Shown here: in pieces, positions 1 through 64,000 of the stretch
Numbering within the stretch: position 1 is the stretch's first letter
Layout: each line of letters opens with the position of its first letter
From: Zhongshania aquimaris
GTDB taxonomy: Bacteria; Pseudomonadota; Gammaproteobacteria; Pseudomonadales; Spongiibacteraceae
Assembly: GCF_019312595.1 (NCBI RefSeq)
Contig: NZ_JAHWDQ010000001.1
Span: forward strand, 1,614,926 to 1,678,925
Length of the DNA: 64,000 bases
Reading direction: 5' to 3'
Notes under the pieces: model-generated
Told to the model about the DNA's origin: nothing
The model's database searches: none
Seen by the model: only the letters and a program-made list of their open reading frames with translations
Translations under genes and position numbers: made by a program

Positions 1-289
1 CCTCAAGGTTAGAGAGGCGGTAACAATGCCGCTTGCCTATCTGGGCGGAATTAAAAGCTTAGCAAATATCGAACAGGCCATGTCAGATGGTTTTGATGCA
101 GTAGTCATGGCTAGAGTACTGCTGCACGACGCCGCATTAGTGAACAAATTAAAAAGTGGCGAAATCTCCGCGTCAGGCTGCACTAACTGCAATGCCTGTA
201 TTCCACAGATCTACAATGAAGCGGGCACCTACTGTGTGTTAAACACACCCAACGATCCAGCACTGAATAAAATTCGCGCCGCTGAGTAG
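1..289 (+). CDS. NADH:flavin oxidoreductase (old yellow enzyme family), C-terminal part
   Basis: This is the 3' end of a gene that starts before the window; the frame is open from base 2. The visible end reads like the last third of the old yellow enzyme TIM barrel: a LGGI segment, then FDAVVMARVLLHD, the FMN-phosphate-binding strand where the family has GxDxVxxGR. A Cys-rich tail (CTNCNACI) follows, resembling the short Cys motif of the NADH oxidase/2,4-dienoyl-CoA reductase-like branch. Such enzymes reduce activated C=C bonds with FMN and NAD(P)H in the cytoplasm. A second family member lies at 57881-58960. The substrate cannot be told. Confidence 0.8.
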   Translation, partial: LKVREAVTMPLAYLGGIKSLANIEQAMSDGFDAVVMARVLLHDAALVNKLKSGEISASGCTNCNACIPQIYNEAGTYCVLNTPNDPALNKIRAAE

Positions 290-333
290 CATTTTCCCTT
301 CAATGCAATTCCAAAACACTTAACAATAAATTT

Positions 334-363
334 GCCCTCAGTCCCTTAGACGGGATCGAGGGC
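334..363 (+). terminator. Hairpin after the old yellow enzyme gene
   Basis: GCCCTC at 334-339 pairs with GAGGGC at 358-363, and the inner GTCCC/GGGAT can extend the stem with one wobble pair. It begins 45 bases after the stop codon, where a terminator would be expected. There is no U-tract, so factor-independent termination is doubtful. Confidence 0.3.
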
Positions 364-482
364 GGGGCGCACACACAAAAACAAACCGTCACCTATTTGA
401 CAAACTTATACCTACAGATTTGTTATCATCGCTAACATTTAGGCGCGATCTACGCGCCCATTGCTTAATAGAGGGAGTGGCA

Positions 483-1763
483 ATGCGACTGATCAAGACT
501 GTACTGCTGTTATTACTGCTGGTGCTTGCCATTGGCTTGTTTCTTATTAGTCGCCCGCTGACACCAGTCGGCCCTGCACTTGTGGCTAATACTCCAGTTG
601 ACCGCGCTGCAGCAGAGCTGCAAAGCGCCGTTGTGGTGGGCAGCAATTGGGACGGCACCGCCGAGGTATTCGACCCCGAATCCTTTGCGATTTTAGCGCG
701 CTATAACCTGGTACCGGATATTGAGGAGCGCTTTGCCGAGATTAACGACAGCCTCTATCGACGCATTGCCGCGCGTTTTATTCGCACCGTAATCGGCGAA
801 GGCAACGACCAGTTGGTAGACGACCTTTTCCCCTCAAAAGATGGCCGTTATCTATTTGTGTCTCGCCCAAGTTTCGCCGATGCCATCGCACTGGACGTCA
901 CGACCGGGAAAATCGCGTGGCGCACCAAGGTGAAAGGCGTTCGCTCTGACCATGCTGCGCTCTCGCCAGACGGCAAGATCTTTTTAATTTCTGCGTCTAC
1001 CGGTGGCGTCGTTCATGCCATTGATACCGCCACCGGCGACATCGTCGATAACTTTTACCCAGGCGACCAGCCTCACGAAAGTAACTACTCCAAAGACGGC
1101 CAACGCATTTACCATGCCTCTATTGGCCGCGTGTTCGTACCCACAACAGCCGACTGGCTAGATGGACTCAAGGGCGAACGTCGCTTTGTCATTGCCGACG
1201 CCAACACCTACGAGGTACTAAACACCGTGGACATGCGCGAAAAGCTCGAGGAGTACGGCATGGACTGGGTGGATTCTGCAGTGCGCCCTATGGCGATCAT
1301 GCCTGATGAAAGCTACGCCTATATGCAAATTTCCTTCTATCACGGATTCTTCGAATACGATCTGAAAAAACACCGCATCACTCGTCACCTTGAATTGCCG
1401 GTACCGCCACAAATTCAGGCGATGCCCCTGCGACAATACCAGCTTAATTCCGCCCACCACGGCTTGGCACTCAACCACACAGGCACAAAGCTATGTGTTG
1501 CCGCCACTATGTCTGGTTATGCGGCCATTGTGGATCGGGAAAGTTTCGAATACACCATTGTTACACTGTCAGAAGAGCCACTGGGCTCCAAGCCTTACTG
1601 GTCAACTGAAAGCGAAGACGGCAAGCACTGTTACGTGTCGAGCAGCGAACAGGATACCGTTGTCGTCATCGACTTTGAGACGGCTGAGCAAGTGGCCACC
1701 GTGCCGGTAGGTAACCACCCGCAAAGGATTCGCACCGGCAAATTATTGCTGCCCGCGCGTTAA
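483..1763 (+). CDS. Secreted or membrane-anchored YVTN-type beta-propeller protein
   Basis: The product is about 426 aa. I chose the ATG at 483 because GGGAG stands just before it and the protein then opens with a lysine/arginine n-region and a Leu-rich hydrophobic stretch (about residues 5-23), a signal peptide or anchor. The upstream in-frame ATG at 420 would bury this signal. The body has recurring beta-propeller blades with SPDGK, SKDGQ, NHTGT and ESEDGK turns, ending with a blade like those of YVTN/cytochrome-d1-type propellers ([18 protein letters not shown]). It probably folds as a 7-blade propeller in the periplasm. No catalytic residues are evident, and there are no haem motifs. Function unknown; it appears monocistronic. 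Confidence 0.75.
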
Positions 1764-1774
1764 GACTATTGGAT

Positions 1775-1807
1775 GGATAAGTGCGGCAGTGAGATCCGCA
1801 CTTGTCC
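1775..1807 (+). terminator. Stem-loop downstream of the beta-propeller gene
   Basis: AAGTGCGG (1779-1786) pairs with CCGCACTT (1796-1803), and the flanks GGAT/GTCC extend it to about 12 base pairs with one wobble and a 9-base loop. It starts 12 bases after the stop codon. The U-tract is weak, so it may be an imperfect terminator or an mRNA-stabilising hairpin. Confidence 0.5.
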
Positions 1808-2226
1808 TATTCAAAGGCCACCGACGGCTTTGCCAGTTGCTGCCATGATGAACATCCCATAAATCGTGACCGAATAAAATCGCGCCGCAACTCAACGCTA
1901 CACGAAATAAAAAATTATTTTTTATGAAATCGTCACTTCGCGAAACTAACTAAAGTCTCGCCATTCAATGCTGCGCATTGCCTGCACCGCCGTTGACCGA
2001 CGGCGATACGTAAACTACACCCAATCCAAATCTGATTTAGGCTTCCTTATTCAAACTGATGGCGCGCAAACAGCTTAAGTTTTAACGAAAATCCATATTG
2101 CTTCTAAGCAGAAGCGCTACCCGTTTTACTTAAAATATCGGTTATTGCACAGACACCAAAGAAACTATTTCCTTATTATTTCCAATAAGATCGGCCGCAG
2201 CAAACCCGCTTTTTTCAAACCAAAAC
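1808..2226. other. Intergenic stretch without recognised gene
   Basis: About 420 bases between the propeller gene and the BlaI promoter. It is stop-rich in all frames. I see one small GCCGT/ACGGC hairpin near 1990-2005 and AT-rich sequence around 1905-1930, but no RNA gene or ORF I can support. Confidence 0.4.
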
Positions 2227-2254
2227 TTGACTTAATCTCATAACATGCTAATTT
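2227..2254 (+). promoter_or_regulatory. Putative sigma-70 promoter of the blaI-blaR1-tonB cassette
   Basis: TTGACT at 2227-2232 is followed after 16 bases by TAATTT at 2249-2254. The -10 element lies inside the first palindrome of the tandem operator, so a bound repressor would block RNA polymerase directly. The translation start is 44 bases downstream. Confidence 0.5.
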
Positions 2255-2279
2255 TTTAGCACATGCTACATTTTTAGCA
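2246..2279 (+). promoter_or_regulatory. Tandem palindromic operator, probably for the BlaI-type repressor
   Basis: Two 16-bp palindromes lie head to tail with an 18-bp period: TGCTAATTTTTTAGCA at 2246-2261 and TGCTACATTTTTAGCA at 2264-2279. The first has perfect 6-bp arms, the second 5-bp arms. They overlap the promoter and end 18 bases before the blaI start. Known BlaI/MecI dimers bind TACA-N-TGTA dyads; this TGCTA-N6-TAGCA dyad differs in sequence but matches in layout. Autoregulation is inferred. Confidence 0.65.
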
Positions 2280-2297
2280 GACAACGAGAGCAATGAA

Positions 2298-2666
2298 ATG
2301 GCAGAAAAGCTGAGTCGCAGAGAGCGCCAGATTATGGACGCGCTCTATGAGCAAGGTCGGATTAGTGCGCGGGATGTTCAAGACGCCATCCCCGAAGCGC
2401 CAGGATACTCGGCGGTGCGAGCACTATTAGCACGCTTGGTCGAAAAAGGCGATGTGGTGTCGATTCAAGAGGGACAGCGATTGTTATATCAACCCGCCAA
2501 ACCCTTACAGCAGGCGCGTGGCTCAGCGTTGAAACGTTTGGTAAGTACCTTTTTTGGCGGCTCTGGTTTTAATGCGGCCACCGCGCTACTGGAACAAGAA
2601 GAGCTCAAGCCGGACGAACTCGAAACGCTCCAACGCCTAATTGATCAAGCACGTAAGCGCGACTAG
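2298..2666 (+). CDS. blaI: BlaI/MecI/CopY family transcriptional repressor
   Basis: The product is 122 aa, the usual length for the family. Residues 5-70 form a winged helix: LSRRERQIMDALYEQG, then the recognition-helix region YSAVRALLARLVEKG and a wing that reads VSIQEGQRLLYQP. The C-terminal 40 residues are helical and should be the dimerisation and cleavage region. In the known systems this cytoplasmic repressor is cut when the partner membrane peptidase senses a signal. Here the partner gene follows 10 bases after the stop, and a double palindrome sits in the promoter. No beta-lactamase gene is nearby, so the controlled trait is unknown. Confidence 0.9.
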   Translation: MAEKLSRRERQIMDALYEQGRISARDVQDAIPEAPGYSAVRALLARLVEKGDVVSIQEGQRLLYQPAKPLQQARGSALKRLVSTFFGGSGFNAATALLEQEELKPDELETLQRLIDQARKRD

Positions 2667-2676
2667 GAGAGCAGCC

Positions 2677-3792
2677 ATGCTCAGTGCCCAGTTGATATCT
2701 TCACTCTTCGAAACAACCTTGCTGCTAATAGCAGGTCGAGAGGTTTTAGAGTTGTGGCGCCACCGCCCCTCAAGATTACTTCAACGCTGCACATTCGTTC
2801 TGCTTACGGCAGCATTACTAAGTCTATTAATTAGCCCCTGGTTACGCCCACTGCTTTTACCTGTGCTTCCACACACTGTCATTCTCGACCCGATTACACT
2901 TACCCCTCAGAACGAACAACTGGCAAGCAACCCGCTGGTCGCGCTGCTCATGAAAATATATCTCGTGGGCGTATGCATATTAATTAGCTACTGGCTTATT
3001 AGTCTTCTCACATTGTTGTACAGCCACTACCACGCCACAGCGATACCCAATTCTCCCTGGCAAAGTCATTTATTAAACTTAAGTTCGCGCCGTATTCGCC
3101 TGCGCTGCACTCATCAGATAACTGGGCCAATGACGTGGGGCACGGTCTGGCCAGTAATCGCCGTACCAACGAAAGCATTGAACTGGTCGGATGCGCATAT
3201 TCGCTGGGCACTGCAACACGAGATTAGCCACATTGAGAATCACGACTGGCTCACACAACAACTTGGGCGTTTGAGCTGTATATTTTTCTGGCCCATTCCG
3301 ATTGTGTGGCAGATTTACCGAAGCATGTGCCAAGAAGCCGAAGTTGCCGCCGACCAACGTGCGCTACATGCAGGTGCAGCGCCAGCAGAATACGCAGCAT
3401 GGTTGCTTTGTCAGGCGAGAGGTGTGCGCACCACGGCGGGTGTTGCATTGGCGCCGACATCCAGTCTGGGATACCGCTTACGGAATATACTAGACCCGCG
3501 GCAAGGCGAATCTTGTAAAGCTTCACCCACGATTTTGCCGTGGCTATTACTAGCGTTAGTAATGGCTTTACCGCTAGCTGCGATTCAATTCACCACCTTG
3601 CAAGTAACTCACACACCTCAATTTGGTGAAGCGGCGTGGCAAAGATCCCGGCCGGTTGTCATTGCCGAACCCGGTACTGCGCTCTTAAAACGTTTAGCTT
3701 CACCGCTAGAAGCACAGGCCATCCAACTCCCGCCCGCCCCTCCCACGGTCGACCGCGCGCCGCGGTATCCGCCCGCCAATGCGCCACCGTAA
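2677..3792 (+). CDS. BlaR1-like M56 family membrane metallopeptidase
   Basis: About 371 aa from the ATG at 2677, chosen over an upstream TTG at 2641 because AGGAGAG lies 5-6 bases before it. Hydrophobic segments near residues 10-25, 38-62 and 88-115 precede a zinc peptidase domain with HEISH at about 181-185, and a further helix lies near 290-310. EAEVAADQRAL, about 50 residues on, fits the third metal ligand of M56 enzymes. Unlike true BlaR1 (about 600 aa), there is no C-terminal penicillin-binding sensor domain, only a short proline-rich tail. It probably cleaves or triggers loss of the BlaI repressor encoded just upstream, but the signal must differ from beta-lactam acylation. Confidence 0.85.
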   Translation: MLSAQLISSLFETTLLLIAGREVLELWRHRPSRLLQRCTFVLLTAALLSLLISPWLRPLLLPVLPHTVILDPITLTPQNEQLASNPLVALLMKIYLVGVCILISYWLISLLTLLYSHYHATAIPNSPWQSHLLNLSSRRIRLRCTHQITGPMTWGTVWPVIAVPTKALNWSDAHIRWALQHEISHIENHDWLTQQLGRLSCIFFWPIPIVWQIYRSMCQEAEVAADQRALHAGAAPAEYAAWLLCQARGVRTTAGVALAPTSSLGYRLRNILDPRQGESCKASPTILPWLLLALVMALPLAAIQFTTLQVTHTPQFGEAAWQRSRPVVIAEPGTALLKRLASPLEAQAIQLPPAPPTVDRAPRYPPANAPP

Positions 3793-3902
3793 TCTTCATT
3801 GAAGTAAATCAACTCATTTATCTTTCGTAACCACCTATCGGTTTCCAAAACAGGACACCGAGAGGGATATCTGCGCGTTAACAACGCGATTGGAGAGTAA
3901 CT

Positions 3903-4550
3903 ATGACTGCAATAAGTGCCAATGCACAGGCAAATAACGCCATTCCAATTCCGCACCAGCTATATCGCATACCCTGCCTAATACTTGGAGCACTCGCGGT
4001 AACAGTACTGATCTTGCTATTGATGGAACGATTAGTACACAACGATATGCTCGCCCCACCCGAGCAGGGGCCTCACAAAATTAACACCGTAGTAATGGAC
4101 CCACCCGGACCGCCGGAGATACTGCCGCCACCATTTGTTCGTCCCGAGCCTGTTGAACCTCCGCCAGAAATGCCACCAATAACCCAAACTATTGCGAAGA
4201 ATGTCGATTTCACAATTGACCTAACACCACCTTCACATAGCGAAAAAATTAGCCACAATCATTCGGGGCCGACCGATTCCACCGCCATTCCAATCGTGCG
4301 AATAGCACCAGATTACCCCAACAGAATGGCCACCCGAGGCATTGAGGGCTACGTGGATTTAATATTTGATATTTCTACTGCCGGTGTACCCACAAATATA
4401 CGAGTCACCGAATCAGAACCAGAAGGTGCTTTCGACAAAGCTGCAATACGCGCCTTGGCAAGATGGAAGTATCGACCTAAACAAGTCGATGGTTATCCGG
4501 TGACACAAACCGGCCAGCAAACTCGAATTCGATTTGACCTGAGCGACTGA
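3903..4550 (+). CDS. TonB family energy-transducer protein
   Basis: 215 aa with the classic TonB order: a short cytoplasmic N-terminus, one transmembrane helix (about 27-43), a proline-rich spacer (about 55-95, many PP and PEP motifs), and a C-terminal TonB domain from about 125 with YPNRMATRGIEGYVDLIFDI and AIRALARWKYRPK. TonB carries proton-motive force from ExbB-ExbD to outer membrane receptors; no exbBD lies here. It follows blaR1 by 110 bases and is probably co-regulated. TonB-like C-termini are often attached to M56 peptidases in other bacteria, so a role in signalling with BlaR1 rather than transport is possible. Confidence 0.88.
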   Translation: MTAISANAQANNAIPIPHQLYRIPCLILGALAVTVLILLLMERLVHNDMLAPPEQGPHKINTVVMDPPGPPEILPPPFVRPEPVEPPPEMPPITQTIAKNVDFTIDLTPPSHSEKISHNHSGPTDSTAIPIVRIAPDYPNRMATRGIEGYVDLIFDISTAGVPTNIRVTESEPEGAFDKAAIRALARWKYRPKQVDGYPVTQTGQQTRIRFDLSD

Positions 4551-4794
4551 CCCAACAGTCACAGCGCCACGAAAGACAACTCGTATTAAAAATTTCGGCG
4601 CGTGAGAAAACTGATTTCCCTAGTATTCACGTAATAGAAAAGACATTCAGAGAGTCGTCGCCGCAGGCCGATGGGGCGCGAATAAGGTCGCAGCGCGATT
4701 CTCTGCTAATGTACTGAAGCCGCATACCGTAAAATTTATTCAGTATTGGCCAGCCGACTAACGGATCTATAAAAATGTGTGTATTGCTAAAACT
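4551..4794. other. Intergenic stretch before dedA
   Basis: About 240 bases after the tonB stop codon. I see no coding or RNA signal. The region must hold the dedA promoter, but I cannot point to a convincing -35/-10 pair. Confidence 0.3.
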
Positions 4795-5298
4795 ATGACA
4801 GACACCCTCACCTCGGCGCTACTAAACAATCCGCAGTATGCCCTCGCTATTGTGTTCCTAAATGCGCTCTGCGAGGCCACTGTCTTAGTGGGGCTGTTTG
4901 TTCCCGGCGCGGTGCTTGTGGTCGTCACGACATTTATTTACTCACAGGGCATTGCGACTATTCCAGAGATTATGTCCGCCGCGTTTATGGGCGCCTTGCT
5001 TGCGGACAATGCCGGTTATCACCTGGGAAAGCTCGCCGGCCCTAAATTTCACGAATCGGGCTTTGCGCTGCGTTACGCTTCTAAATTGCAAAAAGCCGAG
5101 AATTTAATACAGCGCTTTGGCTGGGGCGCGATACTTATTGGTCGCTTGTTAACGGCCATCCGCAGTATTGTTCCACTGTTGACTGGCATCAGCGGTTTTT
5201 CTGCGTGGCGGTATTTGATCTTTGATATTCTTGCCTGTGCTATTTGGGCAATGGGGCTTGGCTTAATTATCACCGGCGTGGATGGCGTTATAGGCTGA
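4795..5298 (+). CDS. DedA family inner-membrane protein
   Basis: About 167 aa from the ATG at 4795; a GTG at 4777 in the same frame is possible, and neither has a clear ribosome-binding site. Family signs are the early E-x6-G-x6-G segment (ALCEATVLVGLFVPGAVLVV), GALLADNAGYHLGKLAG, and a conserved Arg-containing stretch (GRLLTAIRSIVPLLTGISG) ahead of a last hydrophobic helix. DedA proteins are lipid flippase or scramblase-like membrane proteins, with members moving undecaprenyl phosphate or phosphatidylethanolamine. Slightly short for the family (about 200 aa). Substrate unknown. Confidence 0.85.
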   Translation: MTDTLTSALLNNPQYALAIVFLNALCEATVLVGLFVPGAVLVVVTTFIYSQGIATIPEIMSAAFMGALLADNAGYHLGKLAGPKFHESGFALRYASKLQKAENLIQRFGWGAILIGRLLTAIRSIVPLLTGISGFSAWRYLIFDILACAIWAMGLGLIITGVDGVIG

Positions 5299-5493
5299 GA
5301 CATACGCTAAGCATCCCAGCGCTTTCGCTACGCCAATATCCAAGACTCGAAACGCGCTTGCAATAGCCTCTCTGTTCCCCGACTATCGGGGTTGGATATC
5401 TGCCTCACTCGTCGTTCAACTTACGCCTCGGGCGACGTTGGCAACGCCAATAGATATTAGAATAAGGCCCTCGCAGCGAACTCAGTATTTACT

Positions 5494-6999
5494 ATGCCGA
5501 CATGCTCTCTCATGCAATTACCTAAACGGCGGCACTTAGCCTTTGGCGCGGCGCTTGGTATTGTATTGATTCCCGGCCCTGCGCTGGCGCACAGCTTCGG
5601 TGAGGTCTTCACCCTGCCGATGCCCTTCTGGCTCTATGGTTGGGGCAGCGCCGCTGCACTTATTTTGTCGTTTTTACTTATTGCCCTTAGCGCCGGAAAC
5701 GCACTACCCGCAACAAGCACAGGCCGCGATTTAAGCCAACATCGCTCGATCAGATTGATGCGCAAACTACACCTGAAAACCCTGGCGCAATCTCTTAGCG
5801 TTGGCGCGCTGTTACTCTGCATTGTTAGTGGCCTTTGGGGCGTTCGCAGCCCCTATGGCAATTTCAATATGACTTTCTTCTGGATTGTTTTTTTACTCGG
5901 AGCCAGCTATGGCAGCGCGCTGTTTGGCAATATTTATTCAGTCATCAATCCCTGGTATTGCCTAAGCGCCGCCATCAACCGCTTCTGCAGGGCCTTTGAC
6001 CGTGCCCGCGTCACATGGCCTTCATGGCTAAGCTATTGGCCGGCAATTTTGCTTTATGGCGCGCTCATTTGGCTGGAACTTCTCGGCGCCAGTACGCCCT
6101 ATGTACTATCTATTATGCTACTGGCTTATAGCCTATTGAACCTTGTGGCGGTCGCCGTTTTCGGTAGCCGCAACTGGTTTCGCTACGGCGAAATATTCAG
6201 CGTCTTATTTGCTCTGCTCTCGCGACTTTCGCCACTGGAATATATTGCAACTGACCGAGGACAAGCTGCAAAACACACTGAGCCCGGCAAGTTACAGCTG
6301 CGCTGGCCGCTGGCGCACTTAACCGACTTGCGAGTAGGCCATTGGAGTTTGCTGATCTTTATTTTGTTTATGCTGTCGTCTACTGCCTTCGATGGTCTGC
6401 ATGAAACCACATTATGGAAGCAATGGTTCTGGCTAGATTTGTATCAAAATCTGCTACGCGATTTCAGCAGCAGCAATCCCTTGGCGGCGTTTCCACAAAT
6501 GCGCCAGTGGTTTGTTTACTGGCAAGGATTCTGGTTGTTTGCGTCTGTGACGCTATATTTGCTCGCCTATTTATTAAGCCTGCAGCTGGGCAAGTGGCTG
6601 GCGAATAGTTCGCACAGTATCACCGAACTAGCACTGGGTTTTGCGCCGTCACTGCTACCCATTGCACTGGCATACCACATAGCGCATTACTACACCCTCA
6701 TTCAAACTCAAGGCATTAAAATTATTAGTCTGATATCAGACCCGCTAGGCCGCGGCGACAATATTTTTGGCACCGCCAACTGGCTGCAGCGGCAGTTTAT
6801 TCCCGATGCAAATACCGTTTGGCATATTCAATTAGGCAGTATTTTAATTGGCCACGTTCTCGGCGCACTGGTGGCACACCGGCTCGCGCAGCGTTTGTTT
6901 GAAGGTGAGCGGAAAGTCATTCTGAGCCAGCTACCGATGCTGGCGCTAATGGTCGGCCTGACCACCAGCGGCTTGTGGATTCTATCGCTACCCCACTGA
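5494..6999 (+). CDS. Large polytopic membrane protein with signal-peptide-like start
   Basis: About 501 aa. An initial segment looks like a signal peptide ending in ALA before HSFGE, then roughly 11-12 hydrophobic helices. I do not see a transporter or enzyme signature with certainty. The opening after the signal, with HSFG and a PMPFWLYGWG segment, and the aromatic-rich helices recall a family of membrane proteins in actinobacteria and proteobacteria that databases sometimes label fenitrothion hydrolase. I recall this label only loosely. Conserved-looking polar residues within membrane segments (H in IAYHIAHYY, NPWY) could bind a metal or cofactor. The gene is alone, with the next gene on the other strand. 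Confidence 0.6.
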   Translation: MPTCSLMQLPKRRHLAFGAALGIVLIPGPALAHSFGEVFTLPMPFWLYGWGSAAALILSFLLIALSAGNALPATSTGRDLSQHRSIRLMRKLHLKTLAQSLSVGALLLCIVSGLWGVRSPYGNFNMTFFWIVFLLGASYGSALFGNIYSVINPWYCLSAAINRFCRAFDRARVTWPSWLSYWPAILLYGALIWLELLGASTPYVLSIMLLAYSLLNLVAVAVFGSRNWFRYGEIFSVLFALLSRLSPLEYIATDRGQAAKHTEPGKLQLRWPLAHLTDLRVGHWSLLIFILFMLSSTAFDGLHETTLWKQWFWLDLYQNLLRDFSSSNPLAAFPQMRQWFVYWQGFWLFASVTLYLLAYLLSLQLGKWLANSSHSITELALGFAPSLLPIALAYHIAHYYTLIQTQGIKIISLISDPLGRGDNIFGTANWLQRQFIPDANTVWHIQLGSILIGHVLGALVAHRLAQRLFEGERKVILSQLPMLALMVGLTTSGLWILSLPH

Positions 7000-7027
7000 C
7001 GCACGGCAAACCTGATAAAGCACAGGT

Positions 7028-7053
7028 AAAAAAAAGCCCGGACATAGCCGGGC
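7028..7053 (-). terminator. Rho-independent terminator of the repeat-lipoprotein gene
   Basis: Read on the minus strand, GCCCGG (7053-7048), a 6-base loop and CCGGGC (7041-7036) are followed by eight T residues. It lies about 20 bases past the stop codon of the minus-strand gene ending at 7073. This is a textbook intrinsic terminator. Confidence 0.9.
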
Positions 7054-7072
7054 ATATTAAAGAACAACTTAT

Positions 7073-10000
7073 TTAAGGCGCGAAACTACCTTCCGGTGGT
7101 GCCGGCCGCAATATACCGCCGGGATTAATCACGCCGCCTCGTCCTTGTATAGCCGCACTCGATGCTTCGGTGAGCTCCCAGGTTCGCAGATAGGCCTCGG
7201 CAGAGTTAAATAGGTGCTTGGTCTGCTGTGCAGGCTTATCACTATCAATGACCACCTCTTCAACAAAGTCGGCGAGCATACCGTAGTGCGCATTGCCGTC
7301 CACGTCTTCATGCCACGTGCGCACCACTTCGCCGTCGACATTGGCACTGGCGGGTTGCGAAAAGACAATCGGCTGCACATTGGCAAACCCGGTCAAACTA
7401 GTGAACGGCTCGCCATCAAACAGGGTGAACGGATAGGTGATGGGGTTTTCAGGGTTGTTGCGCGGGCCACTCTGCGCCGACAGACCATTGGTGTCGGTGC
7501 CGTAGCCAAAGCCGAATAATAGTGGCTCCAACCCTTTGGCAGCGCGCAGCGCCATTGCCGCGGTGTATATGCCAGCGGTTTCGTCCATATCTTCACGGAA
7601 GCCACGACTTGACCCGTTGCTGGGATATAGGAAGCCGCCGTTAGCCAACATCCGCGTCGCCTGATCTATAGTGGTGCCACCAAACGTGCCATGAGTCGAG
7701 ACAAAGGGGTAGGCCGGCGTCTGCGCCTCGGCCAATTCTAGGGCTTGGGTTTTCATGCCCATTTCCATGTGATCCCAGTCAAACAGGAATCCCAACTCCA
7801 TCATTTTACTGTAGGTATACAGACCTGCCGGCGTCATCCAGCGCGCATTACACTGATTTATGTCTGCCGGATAACAGGGCGTAGAACCGCCGGAACGCCC
7901 TCCCTGACCAGTTGGAATACATGGAGGCTGGGGCAAATAGCTTTGAACGGCGCCGCCGCTGCTACCCCACAGATAACCACTAAAGCCCGGCGTTACACCC
8001 TCAATCGGACAGTTATAAGTTGTCCACCATTCGCCGGTAGGAAGCTCCGTATTCGGCAGATTGGCTATCAATGATTCAAACTGGGATTGATTGGGCTGAC
8101 CAGAAAATAGGTCTAGCAATCCAGCGATATCACCCGAGGGCACACCGCCGCTATTTTCGCGGTTACCTAGGTTAAGAATGAGGCCATCGAAAATACCGTT
8201 CCCACCAAAGGCATTGTCAAATTCGTGGATGGAAATAATCTGCCGCACACCCCAGTCCTTTATCCGCTGCATCTGGGTAAGTATCGAGTTAGGTTTGCCC
8301 TCTTCCGTGGTGCAGTTGTACTTATTCTCCAAGAAGCCGCTGTTATCCGAAGGCTCCTCTTCAGGACCCAGCTGACGCAGCGGGTTGTACTTGACCTTGC
8401 AATCAAACAAATTGGAAATTTCTATGCCCAACACCACGGCGATTTTGCCGTCTTCGATAACGCTGCGCGCCTTACTCGGCGTGTGCACTATCTGGAAAAA
8501 GCCTTTGCCGGGGCCACCGTATTGCGCGTCGATGTAATTTTCCATCGCGTACATAGTGCCGGCCTGACGACCCGCATTGTTCATTGAATTACAGTCGCGC
8601 AGAGGATCGGAGCTCACGTTACGCTGAAGCTCACAAAGCGTTTCATTGTCGACCAAGTCGTTGACGATCACTCGTAATCCGCCCGCCCAAGCGCGCTCTA
8701 TCCACTTCCAGTAAATGGCTTCGTGGGTAAGATTGTCCCGCGATGGCCAATCAGAAAAGCTTGGATAGCCGTCAGTGGCATGACCATCAACGTCCTGTGT
8801 GAACAGACCACCGATCAGATCTAAATGACCGGTCTCGCCGTGAGCGCCACTGCAGTTGCCCAGGGCGTGCTCTACGCCGAATTTATGAAAGGGGTGCCCC
8901 CAATGGCCGCCGCCTAAAAATTCAGTTGCGCTTATATGAACATGGGCGTCGGCATGGCCCAGTACGCTGCCATCTGGCTGTGTGCCTTTGAAGGGTTCGC
9001 CGGTAAAATTACTCTGCGCCTCAGGGAAGTTAGCGCAGCCACTCGTTGTTTCAAAACTAAAACTATCAAGGTTGCCGTCGGCATTGGCGGCGGTTTTAGC
9101 CGCACCGCTGCCATCGACTATCAGTTCCCTCGCAGTAACATCAGAGCCAATCGTGAAAGCATTTGAACGGACCAGCGGGTCCTGGAATTCTTGCCACAAG
9201 GTCACTTGTTCAGCGCTGGGTTCAACATTAATAGCCGGAGTTGCGGGATAATCCGTGGTATCTCCTACCGCCAATACGGTCCACTCGGCGTTATCGGTCG
9301 CCGCTGCAATAGCCACATTCGCTAGATTACCATTGCCAGCGGCGGCTACTAGCTCACGGCTGGCACTGTAAATCATGTATTTACCCAAAGCCGTGGGTTT
9401 CAAGTAAAACGGTTCTGCCCCAGCCACGTCGGCCGCCGAGGCGCGATAACCCGCGCCATCAGCGGCGAGATACTGACCGCTGGCGTTGTCTTTAATCGCC
9501 CAGCAGGCATTGCTCAAATCGTAACGGGTAAGGCGGTTGTCTTCATTGTCGTCAGCGGCGTCGGCGCAACCGTCGTCGGCCAAGTCAATTTTGCCATCTA
9601 GATCATTGTCGATACCGTCGGCACACTGAACTGGGGCTACCGGATCGGTTTCATCGTTATCTGTCGCGCTGTCGCAGCCGGGGTCGGCTAAGTCAATTTT
9701 GCCGTCTGAGTCGTTGTCGACGCCATCGGCACACTGGGCTGCTGGCACTGGATCGGTTTCATCGTTATCTGCAGCGCTATCGCAGCCGGGGTCGGCTAAA
9801 TCAATTTTACCATCTGAGTCATTGTCGATACCGTCGGCACACAGCGCTGCAGGCACTGGATCGGTTTCGTCATTATCGCCTACGCTATCGCAACCGGGGT
9901 CAGCCGAATCAACTTTGCCATCTTCGTCATTGTCTATGCCGTCTGAACATTCCGGCGGTGTCACCGGATCAATTTCATCGTTGTCACTGGGGCTAGTGCA

Positions 10001-10390
10001 GCCGGGATCGGCTAAATCAATTTTGCCATCTTCGTCATTGTCTATGCCGTCAGAACATTGCGCGTCTGCTACTACCGGATCGGTTTCGTCATTGTCGCTA
10101 ATGTTCGCGCAACCGGGGTCGGCCAAATCGATTTTGCCGTCCAGGTCATTGTCGATCCCGTCAGCACATTGCGCCAATGGCGCAGGATCCGTTTCGTCGG
10201 TATCACTCGCGCTACTGCAACCGGGGTCGGCGGGAAAGTCGATCAAATTGTCACCGTCGTTATCGCGGTTGTCAGAACACGCCGCAGGCGTCGGGTTAGA
10301 GCGTGGGGTGGTAGATACGGAATCACCGCCACAGGCCGCCAATAAGAAAGTGATACTGAGCGCAACTAAGGCTCTGGATATATACAACAT
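7073..10390 (-). CDS. Lipoprotein with seven Asp-rich (calcium-type) repeats and an M19-like metallohydrolase domain
   Basis: About 1105 aa. I chose the ATG at 10390 because GGGAG lies 8 bases before it and the protein then opens with a lipoprotein signal ending in LLAAC (Cys20). Seven repeats of about 35 aa follow, each with a DNDxDGKID-like loop, ADPGC and DNDETDP, typical of thrombospondin-3/EF-like calcium loops, plus conserved Cys pairs. Next comes a domain with lectin-like features, then a hydrolase core: DAHVHIS (HxH), [18 protein letters not shown] and [10 protein letters not shown], matching in order the metal sites of M19 dipeptidase and amidohydrolase barrels. Probably an outer-membrane or surface hydrolase held by calcium-stiffened repeats. 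Substrate unknown. Monocistronic, with its own terminator. Confidence 0.72.
9535..10279 (-). repeat. Seven tandem coding repeats of about 106 bp
   Basis: Within the lipoprotein gene, seven in-frame units code for [24 protein letters not shown] modules. Units 2, 5, 6 and 7 are nearly the same in protein and close in DNA, which suggests recent expansion by slippage or recombination. The first and last units are the most diverged. Confidence 0.9.
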
Positions 10391-10732
10391 CGGTGGTGCT
10401 CCCATAATTATTCTAGCACTGCGGCGACGGGTGGAACTGACCACAGCGGTTCTCAGGGCATTACTAAGCTATAGCCTAGCACTAGTTTTGCTAAATTGCG
10501 GGCGCTAAACGCGGCACAAAATCACATTATAATCACAAAGTGTCATAGCCACACTAACCAGCGCCACTGCCTGAGCAGTATCTAGTAAAAAAACCACACT
10601 GATCGATAAGGTATTGTGAATTGACTAGGTGAACTTACGGGCTTACCGGCTTAGCCGCAATTGAGGCAACAAACCACATTACAAGCGCAAAAAGTGGCTT
10701 CCAAAGATTAAAAACAATGGGGAGTATTGATG
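10391..10732. other. Intergenic stretch upstream of the repeat lipoprotein
   Basis: About 340 bases between the lipoprotein start (minus strand) and the hairpins beyond the SBF transporter. It should contain the lipoprotein promoter. I see no ORF with coding character or recognised RNA. Confidence 0.3.
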
Positions 10733-10757
10733 GCCGACTAATGATTTAGTAGTCGGC
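10733..10757. other. Short perfect hairpin
   Basis: GCCGACTA at 10733-10740 and TAGTCGGC at 10750-10757 make an 8-bp stem with a 9-base loop. No U-tract follows on either strand. It may add to transcription termination downstream of the SBF transporter gene. Confidence 0.35.
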
Positions 10758-10775
10758 TGGGTCTTTGAAGATAAT

Positions 10776-10811
10776 GTCTAGCGGACTGTCTTGCGAAGCT
10801 CATCGCTAGAC
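10776..10811 (-). terminator. Stem-loop downstream of the SBF transporter
   Basis: GTCTAGCG at 10776-10783 pairs with CGCTAGAC at 10804-10811 across a 20-base loop. On the minus strand it starts about 10 bases after the transporter stop codon at 10821. It lacks a strong U-tract, so the call is tentative. Confidence 0.4.
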
Positions 10812-10820
10812 GCCCTATGA

Positions 10821-11693
10821 CTAAATCGCTTTTGCTGGAATAGCAGACCGCCCAAATGCAACCAAGCCCGCGCCATACGCGTACATAGTTAAGCCGTATA
10901 CCATTGACGGAATTGCCATCTCCTGCGAACCAAGAATTGTGGTCGCTACCAGAATGCCGATAGTACTGTTTTTGATTCCCAGCTCTACCGCGATGGCCAC
11001 CTGATCACCTTTTGCCACACCCGCAAGGCGCGCAATACCAAAGCCAGCGCCTATTCCCAGGATATTAAGAAGTAGGCAAGCGGGCCCCGCTTGTATCAAC
11101 AGCTCTAAAAGATGATCGCGCAGCCCGTAGGAGATAATGACGATTAATACCAGCAGTACCAATGCACCGAAACCATTCAGTGGTTTTTCAGCGCGCAGGG
11201 CTAGCATCGGCGCTTTGGCGCGAATGAGCATACCAATGCCAGTGGGTAGCAAGACAATAATGACTAACATGGTAATCGTGTCGACAACCGGCATTGTGAC
11301 ATCCGCCGACTTACCGAGCTGCCAGCTCAGCGCTTGGTTCACCAATAGCGGTAAAGTCATAATCGTCGCGATGCTAGCAATGGCGGTCACCACTATTGAT
11401 AAGGCCACATTCCCTCTGGCTAAGTAGGTAATCACATTAGACGTCGCCCCGCCGGGGCACGCCGCCAATATCACCAAGCCAACGGCAATCGCCGGCGGTA
11501 GCCCTAAGCCCCACGCCACCAAAAATCCCAGCGCAGGCAAAACCACCAATTGCCCAATACTTCCCACTATTGCTGCACGAGGATGCTTGGCCTCCTTTGC
11601 AAAATCGCCAAGCGTTAAACCAAGACCCATGCCAATCATGATAATAAAAAGGGAAACCGGTAGACCGATACTAATAAACAGACTCTGTCCCAT
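10821..11693 (-). CDS. Bile acid:sodium symporter (SBF/BASS) family transporter
   Basis: 290 aa with about nine or ten hydrophobic helices. The GLTLGDF segment near residue 25-32 and CPGGATSNVITYLARGNVAL near 79-98 are the family's conserved sodium-site motifs, and VELGIKNSTIGI is the second crossover region. These inner-membrane carriers bring in organic anions such as bile acids, pantoate or keto acids with sodium. The gene stands between a lipoprotein and a dehydrogenase gene, all on the minus strand with gaps over 100 bases, so an operon is not certain. The substrate is unknown. Confidence 0.88.
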   Translation of the reverse strand: MGQSLFISIGLPVSLFIIMIGMGLGLTLGDFAKEAKHPRAAIVGSIGQLVVLPALGFLVAWGLGLPPAIAVGLVILAACPGGATSNVITYLARGNVALSIVVTAIASIATIMTLPLLVNQALSWQLGKSADVTMPVVDTITMLVIIVLLPTGIGMLIRAKAPMLALRAEKPLNGFGALVLLVLIVIISYGLRDHLLELLIQAGPACLLLNILGIGAGFGIARLAGVAKGDQVAIAVELGIKNSTIGILVATTILGSQEMAIPSMVYGLTMYAYGAGLVAFGRSAIPAKAI

Positions 11694-11808
11694 CTTTCTT
11701 TTGCCTTATTGTTATAACCGAATTGTTTAGAACGCTAGTGTAGAGTGAAACGCGGCCTTTATCTGTTACAAAGGTGACAAATTTGTTTAGTTCGCAGTCG
11801 CCCGAGAC

Positions 11809-12774
11809 TTAGCGTTCGCTCTGACTTATCCAGCTCTGCAGATCAAGCCATAAGCGCTCTGCAACATCGGAATCATTTGCCTCTGCACTGGCCACAGCGA
11901 CCTGCATATTGCGATAGTAGGCACCAGAAACTAATTCGTCTTTGGCGGCAGTGGCGCAATGAATTTGTGTTTGCGCGCCCTGCTTTGGCGTTTTCATAAA
12001 AAAGCGTTCAATCGGCGCCAAAGCGTTTCGCACCGCCGCAATCGAGCCAGTGCCCGCCAGCCCCTTGTCCGCCACATTGGTGTATACCGCGCCCGGATGC
12101 AGGCAATAACTAGTAATACCATCTCTCGCAAAATGCCTATCAATACTGCGTGTTAAATGCACCAGAGCCAGCTTTGACTGCCCATAGGCATTCCAGGAAT
12201 TATAGGGTCGTCGCGGTTGAATAAACTCGCTATTCAGACCTCGGCTGTGCAGCTGTGACACGACATTCACAATGCGACTGTCACCGGAAGTCGCGGCCGA
12301 GGCTTGCAGTAAAGGCAATAGGCGATACGTTAAATGTGCCGAGCCCAAATAATTAACCCGCCATTGAATCTCAAAACCATCGCCGCTTAATGTTGGCGAA
12401 GTCCATCTCGACATGAGATCAAGATGAATACCCGCATTATTTATTAGCACATCTAAGGCTAAGCCCGCTGTTTTATAGGCTTGGACAAAGGCTTCAACAG
12501 AATCATAGCTCGCTAAATCCAGATCAAAGGCATGCATATGTGGATGATAGGAAGCTGCCAATTGCTGGCGTAGAGCATCGGCAATCACCGCGCTATTCTT
12601 GCGCACCGTTACTGATACCACCGCGCCCTGCTCCAGTAGCTGCAAGGCGGTAGCATAGCCCAATGAGCCTTCGGCACAGCCGGTCACAATAAAATGACGC
12701 CCTTGCAATTTGAACGTTTCCGCCATTTTTGCGCCGCTTACAAAGCCCTGTATTTTTCCAAACATGCCCGTCAT
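11809..12774 (-). CDS. Short-chain dehydrogenase/reductase (SDR family)
   Basis: 321 aa. A Rossmann N-terminus has VTGCAEGSLGYATA (about 32-45; the family's TGxxxGxG, here TGCAEGSLG), DLDLASYDS, the NNAG motif (LINNAGIHL) and the catalytic YGQSK pair with an upstream Ser. The length and layout resemble retinol-dehydrogenase/WW-oxidoreductase-like SDRs more than FabG. It would oxidise or reduce an alcohol or carbonyl group with NADP(H) in the cytoplasm. Translation may start at 12774 or at a later Met (MAETF, codon 17), which gives a more usual N-terminus. Substrate unknown. Confidence 0.85.
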   Translation of the reverse strand: MTGMFGKIQGFVSGAKMAETFKLQGRHFIVTGCAEGSLGYATALQLLEQGAVVSVTVRKNSAVIADALRQQLAASYHPHMHAFDLDLASYDSVEAFVQAYKTAGLALDVLINNAGIHLDLMSRWTSPTLSGDGFEIQWRVNYLGSAHLTYRLLPLLQASAATSGDSRIVNVVSQLHSRGLNSEFIQPRRPYNSWNAYGQSKLALVHLTRSIDRHFARDGITSYCLHPGAVYTNVADKGLAGTGSIAAVRNALAPIERFFMKTPKQGAQTQIHCATAAKDELVSGAYYRNMQVAVASAEANDSDVAERLWLDLQSWISQSER

Positions 12775-12913
12775 AATCCCTTGCTATAAGCTTAAATTAA
12801 TGTCTCAAGCTCTCTTGCACGAACCGCGATCGCAGTAAATTTTGATTGATGTGCAGTAGTCGCAGCGTAATCTAGTCTAATACCAGCAATCAACGAGCAA
12901 TCTCTTCGAGCCC

Positions 12914-13144
12914 ATGATTACACAAAGCAAAGACAAGCTACTCAGTAAATATCGCACACGCATCCGCGAAGGCGCCATCGCCAATGCTAAGAAGCAACTG
13001 GCACTTCGAGGTATCACCGCTGCGGAATTAGATCCCGATGAGCTGGAAATTCTGGTACATGACGAGGAAGTGAAGCTGCGGGGAAGGCTTAAGAATTATA
13101 GCCTTGCCGCGCTTATTGCGGCATTAACACTGGGCCACTTTTAA
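12914..13144 (+). CDS. Small conserved-looking protein, first gene of a three-gene operon
   Basis: 76 aa, charged and helical for its first 65 residues, with a short hydrophobic end. I do not recognise it. Its stop codon overlaps the start of the next gene (TAATG), so the two are translationally coupled; this supports a real gene. Its job is likely linked to the membrane protein and YaaW-like protein that follow. Confidence 0.6.
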   Translation: MITQSKDKLLSKYRTRIREGAIANAKKQLALRGITAAELDPDELEILVHDEEVKLRGRLKNYSLAALIAALTLGHF

Positions 13145-13566
13145 TGTTGATCCCCTTACTGCGCAGCGGTGTGCTGTATATGATTTGGCGGCGCCATATT
13201 AAGCAGCGCGCGCTAGGGATCATCGCGACGGTGCTCTTTGTGCTGGCGGTGAATTTAATTCACTCAGAAGCCCTGGCTTTTTTCAGCGCCACAGATAAAT
13301 CGACTTTAGCCCCATTCGCTTTCTACTTTCGATGGCTGGCATGGTTAGCAGCAGGCGTTAGCTATCTGTGGTTTGTTGAACGCAAAATAGCCAAAACCGC
13401 TGAAGCCCAAAGAAATGCCTCCAGTAAAAAAAACCAACCACAAAACAAGCCAAAAGCAGAGCCAATTGAACAGCACGATGGTTTCGACAGCTTGCGCCAT
13501 AACACGCCCTTGCGCTCGCGAGCAGACATTATGCTAGAACGGAAAAAGCGTGATAAGCCAGACTGA
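13144..13566 (+). CDS. Small membrane protein with charged cytoplasmic tail
   Basis: 140 aa. Two hydrophobic segments (about residues 23-42 and 58-76) are followed by a Lys/Gln-rich tail that is probably disordered and cytoplasmic. The ATG overlaps the previous stop, and its own end overlaps the next gene by 17 bases. It is not a family I can name. The tight overlaps suggest a complex or shared role with the neighbours. Confidence 0.6.
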   Translation: MLIPLLRSGVLYMIWRRHIKQRALGIIATVLFVLAVNLIHSEALAFFSATDKSTLAPFAFYFRWLAWLAAGVSYLWFVERKIAKTAEAQRNASSKKNQPQNKPKAEPIEQHDGFDSLRHNTPLRSRADIMLERKKRDKPD

Positions 13567-14287
13567 ACTTAAACACCTCATTACAGATTGGGACGAGCGC
13601 GACAAAACCATTCTGGCCATACTCTGCGATCTCGGCGAAAACAACACCGCGACTGATGCTATCGTCGACAAGATACGGTGGATGTACAACTCGCGAACGA
13701 GGCACCGTATTACACGGAATTTTAAGCGCGTAACAAGACAAGATAGTAGTGAAGAAATGCCATGCCCAAGCTACGAGACACTGCTCGCTGGCGCGGCAAA
13801 AAAGCTACGCATTCACAAACACTGCAAGACGGTGGACGAATACGAACGTTATATTCCTCAAGCTATTATCATTGCGGCACTTGCGAAAATGAACCCCGCG
13901 CAACGAGACCGATTTTTTAGCGAAGAATTTAACGCGACACCAATGTGGGACGCCGCAGGAATCAAAAGCCGCAACATCACGGGCCTACGCACGGCGGCAA
14001 GCGTATTAGCGCTGGCCAATGCATCTGGCTATGCGGTGTATGCAGGCGCGACCACCGCGCTTGGTTTTGCCACCCACGCCATGGGCATCACCCTACCCTA
14101 TGCCGCGTATACCGGATTATCTGCAACCATCGCCCAACTCATTGGCCCACCAGGCTGGCTCGCGCTAGCGACGTATAGCTTTTTTAAAGTCACCGGCACC
14201 GACTGGAATAAATTAATGCCGGTGCTGCTGACCATTATCGCCACAAAACATCGCTATGACATTTTGGCTCGCGGTCACACTCAATAA
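13550..14287 (+). CDS. YaaW/UPF0174-like protein
   Basis: 245 aa from a GTG start, with GGAA 5-8 bases ahead and a 17-base overlap with the preceding gene. The C-terminal third has a glycine- and alanine-rich hydrophobic signature (ANASGYAVYAGATTALGFAT, then GITLPYAAYTG and IGPPGWLAL) that matches E. coli YaaW and relatives. The N-terminal half is polar and helical. The family has no firm function; the hydrophobic hairpins suggest membrane association. Last gene of a three-gene operon. Confidence 0.7.
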   Translation: MISQTELKHLITDWDERDKTILAILCDLGENNTATDAIVDKIRWMYNSRTRHRITRNFKRVTRQDSSEEMPCPSYETLLAGAAKKLRIHKHCKTVDEYERYIPQAIIIAALAKMNPAQRDRFFSEEFNATPMWDAAGIKSRNITGLRTAASVLALANASGYAVYAGATTALGFATHAMGITLPYAAYTGLSATIAQLIGPPGWLALATYSFFKVTGTDWNKLMPVLLTIIATKHRYDILARGHTQ

Positions 14288-14622
14288 GCCCAGCAAGTTC
14301 AATATCGCAGACAGAACTCAGATAAAAACCCCGTTAATTATCGCGATAGGCATTAACTTCAACTTCTGAATAATCCTGCTATCCGCACAATATCTAGCCG
14401 TCGAAACAAATCTCAAACTGTATTTTCATCCACAAAATGTCCGCTTTGGTCGACGAATGTTAAAACCGAAATGTATTGTGCAAAGAAGCGCCGTTGTTGA
14501 TAAGAGCGGACCGTCAAAAATCCAAATATGATGAAATATGGTAGGTTTTTTACAGCCTCAACGCTTGGGTAATGTTCGGCAAACCGCAGGTTTTGGAGTC
14601 GCACTGACCTATTTGCTGCAAC
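14288..14622. other. Intergenic stretch before the toxin-antitoxin module
   Basis: About 330 bases, more AT-rich than the genes upstream. I see no gene or RNA. Open frames here have no ribosome-binding site or coding character. Confidence 0.35.
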
Positions 14623-14651
14623 TTGCCTCATTTGTGGCATATTGCTACAAT
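14623..14651 (+). promoter_or_regulatory. Sigma-70 promoter of the toxin-antitoxin operon
   Basis: TTGCCT at 14623-14628, a 17-base spacer and TACAAT at 14646-14651 form a good promoter. The -10 box lies within the dyad at 14641-14664, and the GTG start of the antitoxin follows at 14685. Confidence 0.65.
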
Positions 14652-14664
14652 ATTAGCAATATTG
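14641..14664 (+). promoter_or_regulatory. Palindromic operator over the toxin-antitoxin promoter
   Basis: Two interlocked dyads: ATTGCTA/TAGCAAT (14641-14647 and 14654-14660) and CAATATT-AGC-AATATTG (14648-14664). They cover the -10 box. Antitoxin binding to such sites, usually as a complex with toxin, is the known mode of autorepression for this class. Confidence 0.6.
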
Positions 14665-14684
14665 ACCCCAAAGAGGATATAACA

Positions 14685-14906
14685 GTGGCAACTACTAGCA
14701 TACGATTAGACCAAGACCTTATTGATAAAGCCACTATTATGGCAAGGGCTCTGAACCGAACACCACCCAAGCAAATTGAGCATTGGGCTAAAATTGGTGA
14801 AATGATGGAAGACAACCCGGATTTGCCATACGAGTTCGTTAAGCAAGCAATAATTGCGAAAGCTGAAAAAGAGGCTGGAAAACTAGAGAGCTACGATTTT
14901 GGCTAA
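14685..14906 (+). CDS. ParD-like antitoxin
   Basis: About 73 aa from a GTG at 14685 with AAGAGG about 8 bases upstream; a longer frame from 14538 would run through the promoter and operator and is unlikely. The N-terminus (TSIRLDQDLIDKA) fits a ribbon-helix-helix DNA-binding fold, and PPKQIEHWAKIGEMMEDNPDLP matches the conserved stretch of the ParD-like/DUF3423 antitoxins. The basic, Lys-rich C-terminus should wrap the toxin. Its stop overlaps the toxin start by 8 bases, so the two are coupled. Confidence 0.88.
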   Translation: MATTSIRLDQDLIDKATIMARALNRTPPKQIEHWAKIGEMMEDNPDLPYEFVKQAIIAKAEKEAGKLESYDFG

Positions 14907-15189
14907 GGCAACTGGTGTTTTACAAACTCCGAGTTTCAAAAAAGCTGTAAAGAAACTTAAGCCCAATCAAAAGAAAGATCTGGATAATGCCATTAAAGAA
15001 CTAATGTCGAAACCGACGCTTGGTGAGCAGAAAAAAGGAGATCTCTCTTTTTTGCGTGTACACAAATTCAAGATGAGTAAGCAGCTTACACTATTAGGAT
15101 ACAGTTTTAATGATGGCACGCTGACTCTTGAATTAATGGCACTTGGTTCACATGAAAATTTTTACCGCGATATCAAACGCAGCACCTAA
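14899..15189 (+). CDS. RelE/ParE family toxin
   Basis: 96 aa, starting with TTG inside the antitoxin gene. The fold signature is clear: FKKAVKKLKPNQKKDLDNAIKELMS forms the N-terminal helical hairpin, then KGDLSFLRVHKFK, and LTLLGYSFNDGTLTLELMALGSHENFYRDI as the closing beta strands with the final GSHENFYRD typical of this branch. Relatives are ribosome-dependent mRNA endonucleases or gyrase poisons; sequence alone does not decide which. Active alone, it should be inhibited by the upstream ParD-like antitoxin. Confidence 0.88.
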   Translation: MAKATGVLQTPSFKKAVKKLKPNQKKDLDNAIKELMSKPTLGEQKKGDLSFLRVHKFKMSKQLTLLGYSFNDGTLTLELMALGSHENFYRDIKRST

Positions 15190-15251
15190 AGTCGTAACGC
15201 TCGCCGCAGCCGCGCCGCTTTTTGGCGTCGGCCTGCCGGCGCTTGTTATGT

Positions 15252-16235
15252 CTATTTTTGATACTGCTCGTCAATTTCTTCAGCAATTTTTGCGAATGCT
15301 TCATGCTCGTTACGGAGATATGACCAGTATATGCGAGCATCTGGCTCTTCCATTGACTCACTGTTGCCGGATAAATAGCCTTCTACTCTCTCTATTGCAT
15401 GAAAGTATTGGTCAAGATCGAATTTGGTATATTCGCCAAGCTCGTTCCTCTCTTCCATTGCGCATTGGAAATTTTCGTACGTCTCTTTTAGCATTCTAGG
15501 ATTAGCTTGCCCAAATTCCCGGTCACCTGACGAATGAGCCCAAATACCTTGGCCTATTTTTTCGAAGAAGTAACCCATGGCCGACGGAAAAACATCTCGG
15601 AGTCGTGACTCTTTAAACCTATCCTTATGCATTTTATCGGCCTCTGCTAATCTATTTGCGATTTCCGTGTATCCCAAGATCACTTCGGCTAGCTGCTTTC
15701 CGACCATAGCCTGAATATCCACATTGATCATGTCAAAGCTTCTGTGTTCGGAATGCCGCAATAGGTCGAATCCATGCTTTGACATCGACACTCTCGATAT
15801 ATAGTTATGGAAACGTGTGCCCTTCTGATTCTGCTTGGTTGGGTGTCCTATCGACGCGTTACGTATACCTCTTATTTCCATAAGGATAGGCGAGGGACTG
15901 AGCTGAATATCGAAGGCCTCACTCAGGTGACGCAAGGCATCTTGCTGCAAGAAAAGGGACTGCAGCAAACCGTACGTATAAATATACTTGAGCCCAGAGT
16001 CCTTTGGGAATTCACTAACTTCATACGAGCCTATTGCGTAAATCGTGTCTCCAATAACATCAAGTGAGCTGCATATCTGATTCCAATTTGACGAATCTTG
16101 GAGTAGATCGACTTGGTATCGGTGAGTGTTGATGTGTCTTCGAATCGCTTCTTCAAGGTCACCAATTTGGCATATCAAAGTGTCAATTTCCACTTGCTGA
16201 CTGGCTCCTGGTTGTAGACATAACAGCAAATTCAA
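15252..16235 (-). CDS. Hypothetical protein with HEPN-type RNxxxxH motif
   Basis: Up to 327 aa from a TTG start; a GTG at about 16190 is an alternative, and neither has a strong ribosome-binding site. Not a family I can name. It appears all-helical and soluble. Residues about 121-134 read IRGIRNASIGHPTK, which contains R-N-x4-H (R125, H131), the catalytic pattern of HEPN RNases, including the polar residue after Arg. The gene converges on the toxin gene with a 62-base gap. Neighbourhood and motif suggest a defence or stress RNase. That is inference; it could instead be an unrelated helical protein. Confidence 0.6.
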   Translation of the reverse strand: MNLLLCLQPGASQQVEIDTLICQIGDLEEAIRRHINTHRYQVDLLQDSSNWNQICSSLDVIGDTIYAIGSYEVSEFPKDSGLKYIYTYGLLQSLFLQQDALRHLSEAFDIQLSPSPILMEIRGIRNASIGHPTKQNQKGTRFHNYISRVSMSKHGFDLLRHSEHRSFDMINVDIQAMVGKQLAEVILGYTEIANRLAEADKMHKDRFKESRLRDVFPSAMGYFFEKIGQGIWAHSSGDREFGQANPRMLKETYENFQCAMEERNELGEYTKFDLDQYFHAIERVEGYLSGNSESMEEPDARIYWSYLRNEHEAFAKIAEEIDEQYQK

Positions 16236-16422
16236 ATGCGTTGCGCTTTATAACTCGTGCACATAGCGAGTCTAAGCTTCAGGGTGATTAAGCAGGATAA
16301 TTCTATTTGAATCAGGGTGATAGTAAGCTTGGGATGATTTTTCATTTGTGTGCGTCCTGCATTTGATGTGGAATCCCTTTGTTCTGAGCATAATCGCTTC
16401 TCAATAAAAATCAATTGCTTAA

Positions 16423-16518
16423 GTGAATTCCATCCGAATTAGTGAGCGCCATGCTGCTGAATACGAGTTTGACCGCTTTAATATTGCCAACTACTGCATA
16501 TATGATCCGCAGCTGTAG
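16423..16518 (+). pseudogene. Short coding-like remnant
   Basis: In the 380-base gap 16236-16618, one frame of 31 codons from 16423 (GTG) to a TAG at 16516-16518 has natural-looking composition, with ISERHAAEYEFDRF and NYCIYDPQL. It could be the eroded 3' end of a lost gene or a tiny ORF. I cannot name the parent. The rest of the gap shows nothing. Confidence 0.25.
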
Positions 16519-16618
16519 GCATTGTTATAGACGACATCAGGCACCACACAACAGAGCGCACCGCATAGGAATCAGAAATTAACAGATGTAAGAAAAGAGA
16601 CTCGATCTAAAGGAAGGC

Positions 16619-17749
16619 TTACGCTGCACCAAGGTTCTGCACTGCACCAGCATAAACCCCATTCCTGCCATGTCGTTTCGCGTGGTACATATATTGATCT
16701 GCAGCTTCGATCAGCTGCTTACCGTTGAGGTCGCTACCCCAGTCACTGGTGACGCCGATGCTAAGAGGAATATCCAACTTAGTACCTTTATAGCTAAATG
16801 GCCTTGAGATGGTTTTTTTCAATTTTTCAGCAACCGCGACCACTTGTTCATTTGAGACAACACCGGTAATCACAACAACAAATTCGTCACCGCCGACTCG
16901 CGCAATCAAATCTTCTTCGCGCAGCATCGACCTCGCCCTTGCAACTACCTCAACAAGAATGGCATCTCCGGTAGCATGACCGTGGGTATCATTCACACGC
17001 TTAAAATTGTCGAGGTCAATGAATATTACTCCCACGCTCTCGTTAGCGCGCCGCCCTTTAAAAAGCGCGTACTCAAGCCTGTCTTCCAACACATGAGGCC
17101 GCAGCGCTCCCGTTAGCGAGTCTAAGTTAGCCATTTTGTACAATTCGGTCTGGGAAGCGGCTATCTCTTTAGCCAAACTCGTCACGACATTGGAAAGCCG
17201 ACCAAAGGACGTAAATATGATAATAGGTAGCCACACCGCCACCACTAAATACGCTCCCCATGTAGTCATCGAATGCATATATGTATCGACACTAACGGAT
17301 GGGCTGAGTTGAAGTGTTCCAGACATGAAACCATAGGCGACCAGACAGGTAACCGTCATTGCAGCGAACGCCAGTATTACCCCCACTCGGCAGGAATACA
17401 GCATTCCACCCAGTAAGGCACTGGTGGCCAACCACCACGTCCCGGCACCAAGCATGCCAAAATTAAATAAACCGACTACGCCGATACACCACATCAACAA
17501 TATCAGCGACCAAAATTTAAATTGGTAAGATGTCTTTCTCGCGGACGCCCAAAGGAAAATGGCATAGGCGCCAATAATAAGATGTGCGCTATACATTGGC
17601 AGCCAGCCGGTAAGCACAGAGCGCAGTGCAGAAAGTGGTCCACCGACTGCACCAACCACCGCAAAGCAGAACAAAATTTGATTTAGCGCTTTGCATCGCG
17701 CATTTTCGATGACGACATACGGGTCGATTGGTTTGATGCTATTTATCAT
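16619..17749 (-). CDS. Membrane-bound diguanylate cyclase (GGDEF)
   Basis: About 376 aa from the ATG at 17749; a GTG at 17764 is also possible. Five to six hydrophobic helices (about residues 20-195) form a membrane sensor resembling none of the named MASE domains for certain. The C-terminal GGDEF domain has an intact active site (RVGGDEFVVV) and an intact inhibitory site, RxxD (REED), exactly five residues upstream. It should make cyclic-di-GMP from two GTP and be feedback-inhibited by product. The signal is unknown. Monocistronic. Confidence 0.92.
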   Translation of the reverse strand: MINSIKPIDPYVVIENARCKALNQILFCFAVVGAVGGPLSALRSVLTGWLPMYSAHLIIGAYAIFLWASARKTSYQFKFWSLILLMWCIGVVGLFNFGMLGAGTWWLATSALLGGMLYSCRVGVILAFAAMTVTCLVAYGFMSGTLQLSPSVSVDTYMHSMTTWGAYLVVAVWLPIIIFTSFGRLSNVVTSLAKEIAASQTELYKMANLDSLTGALRPHVLEDRLEYALFKGRRANESVGVIFIDLDNFKRVNDTHGHATGDAILVEVVARARSMLREEDLIARVGGDEFVVVITGVVSNEQVVAVAEKLKKTISRPFSYKGTKLDIPLSIGVTSDWGSDLNGKQLIEAADQYMYHAKRHGRNGVYAGAVQNLGAA

Positions 17750-17909
17750 GCCCGGTGATCGCACTTTAACAGGGTGTAGGCCTTTTGATCCTATCCGAAA
17801 AACGTGAACACGTAGCTAGGTGTTTACCCCTACTTTATGCCCCAAATAGAACAGCAAATTCACAACAATATGACAATGTCACCGAAGGCAGAAAAAGTGC
17901 TTGGGGAAA

Positions 17910-18515
17910 TTAGCACCGATCGTCATCCAAAAGGCTTTTGATTAAGTCGGCAATAATTTTCACGCTCGCGGACTTACTCATTGATTGACTGACATGGAGT
18001 CTATGCCAGAAGTCAAAAGACGCAATCGCATCTATCGCCTCACGTGTAGCTGTCGATACTTCCTTTAGTTCAGGCAGCCAATTATCCAGGTCTATTCTCA
18101 ATTTTTGTTGATTTTCTTCGTAGCATTTTGTCAGTGTTGGCGAGCGCCAAAGCAAGGCACGCGTTGCCAGCATAACCGGCGACAAGGTGGTGTAGGCATT
18201 TGCGTGACGCTCTATCGCATGCTGCAAGCGGGTATCTAGTGTGCCGCTCCGATCTCCACCACGGAATAAATCTAAATAATGCTCTCGAATCTGCGCATCC
18301 AGTTCATTGTAAAGCTGCTCCATCTCTGAAAAATGTCTAAAGACGGTACGTATCGCAATATTAGCGCGGTCCGCCACTTGCTGCGCGGTCGGGATTAACA
18401 CCCCCTCGTTAATTAAATCCAGCATCGCCTCGATAATGAGCTGCCGACTGCGCCTGCTGCGTTGAACGCGACCATCGGCAGCTCCCTTTTTGGTCGGTGA
18501 TTGCGTTTCATCCAT
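17910..18515 (-). CDS. TetR/AcrR family regulator
   Basis: About 201 aa. The N-terminal 50 residues after a basic leader form the TetR helix-turn-helix: LIIEAMLDLINEG, IPTAQQVADRANIAIRTVFRHF. The C-terminal domain is helical and unlike families I know. The ATG at 18515 is preferred to a TTG three codons earlier. It lies 90 bases downstream of a glutathione transferase gene on the same strand and may control it. GTAAA and TTTAC half-sites occur in inverse orientation just upstream (about 18529-18555), perhaps its own operator. Confidence 0.85.
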   Translation of the reverse strand: MDETQSPTKKGAADGRVQRSRRSRQLIIEAMLDLINEGVLIPTAQQVADRANIAIRTVFRHFSEMEQLYNELDAQIREHYLDLFRGGDRSGTLDTRLQHAIERHANAYTTLSPVMLATRALLWRSPTLTKCYEENQQKLRIDLDNWLPELKEVSTATREAIDAIASFDFWHRLHVSQSMSKSASVKIIADLIKSLLDDDRC

Positions 18516-18604
18516 AATTATCAAAACCGTAAAGCACTATTATTAATTTACAAGTGAGGCTGGCAGCAGCTCAAAAAAAGCAAAACAACACCGCCTTTAC
18601 AAAA

Positions 18605-19294
18605 TTACTTTTGCAGCATATTCCGAGCGGAATCTTTGAATTTCTCCGCCGCAGTATCATCTAGATCATCCAATAAGTTACCCAGACTGAAAGGGACTTC
18701 AATGCCTTTTTCCATACCGGGCTGATTTTTCATTACCTGTAACCAGCGCGCTAAATTATCTAATCCCTCAACAGAAACTCCCGACCATTTATAGGTTCTC
18801 ACCCAACACCAATTCGCAATATCTGCAATTGAATAGTCATCCGCTAACCATTCATGATCTGCTAAATGACCATCCAACACCTCAAACAAACGGCGGCATT
18901 CATTTTGATAGCGATCGATAGCGGGCTGTATTTTTTCCGGGAAGTAGCGATGGAAAACATTCGCCTGCCCCATCATTGGCCCCACCCCGCCCATTTGAAA
19001 CATTAGCCACTGAATAACTTTTGAGCGCCCCTTGGCGTCACTGGGCATTAGCTTGCCGGTCATTTCCGCCAAGTAAATCATGATAGCGCCAGATTCAAAC
19101 ACGGCAAAATTATCGTTGTCACGATCAACAATGGCGGGAATACGCCCATTGGGATTTAAGGCTAAAAACGCCGGCTTTTTCTGCTCGCCTGCGCCGATGT
19201 CAACGTAATGAGTCTCATACGCTAAACCCAGTGCCTCCAGGGTACAGGATGCTTTATGGCCGTTAGGTGTCGGTGCGGTATACAAATCGATCAT
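18605..19294 (-). CDS. Glutathione S-transferase, YfcG/Ure2-like
   Basis: About 229 aa from the ATG at codon 10 of the longest frame, chosen because GGGAGA stands 5 bases before it. The thioredoxin-like N-domain begins [13 protein letters not shown], has [11 protein letters not shown] with the cis-Pro, and [11 protein letters not shown], which binds the glutathione gamma-glutamyl end. The C-domain has [13 protein letters not shown] and [11 protein letters not shown], typical of YfcG/YghU disulfide-bond reductases of the GST fold. These act as glutathione-dependent disulfide reductases in the cytoplasm. It is probably in one transcript with the TetR gene downstream. Confidence 0.9.
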
Positions 19295-19586
19295 GTTTAT
19301 CTCCCGATGAGTCAATGTCAAAAGCCATACCGGCTATTATTAAATTTATTATCTAAACATTATACGAAGTGACTCTTGGCAAATCCTGCCAGTCACACCG
19401 CTTATTTATATCGTTGCCAAGCGCTAAACTCAGTTGAATTGCGAGCCAAATTATATTGACATATACTATGACAAAAAAATGCTGACAAACATAGCATTGC
19501 GGTAAATAATAAGCTCGGCGGGCATTAGCCATAGCCATTCCCGCTGCGAATTCAAATAAAAACAATGAGATGGACTGAATATACCG

Positions 19587-19964
19587 ATGCTGAAATTACT
19601 CCGTATTATCGTGGCACTGCCCGCTATCCTGTTTCTTATCATTGGTCTGCAATGGGCAGTTGATCCAGCCGCCGCCGCAGAAAGCTTAGGAATGCCCCTA
19701 TTAGATGGTCTCGGCCGAAGCTCGCAGATTGCCGATACTGGCGCCCTATTTATTGCAATGGGCCTAATGATATTAAGCGGCTTGCTCACTGGGCGGAAAA
19801 CATGGTTTTACGCTCCCGCGCTGATGCTTTTTTCTGCAGCGGCACTTCGCCTTATTGCGTGGCTAATCCACGACGCGGCCTTTGCACCAGACATGATTGC
19901 CGTCGAAATTGTCGTTGCCTGCTTGCTACTTATTTCATCGCCAAAATTGGCCGACAAACAGTGA
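19587..19964 (+). CDS. Small four-helix membrane protein (DUF4345-like)
   Basis: 125 aa, almost all hydrophobic, with four predicted helices and a conserved-looking loop around residues 27-48 (WAVDPAAAAESLGMPLLDG). This looks like the DUF4345 group of small membrane proteins with no known role. Its TGA overlaps the GTG start of the sulfatase gene that follows, so the two are translationally coupled and likely work in the same pathway. Confidence 0.65.
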   Translation: MLKLLRIIVALPAILFLIIGLQWAVDPAAAAESLGMPLLDGLGRSSQIADTGALFIAMGLMILSGLLTGRKTWFYAPALMLFSAAALRLIAWLIHDAAFAPDMIAVEIVVACLLLISSPKLADKQ

Positions 19965-21715
19965 AGCTATCACCCCAAGCGGTATGCATCACACTGCTAG
20001 CGACGCTCTTTAATCTTGCCCACGCTGAAGTGGCAAGACCAAATATTGTCCTCATACTCGCGGATGATCTGGGCTTCAGTGACATTGCGTCCTACGGCAG
20101 TGAGATTCAAACTCCGTCATTGGATGCCTTAGCGGCGAATGGGATCAGCTTCACCAATTATCATACCGCCGCGAGCTGCGCGCCCACCCGGGCCATGTTG
20201 CTCACCGGCGTAGACAGCCATAGAAATGGGGTTCCCAATATCCCCGAGAGCATTCCGCCTGCGCATCAAGTCCACGAAAATTACCGCGGCGTACTAAGCC
20301 GCGATGTAGTAACCGTAGCCAGTCTATTGCAGAACGCCGGCTACCATACCTACATGGCCGGCAAGTGGCACTTGGGTAAAGCCCGTGACGAACTCCCGTA
20401 TCGGCGCGGATTTTCTCGCACCATTACCCTGGCTGATACCGGTGCCGACAACTGGGAACAAAAGCCATACATCCCCATTTATGAAAAGGCCAATTGGTTT
20501 GCGGATGGCGAGGAAACAACGCTACCGGAGGATTTTTATTCGTCAGAGTTTCTAATCGATAAAACAATTGAGTTCATCGACTCTAATTCAGACTCGCAGC
20601 CGTTCTTTGCCTACATTCCTTTTCAGGCCGTTCACATTCCAGTACAAGCGCCAAAGGAGTTTACAGACAAATACCTCGATACCTATCAGCAGGGCTGGAC
20701 CGCGCTGAGAGAACAGCGCCAAAAAAGAAGCAAGGAGCTTGGCATTATCCCAGCCAATGCCGAAATGCAAACCATGAGCAGCACCCACGACTGGGACAGC
20801 CTCAGCGCAGAAGAAAAACGCTTTCATGCCAAACGCATGGCCGTTTACGCCGGCATGGTCGACGCGATGGATCACCACATCGGTCGCTTAGTTGCCCACC
20901 TTAAAGCAACTGGCCGCTACGACAATACCATTTTTATATTCTCATCAGATAACGGCAGCGAAGCTACCGGTGGCGACAATCCACGCAGTTTACTCAACCG
21001 TCTCGGCTTGAGAATACAAGGCTACACCAATGACTACGACACCTTGGGCAGCAAAGGTAGCTTTAATACTATTGGCCCCAGCTTTGCCAGTGCAGCGGCG
21101 TCGCCGCTCGCCTACTACAAATTTTATGCAGGCGAAGGCGGCATGCGTGTTCCGCTCATCATTGCCGGCAAGCCCATTAGCGACAAAGCCAAACGGAGCA
21201 ATGCATTTACCTTCGTAACCGATATCACGCCCACCATTCTTGAATTCACCTCAACGCCCGCACCGCCAGAGTTCTTTGGTGGTCGGCGTATCGTCCCCAT
21301 GATTGGCCGCAGCCTGGCAGCACTAAGCCGTGGCGAGGTTGAGCAGGTGTATACCGAATCTGACTATATTGGCTATGAGCTGGGCGGCAACGCGGCACTG
21401 TTTCAAGGACCATATAAGATAGTTAAAAACCGGGGGCCGGTTGGCGATAGCGAATGGCATTTGTTTAATATCGTCGATGACCCCGGCGAAACAAATGATC
21501 TACGGGAGGCAATGCCAGACAAGTTGGCCGACTTACTGGAGCACTATAATCAATACGCCGCAGAAAATGGGGTCTTGGACGTTCCCGCCAATTTCAATGG
21601 TACGACCCAGGTTGCCATCAATGGTATCCGTGACCGTTTCGGTAAACAGCTTTTAGTGCTGCTATTAACGAGCATTATTTGCGGCGTTTTTTATATTTTA
21701 TATCGAAGAAAATAG
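19961..21715 (+). CDS. Arylsulfatase-type sulfatase, exported and C-terminally anchored
   Basis: About 584 aa from a GTG at 19961 that overlaps the stop of the previous gene; a frame running further upstream lies wholly within that gene. A signal peptide ends at AHA (about residue 22), then PNIVLILADDLG binds calcium and SCAPTRAMLLTG holds Cys73, the residue turned into formylglycine in the CxPxR motif. HMAGKWHLGK-type and SSDNGSE active-site segments are present. A final hydrophobic helix followed by RRK suggests membrane anchoring. It would hydrolyse sulfate esters in the periplasm. An anaerobic or aerobic formylglycine-generating enzyme is not encoded here. Confidence 0.9.
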   Translation: MKLSPQAVCITLLATLFNLAHAEVARPNIVLILADDLGFSDIASYGSEIQTPSLDALAANGISFTNYHTAASCAPTRAMLLTGVDSHRNGVPNIPESIPPAHQVHENYRGVLSRDVVTVASLLQNAGYHTYMAGKWHLGKARDELPYRRGFSRTITLADTGADNWEQKPYIPIYEKANWFADGEETTLPEDFYSSEFLIDKTIEFIDSNSDSQPFFAYIPFQAVHIPVQAPKEFTDKYLDTYQQGWTALREQRQKRSKELGIIPANAEMQTMSSTHDWDSLSAEEKRFHAKRMAVYAGMVDAMDHHIGRLVAHLKATGRYDNTIFIFSSDNGSEATGGDNPRSLLNRLGLRIQGYTNDYDTLGSKGSFNTIGPSFASAAASPLAYYKFYAGEGGMRVPLIIAGKPISDKAKRSNAFTFVTDITPTILEFTSTPAPPEFFGGRRIVPMIGRSLAALSRGEVEQVYTESDYIGYELGGNAALFQGPYKIVKNRGPVGDSEWHLFNIVDDPGETNDLREAMPDKLADLLEHYNQYAAENGVLDVPANFNGTTQVAINGIRDRFGKQLLVLLLTSIICGVFYILYRRK

Positions 21716-21791
21716 AACTAAACGCCAGCATTGGCGTAGCGACAATGAAGCAATAGCGACCAATATAGCAATTTCATATTTAGGAGCACTT

Positions 21792-22430
21792 ATGATTGTA
21801 TTACATGGCAACTCGGTATCTCCCTTTGTTCGCAAGGTGCTCGTCGCCCTGGCGATAAAAGGAATCGATTTTGAACAAGTACAGCAAATGCCCTACTCGG
21901 GAGATGCCGAGTACTTAAAAATAAGTCCGCTGGGTAAAATTCCCGCACTGCAAGACGGCGATCTAAATCTTTGCGACTCCACCGTCATCTGCGAATACCT
22001 AGAAGACAGCTATCCCGACAACCCGATCTACCCAACAAATCCAAAGCAAAAAGCGAAAGCGCGCTGGGTTGAGGAACTAGCGGGCAGCAGAGTCACCGAA
22101 CTTGCCGCCGGTATTTTTTTCCAGCGCTTTATGCGCCCCATGTTTTTAAATCAAGAGACCGACGAGGCCCTGGTTCAAAAAATTATAGAAAAACAACTGC
22201 CACCGATCTTGGATTACGTTGAAACGCTGATACCGAAAGAGGGCTTTATATTCGGCGATTTCAGCATGGCCGACATTAGCATCATCAGCCCATTTATAAA
22301 TGCGGGATACGCCAATTACCAGATCGACGCAGCACGCTGGCCGCTATTCGCTGCGTTCATCAAACGGGTCAAAAGTCACCCCGTAGTCGCACCCCTGCTT
22401 GCAGCAGAAGCGGCAATACTTGGCCTTTGA
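21792..22430 (+). CDS. Glutathione S-transferase family protein
   Basis: 212 aa, with AGGAG 6-7 bases before the ATG. The N-terminal thioredoxin-like domain shows HGNSVSPFVRKVLVALAIKG (a Ser in the catalytic area, as in theta/zeta/beta-like classes), SPLGKIPALQDG with cis-Pro, and DSTVICEYLED for the glutathione anchor. The C-terminal helical domain includes SMADISIISPF. It could conjugate or de-conjugate a xenobiotic or pathway intermediate. It sits between a sulfatase and DUF1330/HCCA-isomerase-like genes, in what looks like a catabolic cluster. Confidence 0.9.
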   Translation: MIVLHGNSVSPFVRKVLVALAIKGIDFEQVQQMPYSGDAEYLKISPLGKIPALQDGDLNLCDSTVICEYLEDSYPDNPIYPTNPKQKAKARWVEELAGSRVTELAAGIFFQRFMRPMFLNQETDEALVQKIIEKQLPPILDYVETLIPKEGFIFGDFSMADISIISPFINAGYANYQIDAARWPLFAAFIKRVKSHPVVAPLLAAEAAILGL

Positions 22431-22545
22431 GCTTGTGATGTGCAGCGCTCTACAGACTGAGTTGCTGCACATGCCAGACAATGCCTAGCCTGCAAATAGC
22501 GCGGCCGCGAGCAAACCCACTAGAAGCTAACAAGGAGAATTAATA

Positions 22546-23007
22546 ATGCCCTTCACAAGCAAGGAAATAGACGCACTTATTAGCGAGCTGGATCTACACG
22601 AATCTGGAAACCTAGGCCCCACGGCAAGCCAAATCAGATCGCTATTAGCTGAAGATCTCGGCGGGCCGCTGCAGTTTGTTAATTTTTTAGCCTTTCATGA
22701 AGTCGCGCAATACAAACATAGCGATGATTCAACCAAGGTAAGCGGAGAGGAAGCCTACAACCGCTACGGCGCAGTGGCGATCCAGCATGTGACGGAAGGC
22801 GGCGGCAGCCTGTTTGCGCTAAACACGGTTGAGCAAACCCTTATCGGCGCCGATGACGAATGGCAGCAGATAATTATTGTGCAATACCCCAATGTCGATG
22901 TATTCATCAATATGCTGCGCTCGCCGAGCTACCACGCGGCACTGCATCATCGCAACGCGGGCCTGAAAGCCACCAAACTAATAGTAACTCGTCCACTGCT
23001 GGTATAG
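22546..23007 (+). CDS. DUF1330 family protein
   Basis: 153 aa, with AAGGAG 8 bases before the ATG. A central and C-terminal ferredoxin-like barrel fits DUF1330: VNFLAFHEVA, YNRYGAVAI, WQQIIIVQYPNVDVFINMLRSPSYHAALHHRNAGL. The VQYP...F..ml.sp.Y.a...hR pattern is the family hallmark. DUF1330 proteins are small dimeric alpha/beta-barrel proteins without a settled reaction. It is probably co-transcribed with the GST upstream and the isomerase-like gene downstream. Confidence 0.8.
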   Translation: MPFTSKEIDALISELDLHESGNLGPTASQIRSLLAEDLGGPLQFVNFLAFHEVAQYKHSDDSTKVSGEEAYNRYGAVAIQHVTEGGGSLFALNTVEQTLIGADDEWQQIIIVQYPNVDVFINMLRSPSYHAALHHRNAGLKATKLIVTRPLLV

Positions 23008-23086
23008 CGATAAGCCGAATAGGATGCGCTGTCGATATTATAGTTTCGCTGTCGACACCCAAAACATTTCATAACAGAGTGTATTT

Positions 23087-24409
23087 ATGAGTTTTCTGGC
23101 ACCTTATGTTTTGAATTTAATATGCAGCGAAGGCTTGCAAAACTGGCAGCGCGGCCTAGGGGAATGGCGTCGAAAAAAGTCAGGCAAGCCGCATACCGTC
23201 ACGGTATTTTTGCGGATAAACGATCCCTATAGCTATATCTTACTTCAGGTACTAGAAAGGCTTTCTCAGCGTTACAACATCGAATTTGATTTTAGAACCA
23301 TCCTGCAACTGCAAGAAGATATGTATCCCGCTCCAGCGCTTTGGGAAAAAAATGCCTTCGCCGACAGCGCCTACCTAGCAAACAAATATTCCCTCGATTT
23401 TCCCCGCAGCGGACCGGTCTCGACCGTTGAACGAAACCAAAGCGCAAGCGCACAACTTTTACACGCCGAACTACAAGGCGATTATTTGCAGCGCGCACTA
23501 GCCATTTTTACAGCGTATTGGGCCGACAATATTGAACTGCTAGACACGCTAATAGATCCGCGCATCGCCCGCAATACAGAGTGCTATCGACACCACTTGC
23601 TTGCCAACGAATCGCTCCTTAAAAGCAAAGGCCACTATTTGACTGCCATGCTGCACTATGGTGAAAAGCCCGGCGGCGAGTGGTACTGGGGGCTCAGTCG
23701 TCTCGAGTTTTTGGAGCAGCGTCTGGCTGCCATCAATGCGATCAAGAACCATGACATTGCCGCGATAAGCCAAGCACCACCGGTTCGGAATGACGTCTTC
23801 AGCGGCACGAATACATCAGACAAACCTATTATTATTTACTGGTCAGCACGAAGCCCGTATTCCTATCTCGGTCTAGTGAGAGCAAGAGAACTGTCTGAGC
23901 ACTATGGCCTAGACTTAATCGTAAAACCGGTTTTGCCGATGGTAATGCGGCGTATGCAAGTACCCCAAACAAAGGGCATGTATATTTTTAAAGACACCAA
24001 ACGCGAAGCCAAAAAATATGGCATCGACTTTGGATTTTCCGCCGATCCCTTGGGTGCTGGCGTAGAACGCTGCTACGCCCTGTTCGATTACGCCGTGTCG
24101 CTGGGACGAGGAAACCGTTACCTCGAAACCTTTGCTCGCAGTGTTTGGGCAGAGGGTATCGACGCTGCCAGTGATTCGGGAATGAAAAAAATAGTGACTG
24201 CCGCCGGACTTGATTGGTCCATCGCTAAACCACTTTTGCAAAATGATCATTGGCGTGAATGGGCCCAGGAAAATCTACTGGATATGTATGACAAAGGTTT
24301 ATGGGGCGTACCCAGCTTTCGCTACGGACAACTTTGTACCTTCGGCCAAGACCGGCTTGACCGCTTAGAACACGCCATTATCGAAGAGCGAACTGGACAC
24401 ACAATCTAG
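23087..24409 (+). CDS. Tandem DsbA-fold protein, 2-hydroxychromene-2-carboxylate isomerase-like
   Basis: 440 aa with two related halves. Each begins with a thioredoxin-like strand and a serine-tyrosine loop: FLRINDPYSYILLQVLERL (about 44-62) and YWSARSPYSYLGLVRAREL (about 250-268). The second half continues as a full HCCA isomerase/kappa-GST-like domain: KPVLPMVMRRMQVP, GVERCYALFDYA, and GLWGVPSFRYG with cis-Pro and a closing FGQDRLDRLE. Proteins of this fold use glutathione to isomerise ring-fission products of aromatics such as naphthalene; the C-terminal half keeps the features, the N-terminal half is diverged. Convergent with the next sulfatase, with 15 bases between stops. Confidence 0.82.
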   Translation: MSFLAPYVLNLICSEGLQNWQRGLGEWRRKKSGKPHTVTVFLRINDPYSYILLQVLERLSQRYNIEFDFRTILQLQEDMYPAPALWEKNAFADSAYLANKYSLDFPRSGPVSTVERNQSASAQLLHAELQGDYLQRALAIFTAYWADNIELLDTLIDPRIARNTECYRHHLLANESLLKSKGHYLTAMLHYGEKPGGEWYWGLSRLEFLEQRLAAINAIKNHDIAAISQAPPVRNDVFSGTNTSDKPIIIYWSARSPYSYLGLVRARELSEHYGLDLIVKPVLPMVMRRMQVPQTKGMYIFKDTKREAKKYGIDFGFSADPLGAGVERCYALFDYAVSLGRGNRYLETFARSVWAEGIDAASDSGMKKIVTAAGLDWSIAKPLLQNDHWREWAQENLLDMYDKGLWGVPSFRYGQLCTFGQDRLDRLEHAIIEERTGHTI

Positions 24410-24424
24410 CTCGCATTCTTCGCG

Positions 24425-26098
24425 CTAATTTGGCCAGTAAATATATTCGTCGCCCTCTACAAATTTATCTGCCAAGGTTTTATCGACTGCAACCGGTGCC
24501 TCTAGTGTGTAGGGATAAATGGGGTCGCGCCCCGATGCGGCATGCTCAGCCAACAAGCCTTTTAACCTTGCCACCAGCTCTGGACGCGACGCGGCCAAAT
24601 TGTTTTGCTCGGTTGGGTCTTCGGCAAGATTGTATAACCAATCCTTCTTGGGCCGCTCTGATACGTGCAGCTTCCAGTCACCGTCGCGCACCACGCGATA
24701 ATAGCCACTTTGCCAAAACAGGGTCTTATGAGGTGCGGACTGTAATTCACTACCCTGCGCCCAAGGCATTATGTCACGACCATCTACAACTAGGTCGTCA
24801 GGCAGATTGGCACCACTTGCGGCGCTAAGGGTAGGCATAATATCAATGTGATTAACCGGCGTGTTCACCTGCGAGCCCGCCGGTATTTTTGCTGGCCAAC
24901 GCATAAATAGTGGCACGCGAATGCCACCCTCAAACATGGTGATTTTCCAGCCGCGATACGGCGCATTGATTTTGGGTAAACCGAGGTATCCCGCGCCGCC
25001 ATTATCGCTGGTGAAAACAACAATCGTATTTTCGGCGAGACCCTCTTCTTCCAAGCTATCCATGATACGACCGAAACTGCGATCCATAGCACGCACCATT
25101 GCTGCGTAAACTCGCAGACGATGAGGTTTTATATCGCCCACCGCCACGTAATCCTCCCTCGTAGCTTGCAGTGGCGTGTGCACACCCCAGTGCGCCAAGT
25201 ATAAGAAGAACGGTCTATTCTTATTTGCCTTGATGACTTTTATCGATTCATCGGTCCAATAGTCCGACAGGTATCCCGCCGGCCGAAACCGATCATCACC
25301 GCTATTATTAAAGGACGCCGCATACTGCATTTTCGCCCACTCGAATTTATCGATGGGGTCGAAATCTAATTTTGCGTTGACAACATCGGGGTCATCTTCT
25401 GGTAAATGCATACCGCTTGCCATAAACAAGCTTTCATCGAAACCCTGGGCGTTTGGCGTTGACGCCGCTCCCCGTCCTAAATGCCATTTACCAATATGAA
25501 CGGTGTGGTAGCCACGCTCTTTTAAGACTTCTGCAATAGTGATTTCTGACCCTGGCAGGCCCTTATCTTCGTAACTCAATCCACTGGCATCTGCTTCACG
25601 GTTATAAAATGCCGGTGGCAAACCGTTGTTAACACTGTTCGCAATTTGTACCACTGACGACCCCATTCCATTGGGCAGCGGTGTGAATTCAAAACCGGTT
25701 CGGGTCGGGTAGCGACCGGTCATAATCATTGCCCGAGACGCCGCACAAATTGGCGCCCCGGCATAGGATTGATTAAATACCGCGCCACCAGCAGCGAGTC
25801 TATCTATGCTCGGTGTCTGCACTCGGCCGTCGGCAACACCGCCACCAAAGCTTGAGATATCATTTATGCCTAAATCGTCAGCCAAAATAACAATAATGTT
25901 CGGGGGAGCTGGCGTATCACTCGATGCCGCAACAGCGGGCCCCTGCTGCCAGTCAATCTGACGATTAGGGCCTACCGGCACCTCACGTGCAGCTTTAAAC
26001 TTAACAAGGGCAAGCATTACGTCGACGCGATTTAACCACAAACCACTGCCGGTAAAAATGACTGCAAGAAGAAGGCCCAGCAATACTTTCATTTTCAC
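24425..26098 (-). CDS. Sulfatase with formylglycine motif C-A-A-S-R
   Basis: 557 aa. An N-terminal hydrophobic helix (about 4-22) is a signal or anchor. PNIIVILADDLGIND gives the first calcium ligands; ICAASRAMIMTGRYPTR carries Cys118 in CxAxR, an allowed variant of the CxPxR formylglycine motif. HIGKWHLG and VFTSDNGG follow, and a C-terminal subdomain ends in EYIYWPN. It should cleave sulfate esters in the periplasm. Only about 28% of the length looks shared in exact motifs with the sulfatase at 19961, so the two likely serve different bonds or substrates (estimate by eye). Divergent from the cytochrome gene at 26327. Confidence 0.9.
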   Translation of the reverse strand: MKMKVLLGLLLAVIFTGSGLWLNRVDVMLALVKFKAAREVPVGPNRQIDWQQGPAVAASSDTPAPPNIIVILADDLGINDISSFGGGVADGRVQTPSIDRLAAGGAVFNQSYAGAPICAASRAMIMTGRYPTRTGFEFTPLPNGMGSSVVQIANSVNNGLPPAFYNREADASGLSYEDKGLPGSEITIAEVLKERGYHTVHIGKWHLGRGAASTPNAQGFDESLFMASGMHLPEDDPDVVNAKLDFDPIDKFEWAKMQYAASFNNSGDDRFRPAGYLSDYWTDESIKVIKANKNRPFFLYLAHWGVHTPLQATREDYVAVGDIKPHRLRVYAAMVRAMDRSFGRIMDSLEEEGLAENTIVVFTSDNGGAGYLGLPKINAPYRGWKITMFEGGIRVPLFMRWPAKIPAGSQVNTPVNHIDIMPTLSAASGANLPDDLVVDGRDIMPWAQGSELQSAPHKTLFWQSGYYRVVRDGDWKLHVSERPKKDWLYNLAEDPTEQNNLAASRPELVARLKGLLAEHAASGRDPIYPYTLEAPVAVDKTLADKFVEGDEYIYWPN

Positions 26099-26139
26099 GA
26101 TCTATCCCTTTTTATTATATTTATTCCGCCACAAAAACT

Positions 26140-26160
26140 AATGTCACATATAATGACATT
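26140..26160. promoter_or_regulatory. Inverted repeat between divergent sulfatase and cytochrome genes
   Basis: AATGTCA (26140-26146), 7 bases, TGACATT (26154-26160): a perfect 7-bp-arm dyad, 42 bases before the sulfatase start on the minus strand and about 165 before the cytochrome gene. The size fits a TetR-type operator. The TetR gene at 28565 is the obvious candidate to bind it; this is inference. Confidence 0.5.
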
Positions 26161-26326
26161 TAAATCAAGAAAGGAGATCAGCGCTAAACAAATCGCAGAA
26201 ATATCCCATTTATTGCGAGTAAAACAGCAGAATCACAAAATATATACACCCTGTAAAAAATGACCCTAGCGCGACCGAAATACGGTAGTATTAGCCCCAC
26301 AACAAATTCGCGCACAAACACCCATA

Positions 26327-28555
26327 ATGAGAATATTTTCCACCCTGGCGCTACTGCTATTTTTAATAAGTTTCGCTTCCGGCAGTTTCGCCGATGACAG
26401 CCAGTGCCTGAATTGCCACGCAGCGCAAGCGACAGCATGGCAGCAATCCGATCATTACAAATCGATGCAAATTGCCGAGGCAGAAACTGTGCTTGGCCGT
26501 TTTGATGGCAGTGGCGCAAGCTATAATCAGGACTCGTTTTCCTTCTATCGCGAAAGCGGAAAATATCTGGTCGCGATTAGTCATGCAGGCCAGCAAGCGA
26601 CACGCTATGAAATTAAGTACACCTTTGGCTTTTATCCTCTACAACAATATCTCGCACAACTTCCGCAGGGAAAATTTCAAGCTCTACCTGTTGCCTGGGA
26701 TAGCCGGACCAAAGCAGAAGGTGGTCAACGCTGGTACGCGTTGACGTCAGATTTGGAGTGGGATCACTTCGCTTACACTTGGAATACCAGCTGCGCAGAG
26801 TGCCATTCAACTCAATTTCAAAAAGCTTACGATGTGGAAAGCGCGTCGTTTAAAAGTCACTTTCAGGAAATAAATGTCAGCTGCACAGCCTGTCACGGCG
26901 ATGCCAGCGGACACACGACCTGGCTCAAAAATGGGCAACAAAAGCAGGCTCACGCAGGCTTTAGCCACTCGCTAAATGAATCGGGAACGTGGACAAGAAC
27001 CCTTGGTCAGCGAATAGCTGAGCGGGAAACACCACCGCTGGGAACCCAATTATCCAGCTGCGCACAATGCCACGCTCATCGCACGATTATCGAACCCTGG
27101 TCGCTGGACAAATCCATGCTCGACCACATCCAGCTCTCACTGATTTCACCGCCGCTTTACCACCCTGACGGACAAATAAAGGAAGAGGTATTTGTCAGCG
27201 GCTCATTTTTGCAAAGTAAAATGCACGCCGCCGGCGTCGTCTGCAGTAATTGCCACAACCCGCACACGTCGAAACTCAAGGCCGAGGGAAATGCCCTGTG
27301 TAGCCAATGCCATGCGCCGGAGGTATTCGACACCAAAAAGCACAGCCTACACGATAGTCCAAATGCGGGAAGCTTGTGCGTTAACTGCCATATGCCCGCC
27401 ACAACCTATATGGGTGTCGACGCTCGACGCGACCATCGTTTCGGTATTCCAAACCCACAAAATACCATTGATCACGGCACTCCCAATGCGTGCAACCAGT
27501 GTCATTCAGATGAAAGCCCTGAATGGGCGCTAGAGAAAATGTCGGCGGGTTTCCAAAGTAAAAATCCTTATCCGCACACCGACATGTTTGCAGCACTAGA
27601 CGAGCAGCCTTGGTTAAGCAGCAATGATCTAAGCAACCTGCTCAGCAAGGATAGGCTCGCCGATATCATTTACGCCTCGGCACTTACTCGCCTCAACACC
27701 GCAACAGAAAGCGCCGCTTTCCAGCTTGCTATCAGCAATCTAAAAAACCCAGCCCCGCTGCGAAGATTGGGCGCGGTAAGAGCCCTTGAAGTACTGCCAC
27801 AAGATCAACGCACACACTATTTAAAAGACTTAATTAACGACCAAAGCAAATCCGTGCGTATGACTGTCGCCCGGCTTTTGGCGGGCTCCCTAAGCAGTTT
27901 GGCACTGAGCGATGGCCAAAAATCTGATTTAAATAATCTACTAAAAGAATACGAAGACTCACTGCGAATCAATGAAGACAACCCGGGCGTACAATTAGCG
28001 CTGGGCGAGCTATACCAGGGACGCGGCCACAATGAACAAGCGAAACTTGCTTATAAGCGCGCCATTGCCATCGACGATCAATACAGTCCCGCCTATATCA
28101 ATCTTGCCGACTTATACCGGCGCACGGGGGACGATAAAACGGCGCTCGGCAGTCTTATCCACGCTAGTCAGATAATACCGAAAGATAGCTCCGTACTTTA
28201 TGCCCTGTCACTCGCCTACTTTCGTCATCAACAATACGATAAAGGTATAAGCAGCGTAAGCCTCGCTCATGACCTGGCACCAAGTAATAGCGACATTAAC
28301 TATGTATATGCTGTTGCACTAGAGAGTGTTGGCAAACCCCAGCAAGCACTGGCAATTTTACAAACTTACCTCCACAGTTTTCCGAGCAATGTACAGATAT
28401 TGGAGTTAAGCGCCCGCTACCATTTAAAATACCGACACACCGAACAAGCGCTACGCGAAATTAGAGCCTGGTTAATCCTTAGCCCCAATTCAGACAATGC
28501 GAAAGCGCTTTACAGACAAGCACAACGCTTGGATCAACGCGAAAATAACGAGTAA
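26327..28555 (+). CDS. Octahaem c-type cytochrome with C-terminal TPR/HEAT-like repeats
   Basis: 742 aa with a signal peptide ending at FADD (about residue 23). Eight CxxCH haem-binding motifs occur in the first 400 residues (CLNCH, CAECH, CTACH, CAQCH, CSNCH, CSQCH, CVNCH, CNQCH), with several extra His that could be distal ligands. From about 430 a helical HEAT-like stretch leads into at least three TPR units (about 545-735). Such cytochrome-TPR proteins act in the periplasm in electron transfer or as oxidoreductases; the reaction here is unknown. It is 9 bases ahead of a TetR gene, so the two form an operon, and it diverges from a sulfatase. Confidence 0.9.
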   Translation: MRIFSTLALLLFLISFASGSFADDSQCLNCHAAQATAWQQSDHYKSMQIAEAETVLGRFDGSGASYNQDSFSFYRESGKYLVAISHAGQQATRYEIKYTFGFYPLQQYLAQLPQGKFQALPVAWDSRTKAEGGQRWYALTSDLEWDHFAYTWNTSCAECHSTQFQKAYDVESASFKSHFQEINVSCTACHGDASGHTTWLKNGQQKQAHAGFSHSLNESGTWTRTLGQRIAERETPPLGTQLSSCAQCHAHRTIIEPWSLDKSMLDHIQLSLISPPLYHPDGQIKEEVFVSGSFLQSKMHAAGVVCSNCHNPHTSKLKAEGNALCSQCHAPEVFDTKKHSLHDSPNAGSLCVNCHMPATTYMGVDARRDHRFGIPNPQNTIDHGTPNACNQCHSDESPEWALEKMSAGFQSKNPYPHTDMFAALDEQPWLSSNDLSNLLSKDRLADIIYASALTRLNTATESAAFQLAISNLKNPAPLRRLGAVRALEVLPQDQRTHYLKDLINDQSKSVRMTVARLLAGSLSSLALSDGQKSDLNNLLKEYEDSLRINEDNPGVQLALGELYQGRGHNEQAKLAYKRAIAIDDQYSPAYINLADLYRRTGDDKTALGSLIHASQIIPKDSSVLYALSLAYFRHQQYDKGISSVSLAHDLAPSNSDINYVYAVALESVGKPQQALAILQTYLHSFPSNVQILELSARYHLKYRHTEQALREIRAWLILSPNSDNAKALYRQAQRLDQRENNE

Positions 28556-28564
28556 GGAAGGATC

Positions 28565-29161
28565 ATGGCTCGACCTTATATGAATAAAATCGCGCGCCGG
28601 CAAATGCTGCTAGATACCGCGTCGGGCATTGTTGACGAATACGGTTGGAACACGCTCAGCATGATATCCCTTGCCGAACACGGCGGGGTGAGTCGGCAGT
28701 TGGTGTATCAAAATTTTGACTCCATCAACACCCTCACGGAACAGACCGCGTCCTATATGTTTGAGGAGCTCTATACCGAAACTCAAGATATCTTGCGCAA
28801 GCACAGCGATGACATTGTTGTTGCCATTACCAAGGCCCAACACGTTTTATTTAGCTTTCCCGAGGGGCGAGTACAAGCGCTGTGGGCACTGCTGGCCGAC
28901 AACACCTCGCACAACACGCCGTTTAGCGCGGTTAGTCGTCGATACAGAAAACTCATTTCCGATCTGTATACACCGATGATTTCACGGACAATGAATATCG
29001 ATACCCAGCACGCGGGCCAAGTCGCTTGGCTGTTAATGATGTCATTCTGGGGAGGCCAGCAACTCATTCACGACAAGACCATTAGCAAAACCAAGTCGCT
29101 AGAATTAATACAATGGTATATCGAACGCCTAGTGGCGGGATGCAAAGCGAGCAAGGCGTAA
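28565..29161 (+). CDS. TetR family regulator
   Basis: 198 aa, with AAGGAAGG just before the ATG. The N-terminal helix-turn-helix is well formed: MLLDTASGIVDEYGWNTLSMISLAEHGGVSRQLVYQNF. The C-terminal ligand domain is not recognised. Co-transcribed with the octahaem cytochrome gene. It may control that gene, the divergent sulfatase and the TonB receptor that converges from 29217. Candidate operators are the dyads at 26140-26160 and 31665-31679. Confidence 0.88.
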   Translation: MARPYMNKIARRQMLLDTASGIVDEYGWNTLSMISLAEHGGVSRQLVYQNFDSINTLTEQTASYMFEELYTETQDILRKHSDDIVVAITKAQHVLFSFPEGRVQALWALLADNTSHNTPFSAVSRRYRKLISDLYTPMISRTMNIDTQHAGQVAWLLMMSFWGGQQLIHDKTISKTKSLELIQWYIERLVAGCKASKA

Positions 29162-29216
29162 CGCTAGCATCAGCGCGGCCTTGCTCCCAATAAACAGATA
29201 ACTGATAAGACCTGTC

Positions 29217-31565
29217 TTAGTAGGTATAACGCGCCGTTATTCCCACTGTGCGCTGCGGCAATGTAAAGGCTTGATAAGATCCCTCTGGCGAGCCCACTCT
29301 CTCATCAACCACGGTGTGAATATTCGCCGGCGCCACCTGATTTATAATAACCTCATCGGTGATATTTTTGCCCCATACCGCAAAGTCGACGCTGTCATTT
29401 CGCCAGCCAACACGAAGATTCGTTACATTGGATGCGGGCATATCAAATTGTGGATCGAGTGAGGAGCTCGCGTTAGCCGAACTTGAGTACACATGATCTA
29501 GGCGAGAATATAAGTCGCCACCCGAAAAGGGCCTGCGCCAATTCAAGGCTATATTGGCTTTAAATTTTGTACCAGAAGGTAGCCCCTCACCACTCAGATC
29601 GCACTGACCAGCTTCATTATCTGGACTGCGTCCGTAAAAGCATTGACCACCGGTGTACTTATCATAAAGGGTGTCGATATAGGCGAGATTAAAGGTAGCC
29701 ATCATATTTTCTGTCAAAATCATCGTCGAATCGATTTCGATACCATCGACCGTTACCAACTCCGCGTTGTTAACAATAAAGACTAAGCCCGCGTAACTCG
29801 CATTTTGAAAATCTTTATATTCGGTGTGAAAAATGGAGGCGTTGACACGCGCGCGACGATCAAGAAACTCGGTTTTAGCACCTAACTCAACGTTAATGAC
29901 ATTCTCTTCATCAAAGGGACGCAACTCGTCAGTAGACGTGCCATTCTGCAAACTAAATCCACCCGATTTAAATCCTGACGACAGCGAGCCGTAGAACATG
30001 GTATCGCTGCTCAGAAAGTAGCTCGCCGACAGGGAGCCAGTAACGGCCTCAAACGCATCTTTTTGATCGAAGTCATTGCCGTCTGGCGTTACCTGACACA
30101 ACAAGTTTGTATTCAGCGGAGGCACACAACCTAAAGGAGACAATTGCGTGGTTTGGGTGACGACGCCATGTTTGTCCTCATAGGAATAGCGAATCCCTAC
30201 AGCGCCCTTCCATTTCTCATTAAACTCATAATCAAACTTGGCGAATACGCCAATATTGCTGGTGTCTTGAGTAATGTAGTAATCGCCGCGATCACCCTCC
30301 ACACCAAAGGCGGGAATAACCAGGGGCAATAAATTTAAAGGCAAAGCCCCTCGGGAAATGAGTTCATCGACAATGGCATCACCGTAGGCTTCAACATCTT
30401 CGGTGGCAATAAATTCGGGCAGCGATTTATCGCCGCGAATAAACTCATTGCTAAAGTAATACCCACCAAACAACCAATTGAAATCATTGCCGCCATCAGA
30501 GGCGATACGAAATTCTTGAGAATAAGAACTGCCGCGCTGCCTGTCGTTAAAGTCAGCCACCTTCAAACTACTTTGCTCTACATCGCCGACATAATTCAGC
30601 CCGTCATAATCGTCGTAACTGCTTACCGAAGTAAGGCTATAGCCATCGCCGAGATAGCTAATATTTAAAATAATGTCGTTTGAATCGCCCTTGTAAAAAC
30701 TCCCATCCGCGTATTCTATGAGTCTGTCACTAGGGTCATTTGGAATCGTAAGACTTCCTCCCGCATTGCCAACGATGCGCTGACTCGCCTCGCTCAAGAA
30801 AACATCACCCGTTAAGGTATTCATATCTTTCTCAGCGTAGCCCATTATCAGTCTTGCGCTGAGCGCATCTGAAAAGTCTGCTCTAAGTTGTCCGCGAACG
30901 GCATAGCTGTTTAAGTCATCGGCTCCGGGACCGGCGACGTTGTCGATAAGTTCACCGCGGCGAGAATCTACAAAACTCAGACGACCACTGAGCCAATCGT
31001 TAAGCGGGCCGCTCACATAGGATTTAACTTGTCTGAGTTCATCGCTGCCGAGATTGACCTCAAACATTGCTTCAAGCTGCTCAGTTGGCCCCTGAGTCTG
31101 CACACTGATAACACCGGCCGTCACGTTTTTACCGTGCAAAGTACTTTGCGGCCCCTTCAAGACCTCAACAGAACTGACGTCAACTAAATCGCCAATACCA
31201 ATACCCGATCGGGCACGGAAGGCACCATCAATAAACAGGCCGGTGGCTGGCTCAAAGTTAGGAATATTGCCGGCGTTGCCAATATTGCGAATTCGAAAAG
31301 TAGTGGCCAATGGGCTGATATTAGTCAGGACGATAAGTGAGGGGACTTGCGCGGCGATGTCACCAATATCATTAAAGCCCATATCGGTGAGCTGATCTGC
31401 AGTAATCGCGGATACCGATACCGGCACCGTCTGCATATCTTCTTGACGCTTTTGAGCGGTAACAATGACCTCCTCTAGCTGAGCCGCATAAAGCGGAGTA
31501 GAAAATACCGCAGCGGCGATAGCTAACGTACCGAAATTCTGATTCTTCTTTTTATTAATTTTCAT
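29217..31565 (-). CDS. TonB-dependent outer membrane receptor
   Basis: 782 aa. A signal peptide ends at YAA, followed by the TonB box region (LEEVIVTAQKR), a plug domain (VPVSVSAITADQL, IRNIGNAGN, VLKGPQSTLHGKNVTAGVISV) and a 22-strand-type barrel ending in an aromatic residue (ITARYTY, terminal Tyr). The plug is typical of the large group of Sphingomonas/marine gammaproteobacterial receptors for organic compounds rather than siderophores. There is no Fur box; the near-upstream dyad at 31665 might be a specific operator. Given its neighbours it may import a sulfated or aromatic substrate. Confidence 0.92.
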   Translation of the reverse strand: MKINKKKNQNFGTLAIAAAVFSTPLYAAQLEEVIVTAQKRQEDMQTVPVSVSAITADQLTDMGFNDIGDIAAQVPSLIVLTNISPLATTFRIRNIGNAGNIPNFEPATGLFIDGAFRARSGIGIGDLVDVSSVEVLKGPQSTLHGKNVTAGVISVQTQGPTEQLEAMFEVNLGSDELRQVKSYVSGPLNDWLSGRLSFVDSRRGELIDNVAGPGADDLNSYAVRGQLRADFSDALSARLIMGYAEKDMNTLTGDVFLSEASQRIVGNAGGSLTIPNDPSDRLIEYADGSFYKGDSNDIILNISYLGDGYSLTSVSSYDDYDGLNYVGDVEQSSLKVADFNDRQRGSSYSQEFRIASDGGNDFNWLFGGYYFSNEFIRGDKSLPEFIATEDVEAYGDAIVDELISRGALPLNLLPLVIPAFGVEGDRGDYYITQDTSNIGVFAKFDYEFNEKWKGAVGIRYSYEDKHGVVTQTTQLSPLGCVPPLNTNLLCQVTPDGNDFDQKDAFEAVTGSLSASYFLSSDTMFYGSLSSGFKSGGFSLQNGTSTDELRPFDEENVINVELGAKTEFLDRRARVNASIFHTEYKDFQNASYAGLVFIVNNAELVTVDGIEIDSTMILTENMMATFNLAYIDTLYDKYTGGQCFYGRSPDNEAGQCDLSGEGLPSGTKFKANIALNWRRPFSGGDLYSRLDHVYSSSANASSSLDPQFDMPASNVTNLRVGWRNDSVDFAVWGKNITDEVIINQVAPANIHTVVDERVGSPEGSYQAFTLPQRTVGITARYTY

Positions 31566-31664
31566 TTTTTACACCAGACTAGGTCTGAAAGAGCGCTAGC
31601 TCACAACCACTACAGCAATAAGCACGCACTTGTTGGTTATTATAGTCATGAATCTATCAAAAAA

Positions 31665-31679
31665 TTTACACGGCGTAAA
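31665..31679. promoter_or_regulatory. Candidate operator upstream of the TonB receptor
   Basis: TTTACACGGCGTAAA is a 15-base dyad (one mismatch pair) about 100 bases upstream of the receptor start on the minus strand. It resembles operators of TetR-type repressors. Which protein binds it is unknown. Confidence 0.35.
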
Positions 31680-31723
31680 CTTTTAAATATGATGAGCGGC
31701 AAGCCTTAAAATTTACCAACGGC

Positions 31724-31784
31724 TTAGGGTCTGTTGACGTTTAGGCATCAGCAGTGGGGATGCTCAAACGTCAACAGACCCTAA
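31724..31784. repeat. 61-bp near-perfect inverted repeat
   Basis: The left arm (31724-31749) begins TTAGGGTCTGTTGACGTTT; the right arm (31759-31784) is its reverse complement, with 19 pairs perfect, then one mismatch and one wobble before five further pairs, around a 9-base loop. It lies in the divergent region between a TonB receptor and an MBL-fold gene, where a terminator is not expected, and has no U-tract. It may be a dispersed palindrome or the joined ends of a small non-autonomous element. Confidence 0.85.
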
Positions 31785-31817
31785 ACCAATAAAGATAATA
31801 AGCAGCAGGACCTTAAG

Positions 31818-32879
31818 ATGACTAAAAAACTGACACTCCTCCTATCTGTCATTGCCTTATCGGGCTGTATTCCACCCGAACTGGCTAACCGCATAATGGA
31901 AAAAGGCATCGAACAACGGATGTCGAGCAATACCATGAAGCAACTCGACGACGGTCTGCATTTTGCCCTCTGCGGTGCAGGTGGCCCAATGCCTGCGCCA
32001 AAAGCATCCGGCCCCTGCGCTATGGTAATTGCCGGCCAGCGACTGTTTATAGTCGATGCGGGTACCGACGGTGTGCGCAATATCATGCGCATGGGTTATC
32101 AAGTCGGCGACATTGAAGCGGTGTTTCTAACTCACTTTCATTCAGACCATATCGATGGCCTGGGCGAAATGGGCACCCTGCGCTGGGCTGGCGGTGCGAA
32201 TACCTCGCCGCTAACGGTGTTTGGGCCCCAAGGGGTAGAGAGCGTGGTCAATGGTTTTAATATGGCCTACAGCCACGACTTCAGCTATCGCCACGCACAT
32301 CACGGCGACGTTGTTGCTCCCACCAGTGGTGCGGGACTTGCCGCCCAGCCATTCATCCAACCCCAGCAAGGCGAACTAACCGTGCTGCTCCAAAACGACG
32401 ATTTACGTATTGAAGCACTGGCCGTTGATCACGCCCCGGTCGCCCCCTCGGTCGCATATCGCTTTAGCTATAAGGGTCGCTCACTACTCATCAGTGGCGA
32501 CACGGTGAAGTCTGCCAATATTCAAAAATTTGCCCAGGGCGTGGATTTACTTGTTCACGAAGCCTTGGCACCTAACCTCGTCACCCTAATGAACAAAGTC
32601 GCGAAAGAAACCGGCAACATTGTTGCGGAGCACATAGCACACGATATTCTCGATTATCACGCCAGCCCCGTAGAGGCTGCGGAAACCGCCCGCGACGCCG
32701 GTGTCGGCCACCTTGTGTATTACCACATTGTTCCGCCGTTAGTGATACCCGGACAAAAAGCGCTCTTTCTCAATGGCGCGGACAAAATCTTCAAAAATTA
32801 CACGATTGGCGAAGATGGGGTGGCGTTTAGCCTGCCAAGCGGCTCCAGGGAAATCATTCAAACTAGTAAGGGCTTATAA
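31818..32879 (+). CDS. MBL-fold metallohydrolase lipoprotein
   Basis: 353 aa. A short lipoprotein signal ends at LSGC (about residue 16). The zinc site HFHSDHIDG (HxHxDH) is complete; VDHAPVAPSV, SGDTV and a C-terminal HIV segment supply the later His/Asp ligands. The pattern fits the arylsulfatase/tRNase-Z-like branch (active on phosphodiesters, alkyl sulfates or lactones). Anchored in the membrane facing the periplasm. It is divergent from a TonB receptor and close to the sulfatase cluster, which fits an ester-cleaving role in the same pathway; the substrate is unknown. Confidence 0.88.
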   Translation: MTKKLTLLLSVIALSGCIPPELANRIMEKGIEQRMSSNTMKQLDDGLHFALCGAGGPMPAPKASGPCAMVIAGQRLFIVDAGTDGVRNIMRMGYQVGDIEAVFLTHFHSDHIDGLGEMGTLRWAGGANTSPLTVFGPQGVESVVNGFNMAYSHDFSYRHAHHGDVVAPTSGAGLAAQPFIQPQQGELTVLLQNDDLRIEALAVDHAPVAPSVAYRFSYKGRSLLISGDTVKSANIQKFAQGVDLLVHEALAPNLVTLMNKVAKETGNIVAEHIAHDILDYHASPVEAAETARDAGVGHLVYYHIVPPLVIPGQKALFLNGADKIFKNYTIGEDGVAFSLPSGSREIIQTSKGL

Positions 32880-33209
32880 GATAATTTTACAGGACGCCGG
32901 CTGTTATGGGCGTGACCGCTAGTGAGCGCGACCTGCCGCGGAGCTGTATTTTGCAACGCTTCGCTGGCAGTAACATCCAGAGAAGATGTCATGTTGATAT
33001 CGCAATATGCCACGCAGACATCAATGTAAATAAAGGCCTCGGCTTGCTTGAAACAGCCCCAACGCCCCTCCCATTGCAAGTTCAACTCGGCACGGCTAGG
33101 CACTTACGTTTCGCAATTAAACTACTCGTCGTCAGCGCAGTGTTTACCGCCCCTACGGCAGCGGCCTAACACACGGGCGAACTCTCTTTAAAAATCAGCA
33201 TTACCATTT
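32880..33209. other. Intergenic stretch before the Fur-type receptor
   Basis: About 330 bases. An 87-codon frame at 32906-33169 and an 81-codon frame on the other strand exist, but neither has a ribosome-binding site or a recognisable sequence. I see no B12 riboswitch boxes, although a receptor gene follows. Confidence 0.3.
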
Positions 33210-33228
33210 AATAATAATTCTCATTAGC
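33210..33228 (+). promoter_or_regulatory. Fur-box-like site
   Basis: AATAATAATTCTCATTAGC matches the 19-bp Fur consensus GATAATGATAATCATTATC at 14 of 19 positions by hand alignment. It lies 66 bases before the receptor start. Iron-dependent repression of the TonB receptor at 33294 is inferred. Confidence 0.65.
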
Positions 33229-33293
33229 ACTACGAATTGCATTAAATAATTGCGATAATACTCAATCAATCTTAATACCCTCGGATTAACGTT

Positions 33294-35399
33294 ATGCCCT
33301 CTAGTCGATATCTCCTCGCCGCAACCGCGCTACTCATACCCATTAGCAGCACGGCTGCGGATACCAATAAGCTAAAAATTGAAGAGGTGCTGGTGACCGG
33401 CGACCCAATGAGCCGCAGCAGCTTAGATACTGTGTCGAGTATTAGCATTGTGCCGGATGAGCAACTGCGAGCGCTGAATATTCGCGACCTGTACGACCTG
33501 CTGCTACGCAGCCCAAATTTAAATGCGGCGCGGGAAGACAAATTCTCGGTGCGAGGTATTAGCAACGAAGGTATTGGTCCTGGCGGCACCGGCCGGCCAA
33601 CGGTGAGTATTTTCATTGACGGCGCAAGACAGCCCGGACGCGGCGTGGCCAATAGCTGGGACGTTAAGCAAATGGAGTTTTATCGCGGACCACAGTCCAC
33701 CGCCTTTGGCCCGGGCTCACTGGCGGGCGCCGTGGTTGTACAAACCCGTGATCCCTCGACCCAGGAATACAGCGGCGAGGCGAAGGTCGGCGCCGGCAAC
33801 TACGGCGGCCGTGAAGCGGGTATCGCACTCGGCGGGCCGTTAGCTGCGGGCTTTGCATTTCGCTACGCTGCAGAAACCAATCAAACCGACGGCGAAGCCA
33901 CCAACACCACCCTAAACGACGATGAGTGGCAGGCGCGCAAACGTTATATGCAGCGCTTAAAACTCAGCTGGAATGCCACCGATTGGTATTCCGCGATGCT
34001 CACGATCCAGGACAGTAAGTTGCGCGAGGGCAACGAATACCTGCCCCCGGAAACCGCAGAGGATGGCATCTCTACCGACAATATCGATGGTTTCTATCGC
34101 GACAACAGTCAGCTCTGGGTATTAAGCCAACACGCCGAGCTCAACGATGATTTGCGTTTAAGCCTAATTGCCAGCCACGCCAAAAATTACAATCAACGCA
34201 AAGGTGACTACGATATTTCAGACGCGAACAACGGCTATTTTATTAATACCGTCAACACCGAAAACGACTCCCTAGAAGTCCGCCTGCAATATCAAACTAG
34301 CGCAATAAAAGCGGTGGCTGGTTTGTATTACGCCAACGATGAGTTAGTCGGCACCTCAAGTTCGATTGACCTGCCTTACAATGTCAGCGGCATGCAATTG
34401 CGCGCCGACGCAGACCTTGCCGCCGACCGCGACGCGACTACCCGCGCCGTTTACAGCGAAGCTGATATTAATTTGAGCACTCGCTGGACGCTGACTTTAG
34501 GTGCTCGCTACGAAGAAAATGAAGCCACAAATCGCAGTGCATTTATTGTGACCGGCGCGGAATTAATCGATCCCGTAACGGGCACAACCATCCCCGGCGA
34601 TATCAGCCCGCTGTTAAAACCGATATTAGACAACGACACCACTGCTCCTAGCGGTGACGATGTTCTACTGCCAAAGATTGCCCTTAGCTTTCAGATTAAT
34701 GACGAGTTAAGTGCTTTTCTTACCCGCAGCCAAGGCTATCGCGCAGGCTCAGTTGACTTTGTTAGCTCAGGTAATTCTCCCAGCTATGGGCCGGAATACA
34801 CCAACAACTACGATCTTGGGCTTAAGCTCCAGCGCGGCAGCTGGTTTGTGCAGGGCACGATATTCCGCATCGATTACGACGACATGCAAATCGGCGTGCG
34901 CGTAGATGCCTCCAACTTCCGTACCGACAATGCGGGCGAGGCAAAATCTGAGGGAGCGGAACTGGAATTCCGTGGTGATTTAGCCTACGGATTTAGTGTA
35001 TTTGGCGGTATCGGCTACGTAGACACCGCCTTTGTTGAATACCAAGATGACGGCGTAAATTACGCTGACAATCACTTCCCCAACGCGCCGCGCAATACGG
35101 CCAATTTCAGCTTGCGCTATGCAAACGACTGGGGCTTTTTTAGCGATATTAGCTGGTCGCGAACAGATGACAGCTATATCGATCGCGAGAACACCCCCAC
35201 GTTGCTAGCCGACGCCCGAGATTTATTCGGCGCCCGCATTGGCTACCAAGGCGAGCACTTTGGCGCAGAATTATACGGCCAAAATCTCACCGATAAATTC
35301 TATATCACCGACCGCTTCAACAGCCCATCGCTGGGCATTAATACGGTGTACGTTGGCGACCCCAAGGAGATTGGGGCACGTATTACCTATAAATTTTAA
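33294..35399 (+). CDS. TonB-dependent receptor, probably iron-regulated
   Basis: 701 aa. A signal peptide ends around TAA (about residue 22), with a TonB box (IEEVLVTG), a plug with FSVRGISNEGIG, VSIFIDGARQPG and FYRGPQSTAFGPGSLAGAVVVQT, and a barrel ending RITYKF (terminal Phe, as required for assembly). A Fur-box-like site stands upstream. The substrate could be a siderophore or another iron or metal complex. No siderophore synthesis or ABC importer genes are nearby. Confidence 0.93.
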   Translation: MPSSRYLLAATALLIPISSTAADTNKLKIEEVLVTGDPMSRSSLDTVSSISIVPDEQLRALNIRDLYDLLLRSPNLNAAREDKFSVRGISNEGIGPGGTGRPTVSIFIDGARQPGRGVANSWDVKQMEFYRGPQSTAFGPGSLAGAVVVQTRDPSTQEYSGEAKVGAGNYGGREAGIALGGPLAAGFAFRYAAETNQTDGEATNTTLNDDEWQARKRYMQRLKLSWNATDWYSAMLTIQDSKLREGNEYLPPETAEDGISTDNIDGFYRDNSQLWVLSQHAELNDDLRLSLIASHAKNYNQRKGDYDISDANNGYFINTVNTENDSLEVRLQYQTSAIKAVAGLYYANDELVGTSSSIDLPYNVSGMQLRADADLAADRDATTRAVYSEADINLSTRWTLTLGARYEENEATNRSAFIVTGAELIDPVTGTTIPGDISPLLKPILDNDTTAPSGDDVLLPKIALSFQINDELSAFLTRSQGYRAGSVDFVSSGNSPSYGPEYTNNYDLGLKLQRGSWFVQGTIFRIDYDDMQIGVRVDASNFRTDNAGEAKSEGAELEFRGDLAYGFSVFGGIGYVDTAFVEYQDDGVNYADNHFPNAPRNTANFSLRYANDWGFFSDISWSRTDDSYIDRENTPTLLADARDLFGARIGYQGEHFGAELYGQNLTDKFYITDRFNSPSLGINTVYVGDPKEIGARITYKF

Positions 35400-35414
35400 A
35401 ATGCTTAAGCTAGA

Positions 35415-35442
35415 CCTGCGCCGCTTATTTCTATGGCGCAGG
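35415..35442. terminator. Bidirectional stem-loop between converging genes
   Basis: CCTGCGCC (35415-35422) pairs with GGCGCAGG (35435-35442), with a 12-base loop. It lies between the receptor stop and the tail of the Tas-like gene. U-tracts are weak, so efficiency is uncertain. Confidence 0.5.
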
Positions 35443-36462
35443 ATTGGGAAGACGCTGGTGAATATCTTCAATCTCTTTTAGCACCACCTCGCTCAACTGC
35501 AACTCGGCGCTGTCGATATTTTCTTTTAACTGCGCCATGGTGGTAGCGCCAATAATATTACTCGTTAAGAAAGCGCGACTCGTCACAAAAGCTAATGCCA
35601 TTTGCGCCGGCGCAAGCTCATGACGTTCGGCCAAAGCCACGTAGGCCTCGCTAGCGGCTACTGCTTGCGGATTGCTGTAACGCTGAAAACGCTCAAACAA
35701 GGTAATACGGCCATCAACAGGTCGCGCACCGTTGCGGTATTTTCCGCTCAACATACCGAAAGCCAAGGGTGAATAGGCGAGCAAGCCGACGTCTTCGCGA
35801 ATCGCCATTTCCGCCAAACCAATTTCAAACGTTCGGTTCAATAGACTGTAAGGGTTTTGAATACTGGCAATGCGCGGCAAACCATATTGCTCCGCCAGAT
35901 TTAAATAACTCATCACACCCCAGGGGGTTTCATTACTAATACCAATGGCTTTCACTACGCCGCTACCAACCAGCTCAGATAGGGTTTCCAGGATTTCATG
36001 TAAATCCCGCTCAGCGTCATCATCACTGTGCTGATAGCCCAATTTACCAAAGAAATTGGTGGCGCGATTAGGCCAGTGAATTTGGTATAGATCGATGTAA
36101 TCTGTTTGCAGGCGGGCCAAACTGCCGTCTATTGCCGCTAAAATCGCACTGCGATTAAGTGGCTTTGCATCGCGCACATGGGGGTGGCCAGGACCGGTAG
36201 CCTTACTCGCAAGAACAATCTGCTTGCGCTTACCGCACTGCCGAAACCATTCGCCGATATATTCCTCGGTCTTACCCTGGGTCTCTGGAATAGGGGGCAC
36301 AGGATACATTTCGGCGGTATCAAAAAAATTAATGCCCCGCGACACCGCGTAATCCATTTGTTCGAAGGCTTGCTCCTGGGTATTTTGTTGGCCCCAGGTC
36401 ATTGTCCCTAAGCAAATTTCACTGACGTTGATACCCGTTCGGCCCAGTTCACGCATGTCCAT
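35431..36462 (-). CDS. tas: NADP(H)-dependent aldo/keto reductase, Tas family
   Basis: About 343 aa from the ATG at 36462, chosen because AGGGGG stands 6 bases before it. The sequence closely follows E. coli Tas: LGTMTWGQQNT, FDTAEMYPVPPIPETQGKTE, LASKATGPG, DLYQIHWPNR, SNETPWGVMSYL, QNPYSLLNRTFE and the ending HQRLPNPAP. The AKR tetrad D-Y-K-H is visible (D in FDTAEMY, Y in the same segment, K in LASK, H in QIHW). The cytoplasmic enzyme reduces carbonyls; its physiological substrate is unsettled. It lies before the ars operon on the opposite strand. Confidence 0.9.
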   Translation of the reverse strand: MDMRELGRTGINVSEICLGTMTWGQQNTQEQAFEQMDYAVSRGINFFDTAEMYPVPPIPETQGKTEEYIGEWFRQCGKRKQIVLASKATGPGHPHVRDAKPLNRSAILAAIDGSLARLQTDYIDLYQIHWPNRATNFFGKLGYQHSDDDAERDLHEILETLSELVGSGVVKAIGISNETPWGVMSYLNLAEQYGLPRIASIQNPYSLLNRTFEIGLAEMAIREDVGLLAYSPLAFGMLSGKYRNGARPVDGRITLFERFQRYSNPQAVAASEAYVALAERHELAPAQMALAFVTSRAFLTSNIIGATTMAQLKENIDSAELQLSEVVLKEIEDIHQRLPNPAP

Positions 36463-36594
36463 TTCAATCCCCCTATTCGATTCCGAATCCCTCAATCAGA
36501 CTCATCCTATTGGACTTAGTGTACGGCAATTTTGACGCCAATGAACAAAGACCCGCGCATCCAATTTAGAGCATCGTCATTTACATACCAATTC

Positions 36595-36614
36595 ATATAT
36601 GGATATACATATAT
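36595..36614 (+). promoter_or_regulatory. Candidate ArsR operator
   Basis: ATATATG at 36595-36601, six bases, CATATAT at 36608-36614 form a perfect 7-bp-arm dyad in an AT-rich promoter region, 51 bases before the arsR start. ArsR-family repressors bind such AT-rich dyads and leave DNA when arsenite binds. The AT-richness makes chance dyads likelier, hence moderate confidence. Confidence 0.55.
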
Positions 36615-36664
36615 ACAAACATACATTAAAATCAACTGACTTGTCTCAAACCAAACACAAGGCC

Positions 36665-37000
36665 ATGAACCCAAGCCAGCTATTTAAATGCTTATCTGAC
36701 GACACGCGACTGCTGTCCACGCTACTCATTCGCAGCGAAGGTGAGCTGTGCGTATGTGAATTAATGGCCGCACTAGACGACAGCCAACCCAAGATTTCAC
36801 GTCACTTAGCTCAATTGCGCAGCTGCGGCGTTCTCACTGACCGCCGGGATAAACAGTGGGTGTATTACCGTCTTCACCCCCAATTGCCGGCGTGGATTAC
36901 ACAAATATTGGACACCACCGTGAGCGCCCAAAAAGAACAGCTGCACGTCTGCCTCCAAAAGCTCAAGGCAATGCAATGCCGCCCCGCAAACTGCGCATAA
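36665..37000 (+). CDS. arsR: ArsR/SmtB family arsenic-responsive repressor
   Basis: About 111 aa from the ATG at 36665, where the usual family start MNPSQLFKCLSDDTRL begins; an upstream ATG at 36599 lies in the operator. The winged helix includes ISRHLAQLRSCG. ELCVCEL carries the Cys-x-Cys pair in the recognition-helix region that binds arsenite in E. coli-type ArsR, and a further CxxxxC pair (CRPANC) ends the protein, as in other ACR3-linked ArsR. It should repress the operon arsR-arsC-acr3-arsH until As(III) or Sb(III) binds. Confidence 0.93.
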   Translation: MNPSQLFKCLSDDTRLLSTLLIRSEGELCVCELMAALDDSQPKISRHLAQLRSCGVLTDRRDKQWVYYRLHPQLPAWITQILDTTVSAQKEQLHVCLQKLKAMQCRPANCA

Positions 37001-37029
37001 GGCAAGGTTATGCAACATAAGGACGCAAG

Positions 37030-37521
37030 ATGAACCTACTCTTTATCTGCACCCACAATCGCTGCCGCAGTATTTTGTGCGAAGCGATCACGAATAGCTT
37101 TGACGATCCACGCGTCCGCGCCTTTAGTGCAGGCAGTCAACCCGCCGGTGAAGTTCACCCACTCTCGTTGAAGTACCTCGCCAAACAGGGTATTCCCACG
37201 GCGAACTTACGCAGCCAATCTTGGGATGACTTCGCGGGACAGGCAATTGATATTGCGATTACCGTCTGTGACAGCGCCGCCGGCGAAAGCTGCCCGCTGT
37301 GGCTAGGCAACTCGCCAAAGGTGCACTGGGGTTTAAGCGACCCGTCTAAACTCAGCGCCAGCGATGCCGACATCGAAGCCGCGTTTAATACCTGCATCGC
37401 CTCCATACAAGCACGAGTACAAGCGCTGCTGGCACTGGATATAGAAAACCTCGATAAAGCCGACCTTATTTCTGCCCTAAAGAAAATTCACAGCAATGTC
37501 AGCGACGGAGTCAAAACCTAA
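37030..37521 (+). CDS. arsC: Arsenate reductase, low-molecular-weight phosphatase type
   Basis: 163 aa. The N-terminal P-loop CTHNRCR (CxxxxxR, about residues 7-13) followed by SILCEAI is the signature of LMW protein tyrosine phosphatase-type arsenate reductases, and [13 protein letters not shown] holds the downstream redox Cys pair region. It reduces arsenate to arsenite using thioredoxin or glutaredoxin, in the cytoplasm. It follows arsR by 29 bases, and its stop overlaps the ATG of acr3. Confidence 0.93.
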
Positions 37522-38540
37522 TGGGCCTGTTTGAACGGTATTTAAGCGTCTGGGTAGGACTCTGCATTGTCGCAGGTTTAATCCTTGGCAACGTCATGCC
37601 TGAGCTATTTCAACTTATTGCGAGTATGGAAATAGCTCACGTAAATTTGCCCGTTGCGGCTTTTATCTGGGTGATGATTTATCCGATGATGGTGCAGGTA
37701 GATTTTTCTGCCATTAAAGACGTCGGCAAAAAGCCCAAGGGCTTGGCCTTAACGCTAGTGGTTAACTGGCTGATAAAGCCTTTCACAATGGCGGCGCTGG
37801 GCTGGCTTTTCTTCCGCGTGATCTTCGCAGATTGGGTTGACCCGCAGACCGCCAGTGAATACATCGCCGGTATGATTTTGCTCGGCGTCGCCCCGTGCAC
37901 GGCCATGGTGTTTGTTTGGAGTCAGCTCACCAAAGGCGACGCCAATTACACCCTGGCGCAGGTCTCTATCAATGACGTCATCATGATATTTGCCTTCGCG
38001 CCTATCGCCGCATTTTTATTAGGCATTAGCGACGTTACGGTACCATGGGACACCTTAGTTCTATCCGTTGTGCTCTACGTGCTTATACCGCTCATCGCCG
38101 GGGTACTGACTCGCCGCGCACTGGACAAGCCCGACAATCACCAACGCCTGCAAGACTTTTTAGGCCGCGTAAAACCCATTTCGATAAGCGGCCTACTGGC
38201 AACCGTCGTCTTATTGTTTGGCTTTCAAGCGGAAGTTATATTGCAAAACCCCATCGCAATCGTACTTATCGCTATACCCCTGCTGATCCAAACCTACGGC
38301 ATCTTTGCGATTACGTTTTACGGCGCCAAAGCCTTGCGCCTGCCGCACAATATTGCCGGCCCAGCCTGCCTTATCGGCACATCCAACTTTTTTGAGCTGG
38401 CAGTCGCCGTCGCCATTTCACTATTTGGATTACAGTCTGGCGCCGCACTGGCAACTGTGGTCGGAGTATTGGTTGAGGTGCCCGTTATGTTGTCGCTAGT
38501 CGCCATCGTCAATCGCAGCCGCAACGCCTTCCCCTCTTAA
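37521..38540 (+). CDS. acr3: ACR3 family arsenite efflux pump
   Basis: 339 aa with ten hydrophobic helices. [26 protein letters not shown] contains the conserved Cys essential for As(III) transport, and [10 protein letters not shown] and [18 protein letters not shown] are the family's other signature stretches. It exports arsenite across the inner membrane by proton exchange. It is often annotated arsB, although it is unrelated to E. coli ArsB. Start overlaps the arsC stop (TAATG), indicating coupling. Confidence 0.95.
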
Positions 38541-38564
38541 GTAACACGCAAAAACGGATATTGT

Positions 38565-39272
38565 ATGAACGATCTTCCCAACGTCGACGCCGAGTTACTC
38601 AAGCCCATCGACGCCAGTAAATTATTTAAAAGCCAAGAACACCCACCTAAAATTTTATTATTATACGGTTCCTTGCGAGAGCGCTCGTTTAGCCGCCTCG
38701 CCACCGAAGAAGCCGCCCGCCTGCTGCAGTGCTTCGGCGCAGAAACCCGAATCTTTAACCCCTCGGGACTACCACTCCCCGACGATGCCGACGACAGCCA
38801 CCCCAAGGTGCAAGAATTACGAGAACTCGCCAGCTGGTGCGAAGGCATGGTGTGGTGCTCGCCAGAACGTCACGGCGCCATGACCGGCATTATGAAAGCG
38901 CAGATAGACTGGATTCCGCTCTCGATCGGCGCCGTAAGACCCACCCAAGGTAAAACCCTTGCAGTGATGCAAGTCTGCGGTGGCTCACAAAGTTTTAATG
39001 CGGTAAATCAATTGCGGGTACTGGGACGCTGGATGCGTATGCTCACCATACCCAATCAATCATCGGTCGCCAAAGCATGGCTTGAGTTTGACGAAAACGA
39101 CCGCATGAAACCGTCCTCGTACTACGATCGCATTGTGGACGTGATGGAGGAGTTGGTGAAATTCACCCTGCTAACACGCGGCAGCGCAGCGTATTTCGTC
39201 GACCGCTATTCTGAACGCAAAGAAGACTTAGCGGCATTTAAAAAGCGTATTGCTGAGCGCGCAAGTGACTGA
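38565..39272 (+). CDS. arsH: ArsH, NADPH-dependent FMN reductase for organoarsenicals
   Basis: 235 aa. A flavodoxin-like domain starts with [14 protein letters not shown] (GSxRxxSxxR phosphate loop for FMN), then [23 protein letters not shown], the ArsH family motif, and [15 protein letters not shown]. The family oxidises trivalent methylated or aromatic arsenicals to less toxic pentavalent forms. Found 24 bases after acr3, last gene of the arsRC-acr3-H operon. Given that arsM is encoded just opposite, it would detoxify MAs(III) made by ArsM. Confidence 0.95.
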
Positions 39273-39281
39273 GAACAAATA

Positions 39282-39308
39282 CGAGGAATGAGATCCATTC
39301 ATTCCTCG
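39282..39308. terminator. Bidirectional hairpin between arsH and arsM
   Basis: CGAGGAATGA (39282-39291), 7 bases, TCATTCCTCG (39299-39308): a perfect 10-bp stem between two convergent stops, 10 bases past arsH and 5 past arsM. It should end both transcripts. U-tracts are short. Confidence 0.7.
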
Positions 39309-39312
39309 CTTA

Positions 39313-40350
39313 CTAGCAACATGGCGCGCCTTCTCTTAAGTCATCTACAGAAAACGGTAAAGCCACACCACAGCCCTCAAAAATGCCGTAGTGACGACTA
39401 AAATCACCAATAAACTCGAAGTGTTGGGCTAAACGAGTATCGTGGAGCATTCGCCATGTATTACCGCATACCGTGAAGACTTTGCCTGTTTGAATATCGT
39501 GGTGCTTATCTAATACAAAGCGATGCGGGCTCTCTGCGATAGTACCGCGATATATCACCGCTTGACCGTAGTCCTCGCAATCGCTTTCTAAGGCATCAAT
39601 ATTAAATAAACGATAGGTCGCCGAGAAAAATTTACTATTCCCGCAGCGGGCAGCCAACAAAGGGTCGCTAATGTCTAAGGGGCGATCCTCCACCAACCTA
39701 GAGTCCGCAAAGCCATGGCGCTTCGCCATTTGTATAAAGTCATTCCAATACAGGGCGCCACCTAAACACTCACCATAGAGCACCGGGTCATTTTTCACTT
39801 CATCAGGTACTCGCCGGTCGGCATACACATCTGAGAAATAGAATTCACCACCGGGTTTTAATAAACGCTTTATACTCTGCAGCACGGCGTCTTTATCTGG
39901 CGATAAATTAATCACACAATTCGAAACAACAATATCGAAACTGCCTGACTCTAAACCTAGCTCGTCGAGCTTTTCGATATAGCCTTTCAAAAAATGCACA
40001 TTATCAAAACCGAATTTTTCAGCATGGTAGGCTTGATGCGCTTTGGCGATAGCCAATTGCTCATCGGTCATATCCACACCAACAACCTCACCCGTGGGAC
40101 CCACTAACTGTGCCAAGGCATAGACATCTCTGCCGCTACCGCAGCCAAGATCCAGCACGCGACAACCAGTCAACACCGGAGGACACACTAAGCCGCAGCC
40201 GTAATACCGAGACAAGACGTCGCCATGAATATTTGCCAATACCGGTTTTAGCCACTGGGGCATAAGCGTGATATCGCAACAGGCGCTGGTTTTTAAATCA
40301 GCCGAACTTTGCAACTGCTTACCGTAATAGTCCTGCACTAGCTCGTGCAT
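39313..40350 (-). CDS. arsM: Arsenite S-adenosylmethionine methyltransferase ArsM
   Basis: About 345 aa from the ATG at 40350 with GGGAG just before. The start MHELVQDYYGKQLQSSADLKTSACC has the family's first Cys site (Cys24/25), then VLDLGCGSGRDVY as SAM motif I, and SNCVINLSPDK with the arsenic-binding Cys, and YGECLGGAL with the third catalytic Cys. The C-terminal part is the extra domain of ArsM proteins, including VCGNTWRML, and ends in a CC pair. It methylates As(III) to mono-, di- and trimethylarsenicals. First gene downstream of arsS and a DUF2834 gene on the minus strand; it is the last in the operon. Confidence 0.95.
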   Translation of the reverse strand: MHELVQDYYGKQLQSSADLKTSACCDITLMPQWLKPVLANIHGDVLSRYYGCGLVCPPVLTGCRVLDLGCGSGRDVYALAQLVGPTGEVVGVDMTDEQLAIAKAHQAYHAEKFGFDNVHFLKGYIEKLDELGLESGSFDIVVSNCVINLSPDKDAVLQSIKRLLKPGGEFYFSDVYADRRVPDEVKNDPVLYGECLGGALYWNDFIQMAKRHGFADSRLVEDRPLDISDPLLAARCGNSKFFSATYRLFNIDALESDCEDYGQAVIYRGTIAESPHRFVLDKHHDIQTGKVFTVCGNTWRMLHDTRLAQHFEFIGDFSRHYGIFEGCGVALPFSVDDLREGAPCC

Positions 40351-40377
40351 ACCTTCTCCCAACAACTTAGAAAATGA

Positions 40378-40818
40378 TTATAAAATAGCAATAGCTGCGA
40401 ACACTGCCACGAGAAATAGGCAAAATAGCGCAAGGACATCGATTGCCTTTATTTTATAAAGCTCTAGCGGCGACTCATACGAGGCTCGCTTTAACTCCCG
40501 CGCGGCCATAAAGAGCGGGAACGCCACACTAATAGCAATTAAAACTCCCCCGACAACATAAGCGTAAATATATTTCACACCCAATCGCCGCCCCTCGACG
40601 ATCATCCAAACATTGCAGGTAAAGGCCAGGAATAAAATATCTATCACTAAAAATTTTCCCGCAGGATTGGCATTAAACAGCGCATCCTTCCAGAATTGAA
40701 TATTCGCTTCAACAATGCCGTTGCCGAGATAAGCCGGTAAATGTATCCACGTTGTTAGCAATGCCAGTAGCGCTATCACGACGTAAAGCGATACCAGTAA
40801 TTTTGTTTTCACTTCCAT
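40378..40818 (-). CDS. DUF2834 family membrane protein inside the arsenosugar operon
   Basis: 146 aa with four helices (about 6-24, 53-73, 82-103, 123-145). The sequence follows DUF2834: a Trp-rich first loop, FLVIDILFLAFTCNVWMIVEGRRLGVKYIYAY and SVAFPLFMAAREL. It has no known role. Lying between arsM (27 bases) and arsS (72 bases) on the same strand, it is likely co-expressed with them. It might be a membrane partner for methylated or lipid-linked arsenicals; this is inference only. Confidence 0.8.
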   Translation of the reverse strand: MEVKTKLLVSLYVVIALLALLTTWIHLPAYLGNGIVEANIQFWKDALFNANPAGKFLVIDILFLAFTCNVWMIVEGRRLGVKYIYAYVVGGVLIAISVAFPLFMAARELKRASYESPLELYKIKAIDVLALFCLFLVAVFAAIAIL

Positions 40819-40890
40819 TGTTGTTCCCCTTTTATTTTTATGCTTTTTATTTTTACGCTCTTTGTTTATACGGAATGGTTTGCCCAGCTA

Positions 40891-41844
40891 TCACAACGCG
40901 CCACCGCAACTACTGCCCTGCCCCGCTGTGCAGCCAAAACAATGATCAGCAATGGCAATATCATGCCCCTCAACATCAACACGTAATAGATCGCGCAAAT
41001 GCTTGGCAGATTTACCCACGGTGGAAAGGCTCAATTGCTGGTTAAAATCGCAGTCGTATAAATTGCCCAGCCAGTCCACACTGACTAAATTACGGCACAT
41101 CAGCGATTCCAAATTATCGGCACTAAAATTGTTTTTTAACAACTCCATATAAGGCTTGAATTGGCCCTTGGAAACCAAGGTCGAACCAAAGCGCTGTATC
41201 GGCATATTCGCCAAGGCAAATAAATGATTAAATTCAATATTAAAATTCGCACGTAGCTCGCGACGATAATCAGCCTCTAGGGTTTGCTGATTGGGCGGCA
41301 ACGAAGGCCCCTGCGGATTGTAGACTAGGTTCAGTACCAAACCCGAATCCGGCATACCGTAACCTAGGGAGTTGAGTAATTGCAGGCCCGCGATGCTTTT
41401 ATCAAACACACCTTCGCCTCGCTGTGCGTCGACATTTTCAAGCGAATAACAGGGTAGCGAGGCAACAATTTCGACTTTATTCGCCGCCAAAAACGCCGCC
41501 AAACTTTCCTGCCCAGGCTCAAATAAAATAGTTAAATTGCAGCGATCGACGACCTTAACGCCCATCGCCGTCGCCGCACTGACCAATTCGCAAAATTGCT
41601 CGTGAAGCTCCGGTGCGCCGCCGGTGAGATCAAGGGTAGTGATATTCCGCGCCGCAAGGACCTGCGGAATAAGGGTGATGGTCTCTGCCGCCATCATTTC
41701 TGTGCGCGTCGGACCTGCATTTACGTGGCAATGCAGACAGCGCTGATTGCACTTATAACCCAGATTAACTTGCAGGGTATCCAGCTGTTTTCTGGAAATG
41801 GGTGGGAAGTCTGTGACCTCCAACAACGCCAAGGTATCGTGCAT
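40891..41844 (-). CDS. arsS: Arsenosugar biosynthesis radical SAM protein ArsS
   Basis: About 317 aa from the ATG at 41844 with AGGGG five bases ahead (longer frames exist). CNQRCLHC (Cys32, 36, 39) is the radical SAM CxxxCxxC motif; DLTGGAPELH follows as the SAM-binding GGE-like strand. The C-terminus has MCRNLVSVDWLGNLYDCDFNQQL and a Cys-rich tail (CFGCTAGQGSSC), as in the radical SAM/Cys-rich family. ArsS transfers a 5'-deoxyadenosyl group to dimethylarsenic, giving the precursor of oxo-arsenosugars. With ArsM this makes the first two steps of arsenosugar formation. Confidence 0.93.
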   Translation of the reverse strand: MHDTLALLEVTDFPPISRKQLDTLQVNLGYKCNQRCLHCHVNAGPTRTEMMAAETITLIPQVLAARNITTLDLTGGAPELHEQFCELVSAATAMGVKVVDRCNLTILFEPGQESLAAFLAANKVEIVASLPCYSLENVDAQRGEGVFDKSIAGLQLLNSLGYGMPDSGLVLNLVYNPQGPSLPPNQQTLEADYRRELRANFNIEFNHLFALANMPIQRFGSTLVSKGQFKPYMELLKNNFSADNLESLMCRNLVSVDWLGNLYDCDFNQQLSLSTVGKSAKHLRDLLRVDVEGHDIAIADHCFGCTAGQGSSCGGAL

Positions 41845-42175
41845 TTTCGCCCCTGTATTTATGATTAAACTCGCGTCTACGGCTCGACTTCTAAGTCGCA
41901 ACCTACCATGACTAGATCACTATTAATTAGCCGCTAACTGACCTTTACGTGACGGTTTCGCCGTCAGACCATAGCGCGATGGCCTTCAACACTCAAAAAA
42001 CGCAATTTTGTGCAAAATATACACAAACCACTCAGGCAGTAATCAGAAAATATTTTTCTTGCCATTACAATAACTTATCCGGCATACCGAGACTTGCGAT
42101 GGGGCATTTTGCTTGTTGAAATCGGTGTTTTGACGAGATTTATAATGAGATTCGGCCTAATCGCAGGAATTCCCG
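41845..42175. other. Intergenic stretch between arsS and purE (divergent)
   Basis: About 330 bases. A TGACGG/CCGTCA hairpin (41950-41966) is visible and the rest is AT-rich. It should hold the arsS-operon promoter. A second ArsR-like dyad as clear as the one at 36595 is not evident to me. Confidence 0.4.
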
Positions 42176-42181
42176 TATAAT
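42176..42181 (+). promoter_or_regulatory. Likely -10 box of the purEK promoter
   Basis: A perfect TATAAT 31 bases before the purE ATG. The best -35 candidate, TTCGGC at 42151-42156, is 19 bases upstream and weak, so the promoter may depend on an activator or an extended contact. Confidence 0.45.
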
Positions 42182-42211
42182 ACGCCGCTTTCACGCGAAG
42201 AGAGCATAGCA

Positions 42212-42703
42212 ATGAGCGCAAAAGTTGCCCTGATCATGGGCTCAAAAAGTGACTGGGAGACCATGCGCCCAGCCACCGAGATCATGAGCGAACTTGGCGT
42301 CGAGCACCATGTAGAAGTGGTCTCAGCCCATCGCACTCCGGACAAACTAATGGAATTTGCCAGCCAGGCAGTCAGCCGTGGCTTTGACGTTATTATTGCG
42401 GGCGCCGGCGGCGCAGCGCATTTGCCTGGTATGGTGGCGGCAAAGACTCGCTTACCGGTGTTGGGCGTACCGGTGCAAAGCAAAGCGCTTAATGGTGTCG
42501 ACAGCTTGCTCTCTATCGCGCAAATGCCAAAAGGTATTGCGGTTGGCACCTTGGCCATCGGCAGTGCAGGCGCCTTCAACGCCGGCTTAATGGCATGCCA
42601 AATTTTGGCGCTGACCGATGCTGACTTAGCAGCTCGCTTAGAGGCCTTCCGCACCAAACAAACCCAAGATGTATTAGACAACCCGGATCCGAGGAACGCC
42701 TAA
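42212..42703 (+). CDS. purE: 5-(carboxyamino)imidazole ribonucleotide mutase PurE
   Basis: 163 aa, the normal length. [12 protein letters not shown] binds the nucleotide phosphate; SAHRTPDKL holds the catalytic His; [13 protein letters not shown] and [33 protein letters not shown] complete the class I PurE signature. It converts N5-CAIR to CAIR in purine biosynthesis. Its stop overlaps the purK start (TAATG), so the two are translationally coupled. Housekeeping gene flanking the arsenic island. Confidence 0.97.
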
Positions 42704-43776
42704 TGCCGACGGTTTGGGTTCTGGGCGCCGGACAATTAGGCGCAATGCTAAAGCAGGCTGCTTATCCACTGGCCATTAATGTTGAGCCGGTAGAGCCTGA
42801 AAGTGAGCAATTGCCAAACATCATTGACGGCGACACTGTCACCGTTGAGCGAGAACAGTGGCCAGACACCCCAGTAACCCGCCATATGAGCCAACAACGC
42901 GGCTTTATGAACGCGGATATCTTCGGCAAAATCGCGGATCGTTTTCATCAAAAGACCATGCTCGATACCCTTGGCATTAACACCGCGCCATGGCGATCCG
43001 TCGAGGTAAACACCAAAGCAGAATCGCTACATGCAGAATTAGGTCCCGACGTATTATTAAAGCGTCGCGAAGGCGGCTACGATGGCAAGGGACAATACTG
43101 GCTGTACGAAGATCAGGGTGACGAAGTCCCCACCGACTGGTTAGGCACCGGCATTGCCGAAAAGAAAATCCCCTTCAATGAGGAACTGTCTTTGGTTGGC
43201 GCCAGAGACAAAGACGGCAATAAAGTCTTCTACCCATTGACGCTAAACCTGCACAGCAACGGTATTTTGATGGCGTCTATTTCGCCGCTTTCCCGGGTTG
43301 CACATTTACAGCCCATGGCTGAGTCAATGCTGGGGAAAATCATGGACTCAGCCAATTATATTGGCGTCATGGCCATGGAGTGTTTCCGAGTTGGCGAACA
43401 ACTAATTGTAAACGAACTAGCACCCCGCGTTCACAACAGCGGACACTGGACCCAAGCTGGCGCCTGCGTGAGCCAGTTTGAAATGCATCTACGAGCTGTC
43501 TGCGATTTACCGATTAAAGCGCCAGAAGTACGCGGCCAAAGTGTGATGATAAATATCATTGGCGTAGAGCGTGAAATCGCTTGGCTAAAGATTCCATCGA
43601 CCCAATGTTACTGGTATGGCAAGGATGTTAGACCCGGGCGCAAACTCGGCCACATCAACATCAATCACCCACAAAAAAGCGCCGTGCAAACGGCGCTGAA
43701 TGAATTGCGCAAGTTGCTGCCCGAGAACTATCAGGATGTATTTAACTGGGTAGAAAAAGAGTTAAAACGCATATAG
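42703..43776 (+). CDS. purK: 5-(carboxyamino)imidazole ribonucleotide synthase PurK
   Basis: 357 aa. The N-terminus GAGQLGAMLKQAA is a pre-ATP-grasp fold; FHQKTMLDTLGINTAPWR, LKRREGGYDGKGQYW and NELAPRVHNSGHWTQAGACVSQFE are ATP-grasp and substrate motifs of PurK. It makes N5-CAIR from AIR, bicarbonate and ATP. Pairs with PurE in the de novo purine pathway. Converges with the transporter gene downstream, 23 bases apart. Confidence 0.97.
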   Translation: MPTVWVLGAGQLGAMLKQAAYPLAINVEPVEPESEQLPNIIDGDTVTVEREQWPDTPVTRHMSQQRGFMNADIFGKIADRFHQKTMLDTLGINTAPWRSVEVNTKAESLHAELGPDVLLKRREGGYDGKGQYWLYEDQGDEVPTDWLGTGIAEKKIPFNEELSLVGARDKDGNKVFYPLTLNLHSNGILMASISPLSRVAHLQPMAESMLGKIMDSANYIGVMAMECFRVGEQLIVNELAPRVHNSGHWTQAGACVSQFEMHLRAVCDLPIKAPEVRGQSVMINIIGVEREIAWLKIPSTQCYWYGKDVRPGRKLGHININHPQKSAVQTALNELRKLLPENYQDVFNWVEKELKRI

Positions 43777-43799
43777 CTCTTTGGCTCGCAAGGCGGGCC

Positions 43800-44750
43800 T
43801 TAGAGTAGCCCCAAGCCATGTAAAACAAACATAATCAAGCTAGCGGTAAAAAGCGAACCCAGCGTGGTGAGTACGATAATATTTGCTGCTAGCGCCGAAT
43901 TCCCCCCCATCGCTCTCACCATCACATAACTTGCGGCTGCGGTTGGCGCCGACGACATCAGGGCCAACACACCTAATTCAACATCTCTAAAACCAAGCAC
44001 AACGCCGCCACCTATTAGCAATATCGGCACCACTAACAATTTACAAATCGCACTCAGCATTGCACTGTTTATATCGGCACGAAGCGCTTTAAAATTTAAA
44101 CTGGCCCCGGTGCAGAGCAAGGCCAGGGGCAGCGTCATTTGTGCGAAGTACTCACCACTGCGCACTAATAAGCTGGGCAGCGGCCATTCAAAAGCCGCGA
44201 ATGGCAGCGCCGCAAGAATACTCAGAATAATTGGGTTACCAACTATGCCACGAATATACGTGGCGCTACTGCCATCTCGATTCATGCTGCGATTAAGAGT
44301 AAACACCGACAAGATATTATATAAAATTGTCACCAAGGCTAAATAAAACGAGGCGGCCACCAGTCCCGAGTGACCATAGGCATTTACGCAATACGCCAAA
44401 CCAATAATGCCCATATTTGAGCGGAACGCACCTTGCACCACCACCCCGCGATCTTCACGTTTTGCAACCGCAAATCGCGCCAACAGCTCCAACATCGCAT
44501 ACGTCACAGCCGTGCCTATCAGCCCGTATATCACTAGTTTAACGTTGGCAGATTCAGCGATACTGGTTCGACTGATACTTATGAACATCAATGCAGGTAA
44601 GGTGACGTTAAACACCAGCTTGCTACCCACTTCGATAAAGTTGTCGTTAATAAAATGCGTTCGGTTTAGATAGATACCAAGCAGCAGCACGACAAAAATC
44701 GGGCCGGTGATGGAAAACGAAAAAGACAGCGACTGTAAGAAGTCTTGCAT
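43800..44750 (-). CDS. AEC (auxin efflux carrier) family transporter
   Basis: 316 aa with ten hydrophobic helices in two inverted sets of five. GAFRSNMGIIGLAY and the late SSAPTAAASYVMVRAMGGNSALAA are the crossover motifs of the family, including the Asn-Met-Gly and Pro-Thr elements. Bacterial members carry dicarboxylates such as malate or malonate, or unknown anions. Gene is alone between purK and fmdB. Substrate unknown. Confidence 0.9.
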   Translation of the reverse strand: MQDFLQSLSFSFSITGPIFVVLLLGIYLNRTHFINDNFIEVGSKLVFNVTLPALMFISISRTSIAESANVKLVIYGLIGTAVTYAMLELLARFAVAKREDRGVVVQGAFRSNMGIIGLAYCVNAYGHSGLVAASFYLALVTILYNILSVFTLNRSMNRDGSSATYIRGIVGNPIILSILAALPFAAFEWPLPSLLVRSGEYFAQMTLPLALLCTGASLNFKALRADINSAMLSAICKLLVVPILLIGGGVVLGFRDVELGVLALMSSAPTAAASYVMVRAMGGNSALAANIIVLTTLGSLFTASLIMFVLHGLGLL

Positions 44751-44926
44751 GAAAGGCTACTTTGAATTTGCGACTAGGCGGTGAGGGCGCCGGCCAGTAT
44801 CTCACACTCAATGCCGACCATCGACAATATCTAGCAGCTTCTCGCAAACCGCAAATAAAAAAGAAGAAACAACGCCGAGACGCCATTTCTTCAATGCCCC
44901 TTTCCACGGAGAAATTCAAAATCACA

Positions 44927-45316
44927 TCAGTGACTAATCATCCAGGGTCGTTGAGAGGGGAAAACCTTGCTGCCGTCCGCCATATAAATCGCCTTCTGGC
45001 GAAGGCTGCTGCGATCCGGGTGAGCGGTGTGGTCGCCGCAGCCACAACCTTTCCTGGCTGCCTCGTGGGCGCGGCGCTGAGCCTGATCTTCCCTGTAGTC
45101 CACTGTTGAAAAAATCGGCTGATGTACTGCCTTTTCATTTTTTGTCATTGCTTGGCGTCGTGCTGGCGACATCGCCAACACTTCGGGGGGAATCATAATC
45201 ACCCGCGCACTCAGCTTGCCGCAGCTGGGGCAAGCACAGGGCATTGCTGCTTGCTCCATGCTGGCTAGCTCATGAAACAAACCGTGTTCATTGCATTTGT
45301 AGTCGTATACCGGCAT
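44927..45316 (-). CDS. fmdB: FmdB-type zinc ribbon protein
   Basis: About 129 aa from the ATG at 45316 with GGAGG six bases ahead. The N-terminus is the FmdB zinc ribbon: MPVYDYKCNEHGLFHELASM and CACPSCGKL, two Cys pairs (one replaced by C-N-E-H). A second Cys cluster (GCGCGDH) appears near residue 92. FmdB proteins are proposed regulators or maturation factors of amidase operons in methylotrophs. It follows fmdA on the same strand, 140 bases apart, in the known fmdA-fmdB order. Confidence 0.85.
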   Translation of the reverse strand: MPVYDYKCNEHGLFHELASMEQAAMPCACPSCGKLSARVIMIPPEVLAMSPARRQAMTKNEKAVHQPIFSTVDYREDQAQRRAHEAARKGCGCGDHTAHPDRSSLRQKAIYMADGSKVFPSQRPWMISH

Positions 45317-45459
45317 CACCTGCCTCCCATTTTATAAAGCAATGATTAACACAGGACATTTAATCAACGCTTCCCAAACTATTGAATGGCGTGCCCGTGT
45401 TGCTGTTGCGCAACTCTATTTTGTACGGGCACGCCCAGTCTCTTCCCTCGTCTTTACCG

Positions 45460-46689
45460 CTACAGATCCGGTGACAGCGGCACATCTACCGTGCCGTCCA
45501 CCACCTTGGTGGGACCGTCGGCATTGGGCTGCATATCAAAGTCAAAGATATCGGTGGGCAGCCACAAAGTCGCACAGGCATTCGGTATGTCAACCACCCC
45601 GCTGATATGTCCCTGCACCGGCGCGACCCCGAGTATGGTATAGGCCTGCGCTCGGCTATATCCAAACTTGGTCATATACTCGATGGCATTTAAGCAGGCT
45701 TGGCGATAGGCAATATGCACGTCCAGGTAATGCTGCTTGCCACCCTCGTCGACCGAGATACCTTCAAAAATAAGATAGTCGTCATACTTAGGCGTGATCG
45801 GGCTGGGTTTAAAGATCGGGTTTTTAATGCCGTATTTCTTCATACCGCCTTTAATCAAATTGACCCGCAGGTGAATCCAACCCGCCATTTCAATAGCACC
45901 GCAGAAGGTGATTTCGCCGTCGCCCTGACTAAAGTGAAGATCGCCCACACTCAAACCAGCGTCTTTGACATACACGGGAAAATACACTTTGGCACCGCGC
46001 GATAAATCTTTAATGTCACAGTTGCCACCGTGCTCTCTTGGCGGCACTGTACGAGCGCCTTCGGCGGCGGCTGCTTTTGCTGCATCACCGGTCATACGCC
46101 CCATGTGCGCAGTATCAGCATAAGGTAAGGTGGCCAATGCGGGAACACGATCAGGCTCGGTATCGTACAAGCCCTTTTCACGCGTGTTCCACTCGTCCAG
46201 CATTTCACGGGAAGGCAGACAGCCAATCAAACCGGGATGGATCAAACCCGCGAATTCGACATTGGGTACATGGCGAGATTTGGTGAACATGCCATTGAAA
46301 TCCCAAATTGACTTTTGCGCCTCTGGAAAATGTTCGGTTAGAAATCCACCGCCATTTTGCTTTGAGAAAAATCCATTAAAACCCCACTGGCTTTCCTCGA
46401 AGGTGCCGATATCTAAAATATCCACTACTAATAAATCGCCGGGTTCAGCCCCCTCAACACCCACTGGACCAGACAAGAAATGGACTTTACTTAAATCGAC
46501 ATCACGCACATCATCGGCGGAGTCATCATTGTTAATCTGCCCACCAGTCCAATCTACACACTCAATTTTAAAGTCATCACCGGGCTTAACCATTGACACC
46601 ATCGGTATGTCTGGATGCCAACGGTTATGGATCATGTCGTTGTCGTATGCCGATTTACTCAAGTCTACTTTGATGATTGTTTCAGCCAT
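45460..46689 (-). CDS. fmdA: Formamidase/acetamidase FmdA
   Basis: 409 aa, with GGAG before the ATG. Family signs: a long N-terminal beta-rich domain (RWHPDIPMVSMVKPGD, DWTGGQI), DLLVVDILDIG, HPGLIGCLPSREML, PPREHGGNCDIKDLSRGAKVYFPVYVKDAGLS and GDLHFSQGDGEI, the metal-binding core of the zinc-dependent FmdA/AmdA family. It hydrolyses formamide (and other short amides) to ammonia and formate in the cytoplasm. With the ABC importer genes further along the same strand it would let the cell use amides or urea as a nitrogen source. Confidence 0.95.
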   Translation of the reverse strand: MAETIIKVDLSKSAYDNDMIHNRWHPDIPMVSMVKPGDDFKIECVDWTGGQINNDDSADDVRDVDLSKVHFLSGPVGVEGAEPGDLLVVDILDIGTFEESQWGFNGFFSKQNGGGFLTEHFPEAQKSIWDFNGMFTKSRHVPNVEFAGLIHPGLIGCLPSREMLDEWNTREKGLYDTEPDRVPALATLPYADTAHMGRMTGDAAKAAAAEGARTVPPREHGGNCDIKDLSRGAKVYFPVYVKDAGLSVGDLHFSQGDGEITFCGAIEMAGWIHLRVNLIKGGMKKYGIKNPIFKPSPITPKYDDYLIFEGISVDEGGKQHYLDVHIAYRQACLNAIEYMTKFGYSRAQAYTILGVAPVQGHISGVVDIPNACATLWLPTDIFDFDMQPNADGPTKVVDGTVDVPLSPDL

Positions 46690-47015
46690 CGCTCTTCTCC
46701 GGACCAGTCATAGAAAATTCGAGACAACACCACGAAACTATTGTTATATCTTGCCTAGCGCCCGATATGACTCAACACAGTGATTGCCATGGCCTTACTA
46801 TCGGTAATCACGGACAATACGGGTATTAGTTAATTGCCCTTGGCGCTACGTTAAATGACGTATTCTTAGCAATGTAAAAACGCATCTAGCTAGTTTCAGC
46901 AGGCCCCATACCCACAATTCGACGGCTGGAAAGTTAATTCCATATCATCTTCATACGATGTTTCGACGTATAGAATTTTTCGGTCTTCTTTAGAAAATTG
47001 ACCCAGGTGAATCTC
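46690..47015. other. Divergent intergenic region of fmdA and the lipocalin gene
   Basis: About 325 bases. It must carry two promoters. I searched for sigma-54 -24/-12 elements and did not find a convincing pair. No RNA gene seen. Confidence 0.35.
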
Positions 47016-47531
47016 GTGACAAAGACGTTGTTAATACTAAGCACCCTACTCCTTAGCGCATGTTTGGGCATGCCTGAACGGGTAAAACCTGTGACGGGTT
47101 TTGAACTCAATAAATATTTAGGTAAATGGTATGAGATCGCCAGACTTGATCATTCTTTTGAAGAGGGTCTCAGCCAGGTAACAGCGGAATATAGTTTGCG
47201 GGACGATGGCGGTGTTTTAGTTGTTAATCGCGGCTTTTTTGCCGAAGACAATATATGGAAGGAAGCAGAAGGCAAAGCCTATTTTGTTAATTCCGACACA
47301 GAGGCATATTTAAAGGTATCTTTCTTTGGGCCATTCTACGGCTCATATGTGGTATTTGAACTCGACCATGACGACTATCAATACGCCTTTATTTCCGGCC
47401 CGAATCACAAGTATCTCTGGCTGCTATCACGAACACCAACTGTGAAACCTGAGCTAATCGAGAAGTTTAAACGGATGTCAGCAGATCGAGGCTTTGATAC
47501 CACGAAGCTCATCTTCCCAGAGCAAAAATAG
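47016..47531 (+). CDS. Outer-membrane lipocalin (Blc-like)
   Basis: About 171 aa from a GTG at 47016 (AGGTG just upstream; a TTG at 46998 is an alternative). The lipoprotein signal ends at LLSAC (Cys at about residue 16). The lipocalin signature GKWYEIARLDHSFE is present, with SFFGPFYGSYVVFELD and YLWLLSRTPTV of the bacterial Blc family. Blc binds lysophospholipids or fatty acids in the outer membrane. Gene lies opposite in strand to the amide genes around it and probably has an independent role. Confidence 0.92.
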   Translation: MTKTLLILSTLLLSACLGMPERVKPVTGFELNKYLGKWYEIARLDHSFEEGLSQVTAEYSLRDDGGVLVVNRGFFAEDNIWKEAEGKAYFVNSDTEAYLKVSFFGPFYGSYVVFELDHDDYQYAFISGPNHKYLWLLSRTPTVKPELIEKFKRMSADRGFDTTKLIFPEQK

Positions 47532-47548
47532 GTAGCTCGCAAGATAGT

Positions 47549-47930
47549 CTATTGTAGCGCTTCAACCACTATGCGCTCATTCTGAATAAAGGCAATAAAC
47601 TCGCGCTCGTCTGGCTTAGCCAGCATAGCGCGAGCTACCGCCGGCTTCCAGTCACGACGTAAGCGCCTTGCAAAGTGCCTAGCACCGTAACGCGCATCAT
47701 ATTTTTCAACTAGATAATTTCGACAGTTAAGATCTAGCTGCAGCGCACCCTGACGTTTGTCCAGTCGCAGCTGCAATTTCGCCAACTCAAGATCTAGAAC
47801 ACGGGTTAAATGCTCTCGCTGCAAATGCCGAAATGACTAAATTGCATCTATACGGTTTATGAATTCAGGATCAAACTTTTTATGCAGGGCGCGCTCAACA
47901 ATACGTCGCTCTTGCTTGCCCCGCCCCAAA
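47549..47930 (-). pseudogene. C-terminal fragment of a Clp-family AAA+ ATPase
   Basis: Read on the minus strand from about 47930, one frame gives a Clp tail: [24 protein letters not shown] (sensor-2 area FxPEFxNRID), then an in-frame TAG at 47839-47837, then SFRHLQREHLTRVL, RQGALQL and EKYDARYGARHFARRLRRD (the YGAR box) to 47549. Together these cover the D2-small region of ClpA/B/C-type unfoldases. The N-terminal part and both Walker motifs are missing and a stop breaks the frame, so no working ATPase remains. Confidence 0.85.
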
Positions 47931-47934
47931 AAAC

Positions 47935-48158
47935 GTCGCCATCATCTCCTCGTTATCGTACATAATGCCCATGGTGCTGTATTCAGGGAAGACCACCAGA
48001 TCCATGCCAGGCAGACCGATCTTCGTGCCCTTAATCATATCCGCTATATTGCGGGCATTTTCCAAAACTTGCTCGCGGGTGTGCAACCGCGGCATCTTGT
48101 AATTGACGACAGCGACACCGACCGTATCCGGGCTGCTGGAAATATCACCGTGTCTCAT
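47935..48158 (-). pseudogene. amiE: 5' fragment of aliphatic amidase amiE
   Basis: From the ATG at 48158 about 75 codons match the start of aliphatic amidase: [42 protein letters not shown] and [21 protein letters not shown]. The latter includes the nitrilase-family Glu of the catalytic triad (FPEYS). Homology stops abruptly after MMATFF, at a run of six T and a GC-rich stretch (about 47921-47936), and the frame dies within ten codons. The catalytic Lys and Cys are absent. The usual full length is about 340 aa. It follows urtE by 48 bases on the same strand, as expected for an amide operon. Confidence 0.9.
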
Positions 48159-48206
48159 CTTTATCTCCTATTGCTAAGAAATTAGTCGACGCGCACTGCT
48201 GAATAA

Positions 48207-48896
48207 TCACACTGACAAATAGGCCTTTATTTTGTCGGTATCGACTTCTTCACGCAGGTTTTCGTGAATAAAGTTGCCTTTGTCGATCACAATGATGCGA
48301 TCTGCGACCGTCATGGTAAAACTCAAAACTTGCTCAGACACAATGATAGTAATGTCCCGCAATTTTTTAATTTCATTTAAGACATTAGCGATATCTTTAA
48401 TAATGGAGGGCTGAATCCCTTCGGTGGGCTCATCTAGCAACAATACCTTAGGATTGGTCACTAATGCCCTGGCAATAGCTAACTGTTGTTGCTGACCACC
48501 AGAAAGGTTTCCGCCTTTACGCTTGCGCATTTCTGCCAATACCGGAAACAGAGCGTAGATATCATCGGGAATCTTTTTAAGTTTGGAGACCTCCATGCCG
48601 GTTTCGATATTTTCCTGTACTGTTAACGACGGAAATATCATTCGCCCTTGCGGCACATAGGCAATGCCGCTCTCGACACGCTGGAAACTTTCCTTTTGGG
48701 TAACATCAACACCGTCAATACTGATGCTGCCTTCTGACGTGGGCAGAATACCAATCAACGATTTAAACAGCGTGGTTTTTCCCATACCATTCCGCCCCAT
48801 GATGGCAAGCGTCTCATTTTTCGGCACGGTAAAATCCAAGCCGTGAATAACTTCACTCTGGCCGTAACACACTTTCAAATTAGATACGTTTAACAT
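48207..48896 (-). CDS. urtE: Urea/amide ABC transporter ATP-binding protein UrtE
   Basis: 229 aa. Walker A GRNGMGKTT, Q-loop PQGRMIFPSLTV, signature LSGGQQQQLAIARAL, Walker B LLLDEP then TEGIQPSII, which is typical of UrtE/LivF-type proteins. It would power import with UrtD. Last intact gene of the urtABCDE set on the minus strand, 54 bases after urtD. The set could carry urea or short-chain amides; the fmdA and amiE remnant favour amides. Confidence 0.93.
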   Translation of the reverse strand: MLNVSNLKVCYGQSEVIHGLDFTVPKNETLAIMGRNGMGKTTLFKSLIGILPTSEGSISIDGVDVTQKESFQRVESGIAYVPQGRMIFPSLTVQENIETGMEVSKLKKIPDDIYALFPVLAEMRKRKGGNLSGGQQQQLAIARALVTNPKVLLLDEPTEGIQPSIIKDIANVLNEIKKLRDITIIVSEQVLSFTMTVADRIIVIDKGNFIHENLREEVDTDKIKAYLSV

Positions 48897-48950
48897 AAAT
48901 CTATTTCACCTCACCGTAGCAGCCTGTGTCGCAAACGATTGCTTAACTTT

Positions 48951-49703
48951 TTAGTGACCCAAATACACTTCAATTACCTTAGGGTCTTTTTGCACTTCTT
49001 CCATTTCACCTGCGGCGAGAATTTTACCTTGATGCAATACCGTGACCTTGTGGGCAATACGCGCCACAAACTCCATATCATGTTCAATAACCAGCACCGA
49101 GCGACCCTGACTAATTTTGTTAAGCAGCTCTGCCGTTTGCTCGCGCTCCTTTACACTCATGCCAGCAACGGGCTCGTCCAGCATCAATAGCTGTGGGTCT
49201 TGTATCAGCAACATACCAATTTCAAGCCACTGCTTTTGGCCGTGGCTGAGCAACCCCGCCTCGGTATCCAAGAAATCGACCAACATGATTTGACTAGCTA
49301 CTTCCATGATCTTGCTGTGCACTTCATCGTCGTGTTTAAACATCAACGAACCAAAAACACCGCGTCCGCGAGGATAGGAGATCTCGAGATTTTCCATCAC
49401 ACTGAGATTTTCGTAGATCGAAGGCGTCTGAAATTTACGGCCCACGCCCGCTCGAACGATCTCGTGCTCAGATAAATTGGTGAGTTCTTTATTTAAAAAT
49501 TTGATACTGCCTGAGGTGGATTTGGTTTTTCCGCAAATCAAATCCAATACCGTGGTTTTACCTGCGCCGTTCGGGCCAATAACGACATGGAGTTCATTTT
49601 TATCTAGATAGAAGCTCAATGAATCAACGGCTTTAAAGCCATCAAAGGACACCGTTAAATCTTCAATCGCCAGAGTAAAATCTGTGTTGGTAGACATATT
49701 CAT
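48951..49703 (-). CDS. urtD: Urea/amide ABC transporter ATP-binding protein UrtD
   Basis: 250 aa. Walker A GPNGAGKTT, GRKFQTPSIYENLSV, a degenerate signature (LSHGQKQWLEIGMLL), Walker B LMLDEPVAG and MSVKEREQTAELL, all as in UrtD/LivG-like proteins. The start overlaps the urtC stop by one base, so they are coupled. Works as a heterodimer with UrtE on the cytoplasmic side. Confidence 0.93.
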   Translation of the reverse strand: MNMSTNTDFTLAIEDLTVSFDGFKAVDSLSFYLDKNELHVVIGPNGAGKTTVLDLICGKTKSTSGSIKFLNKELTNLSEHEIVRAGVGRKFQTPSIYENLSVMENLEISYPRGRGVFGSLMFKHDDEVHSKIMEVASQIMLVDFLDTEAGLLSHGQKQWLEIGMLLIQDPQLLMLDEPVAGMSVKEREQTAELLNKISQGRSVLVIEHDMEFVARIAHKVTVLHQGKILAAGEMEEVQKDPKVIEVYLGH

Positions 49704-50860
49704 TAGTTGGCCCCCTCGAGCTTGCCATCAACGCTTGTCGATTCGATTTTTCCCTTAGCAAAAAAGCGCTTAAGGAAGGCAAAACGTTTAGTGATGTGAT
49801 GGCCGTAGTCCTCCCACAAGCCAGCCAAACCGTTTGGAAAGAACATAACAACGGCAATAAACAAGCCGCCCATTAAGAACAACCAAAGTTCTGGAAAGGA
49901 TTCGGAAAATGCGGTTTTGCCAAAGTTAATCAACAAGGTGCCGTATACTGCGCCGATTAAAGACATACGCCCACCGATGGCGGCAAAGATCACCATTTCG
50001 ATTGAAGGCACAATGCCGACAAAGGACGGTGACATAAACCCAACTTGCAGAGTAAACATCGCACCGCCGATCGCCGATATCATCGCGGCGAAACAGAAAA
50101 TAAAGATTTTGAAGTTGGCGACGTCGTAGCCCGAGAAACGCACCCTATCTTCTTTATCACGCATCGCTAGCAGTAGGCGACCAAACTTACTGGTTAAGAT
50201 AAAGCGTGACGCAATGATTACCCCAAGAAGAAGAAAGCAGTTAATAAAGTAGAATAAGTTTTTTGCGCTGTCGGAGGTGATGTCCCAGCCATTCAAGGTA
50301 CGCAGGTCCGTGATGCCATTAATACCGCCAGTCAGGCCCTGCTGACCTACAATTAATACCGTTAGAATAACGGAGATAACCTGGGTAATAATGGCGAAGT
50401 AAACGCCACCGACTCGGCGCTTAAACATCGCCGCGCCAATGATATATGCAAATATGGTTGGCACCACGAGCACAGCAATAATGGTAAATGTAAAGCTATT
50501 GAAAGGCATCCAGAACATGGGCAGTTCGGTAAGCTGATTCCAGTCCATAAAATCAGGAATACCGGGGGTCGACTGAATGGCGGTATTTTCTGGCGACGAG
50601 GCCTCTAACTTTAAAAACATCGCCATGGCGTAACCGCCAATACCAAAGAAGATACCCTGACCCAAACTTAAGGTGCCACCGTAACCCCAGAGCAAGACTA
50701 AACTCACCGCCGCAAACGCGTAGGTTAAATATTTACCAACCAAATTCAGTCGAAACGAATCCAAGAAAAGTGGAAAGACAACCAGGATTAGCGCTGCGAG
50801 GATGCAAAACCCTACCATGCCCTTTTTATCGCCAAATAATTTTTCGTAAACGAAGCTCAT
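49703..50860 (-). CDS. urtC: Urea/amide ABC transporter permease UrtC
   Basis: 385 aa with about nine to ten helices. GGTLSLGQGIFFGIGGYAMAMFLKL near residue 58 and GLTGGINGITDL are hallmarks of LivM/UrtC permeases, as is MRDKEDRVRFSGYDVANFKIF, the EAA-like loop that contacts the ATPases. Forms the inner-membrane channel with UrtB. 54 bases after urtB. Confidence 0.93.
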   Translation of the reverse strand: MSFVYEKLFGDKKGMVGFCILAALILVVFPLFLDSFRLNLVGKYLTYAFAAVSLVLLWGYGGTLSLGQGIFFGIGGYAMAMFLKLEASSPENTAIQSTPGIPDFMDWNQLTELPMFWMPFNSFTFTIIAVLVVPTIFAYIIGAAMFKRRVGGVYFAIITQVISVILTVLIVGQQGLTGGINGITDLRTLNGWDITSDSAKNLFYFINCFLLLGVIIASRFILTSKFGRLLLAMRDKEDRVRFSGYDVANFKIFIFCFAAMISAIGGAMFTLQVGFMSPSFVGIVPSIEMVIFAAIGGRMSLIGAVYGTLLINFGKTAFSESFPELWLFLMGGLFIAVVMFFPNGLAGLWEDYGHHITKRFAFLKRFFAKGKIESTSVDGKLEGAN

Positions 50861-50914
50861 CGTTAACTCCCAATAATTTACAACCGAACTCGCTGTGTCT
50901 GAGCGGGGCTCGCC

Positions 50915-51838
50915 TTAGCGGCGAACCTTGCTGGCAAACAAGCCTTCAGGTTTGAACATCAAAATTATTACCAAGGTGAGCAAGGTAAAGACTTTGGCCA
51001 TTGATCCACTGATAAAAAATTCGAGGATTGATTGTGCTTGAGCAATTGAGAAAGCCGACGCGATGGTTCCGAACAAACTGGCCGCACCACCGAACACCAC
51101 AACCATAAACGTATCGACGATATACAAGGTTCCCGTCGTGGGCCCCGTAGACGCGATAGTGGTAAATGCCGCACCCGCCATGCCCGCTATGCCGCAGCCC
51201 AGCGCAAAGGTATAGCGATCAACTTTTTTAGTATTGATACCCACCGCGCCAGCCATTAATCGATTCTGGGTGGTGGCGCGAACACGCAAACCCCAACTGG
51301 ATTTAAACATCAGATAAAACACTGCCAAGGTCGTAAATATGGTCAAGCCCAGAACAAACATGCCGTTAATGGGAATATCGATCATATCGGTGGCGGGATA
51401 AGCTCCCATTAACCAATCCGGCAAAGTGGGACTCACTTCCCGGGCGCCAAAGATCGACCGGTAGGACTGCTGCATAATCAAGCTCAAACCCCAGGTCGCC
51501 AACAGCGTATCTAAAGGGCGCTTGTAGAGATGCCTTATCAAGACAAATTCTGCTAGATAGCCCAATATGCCGGCAACTAAGAAGGCCGCCACTATCGAGA
51601 ACACAAAATAGTAGGGCATAAATGCCGGAATATAAGTTTCTGTGAGCGAAGAGATGAGGTAGGTGGTATATGCCCCCGCGGCCATGAATTCGCCGTGGGC
51701 CATATTGATAACCCCCATCTGCCCAAAAATAATTGCGAGCCCCAAGGCCATCAGCAACAGTACGCTGAACAAGCTGATGCCGGCGAAGCCCTGCATTGCG
51801 AAGATCGCGCCTAACTCGTCGTAGCTATAACCGCCCAT
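50915..51838 (-). CDS. urtB: Urea/amide ABC transporter permease UrtB
   Basis: 307 aa, eight helices. GQMGVINMAHGEFMAAGAYTTYLI (about 39-62), LLATWGLSLIMQQ and ATTQNRLMAGAVGINTKKVDRYTFALG are LivH/UrtB motifs. Many UrtB proteins have a long N-terminal extension of 200 aa; this one has none, which is nearer the amide-operon variety. Follows urtA by 132 bases. Confidence 0.93.
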   Translation of the reverse strand: MGGYSYDELGAIFAMQGFAGISLFSVLLLMALGLAIIFGQMGVINMAHGEFMAAGAYTTYLISSLTETYIPAFMPYYFVFSIVAAFLVAGILGYLAEFVLIRHLYKRPLDTLLATWGLSLIMQQSYRSIFGAREVSPTLPDWLMGAYPATDMIDIPINGMFVLGLTIFTTLAVFYLMFKSSWGLRVRATTQNRLMAGAVGINTKKVDRYTFALGCGIAGMAGAAFTTIASTGPTTGTLYIVDTFMVVVFGGAASLFGTIASAFSIAQAQSILEFFISGSMAKVFTLLTLVIILMFKPEGLFASKVRR

Positions 51839-51970
51839 TACTTAGCCTCCGCTAAAAAGTAATTCAATATTCTTTTCACTGCTGCTGTTCCACTGCATGA
51901 ATTCGGTGAAGAGCTTGGCGAGCATTGCTGCTCGCCGGTATTGCAAGATTTTTCTAAGAAGCCCTCGGGC

Positions 51971-53218
51971 TTATTGATAACCTTCTGGGAATGGATCTGG
52001 CTCGATCAATTCAGAGGTGTAGACCACTTCTGCTTGGCCATCTTTCTTCCACATACCTACCCGCGCCTTACTCCAAAGATGGTGGTTAGGATGCAGCTTC
52101 ACATAACCTTCTGGTGCGGTAGTTAGCTCGATATCGCCTTCTTCCGAAGCTTTAACAACCGCATCAACATCAAAGGTACCAGCCTTCTCGACAGCCGCTT
52201 TCCACAACCAAGGACCCAGGTAAGCGGCCTGTGTTACGTCACCGATAACACTGTCTTCGCCCCACATTTCTTTAAAGGCTTTAACAAAGGCTACGTTGTT
52301 AGGATTATCCTGGCTTTGGAAATACTTCATGATGGAGTAGAAGCCTTCGAGGTTTTCACCGCCGATGCCCAACACTTCATCTTCCGTTACCGAGATGGTT
52401 AGCAAAGTTTGCTTCTTGGAGGTGATACCCGCCGCTTTAAGCTGTTTAAACCACGCTACGTTACTGCCGCCTACCACTGCTGCGTAAATCACATCAGGCT
52501 TTTTCAGACGGATTTTGTTGATCACCGAACCAAACTGGGTATCGCCCAGCGGCTTGTACTCTTCACCCACGACCTTGCCACCCAACACGTTTTCTATGTG
52601 TTTACGGGCAATTTTCATGGAGGTACGTGGCCAGATGTAGTCAGAGCCAATTAGATAGAAGGTTTTAGCGCCCTTCTCTTTAGCCACCCAGTTCAAACCG
52701 TCTAGAATCTGTTGGGTTGCTTCCTGGCCGGTGTAAATTACGTTTTTAGACTGCTCTAGTCCTTCGTAAAACGTGGGGTAGTAAAGCAAGCCATTCTCTT
52801 TCTCAAACACGGGCAGCGCCGCTTTACGCGAAGCTGATGTCCAGCATCCGAATACGGCTGCCACCTTATCGTTCACTAATAACTTGCGACTTTTCTCAGC
52901 AAAAGTTGGCCAATCGCTGGCGCCATCTTCCTGAATGATTTTGATTTGGCGACCTAAAATACCGCCTGATTCATTGATTTGTTTGATGGCCAGCTTTTCG
53001 GCTTCTTGAGCACCGGTTTCACTGATCGCCATGGTCCCCGTCAGCGAGTGCAAAATGCCCACGGTAACAGTGTCATCGGTAACCGCCTGCCCAGTGGTGG
53101 TGGCAGGTGCCGCCCAACTTAACTGCGATGCTAGTATAATACCCAGCGGTAGTGCGCCAAGGGCACGAACTACCTTGCGGCGCCCCCAAGAACGCTGATT
53201 ATCGGATTTATCACTCAT
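51971..53218 (-). CDS. urtA: Substrate-binding protein UrtA of the urea/amide importer
   Basis: About 415 aa from the ATG at 53218, chosen because AGGAG stands 8 bases before it; an upstream frame reaches 53290. A signal with twin Arg (GRRKVVRALGALPLGIILA, then AAPA) suggests Tat or Sec export. The mature part is type I periplasmic binding: TVGILHSLTGTMAISE, QINESGGILGRQIKIIQEDGASDWPTFAEKSRKLL, YPTFYEGLEQSKNVIYTGQE, YLIGSDYIWPRT, features of UrtA/FmdD. It binds urea or amides in the periplasm. First gene of urtABCDE. Confidence 0.93.
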   Translation of the reverse strand: MSDKSDNQRSWGRRKVVRALGALPLGIILASQLSWAAPATTTGQAVTDDTVTVGILHSLTGTMAISETGAQEAEKLAIKQINESGGILGRQIKIIQEDGASDWPTFAEKSRKLLVNDKVAAVFGCWTSASRKAALPVFEKENGLLYYPTFYEGLEQSKNVIYTGQEATQQILDGLNWVAKEKGAKTFYLIGSDYIWPRTSMKIARKHIENVLGGKVVGEEYKPLGDTQFGSVINKIRLKKPDVIYAAVVGGSNVAWFKQLKAAGITSKKQTLLTISVTEDEVLGIGGENLEGFYSIMKYFQSQDNPNNVAFVKAFKEMWGEDSVIGDVTQAAYLGPWLWKAAVEKAGTFDVDAVVKASEEGDIELTTAPEGYVKLHPNHHLWSKARVGMWKKDGQAEVVYTSELIEPDPFPEGYQ

Positions 53219-53426
53219 CGTTACTTCTCCTACCCTACGGTTGCTTGATTGACAGCAAACAGTCTCCTTAGAAGTTCCCCGCTGCACCATGAGGCGAATG
53301 CTCCCCCCCGCTAAGTTAAATGACGTATACCGTCAGCGTGGTGGTCGAGATAGCGTCAAGATTACTGAAGCAAACGTGTGTGTATGTTTTGTATTGGCGA
53401 GAACGCAGCCCGCGACTATCCGATGG

Positions 53427-53442
53427 TGGCATCGATCCTGCT
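53427..53442 (+). promoter_or_regulatory. Sigma-54-like -24/-12 site before the NCS1-kinase gene
   Basis: TGGCATCGATCCTGCT has GG and GC 12 bases apart and shares 9-10 of the conserved positions with TGGCACG-N4-TTGCA. It points toward the gene at 53577. Nitrogen-linked sigma-54 control would fit an amide-use island. Chance occurrence is possible. Confidence 0.35.
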
Positions 53443-53576
53443 TAGGAGTGTATGCGTGGCAATTAAAGCACTGCTCCCGACGCCGCTAAGCGGTATTTCT
53501 AACTAGTTAGCTTTACCCAAGGCCAACTGGTTTGACCAAAACAACGTAATGAACCTATTAAAATGAATTTGCCCTT

Positions 53577-56500
53577 ATGAACCCCCAGCAACGGGTATTC
53601 CGCATTCGCCGCAAATACAATCGCTGGGTAGCGAATGAAACACTGGAAGACTACGCGCTGCGCTTTACTGCCAAAAGTGCTCGGCGCTGGTCTTTGGCGC
53701 GGGTATCGAATACGGCGCTGGGCGCCATTTCGTTTCTCGCCCTCGAGGCGATTGGCGGCGCAATCACTCTGAGCTATGGGTTCAGCAACACCGTGGCGGC
53801 CGTAATCGCGGTTGGTATTATTATCTTTCTGACCGGCATTCCCATTTGCTATCACGCGGCGCGGCGCGGGGTAGACATAGATTTGCTCACCCGCGGAGCG
53901 GGCTTTGGCTATATTGGCTCTACCATTACTTCGCTCATTTACGCGTCGTTTACGTTTATTTTCTTCGCGCTGGAAGCCGCCATCATGGCGCTGGCCTTGG
54001 AACTTACATTAGATATACCGCTTAAATATGGTTACTTTATAAGCGCTATTGTTGTCATTCCGCTAGTTACCCACGGCATTACTCTTATCAGTCGTTTTCA
54101 GGTTTGGACCCAGCCACTGTGGGTGATACTGCAAGTACTGCCACTCGTATGTATCGTTTTTCAGTCTGAGGACGCCTTTCAAAATTGGGTGGCCTTTACG
54201 CCACCAGATGGTGACCCCAATTTTAATATTCTCGCCTTCGGTGCCGCCTCTGCGGTAATTTTTTCACTCATCGCGCAAATTGGAGAGCAGGTCGATTTTT
54301 TGCGCTTTTTACCCCATCAAGAAAAACCCAATAAGCGCTGGTGGCTCGCGCTGATAGCGTCGGGCCCGGGCTGGATTATAAGCGGCTCAATTAAAATTTT
54401 GATCGGATCGTTTTTAGCGGTACTCGCGCTAAGCCACGGCATATCCTTTAGCGAAGCCTCAGACCCCAATCGCATGTACCTAACCGCTTTTAGCTACCTA
54501 AGCAGCTCACCCCAGCTCACACTTTTTTTAGTCGGCGTTTTTGTTATTTTGTCGCAGCTTAAGATTAATGTCACAAACGCATATGCTGGCTCGATTGCCT
54601 GGTCTAATTTCTTCTCCCGCCTGACTCACAACCACCCCGGCCGAGTGGTGTGGCTGGTATTTAATGTCGCCATCGCGCTCATGTTAATGGAGCTTGGCAT
54701 TTACCGCGTTCTAGAGGAAATTCTCACCGCCTACTCTATTATTGCTTTGGCGTGGGTTGGGTCACTTGTCGCCGATCTCGTAATTAATCGCCCACTCGGC
54801 CTGCGACCCACGGCGATGGAATTCAAACGCGCCCACCTCTACGACATCAACCCTGTCGGCGTAGGATCTATGATTATCTCTTCAACCTTAGGGTTTCTAG
54901 CCCACCTGGGGCAATTTGGAGAAACCGCACAGGCACTCGCGTCTTTTATTGCACTAGGCAGTACCTTCATCTGTGCTCCACTTATTTGCTGGCTCACAAA
55001 GGGCAAGTTCTATATCGCCAGAGAACCGGTACTGGCCAGCAGCAAAATTTCGCTGCGCTGCTGTATTTGTTACCATCATTTTGAAAGTGAAGACATGAGC
55101 CACTGCCCAGCGTACGCTGGCGCAATCTGCTCACTGTGCTGCTCGCTGGACAGTCGCTGCCATGATATGTGCAAAACAGACTCACGCATGGCAGAGCAAC
55201 TAACTAGTGCATTGAGCTTTCTTATACCCAATGCATGGATTCGCTCACTCAATACTCGCACTGGCCACTTTATCGGTCTCTTTACCTTAATTAGCTTTAT
55301 GATCGCCAGCGTATTAGCGCTGGTTTATGTACAAATCACCATCGATGAGGGCATGGAGCGAAGTTTAGCCGCTAGTGCGCTGAGTAATGTCTTTTTTATT
55401 CTGCTCATTGTGTCGGGAATTCTCGCGTGGATGTTTGCCTTAGTACACGATAGTAGGCGTGTTGCGCAGGAAGAGTCCCAGCGTCAAACCGAATTACTAG
55501 TTACTGAAATAGAAGCCCACAAACAAACCGATATGCAATTACAGCAAGCCAAGGAAATTGCAGAGTCTGCCAACCAAGCAAAAACCCGCTATCTCACCGG
55601 TATTAGTCATGAGCTGCGCTCACCGCTAAACGCCATATTGGGCTATGCACAATTATTAGAAAAAGATCCGAACATTCCCGAAAATAGACTTGATGCACTT
55701 AAAGTTATTAGACGCAGCAGCGAACATTTAGCTGACTTGATAGAAGGCTTACTCGACATTTCCCGCATCGAAGCGGGCCGACTCGAACTGTCAACGTCAG
55801 ACGTGAACCTGGGCAATTTGCTAGATCAAATTATTAGTATGTTTCAAGTTCAGGCCCAGGCCAAAGGTATTGGCTTTAGCTTTGACCGCCTAACACCACT
55901 GCCCGAAACCGTCAAAACAGATGAAAAACGCCTGCGCCAGATTCTGATAAACCTTATTTCCAATGCCATCAAATATACGCCGGAAGGACGTGTTAATTTC
56001 ACAGTGAGCTATCGCAACCAAGTCGCCGAGTTCCTGATAAACGATACCGGTATCGGCATTGCCGCCGACGATATAGAACGCGTCTTTAAGCCCTTTGAAC
56101 GCGTTCGCAAACCCGGCTCACCACATATTGCCGGCACCGGTTTAGGACTCACAATTACTCGCCTGCTAACCGACATTATGGGTGGCGACATTGCCATACA
56201 CAGCCAGGTCGGCGTGGGTAGTGAAGTTAAGGTGTCGCTTATGCTGAGCAGCACCGACCGCCTCGCTGTTTCCACACCCAACGAACGAAAAATCATCGGC
56301 TACGAGGGCGAAGAGCAGACCCTATTTATTGTCGACGACGAACCTACTCATCGCAGCCTGCTTAGCGACATGCTCAAGCCGCTGGGCTTTAACGTTATAT
56401 CAGCACCTGACGGCAATACCTGTCTGGATATGCTGCGCTACTGCGATCCCCTACCAAAGATATTCCTATTAGATATCGCCATGCCAGGCATGAGTGGATG

Positions 56501-56945
56501 GGAGCTCGCTGCCGCTATTCGCGAGCGTATTCATCACGCCACGATTATTATGATCTCGGCAAACGCTGCCGAAGTGACACCAGAAAGTAGCGGCGTGCCA
56601 CCCCACGATGCCTATTTATTCAAACCGATTCGAATTACGCAGGTACTCGATTACATCGCCAAACACGCCGGTATAGTCTGGCAGTACGAGTCCGAGGAAC
56701 ACCGAGCCGCATCGATTTCTGCTGCGGGTCAGCTAGTTAGTCTGAACGCACCACTCTCCGACGAACACCGCCGAGAACTTATTCAGCTAGCAAAAATAGG
56801 CTATGCCAAAGGCATCAAGCACTGCCTGGAAAATATTTCCAAACAAGGCAACGCCGATCCTACCACGCTAAACACCTTACAAGAGCTTGCCGCTGGATTT
56901 CAGTTTACTGCTCTAATTAACGCATTGGAAAACAGCACGTCATGA
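53577..56945 (+). CDS. NCS1-type permease fused to a hybrid histidine kinase, with Cys-rich linker
   Basis: 1122 aa. Residues about 1-470 look like a nucleobase:cation symporter-1 (cytosine/allantoin permease) with about 12 helices (YALRFTAKSARRWS, IAQIGEQVDFLRFLP, KINVTNAYAGSIAWSNFFSRL). A Cys-rich segment (about 494-535) has at least ten Cys with His, probably a metal site. Two more helices and a coiled coil (about 625-660) lead to the kinase: ISHELRSPLNAILGY with His678, NLISNAIKYTP, NDTGIGIA and GTGLGLTI. A receiver domain follows (phosphoacceptor Asp966 in LLDIAMPG). It should sense or import a nitrogen compound and phosphorylate the regulator encoded next. Overlaps that gene by 4 bases. 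Confidence 0.93.
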   Translation: MNPQQRVFRIRRKYNRWVANETLEDYALRFTAKSARRWSLARVSNTALGAISFLALEAIGGAITLSYGFSNTVAAVIAVGIIIFLTGIPICYHAARRGVDIDLLTRGAGFGYIGSTITSLIYASFTFIFFALEAAIMALALELTLDIPLKYGYFISAIVVIPLVTHGITLISRFQVWTQPLWVILQVLPLVCIVFQSEDAFQNWVAFTPPDGDPNFNILAFGAASAVIFSLIAQIGEQVDFLRFLPHQEKPNKRWWLALIASGPGWIISGSIKILIGSFLAVLALSHGISFSEASDPNRMYLTAFSYLSSSPQLTLFLVGVFVILSQLKINVTNAYAGSIAWSNFFSRLTHNHPGRVVWLVFNVAIALMLMELGIYRVLEEILTAYSIIALAWVGSLVADLVINRPLGLRPTAMEFKRAHLYDINPVGVGSMIISSTLGFLAHLGQFGETAQALASFIALGSTFICAPLICWLTKGKFYIAREPVLASSKISLRCCICYHHFESEDMSHCPAYAGAICSLCCSLDSRCHDMCKTDSRMAEQLTSALSFLIPNAWIRSLNTRTGHFIGLFTLISFMIASVLALVYVQITIDEGMERSLAASALSNVFFILLIVSGILAWMFALVHDSRRVAQEESQRQTELLVTEIEAHKQTDMQLQQAKEIAESANQAKTRYLTGISHELRSPLNAILGYAQLLEKDPNIPENRLDALKVIRRSSEHLADLIEGLLDISRIEAGRLELSTSDVNLGNLLDQIISMFQVQAQAKGIGFSFDRLTPLPETVKTDEKRLRQILINLISNAIKYTPEGRVNFTVSYRNQVAEFLINDTGIGIAADDIERVFKPFERVRKPGSPHIAGTGLGLTITRLLTDIMGGDIAIHSQVGVGSEVKVSLMLSSTDRLAVSTPNERKIIGYEGEEQTLFIVDDEPTHRSLLSDMLKPLGFNVISAPDGNTCLDMLRYCDPLPKIFLLDIAMPGMSGWELAAAIRERIHHATIIMISANAAEVTPESSGVPPHDAYLFKPIRITQVLDYIAKHAGIVWQYESEEHRAASISAAGQLVSLNAPLSDEHRRELIQLAKIGYAKGIKHCLENISKQGNADPTTLNTLQELAAGFQFTALINALENSTS

Positions 56946-57850
56946 ATACACCTCGCGGAAAAAAAGATGTCGTACTTATTGTTGACGACTCACCCGACAC
57001 CCTGAGCATGCTTAACGACACCCTTGATCAAGCCGGCATTACCGTATTGGTTGCATTAGAAGGTGCTCAAGCACTCACCATAGCGGCCAATATTACGCCA
57101 GACGTTATTCTGATGGACGCCTTGATGCCGAATATGGACGGCTTTGAAGCCTGCCGGAGATTAAAAGAAAATCGGGATTTAGCTCATATCCCCGTGATTT
57201 TTATGACCGGACTTAGCGATACCGAAAGTATTGTTAAGGGCTTTGCCGCCGGCGGTGTCGACTACATTACCAAGCCGGTCAAGGGCGATGAGCTAATCGC
57301 CAGAATGCGCGCGCATTTGAACAACGCCCGCTTAACCTTAAGCGCAAGAGTAGCTTTAGATAGCGCCGGACAATTTCTATTTTCCGCCGCCTCCGATGGC
57401 AGCCTCTTATGGGCAACACCGCAAGCCTATCACCTACTTGAAGAGGCCGGTTTAGACAGCGACTGGCTAAACGAAAATCTACCGACACAATTACGTCAAT
57501 TGCTGGCTCCGCATTTTAATAAAGAAAAAGGGCTATTGATTAAAGCGACAGATAAACCACTGGAAATACGCTATATAAGCCAAACCGGTAACGACGAATA
57601 CCTGCTGCAACTCATTGATTTAGAGCGACCATCCGACGTTGATCGGCTGCGCTCCGCTCTGCCTATAACTGACCGCGAATCAGAGGTTTTACTGTGGATT
57701 GCCCACGGTAAAACCAATAGAGAAATCGGCACCATTCTGAGCATGAGCCCGCGGACTGCAAATAAACATTTAGAGCAAATTTTCCGCAAGCTGAACGTTG
57801 AAAACCGAACGGCGGCGGCGGTTATTGCACTGAAGCACTTGCAGACGTAA
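56942..57850 (+). CDS. Response regulator with receiver and LuxR-type HTH
   Basis: 302 aa. Receiver domain 9-125 with VDDS acidic pair, Asp59 phosphoacceptor in ILMDALMPNMDG, Thr in FMTGLSD and Lys in ITKPVKG. A middle region of about 100 aa is unassigned. LuxR helix-turn-helix 235-300: LPITDRESEVLLWIAHGKTNREIGTILSMSPRTANKHLEQIFRKLNV. ATGA overlap with the kinase gene makes this a cognate pair. It probably activates urtABCDE or fmdAB, given location; inference. Confidence 0.92.
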   Translation: MNTPRGKKDVVLIVDDSPDTLSMLNDTLDQAGITVLVALEGAQALTIAANITPDVILMDALMPNMDGFEACRRLKENRDLAHIPVIFMTGLSDTESIVKGFAAGGVDYITKPVKGDELIARMRAHLNNARLTLSARVALDSAGQFLFSAASDGSLLWATPQAYHLLEEAGLDSDWLNENLPTQLRQLLAPHFNKEKGLLIKATDKPLEIRYISQTGNDEYLLQLIDLERPSDVDRLRSALPITDRESEVLLWIAHGKTNREIGTILSMSPRTANKHLEQIFRKLNVENRTAAAVIALKHLQT

Positions 57851-57880
57851 GGCTTAACATATCGGGCAACGATTCTCCTG

Positions 57881-58960
57881 CTAAGACGAAATAAAATCAG
57901 GCCACTGACCGCCCACGTAATCAATAAACGCAGCACTTAAACCCTCAGCCAGCAAATAGTCTCTGCTAACCGGTACGCGATTGGGGACAAATTCACTATT
58001 CGCGCTAAGCAGAGACGGATAATTGTGATGCAGCATTGCCGCCCTACCCATCAGCACAAAATCTAAACCGGCATCTAAACCAAATTTGATATCTGCTGGA
58101 GTATAAACTTTACCGGCCGCACCCAGGCGTATATCACCACGGTCTAGTTCGGTAAAATAAGACAGCAAACTACGACCCCGGAACGATTCATCGGCAGGCT
58201 CTTTATAAATATCCCATGCCGAAATATCGAGAAAATCAATTTCTTTCTTTTCAAATAACGTCTTTGCTGTTGCTACCGCTTCAGCTAATTCAATACCATG
58301 ACGCTCGGGCGTTAAGCGAACACCAAGTAAAAATCCTGCACCGCAGCGCTTGCGAATGCCAGTGATTATATCGAACAGTACCTTTGAGCGATTTTGCAAA
58401 GAGCCGCCATACTCGTCGGTACGCTGATTAAATTCGGAACTTAAAAATTGGCAAATAATATAATTATGTGCGGCGTGTAATTCGACACCATCGAAGCCCG
58501 CGCTCTTTGCGCGCTCCGCACCCTGTATAAAATCTTCAATTAGACGTTTCACCTCACCGTGGCTTAAGCCTCTCGCCGCGAACTTTGCAGATGGCGTCGG
58601 CGCCACAGGTGCCAAGCCCGTCAATTCGCGCGGAGATCGCAAGCCCGCATGATGCAGCTGCACAACGGCAAGACTGCCATGCGATTTTATTTTCTTAGCC
58701 AATTCTTTTAGTCCAGGTAATTGGCTGTCACTAAAAATTCCCAACTGCCCCGGAAAGCCCTGACCATCTTTATTAATATGGGCGGCGGCTGTCATGGTTA
58801 ATCCAAAGCCGCCCTTGGCACGCATTTCTAACCAGTTAATTTCATCATCCGACAGAGAGCCGTCGGCAAAACTTTGGGAGTTCGTGAGTGGTGATAAGAA
58901 AAATCTATTTGGCATCTCCTTACCACAGGGAAATCTCAGCGCTTGAAACATCGTGCTCAT
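57881..58960 (-). CDS. NADH:flavin oxidoreductase (old yellow enzyme family)
   Basis: 359 aa, the normal length. FLSPLTNSQSFADG binds FMN at the N-terminus; ELHAAHNYIICQFLSSEFNQRTDEYGGSLQNR is the family hallmark with the His-x-x-Asn/His pair and catalytic Tyr area; FVLMGRAAM binds FMN phosphate. It reduces activated alkenes, nitro-compounds or nitrate esters with NAD(P)H. It sits 154 bases upstream (in reverse) of a LysR regulator gene on the same strand; related to the truncated gene at the window start. Confidence 0.92.
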   Translation of the reverse strand: MSTMFQALRFPCGKEMPNRFFLSPLTNSQSFADGSLSDDEINWLEMRAKGGFGLTMTAAAHINKDGQGFPGQLGIFSDSQLPGLKELAKKIKSHGSLAVVQLHHAGLRSPRELTGLAPVAPTPSAKFAARGLSHGEVKRLIEDFIQGAERAKSAGFDGVELHAAHNYIICQFLSSEFNQRTDEYGGSLQNRSKVLFDIITGIRKRCGAGFLLGVRLTPERHGIELAEAVATAKTLFEKKEIDFLDISAWDIYKEPADESFRGRSLLSYFTELDRGDIRLGAAGKVYTPADIKFGLDAGLDFVLMGRAAMLHHNYPSLLSANSEFVPNRVPVSRDYLLAEGLSAAFIDYVGGQWPDFISS

Positions 58961-59012
58961 AAAAACCTACTCCATGCCAAAACGGCATTATATATTTTTA
59001 ACATTTTAAAAA

Positions 59013-59858
59013 TTAAAGATGCCACTCACTGTTCTCACGAACGACTACTCGCAAGCCGTCTAGCGCAGAGTACAAATCGGGACACGATTCCGTAGAGCGA
59101 TAAACTAAATAGACCGGATGAGTAAACTCTGGGGAATCCGCTACTCGCTCTAGTTCGCCACTTCGTAAATGCGGCTCTACAACCCGCGTTCTAAAATAGC
59201 CATTCCCGCCACTGTGCAACATCACGCGCAACGCTAGCGGCCCCAAGTTAAAGGTAAGTGCCGCCTGCCTTGGCTGGGGAAGAACGGCGTCGTATTGCGC
59301 CTTAAACTCAGGACCCCAATCCACAAATAGATTGGGCGTGTTTTTTGTTGGTACTTGCACATGAACCAATTTTTCTTCTAACAACTGCTCAACCATAAAT
59401 CCCGAAAAGTAATTTGGCCTATGCACAATCACCGCGTCGAGAAAGCCCTTTTCTAATTTAGTCAGCAGTGTTTTTGCATCCGATACGTCTGTATTAATCG
59501 CGATGCTAGGGCAGTACTCTTGCAGCCACGCCACCCAGTTAGTCAGCACTGGATTCCACAAACTTGTTTCAGCGCCTATGCGCAAACGCGATTCGCGACC
59601 ACGTGGCAATTTCATTTCGGCCTTGGCGCACTCCCAGGTTTGCACCAAGGTCGTTGCATAGGCAACAAAGCGCTCGCCCTCGATTGTTAAACGCGCACCA
59701 CTTCGATTGCGAACAAATAACTGGCAGGCCACTATTTCTTCTAGCGACTGCAACCTGGCAGTCACCGTTGTCTGACTTACATGCAGCCGCTCAGCTGCAC
59801 CGCAAAAACTTCCCACACTCATCACCTCTAAAAAGGTGCGAGCTAACTCAATGTCCAT
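59013..59858 (-). CDS. LysR family transcriptional regulator
   Basis: About 281 aa; the ATG at 59858 (four codons inside the longest frame) has GAGAG near it. The LysR winged helix spans about 1-60: DIELARTFLEVMSVGSFCGAAERLHVSQTTVTARLQSLEEIVACQLFVRN. The C-terminal part is a diverged effector domain (LRIGAETSLWNP onward). It probably regulates the old yellow enzyme gene that follows on the same strand, or the HPP gene divergent from it, 175 bases away. Confidence 0.88.
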   Translation of the reverse strand: MDIELARTFLEVMSVGSFCGAAERLHVSQTTVTARLQSLEEIVACQLFVRNRSGARLTIEGERFVAYATTLVQTWECAKAEMKLPRGRESRLRIGAETSLWNPVLTNWVAWLQEYCPSIAINTDVSDAKTLLTKLEKGFLDAVIVHRPNYFSGFMVEQLLEEKLVHVQVPTKNTPNLFVDWGPEFKAQYDAVLPQPRQAALTFNLGPLALRVMLHSGGNGYFRTRVVEPHLRSGELERVADSPEFTHPVYLVYRSTESCPDLYSALDGLRVVVRENSEWHL

Positions 59859-60033
59859 CTGGCTCTCCATCGGTCAGGCTAGCTACGAACACGCACTAAT
59901 TCCGATTTTCTGATATTAAGGATCATATATATTCATTATACGAATTTAAAGCAAGTCTTTACTATTGGCGCCCCAATATGAGGCTCACCATGGTGCATGT
60001 GCACAATAATCGCCCTAAAGCTGTAAAAATCGG

Positions 60034-60999
60034 ATGCGCAATTTTATAAATGAGGTCGGCCAAATCATCGGCATTGAGCAAAACACCACCAGCCAGCTCG
60101 AAAAGCTGCTGTCTGGCTTAGGCGGTTTTTTCGGCATTGCACTGTGTTACCTAATCTCTAATATCTATCTAACAGGGCCAGCAACACTCTTCATCGTCGC
60201 CTCTGCAGGAGCTTCGGCAGTGCTTATATTCGCCGTTCCCAACGGCGCACTGTCGCAACCATGGCCCGTCATCGGCGGCCACCTTATATCCGCCAGCATT
60301 GGTGTGTACTGCCAGCAACATCTTGGCAACCCCCATTTTGCAGCCGCAGCCGCGGTAGGTTTAGCCATATTTGCCATGTACCATCTGCGCTGCCTGCACC
60401 CGCCGGGTGGCGCCACAGCACTTTTTGCAGTGGCGGGCGGCAATCACGTTATCGACTTAGGGTATAGCTATGTGGTATTCCCGGTGCTGCTAAATATCAT
60501 CGCTCTGGTGAGCTGTGGCATATTATTTAATGCGCTATTTCAATGGCGTCGCTATCCCAGCCACTTATTTCGCCGCCATCAAACACCATCGACCACTGGC
60601 GCTAAGCCCTCGTTTCGACATATTAGTCCCGATATTGCGCAGGAGGATTTCGCCGCCGCGCTGCATCAAATGAATTCGTTTATTGATATCACGCCCGACG
60701 ATTTAAGCGATTTATTTGAACTCGCATCGCGAAGCGCTCGGCGGCGGGCGCGAACACCTTTAAAAATTGAAGCCGGTCTTTATTACAGCAACGCTGAACG
60801 AGGAAGTGATTGGGCAGTAAGAAAAGTGCTGGCAATTGAAGGTCGGCGCATACAATTTCGCACCGCGGCCGGGAGTGACGACAGCACTGACAAAGCACAC
60901 TATTGTTCACGACGCGCATTTAGACAATGGGCTCGCTGCAAAGTGATTATGTCTAGCGGTTTATGGGTGCCTTGTGGATCATCAAATGAGGGAAGTTAG
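60034..60999 (+). CDS. HPP family membrane protein with cytoplasmic C-terminal domain
   Basis: 321 aa. The N-terminal half has four to five helices with the HPP motif in LRCLHPPGGATALFAVAGG (about 127-145). HPP proteins are linked to nitrite transport into chloroplasts and cyanobacteria. The C-terminal 130 aa are soluble: DITPDDLSDLFELASRSARRR, then a stretch (GSDWAVRKVL, CSRRAFRQWARC) that could be a small domain of its own; family members often carry CBS domains, which I do not see here. Overlaps the convergent gene by 4 bases. Confidence 0.8.
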   Translation: MRNFINEVGQIIGIEQNTTSQLEKLLSGLGGFFGIALCYLISNIYLTGPATLFIVASAGASAVLIFAVPNGALSQPWPVIGGHLISASIGVYCQQHLGNPHFAAAAAVGLAIFAMYHLRCLHPPGGATALFAVAGGNHVIDLGYSYVVFPVLLNIIALVSCGILFNALFQWRRYPSHLFRRHQTPSTTGAKPSFRHISPDIAQEDFAAALHQMNSFIDITPDDLSDLFELASRSARRRARTPLKIEAGLYYSNAERGSDWAVRKVLAIEGRRIQFRTAAGSDDSTDKAHYCSRRAFRQWARCKVIMSSGLWVPCGSSNEGS

Positions 61000-61367
61000 T
61001 CTTCTGACCGAAAATGAAGCCAGACATCGCGGACATCAAATACCAAGGATATGCTGTTACAGGCGGCGAGCATGATCAGATACGCTTGGTAGCTACCCTC
61101 TGCGATGGGAATTTCTCTGATGACAAAATACAGCAATGGCATCCATAATATGTGCGCCAAACCCAACACTCGCTGATACCCAACCATACTGAACATCAAC
61201 ATCATCGCGGTCGCAGATATTAAAAATGTGGCAAATATAATCTTCGCGACATACTCGTCCCAAAACAGCAGGCTCGCTATATTTACTGCCAATAGCATGG
61301 CAACCCAAATGACCACCCACTTAGGCTGACGCGACAATTCAACAAAAAATAGTAGTGGATTCGTCAT
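60996..61367 (-). CDS. Small four-helix membrane protein
   Basis: About 123 aa from the ATG at codon 6 of the longest frame. Four hydrophobic helices (about 20-35, 42-62, 68-85, 93-112) and a short charged end. I do not know the family. Composition and the convergent, slightly overlapping stop with the HPP gene support it being real. Function unknown. Confidence 0.6.
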   Translation of the reverse strand: MTNPLLFFVELSRQPKWVVIWVAMLLAVNIASLLFWDEYVAKIIFATFLISATAMMLMFSMVGYQRVLGLAHILWMPLLYFVIREIPIAEGSYQAYLIMLAACNSISLVFDVRDVWLHFRSED

Positions 61368-61496
61368 GATCTCGATTCTCATTGTTATTATTTAATGCGC
61401 TACACCAGTCAAAAAGACCAAGCCACACTCCGCTTGTTACAACGCCGCGCGCTTAAATCACAAACGAATGATGTTTATGGAGAGCGTATTGTTCTA

Positions 61497-62192
61497 CTAC
61501 TCAGTCTTTGAAAACAACAAATCCCACACCCCGTGACCTAAGCGCTCACCGCGTTTTTCAAATTTAGTAATGGGACGATACTCTGGTCGCGGCGAATATT
61601 CACGAGCACCCGCCATATTGCGATAGCCTTCGGCCTCAGCCATGACGTCCATCATATGCTCAGCGTAATTCTCCCAATCAGTCGCCAAGTGCAGCACGCC
61701 GCCGATGGTAAGCTTATTGCGCAAGGTCTGAACAAACTGCGGCTGAATTAGGCGGCGCTTGTGATGGCGAGCTTTGTGCCACGGGTCAGGAAAATAGATC
61801 TGAACGCGGCTTAAGCTATTGTCAGGTATACACTGCGCCAATACTTCCACCGCATCGTCTTCGTAAGTACGCACATTCGTCAGACCGGCCTCTTGCACCA
61901 GGTACATCAGGCGTCCCACACCGGGGGTGTGAACCTCTACGCCGATAAAATCATTTTCGGGGGCATTGGCAGCCATTTCAGCTAGGGAGTCTCCCATACC
62001 AAAACCAATCTCTAGCACCACCGGCGCTACGCGCCCAAATGTGTGCTCAAAACTTTGCATACCGCTACTGCGCTGCAGGCCTAATTCAGCCAGATTGATT
62101 TCATAGGCGCGGCGCTGGCCGTCAGTCATTCTACCGGTGCGAAGAACAAAACTCTTAATCTTGCGTCGGATGGGTGCGGCATTCTCAGTCAT
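61497..62192 (-). CDS. trmB: tRNA (guanine-N7-)-methyltransferase TrmB
   Basis: About 231 aa from the ATG at 62192 that overlaps the stop of the preceding gene. VLEIGFGMGDSLAEMA is the SAM-binding motif, and YFPDPWHKARHHKRRLIQPQF is the highly conserved TrmB catalytic segment; TDWENYAEHM is the C-terminal substrate motif. It methylates G46 of tRNA with SAM. Translational coupling with the DUF423 gene. Confidence 0.96.
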   Translation of the reverse strand: MTENAAPIRRKIKSFVLRTGRMTDGQRRAYEINLAELGLQRSSGMQSFEHTFGRVAPVVLEIGFGMGDSLAEMAANAPENDFIGVEVHTPGVGRLMYLVQEAGLTNVRTYEDDAVEVLAQCIPDNSLSRVQIYFPDPWHKARHHKRRLIQPQFVQTLRNKLTIGGVLHLATDWENYAEHMMDVMAEAEGYRNMAGAREYSPRPEYRPITKFEKRGERLGHGVWDLLFSKTE

Positions 62193-62587
62193 TACATTGC
62201 TTTCCACGCTGAATAGGCCAAACACGCCCAAGCCACTAAAAACATTAAGCCTCCGATTGGGGTAATTGCACCCAACCAGCGTGTGCCGGTTAATGCCAAG
62301 GCGTATAAGCTGCCGCTGAATACCAGCACGCCCACAAAGAACAGCACAGCCGATATTTTTAATGACGTATGCTGAACACCGATGTGCATTAGCACCCCAA
62401 CAATTAATAGTGCGAAGCAGTGATAGAAATGGTACTGAACGGCGGTTTGATAAACCGCCATCATGTCCGCAGACAAACTCGCCTTTAATCCGTGGGCGCC
62501 AAAGGCACCCAAGCCAACCGCAAGAAATCCAAGAATCGCCGCTAGCAAAAGTGTTAGGGATGCCATATGTCTGCCCAGATTATCCAT
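62192..62587 (-). CDS. DUF423 family membrane protein
   Basis: 131 aa (or 124 from an inner ATG at 62566). Four helices; GFLAVGLGAFGAHGLKASL, the family signature with GAFGAHGL near the N-terminus, TAVQYHFYHCFALL and ITPIGGLMFLVAWACLA. YwdK-type proteins of this family have no established function. Its stop overlaps the trmB start (TAATG). Confidence 0.9.
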   Translation of the reverse strand: MDNLGRHMASLTLLLAAILGFLAVGLGAFGAHGLKASLSADMMAVYQTAVQYHFYHCFALLIVGVLMHIGVQHTSLKISAVLFFVGVLVFSGSLYALALTGTRWLGAITPIGGLMFLVAWACLAYSAWKAM

Positions 62588-62670
62588 TAATGGCCGCTAT
62601 TGTACGGATCTCCGCGGTCTTAAAAAAGCCGGCTGTCGAAGTGCACGGGAATTAAAGGCTTAAAAATGCA

Positions 62671-62693
62671 AAAGCCCCGCAGTGCGGGGCTTT
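62671..62693 (-). terminator. Rho-independent terminator of rpoH
   Basis: AAAGCCCCGC (62671-62680) and GCGGGGCTTT (62684-62693) pair with a 3-base loop. On the minus strand it is followed by TTTTGCATTTTT-like T-rich sequence, 28 bases past the rpoH stop. A strong intrinsic terminator that should also work partly for the plus strand. Confidence 0.92.
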
Positions 62694-62721
62694 AATTGCA
62701 ACTTAAACAGAGTATTTAGAG

Positions 62722-63570
62722 CTAAGCTTCCATGGCTACGCGCAGCTTTTTCATCGCCGCTTGCTCTAGCTGGCGAATACGCTCAGCTGACACCCCATAG
62801 CGATCTGCCAAATCGTGCAAGGTCGCCTTATTGTCAGTTAACCAGCGGCTCTGCAGAATATCGCGGCTGCGCTCGTCGAGATCAGACAATGCCAAAGACA
62901 GGCTCTGGTGGTTGCTCTCTTCCAGATTGTCAGACTCCAGTAGTAAAGCAGGGTCTGCACTGTGATCTTCAAGATAGTGAACCGGTGCAACTGGACCGCG
63001 CTCGTCGTCAGTGTCAGCATCAAAACCCACATCAACGGAGCTCAAACGCCCTTCCATTCTACGTACTTCCGCTACATCGACGCCTAGATCCGCAGCAACA
63101 GAGTGCACTTCATCATTGCTCAACCAAGACAGCTCTTTCTTTGCGCTGCGTAAATTAAAGAACAATTTGCGCTGTGCCTTGGTGGTAGCGATTTTCACAA
63201 TGCGCCAGTTGCGCAAAACGTACTCGTGAATCTCAGCTTTAATCCAGTGGACAGCAAATGACACCAAGCGGACGCCTTTTTCGGGGTCAAAACGCTTAAC
63301 GGCCTTCATTAAACCGACATTGCCTTCTTGGATTAGGTCAGCTTGCGCCAAACCATAGCCTTTATAACTCTTGGCAATATGCACCACGAAGCGCAGGTGC
63401 GACATAACTAACTGGCGCGCAGCATCTACACTATCGTGGTAAAAAAGATCTTCCGCCAGCTCACGCTCACGCTCTGCGCTAAGCACAGGGATGCTGCCAA
63501 CTGACTGAATATATGCAGAGAGATCACCACCCGGTACAAGCTGTTGTATCGGCTGTAAATGACTACTCAT
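62722..63570 (-). CDS. rpoH: Heat-shock sigma factor RpoH (sigma-32)
   Basis: 282 aa from the ATG at 63570, with AGGAGG 7 bases ahead; longer frames start inside the preceding ftsX area. Region 2: [84 protein letters not shown], which includes the RpoH box. Region 4 helix-turn-helix: [26 protein letters not shown]. It directs RNA polymerase to chaperone and protease promoters. The ftsX-rpoH order is typical of gammaproteobacteria. Confidence 0.97.
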
Positions 63571-63669
63571 TGCACATCCTCCTAGAATTTGTTGATGAAT
63601 CGCAGTTTTACACCGCTGCTTATTAGAGTACCAAACGCAGTAAAGTTCAAGTACCCAGCCCAAATGGCG

Positions 63670-64000
63670 CTAGCGCGGCTCAATTGCACGCAGTTCTCGC
63701 CCCACCACCAGCCACGCACCCAGCAGGCCTAACAGCGACGCAAATAACCACAGTAATATAGTATCTATAAAGCCTAAACCCAATAGGTGGAAGTCACTCT
63801 GGTAAGAAAGCGACAAATCGGCAATCGGCCCGCGCAGCCACAACAGCCCGCTTTGCACTAAAAGCCACGCCATCAATCCACCGCCTAAGCCATACCACAG
63901 GCCCGTATACAAAAAGGGCCTACGCACAAAGGCATTGGTGCCACCGACCAGCTTAACCACTAGAATTTCGTCGCGCCGCCCCTCAATCGCCAATTTAATG
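63670..64000 (-). CDS. ftsX: Cell-division protein FtsX, C-terminal part
   Basis: The 5' end lies beyond the window; about 110 codons are visible. IEGRRDEILVVKLVGGTNAFVRRPFLYTGLWYGLGGGLMAWLL is the conserved cytoplasmic loop and third helix of FtsX, then a periplasmic loop and final helix (FIDTILLWLFASLLGLLGAWLVVGRELRAI). FtsX with the FtsE ATPase links divisome function to peptidoglycan hydrolases. The neighbour rpoH confirms the assignment. Confidence 0.95.
   Translation of the reverse strand, partial: IKLAIEGRRDEILVVKLVGGTNAFVRRPFLYTGLWYGLGGGLMAWLLVQSGLLWLRGPIADLSLSYQSDFHLLGLGFIDTILLWLFASLLGLLGAWLVVGRELRAIEPR

What the first reader, a model, noticed from the sequence alone, without database searches (positions are those of the whole stretch)
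53577..57850. Permease-histidine kinase fusion with a Cys-rich linker, divergent from an amide/urea importer
One 1122-aa protein joins an entire NCS1-like transporter (about 12 helices), a segment of about 40 residues with ten or so Cys plus His, a kinase core and a receiver domain. It overlaps a LuxR-type regulator gene by 4 bases. Sensor kinases fused to transporters are known in outline (for example SLC5-type in CbrA and NCS1-like ones in pseudomonads), so the class is not new. The Cys-rich stretch between permease and kinase, and the pairing with urtABCDE-fmdAB, suggest a two-input sensor (substrate flux or occupancy, plus metal or redox state). The ligand is inferred to be an amide, urea, allantoin or nucleobase.
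Basis: partly seen in the sequence, partly recalled or inferred. Interest (0 to 1): 0.72.

Follow-up and report, generated by a model that had tools for sequence, protein, structure and literature searches.

The report
Transporter-kinase sensor for urea and amides
A bacterial sensor protein that joins a whole membrane transporter, a cysteine-rich knot and a signalling kinase sits, across many Proteobacteria, beside the genes for taking up and splitting urea or small amides, and it probably switches those genes on when these nitrogen sources appear.

Summary

New here: a 16-bp palindrome, TACGTCAWWTGACGTA, before urtA and fmdA (window 53312-53327, 46847-46862), the likely regulator site, found at 14/16 or better in 29 of 62 loci; and a sigma54-like element before the sensor gene on its own strand. 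Stand-alone permeases in Acinetobacter, one beside urease genes, carry a four-Cys form of the segment, so it looks like an old structural metal site of a transporter tail, extended in the sensors.

Best reading: a urea/carboxamide transceptor controlling its own uptake and hydrolysis genes under nitrogen limitation. A second metal/redox input is possible but unsupported. A new variant of a known kind; ligand, metal and signalling are untested.

The parts
53577..56945 (+). sensor gene: NCS1-fold transporter - Cys segment - two TM helices - HisKA - HATPase_c - REC - helical tail, 1122 aa
53652..55022 (+). NCS1-fold transporter part, residues 26-482
55059..55172 (+). Cys segment, residues 495-532; eight invariant Cys; modelled (block pLDDT 68-80) as strands 492-494, 501-503, 507-510, 515-518 and helix 519-524 (treble-clef-like order)
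55257..55451 (+). two extra transmembrane helices, residues about 561-590 and 595-625, running into the kinase coiled coil
   Evidence: helices of the model; assignment as membrane helices by eye
55581..55778 (+). HisKA; His678 invariant in 16 rows
55917..56243 (+). HATPase_c
56325..56657 (+). receiver domain; Asp966 and Lys1016 invariant in 16 rows
56942..57850 (+). response regulator, REC + LuxR-type DNA-binding domain; overlaps the sensor gene by 4 bp
53427..53442 (+). sigma54-like -24/-12 element TGGCATCGATCCTGCT upstream of the sensor gene, on its strand
53312..53327 (.). proposed regulator site TAAGTTAAATGACGTA (2 mismatches to TACGTCAWWTGACGTA), about 94 bp before the likely urtA start
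46847..46862 (.). second proposed regulator site TACGTTAAATGACGTA (1 mismatch), about 158 bp before fmdA
51971..53290 (-). urtA; likely start codon at 53216-53218 after a GGAG, with a twin-arginine-like leader (by eye)
50915..51838 (-). urtB
49703..50860 (-). urtC
48951..49703 (-). urtD
48207..48896 (-). urtE
45460..46689 (-). fmdA, formamidase (NF045496, 789.9 bits, cut-off 500)
44927..45319 (-). fmdB-like ORF, 130 aa, identified by eye; the FmdB-like protein of L218 matches Pfam Zn_ribbon_8

Best explanation
The gene encodes a transceptor-type hybrid sensor kinase for urea and/or short-chain carboxamides (formamide, acetamide). The NCS1-fold domain binds the compound in the transporter pocket. 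Its conformational change passes through the cytoplasmic Cys knot, which probably holds one or two Zn ions and is mainly a rigid coupler, and through two extra membrane helices to the HisKA dimer. The kinase phosphorylates the co-encoded REC-LuxR regulator, with the built-in receiver as relay or sink. The regulator binds TACGTCAWWTGACGTA before urtA and fmdA and switches on uptake and hydrolysis. The sensor gene has a sigma54-like promoter element, so it is probably made mainly under nitrogen limitation (NtrC, inferred; not searched for). Shown by computation: fold, invariant Cys, gene neighbourhood, palindrome, promoter-like element. Inferred: ligand, metal, direction of signal, phosphate path, regulator binding.
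For: Fold. Co-occurrence: transporter and Cys profiles hit the same 62 places in 57 of 397 genomes. Neighbourhood, all 62 loci: amide-type UrtA 37, canonical urea UrtA 13, FmdA 38, AmiE 18, UreC 10, AmiS/UreI 2; any of these 59 (BLASTP at 50-60% identity or more, within the fetched stretch). An E. coli copy sits beside a formamidase of the CN-hydrolase family. In G045 the sensor follows urtABCDE and urease genes, with an exact palindrome before urtA. Palindrome: TACGTCA in 26 of 45 upstream regions against 1.2 expected; 14/16 or better in 29 of 62 loci against 0 or 1 in ten dinucleotide shuffles; exact form in 8 of 57 sensor genomes, nine sites, all at the sensor, urtA or fmdA (positions), and in 1 of 340 genomes without the sensor; reversed-pattern control 2 hits in 397 genomes. 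Sigma54-like element scoring 13 or more on the sensor strand in 21 of 46 loci, opposite strand 1 of 46. CodB-mapped positions T126, Q234, K329, I330 and N331 are identical in 48 amide-context and 8 urea-context rows. A stand-alone relative lies upstream of urease genes.
Against: No ligand, metal or expression data. The window's genome has urease elsewhere with no palindrome of 2 or fewer mismatches there, so urea versus amide is open for this strain. 33 of 62 loci have no palindrome at 14/16, among them all eight loci of genus g146 (L262-L269) and the two without a LuxR-type regulator (L166, L167). At 3 or fewer mismatches the palindrome is not enriched in the whole own genome (40 sites against 57 for the reversed control), and two such sites in the window arise in 13 of 100 shuffles. 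Other CodB-mapped positions (129, 230, 231) and T333 vary in the urea-context rows. The CodB alignment is weak (hhalign probability 7%, TM1-3 only). No invariant His was seen in the C-terminal tail, so the phosphate path is unclear. One locus with full flanks (L259) has none of the urea or amide genes sought.
Confidence: 0.72

Rival explanations
1. Two-input sensor: the transporter part reports the nitrogen compound and the Cys segment binds a labile metal or Fe-S cluster and reports metal or redox state.
For: Eight invariant Cys in a stretch directly before the kinase, cytosolic by inference; four of them (510, 522, 528, 532) are absent from the two Acinetobacter stand-alone permeases read.
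Against: C495, C498, C518 and C521 are kept as CxxC...CxxC in those stand-alone permeases, which have no kinase, as expected of a structural zinc site. Three of the four non-significant PDB sequence hits are zinc-finger proteins or CRIPT (E 0.29-0.8). Metal or redox genes in the neighbourhood were not sought systematically.
Confidence: 0.15
2. Nucleobase, hydantoin or allantoin sensor, in line with classical NCS1 substrates.
For: Nearest solved folds transport cytosine and hydantoins.
Against: The Phe/Trp of TM6 that sandwiches the base aligns with Leu231, though the alignment is weak. 59 of 62 neighbourhoods hold urea or amide genes.
Confidence: 0.06
3. The transporter part does not bind a ligand itself but senses activity of the UrtBC-UrtDE importer next to it (flux sensing).
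For: A UrtA gene lies within the stretch in 50 of 62 loci.
Against: Nine loci have urease or FmdA-AmiS genes but no UrtA hit within the stretch (seven with UreC, plus L166 and L167).
Confidence: 0.07

Closest known systems
CbrA / CrbS / RpuS (SLC5-STAC histidine kinases)
   Same: a whole LeuT-fold transporter fused to a histidine kinase through a small cytoplasmic domain that in CbrA docks under the transporter; CbrA has a lysine in the Na2 site (passages of PMC13022988), as K329 may be here
   Different: SLC5 rather than NCS1 family; four-helix STAC bundle rather than a Cys knot; ligands or regulated pathways are histidine, acetate and pyruvate (abstract starts; passages)
KsAmt5 (Amt-histidine kinase of Kuenenia)
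   Same: transporter domain turned sensor for a nitrogen compound, fused to a kinase (abstract start of PMC5764959; passage of PMC8534201)
   Different: Amt family, ammonium; no Cys segment mentioned in what was seen
CodB / Mhp1 (NCS1 symporters)
   Same: fold over residues 22-507
   Different: no kinase; Na+ site Thr278/Thr279 and base-stacking Phe204 (passages of PMC9379551) align with K329/I330 and L231 (weak)
Plasmid urea transport system (UTS) of Klebsiella ST307/CG307
   Same: very likely the same gene set: the papers name UrtA, UrtB, UrtC and AmiF on the plasmid (passages); a Klebsiella plasmid lists urtB, urtD and urtE beside a copy of this sensor (incomplete gene table) and E. coli NCTC11129 lists urtABCDE, formamidase, sensor and regulator
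   Different: term counts over the main texts find no 'histidine kinase' in either paper, no 'sensor' in one and no 'sensor kinase' or 'two-component' in the other
amiE-fmdA-fmdB-urtABCDE cluster of Pseudomonas veronii
   Same: same catabolic genes; authors suggest that this Urt transports formamide and note that amiC and amiR are missing (passages of PMC13209695)
   Different: no sensor kinase named in the passages; 'histidine kinase' and 'two-component' count 0

Membership tests
NCS1 transporters | LeuT-type fold closest to CodB/Mhp1 | tested here: met
NCS1 transporters | match to Pfam PF02133 (a library threshold, not a biological feature) | tested here: not met
   0 of 16 rows at E 1; linked only through a stand-alone relative that does match. 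Called NCS1-fold, a divergent branch
NCS1 transporters | aromatic pair around the substrate and Na2-site Thr pair | tested here: inconclusive
   aligned as F129/L231 and K329/I330, by weak sequence alignment
Hybrid sensor histidine kinase | HisKA with His, HATPase_c, REC with Asp and Lys | tested here: met
SLC5-STAC kinases | SLC5 transporter part | tested here: not met
SLC5-STAC kinases | STAC four-helix bundle between transporter and kinase | tested here: inconclusive
   the stretch is modelled as short strands plus one short helix with Cys; no STAC model was run
Treble-clef zinc modules | CxxC knuckle, hairpin, helix starting at second CxxC, bound Zn | tested here: inconclusive
   order of elements fits the recalled pattern; metal not testable here
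Transceptor (transporter fold used as receptor) | ligand-dependent signalling | not testable with these tools
   needs kinase or reporter assays

The most novel reading that the evidence does not exclude
A previously undescribed, phylum-wide family of bacterial urea/carboxamide transceptor kinases, in which a structural zinc tail of an NCS1-type urea permease was enlarged into a binuclear Cys8 coupler between transporter and kinase. It controls, through one conserved palindrome, two unrelated catabolic routes (urease, formamidase/amidase) with their importers, and travels on enterobacterial conjugative plasmids with the urt genes.
Probability: 0.45. Interest if true: 0.75.

Novelty: new variant of a known kind. 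Interest (0 to 1): 0.62.

Why it matters
No transporter-fused urea or amide sensor kinase turned up in the papers listed by ten literature searches. This family is common (57 of 397 genomes), has a fixed anatomy and now a predicted DNA site, so ligand, coupling and regulon can be tested directly. It would add a further transporter family to the SLC5- and Amt-fused kinases, and it puts a candidate regulator next to the plasmid-borne urea transport genes of enterobacteria, for which the two papers looked at name no sensor kinase.

Tried and rejected
Sequence-only route to NCS1: Pfam and PDB profile searches gave nothing usable for the permease part, and hhalign to CodB gave only a weak TM1-3 alignment; the fold search settled it. 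First AlphaFold run on the whole protein with 16 rows was poor (pLDDT 65.7) and was not used for fold claims. A search for residues separating amide-context from urea-context sensors found one weak column (Tyr386/Phe); the grouping was mine, the 48 'amide' rows being all rows not put in the urea (8) or unassigned (8) group. Plain alignment of intergenic regions was mostly unaligned; k-mers worked. The position-weight matrix was trained on regions that it then scored (49 of 63 above its 99% null), so I rest; the 62 loci overlap the discovery set at least in the window and G045. Held-out check: 13 of 21 regions reach 13/16, but three of these (L216, L217, L218) were fetched because the exact scan found them; without them 10 of 18, null 0.3% per region. 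The sigma54 consensus is recalled; 39 of 59 regions score 12 or more against 13.9 in shuffles, and at 10 or more the excess is small (55 against 45.4). G133 has two exact palindromes but no sensor and none of the genes sought near them: chance or another use. In the tree the stand-alone Acinetobacter permeases hang at an unresolved fork with the sensors, so which came first is open. Papers on ammonia sensing (passages) and two kinase reviews (passages) held nothing on this family. The literature searches list at most 20 papers each, judged by title and start of abstract.
Full report
What is there. The window holds an ORF at 53577-56945 (+, 1122 aa) and, overlapping by 4 bp, a 302-aa regulator ORF at 56942-57850. 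Pfam places HisKA at 669-734, HATPase_c at 781-889 and a receiver at 917-1027; the second protein is REC + LuxR-type HTH. The N-terminal 555 residues match no Pfam family at E 1 in the window protein, and only four unrelated weak ones among 16 rows. Divergently lies urtABCDE (each above its NCBIfam cut-off), then fmdA and an FmdB-like ORF (by eye).

The Cys segment. The window has Cys at 495, 496, 498, 510, 518, 521, 522, 528 and 532. All but 496 are invariant in 16 rows and in 64; the His are not. In an even draw of 397 genomes of the phylum a profile of this segment hits 57 genomes at 62 strong places (67 bits or more), with one further hit at 22 bits. A profile of the permease alone hits strongly at the same 62 places, plus weak hits to other membrane proteins in four genomes (G230, G216, G231, G342). 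The two parts were therefore never found apart in this sample, and the eight-Cys pattern is present in 62 of 62 loci. Two Acinetobacter records, found through the plasmid collection, add a twist. In A. lwoffii a stand-alone 535-aa permease, 42% identical to the sensor's N-terminal part, ends in CxxC...CxxC and lies directly upstream of urease genes (ureE, F, G, J, D, A, B, C). In A. baumannii a similar 548-aa protein is divergent from a full sensor and regulator. These keep Cys 495, 498, 518 and 521. The order of modelled elements (CxxC, hairpin, helix at the second CxxC) is that of a treble clef (recalled). My inference is that four Cys make an old structural zinc site of the transporter tail and that the sensors added a second site (510, 522, 528, 532). 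The tree does not resolve whether the stand-alone form is ancestral.

The neighbourhood. The best 80 of at least 589 named relatives have a regulator homologue in 78, a UrtA homologue in 72 and FmdA in 60; this sample is biased to close relatives. The unbiased set of all 62 loci gives: amide-type UrtA 37, canonical urea UrtA 13, FmdA 38, AmiE 18, UreC 10, AmiS/UreI 2; at least one of these in 59 of 62. Of the three without, two are on short stretches (L168, 4.8 kb; L263, 9.9 kb) and one (L259) has other neighbours. A LuxR-type regulator gene on the same strand within 400 bp is found in 53 of 62; of the other nine, L216 ends at the sensor and L166 and L167 have another set-up, the rest were not looked at. 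In those two short variants without receiver (885 and 894 aa) a separate protein that looks like REC-kinase and an OmpR-type regulator lie nearby (by eye), and the neighbours are fmdA and an AmiS/UreI channel. In E. coli NCTC11129 the formamidase next door is a CN-hydrolase, a family unrelated to FmdA (recalled). Urea and short-chain amides are what these genes have in common.

Operator and promoter. K-mer counts in 45 sensor-upstream regions give TACGTCA in 26 (1.2 expected) and the dyad CGTC-N4-GACG in 15 (0.2 expected). TACGTCAWWTGACGTA is matched at 14/16 or better in 29 of 62 loci of up to about 18 kb, against 0 or 1 in ten dinucleotide shuffles. An exact scan of the 397 genomes finds TACGTCAWWTGACGYA in 9: eight of the 57 with sensor and one (G133) of the 340 without; the reversed pattern gives 2 hits. 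In the eight, all nine sites lie at the sensor, urtA or fmdA (positions). In the window two sites of three or fewer mismatches exist, 46847-46862 before fmdA and 53312-53327 before urtA (two or more by chance in 13 of 100 shuffles). In the whole genome four sites have two or fewer mismatches, two of them these; at three mismatches the total (40) is below the reversed control (57), so weak matches elsewhere mean nothing. In G224 one site precedes urtA and another fmdA; in G045 and G438 the site precedes canonical urtA of a urea/urease cluster. The other 33 of 62 loci have no such site, including all eight of genus g146: there the regulator may use another sequence. On the sensor's own strand a -24/-12-like element (recalled consensus) scores 13 or more in 21 of 46 loci, on the other strand in 1 of 46; a sigma54 gene is present in the window's genome.

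Ligand. CodB's base is sandwiched by Trp108 and Phe204 and its sodium held by Thr278/Thr279 (passages of PMC9379551). Through conserved anchors these align with F129, L231 and K329/I330, invariant or nearly so in 64 rows. The alignment is weak, so this is suggestive only: no aromatic sandwich, and a lysine at the sodium site. CbrA too carries a lysine there (passages of PMC13022988). T126, Q234, K329, I330 and N331 are identical in amide- and urea-context sensors, while 129, 230, 231 and 333 vary somewhat in the urea context; this leans towards one shared ligand type, the O=C-NH2 group. The window's genome has urease on another contig, so for this strain urea and amide both remain open; the palindrome before fmdA favours amide.

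What is known. Kinase-fused transporters are described for SLC5-STAC proteins and for Amt (abstract starts; passages). Ten searches of the open full-text library listed no paper that by title or abstract start treats an NCS1-kinase fusion or a urea/amide transceptor kinase; subscription papers are not held. For Pseudomonas veronii an amiE-fmdA-fmdB-urtABCDE cluster is described, with formamide suggested as Urt substrate and amiC/amiR missing (passages of PMC13209695). Papers on the plasmid urea transport system of Klebsiella ST307/CG307 name UrtA, UrtB, UrtC and AmiF and no sensor kinase (passages and term counts), while 342 of the 532 plasmid records with a relative of the sensor's N-terminal part are Klebsiella.

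Verdict. A known kind of idea (a transporter used as a kinase input) in a distinct, coherent and apparently undescribed family with a strong functional prediction. New variant of a known kind; interest 0.62.

Noticed in passing
window 47549-48158 (-): Between fmdA and urtE lie a fragment of aliphatic amidase amiE (87-aa ORF, NF009802 over residues 1-75) and a fragment of an AAA ATPase (ClpB_D2-small). In L218 the same place holds a full-length amiE and a 356-aa AAA ATPase gene, so the pair looks decayed here.
   Followed up: partly
L166:6634-11156, L167:5651-10347: Sensor variant without receiver (885/894 aa), near a separate protein that looks like REC-kinase and an OmpR-type regulator (by eye), beside fmdA and AmiS/UreI; a rewired version of the same input.
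   Followed up: partly
L177:8147-13423, L178:7992-9599: Acinetobacter: stand-alone four-Cys permease divergent from the sensor, or upstream of urease genes; a candidate urea permease of NCS1 type.
   Followed up: partly
L179:6876-9590: Rhodococcus NCS1-like permease (26% identical) with its own CxxC...CxxC tail beside a CN-hydrolase gene; suggests that Cys-tailed permeases for nitriles or amides exist outside Proteobacteria.
   Followed up: no
L174, L175: Klebsiella plasmid pKP1-19 and E. coli NCTC11129 chromosome: sensor and urt genes near clpK-hsp20 heat-resistance genes and IS elements.
   Followed up: no
window 56694-56942 (residues 1040-1122 of the sensor): Helical tail after the receiver, with conserved positions in 16 rows but no invariant His, so not a plain HPt domain; role unknown.
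   Followed up: no
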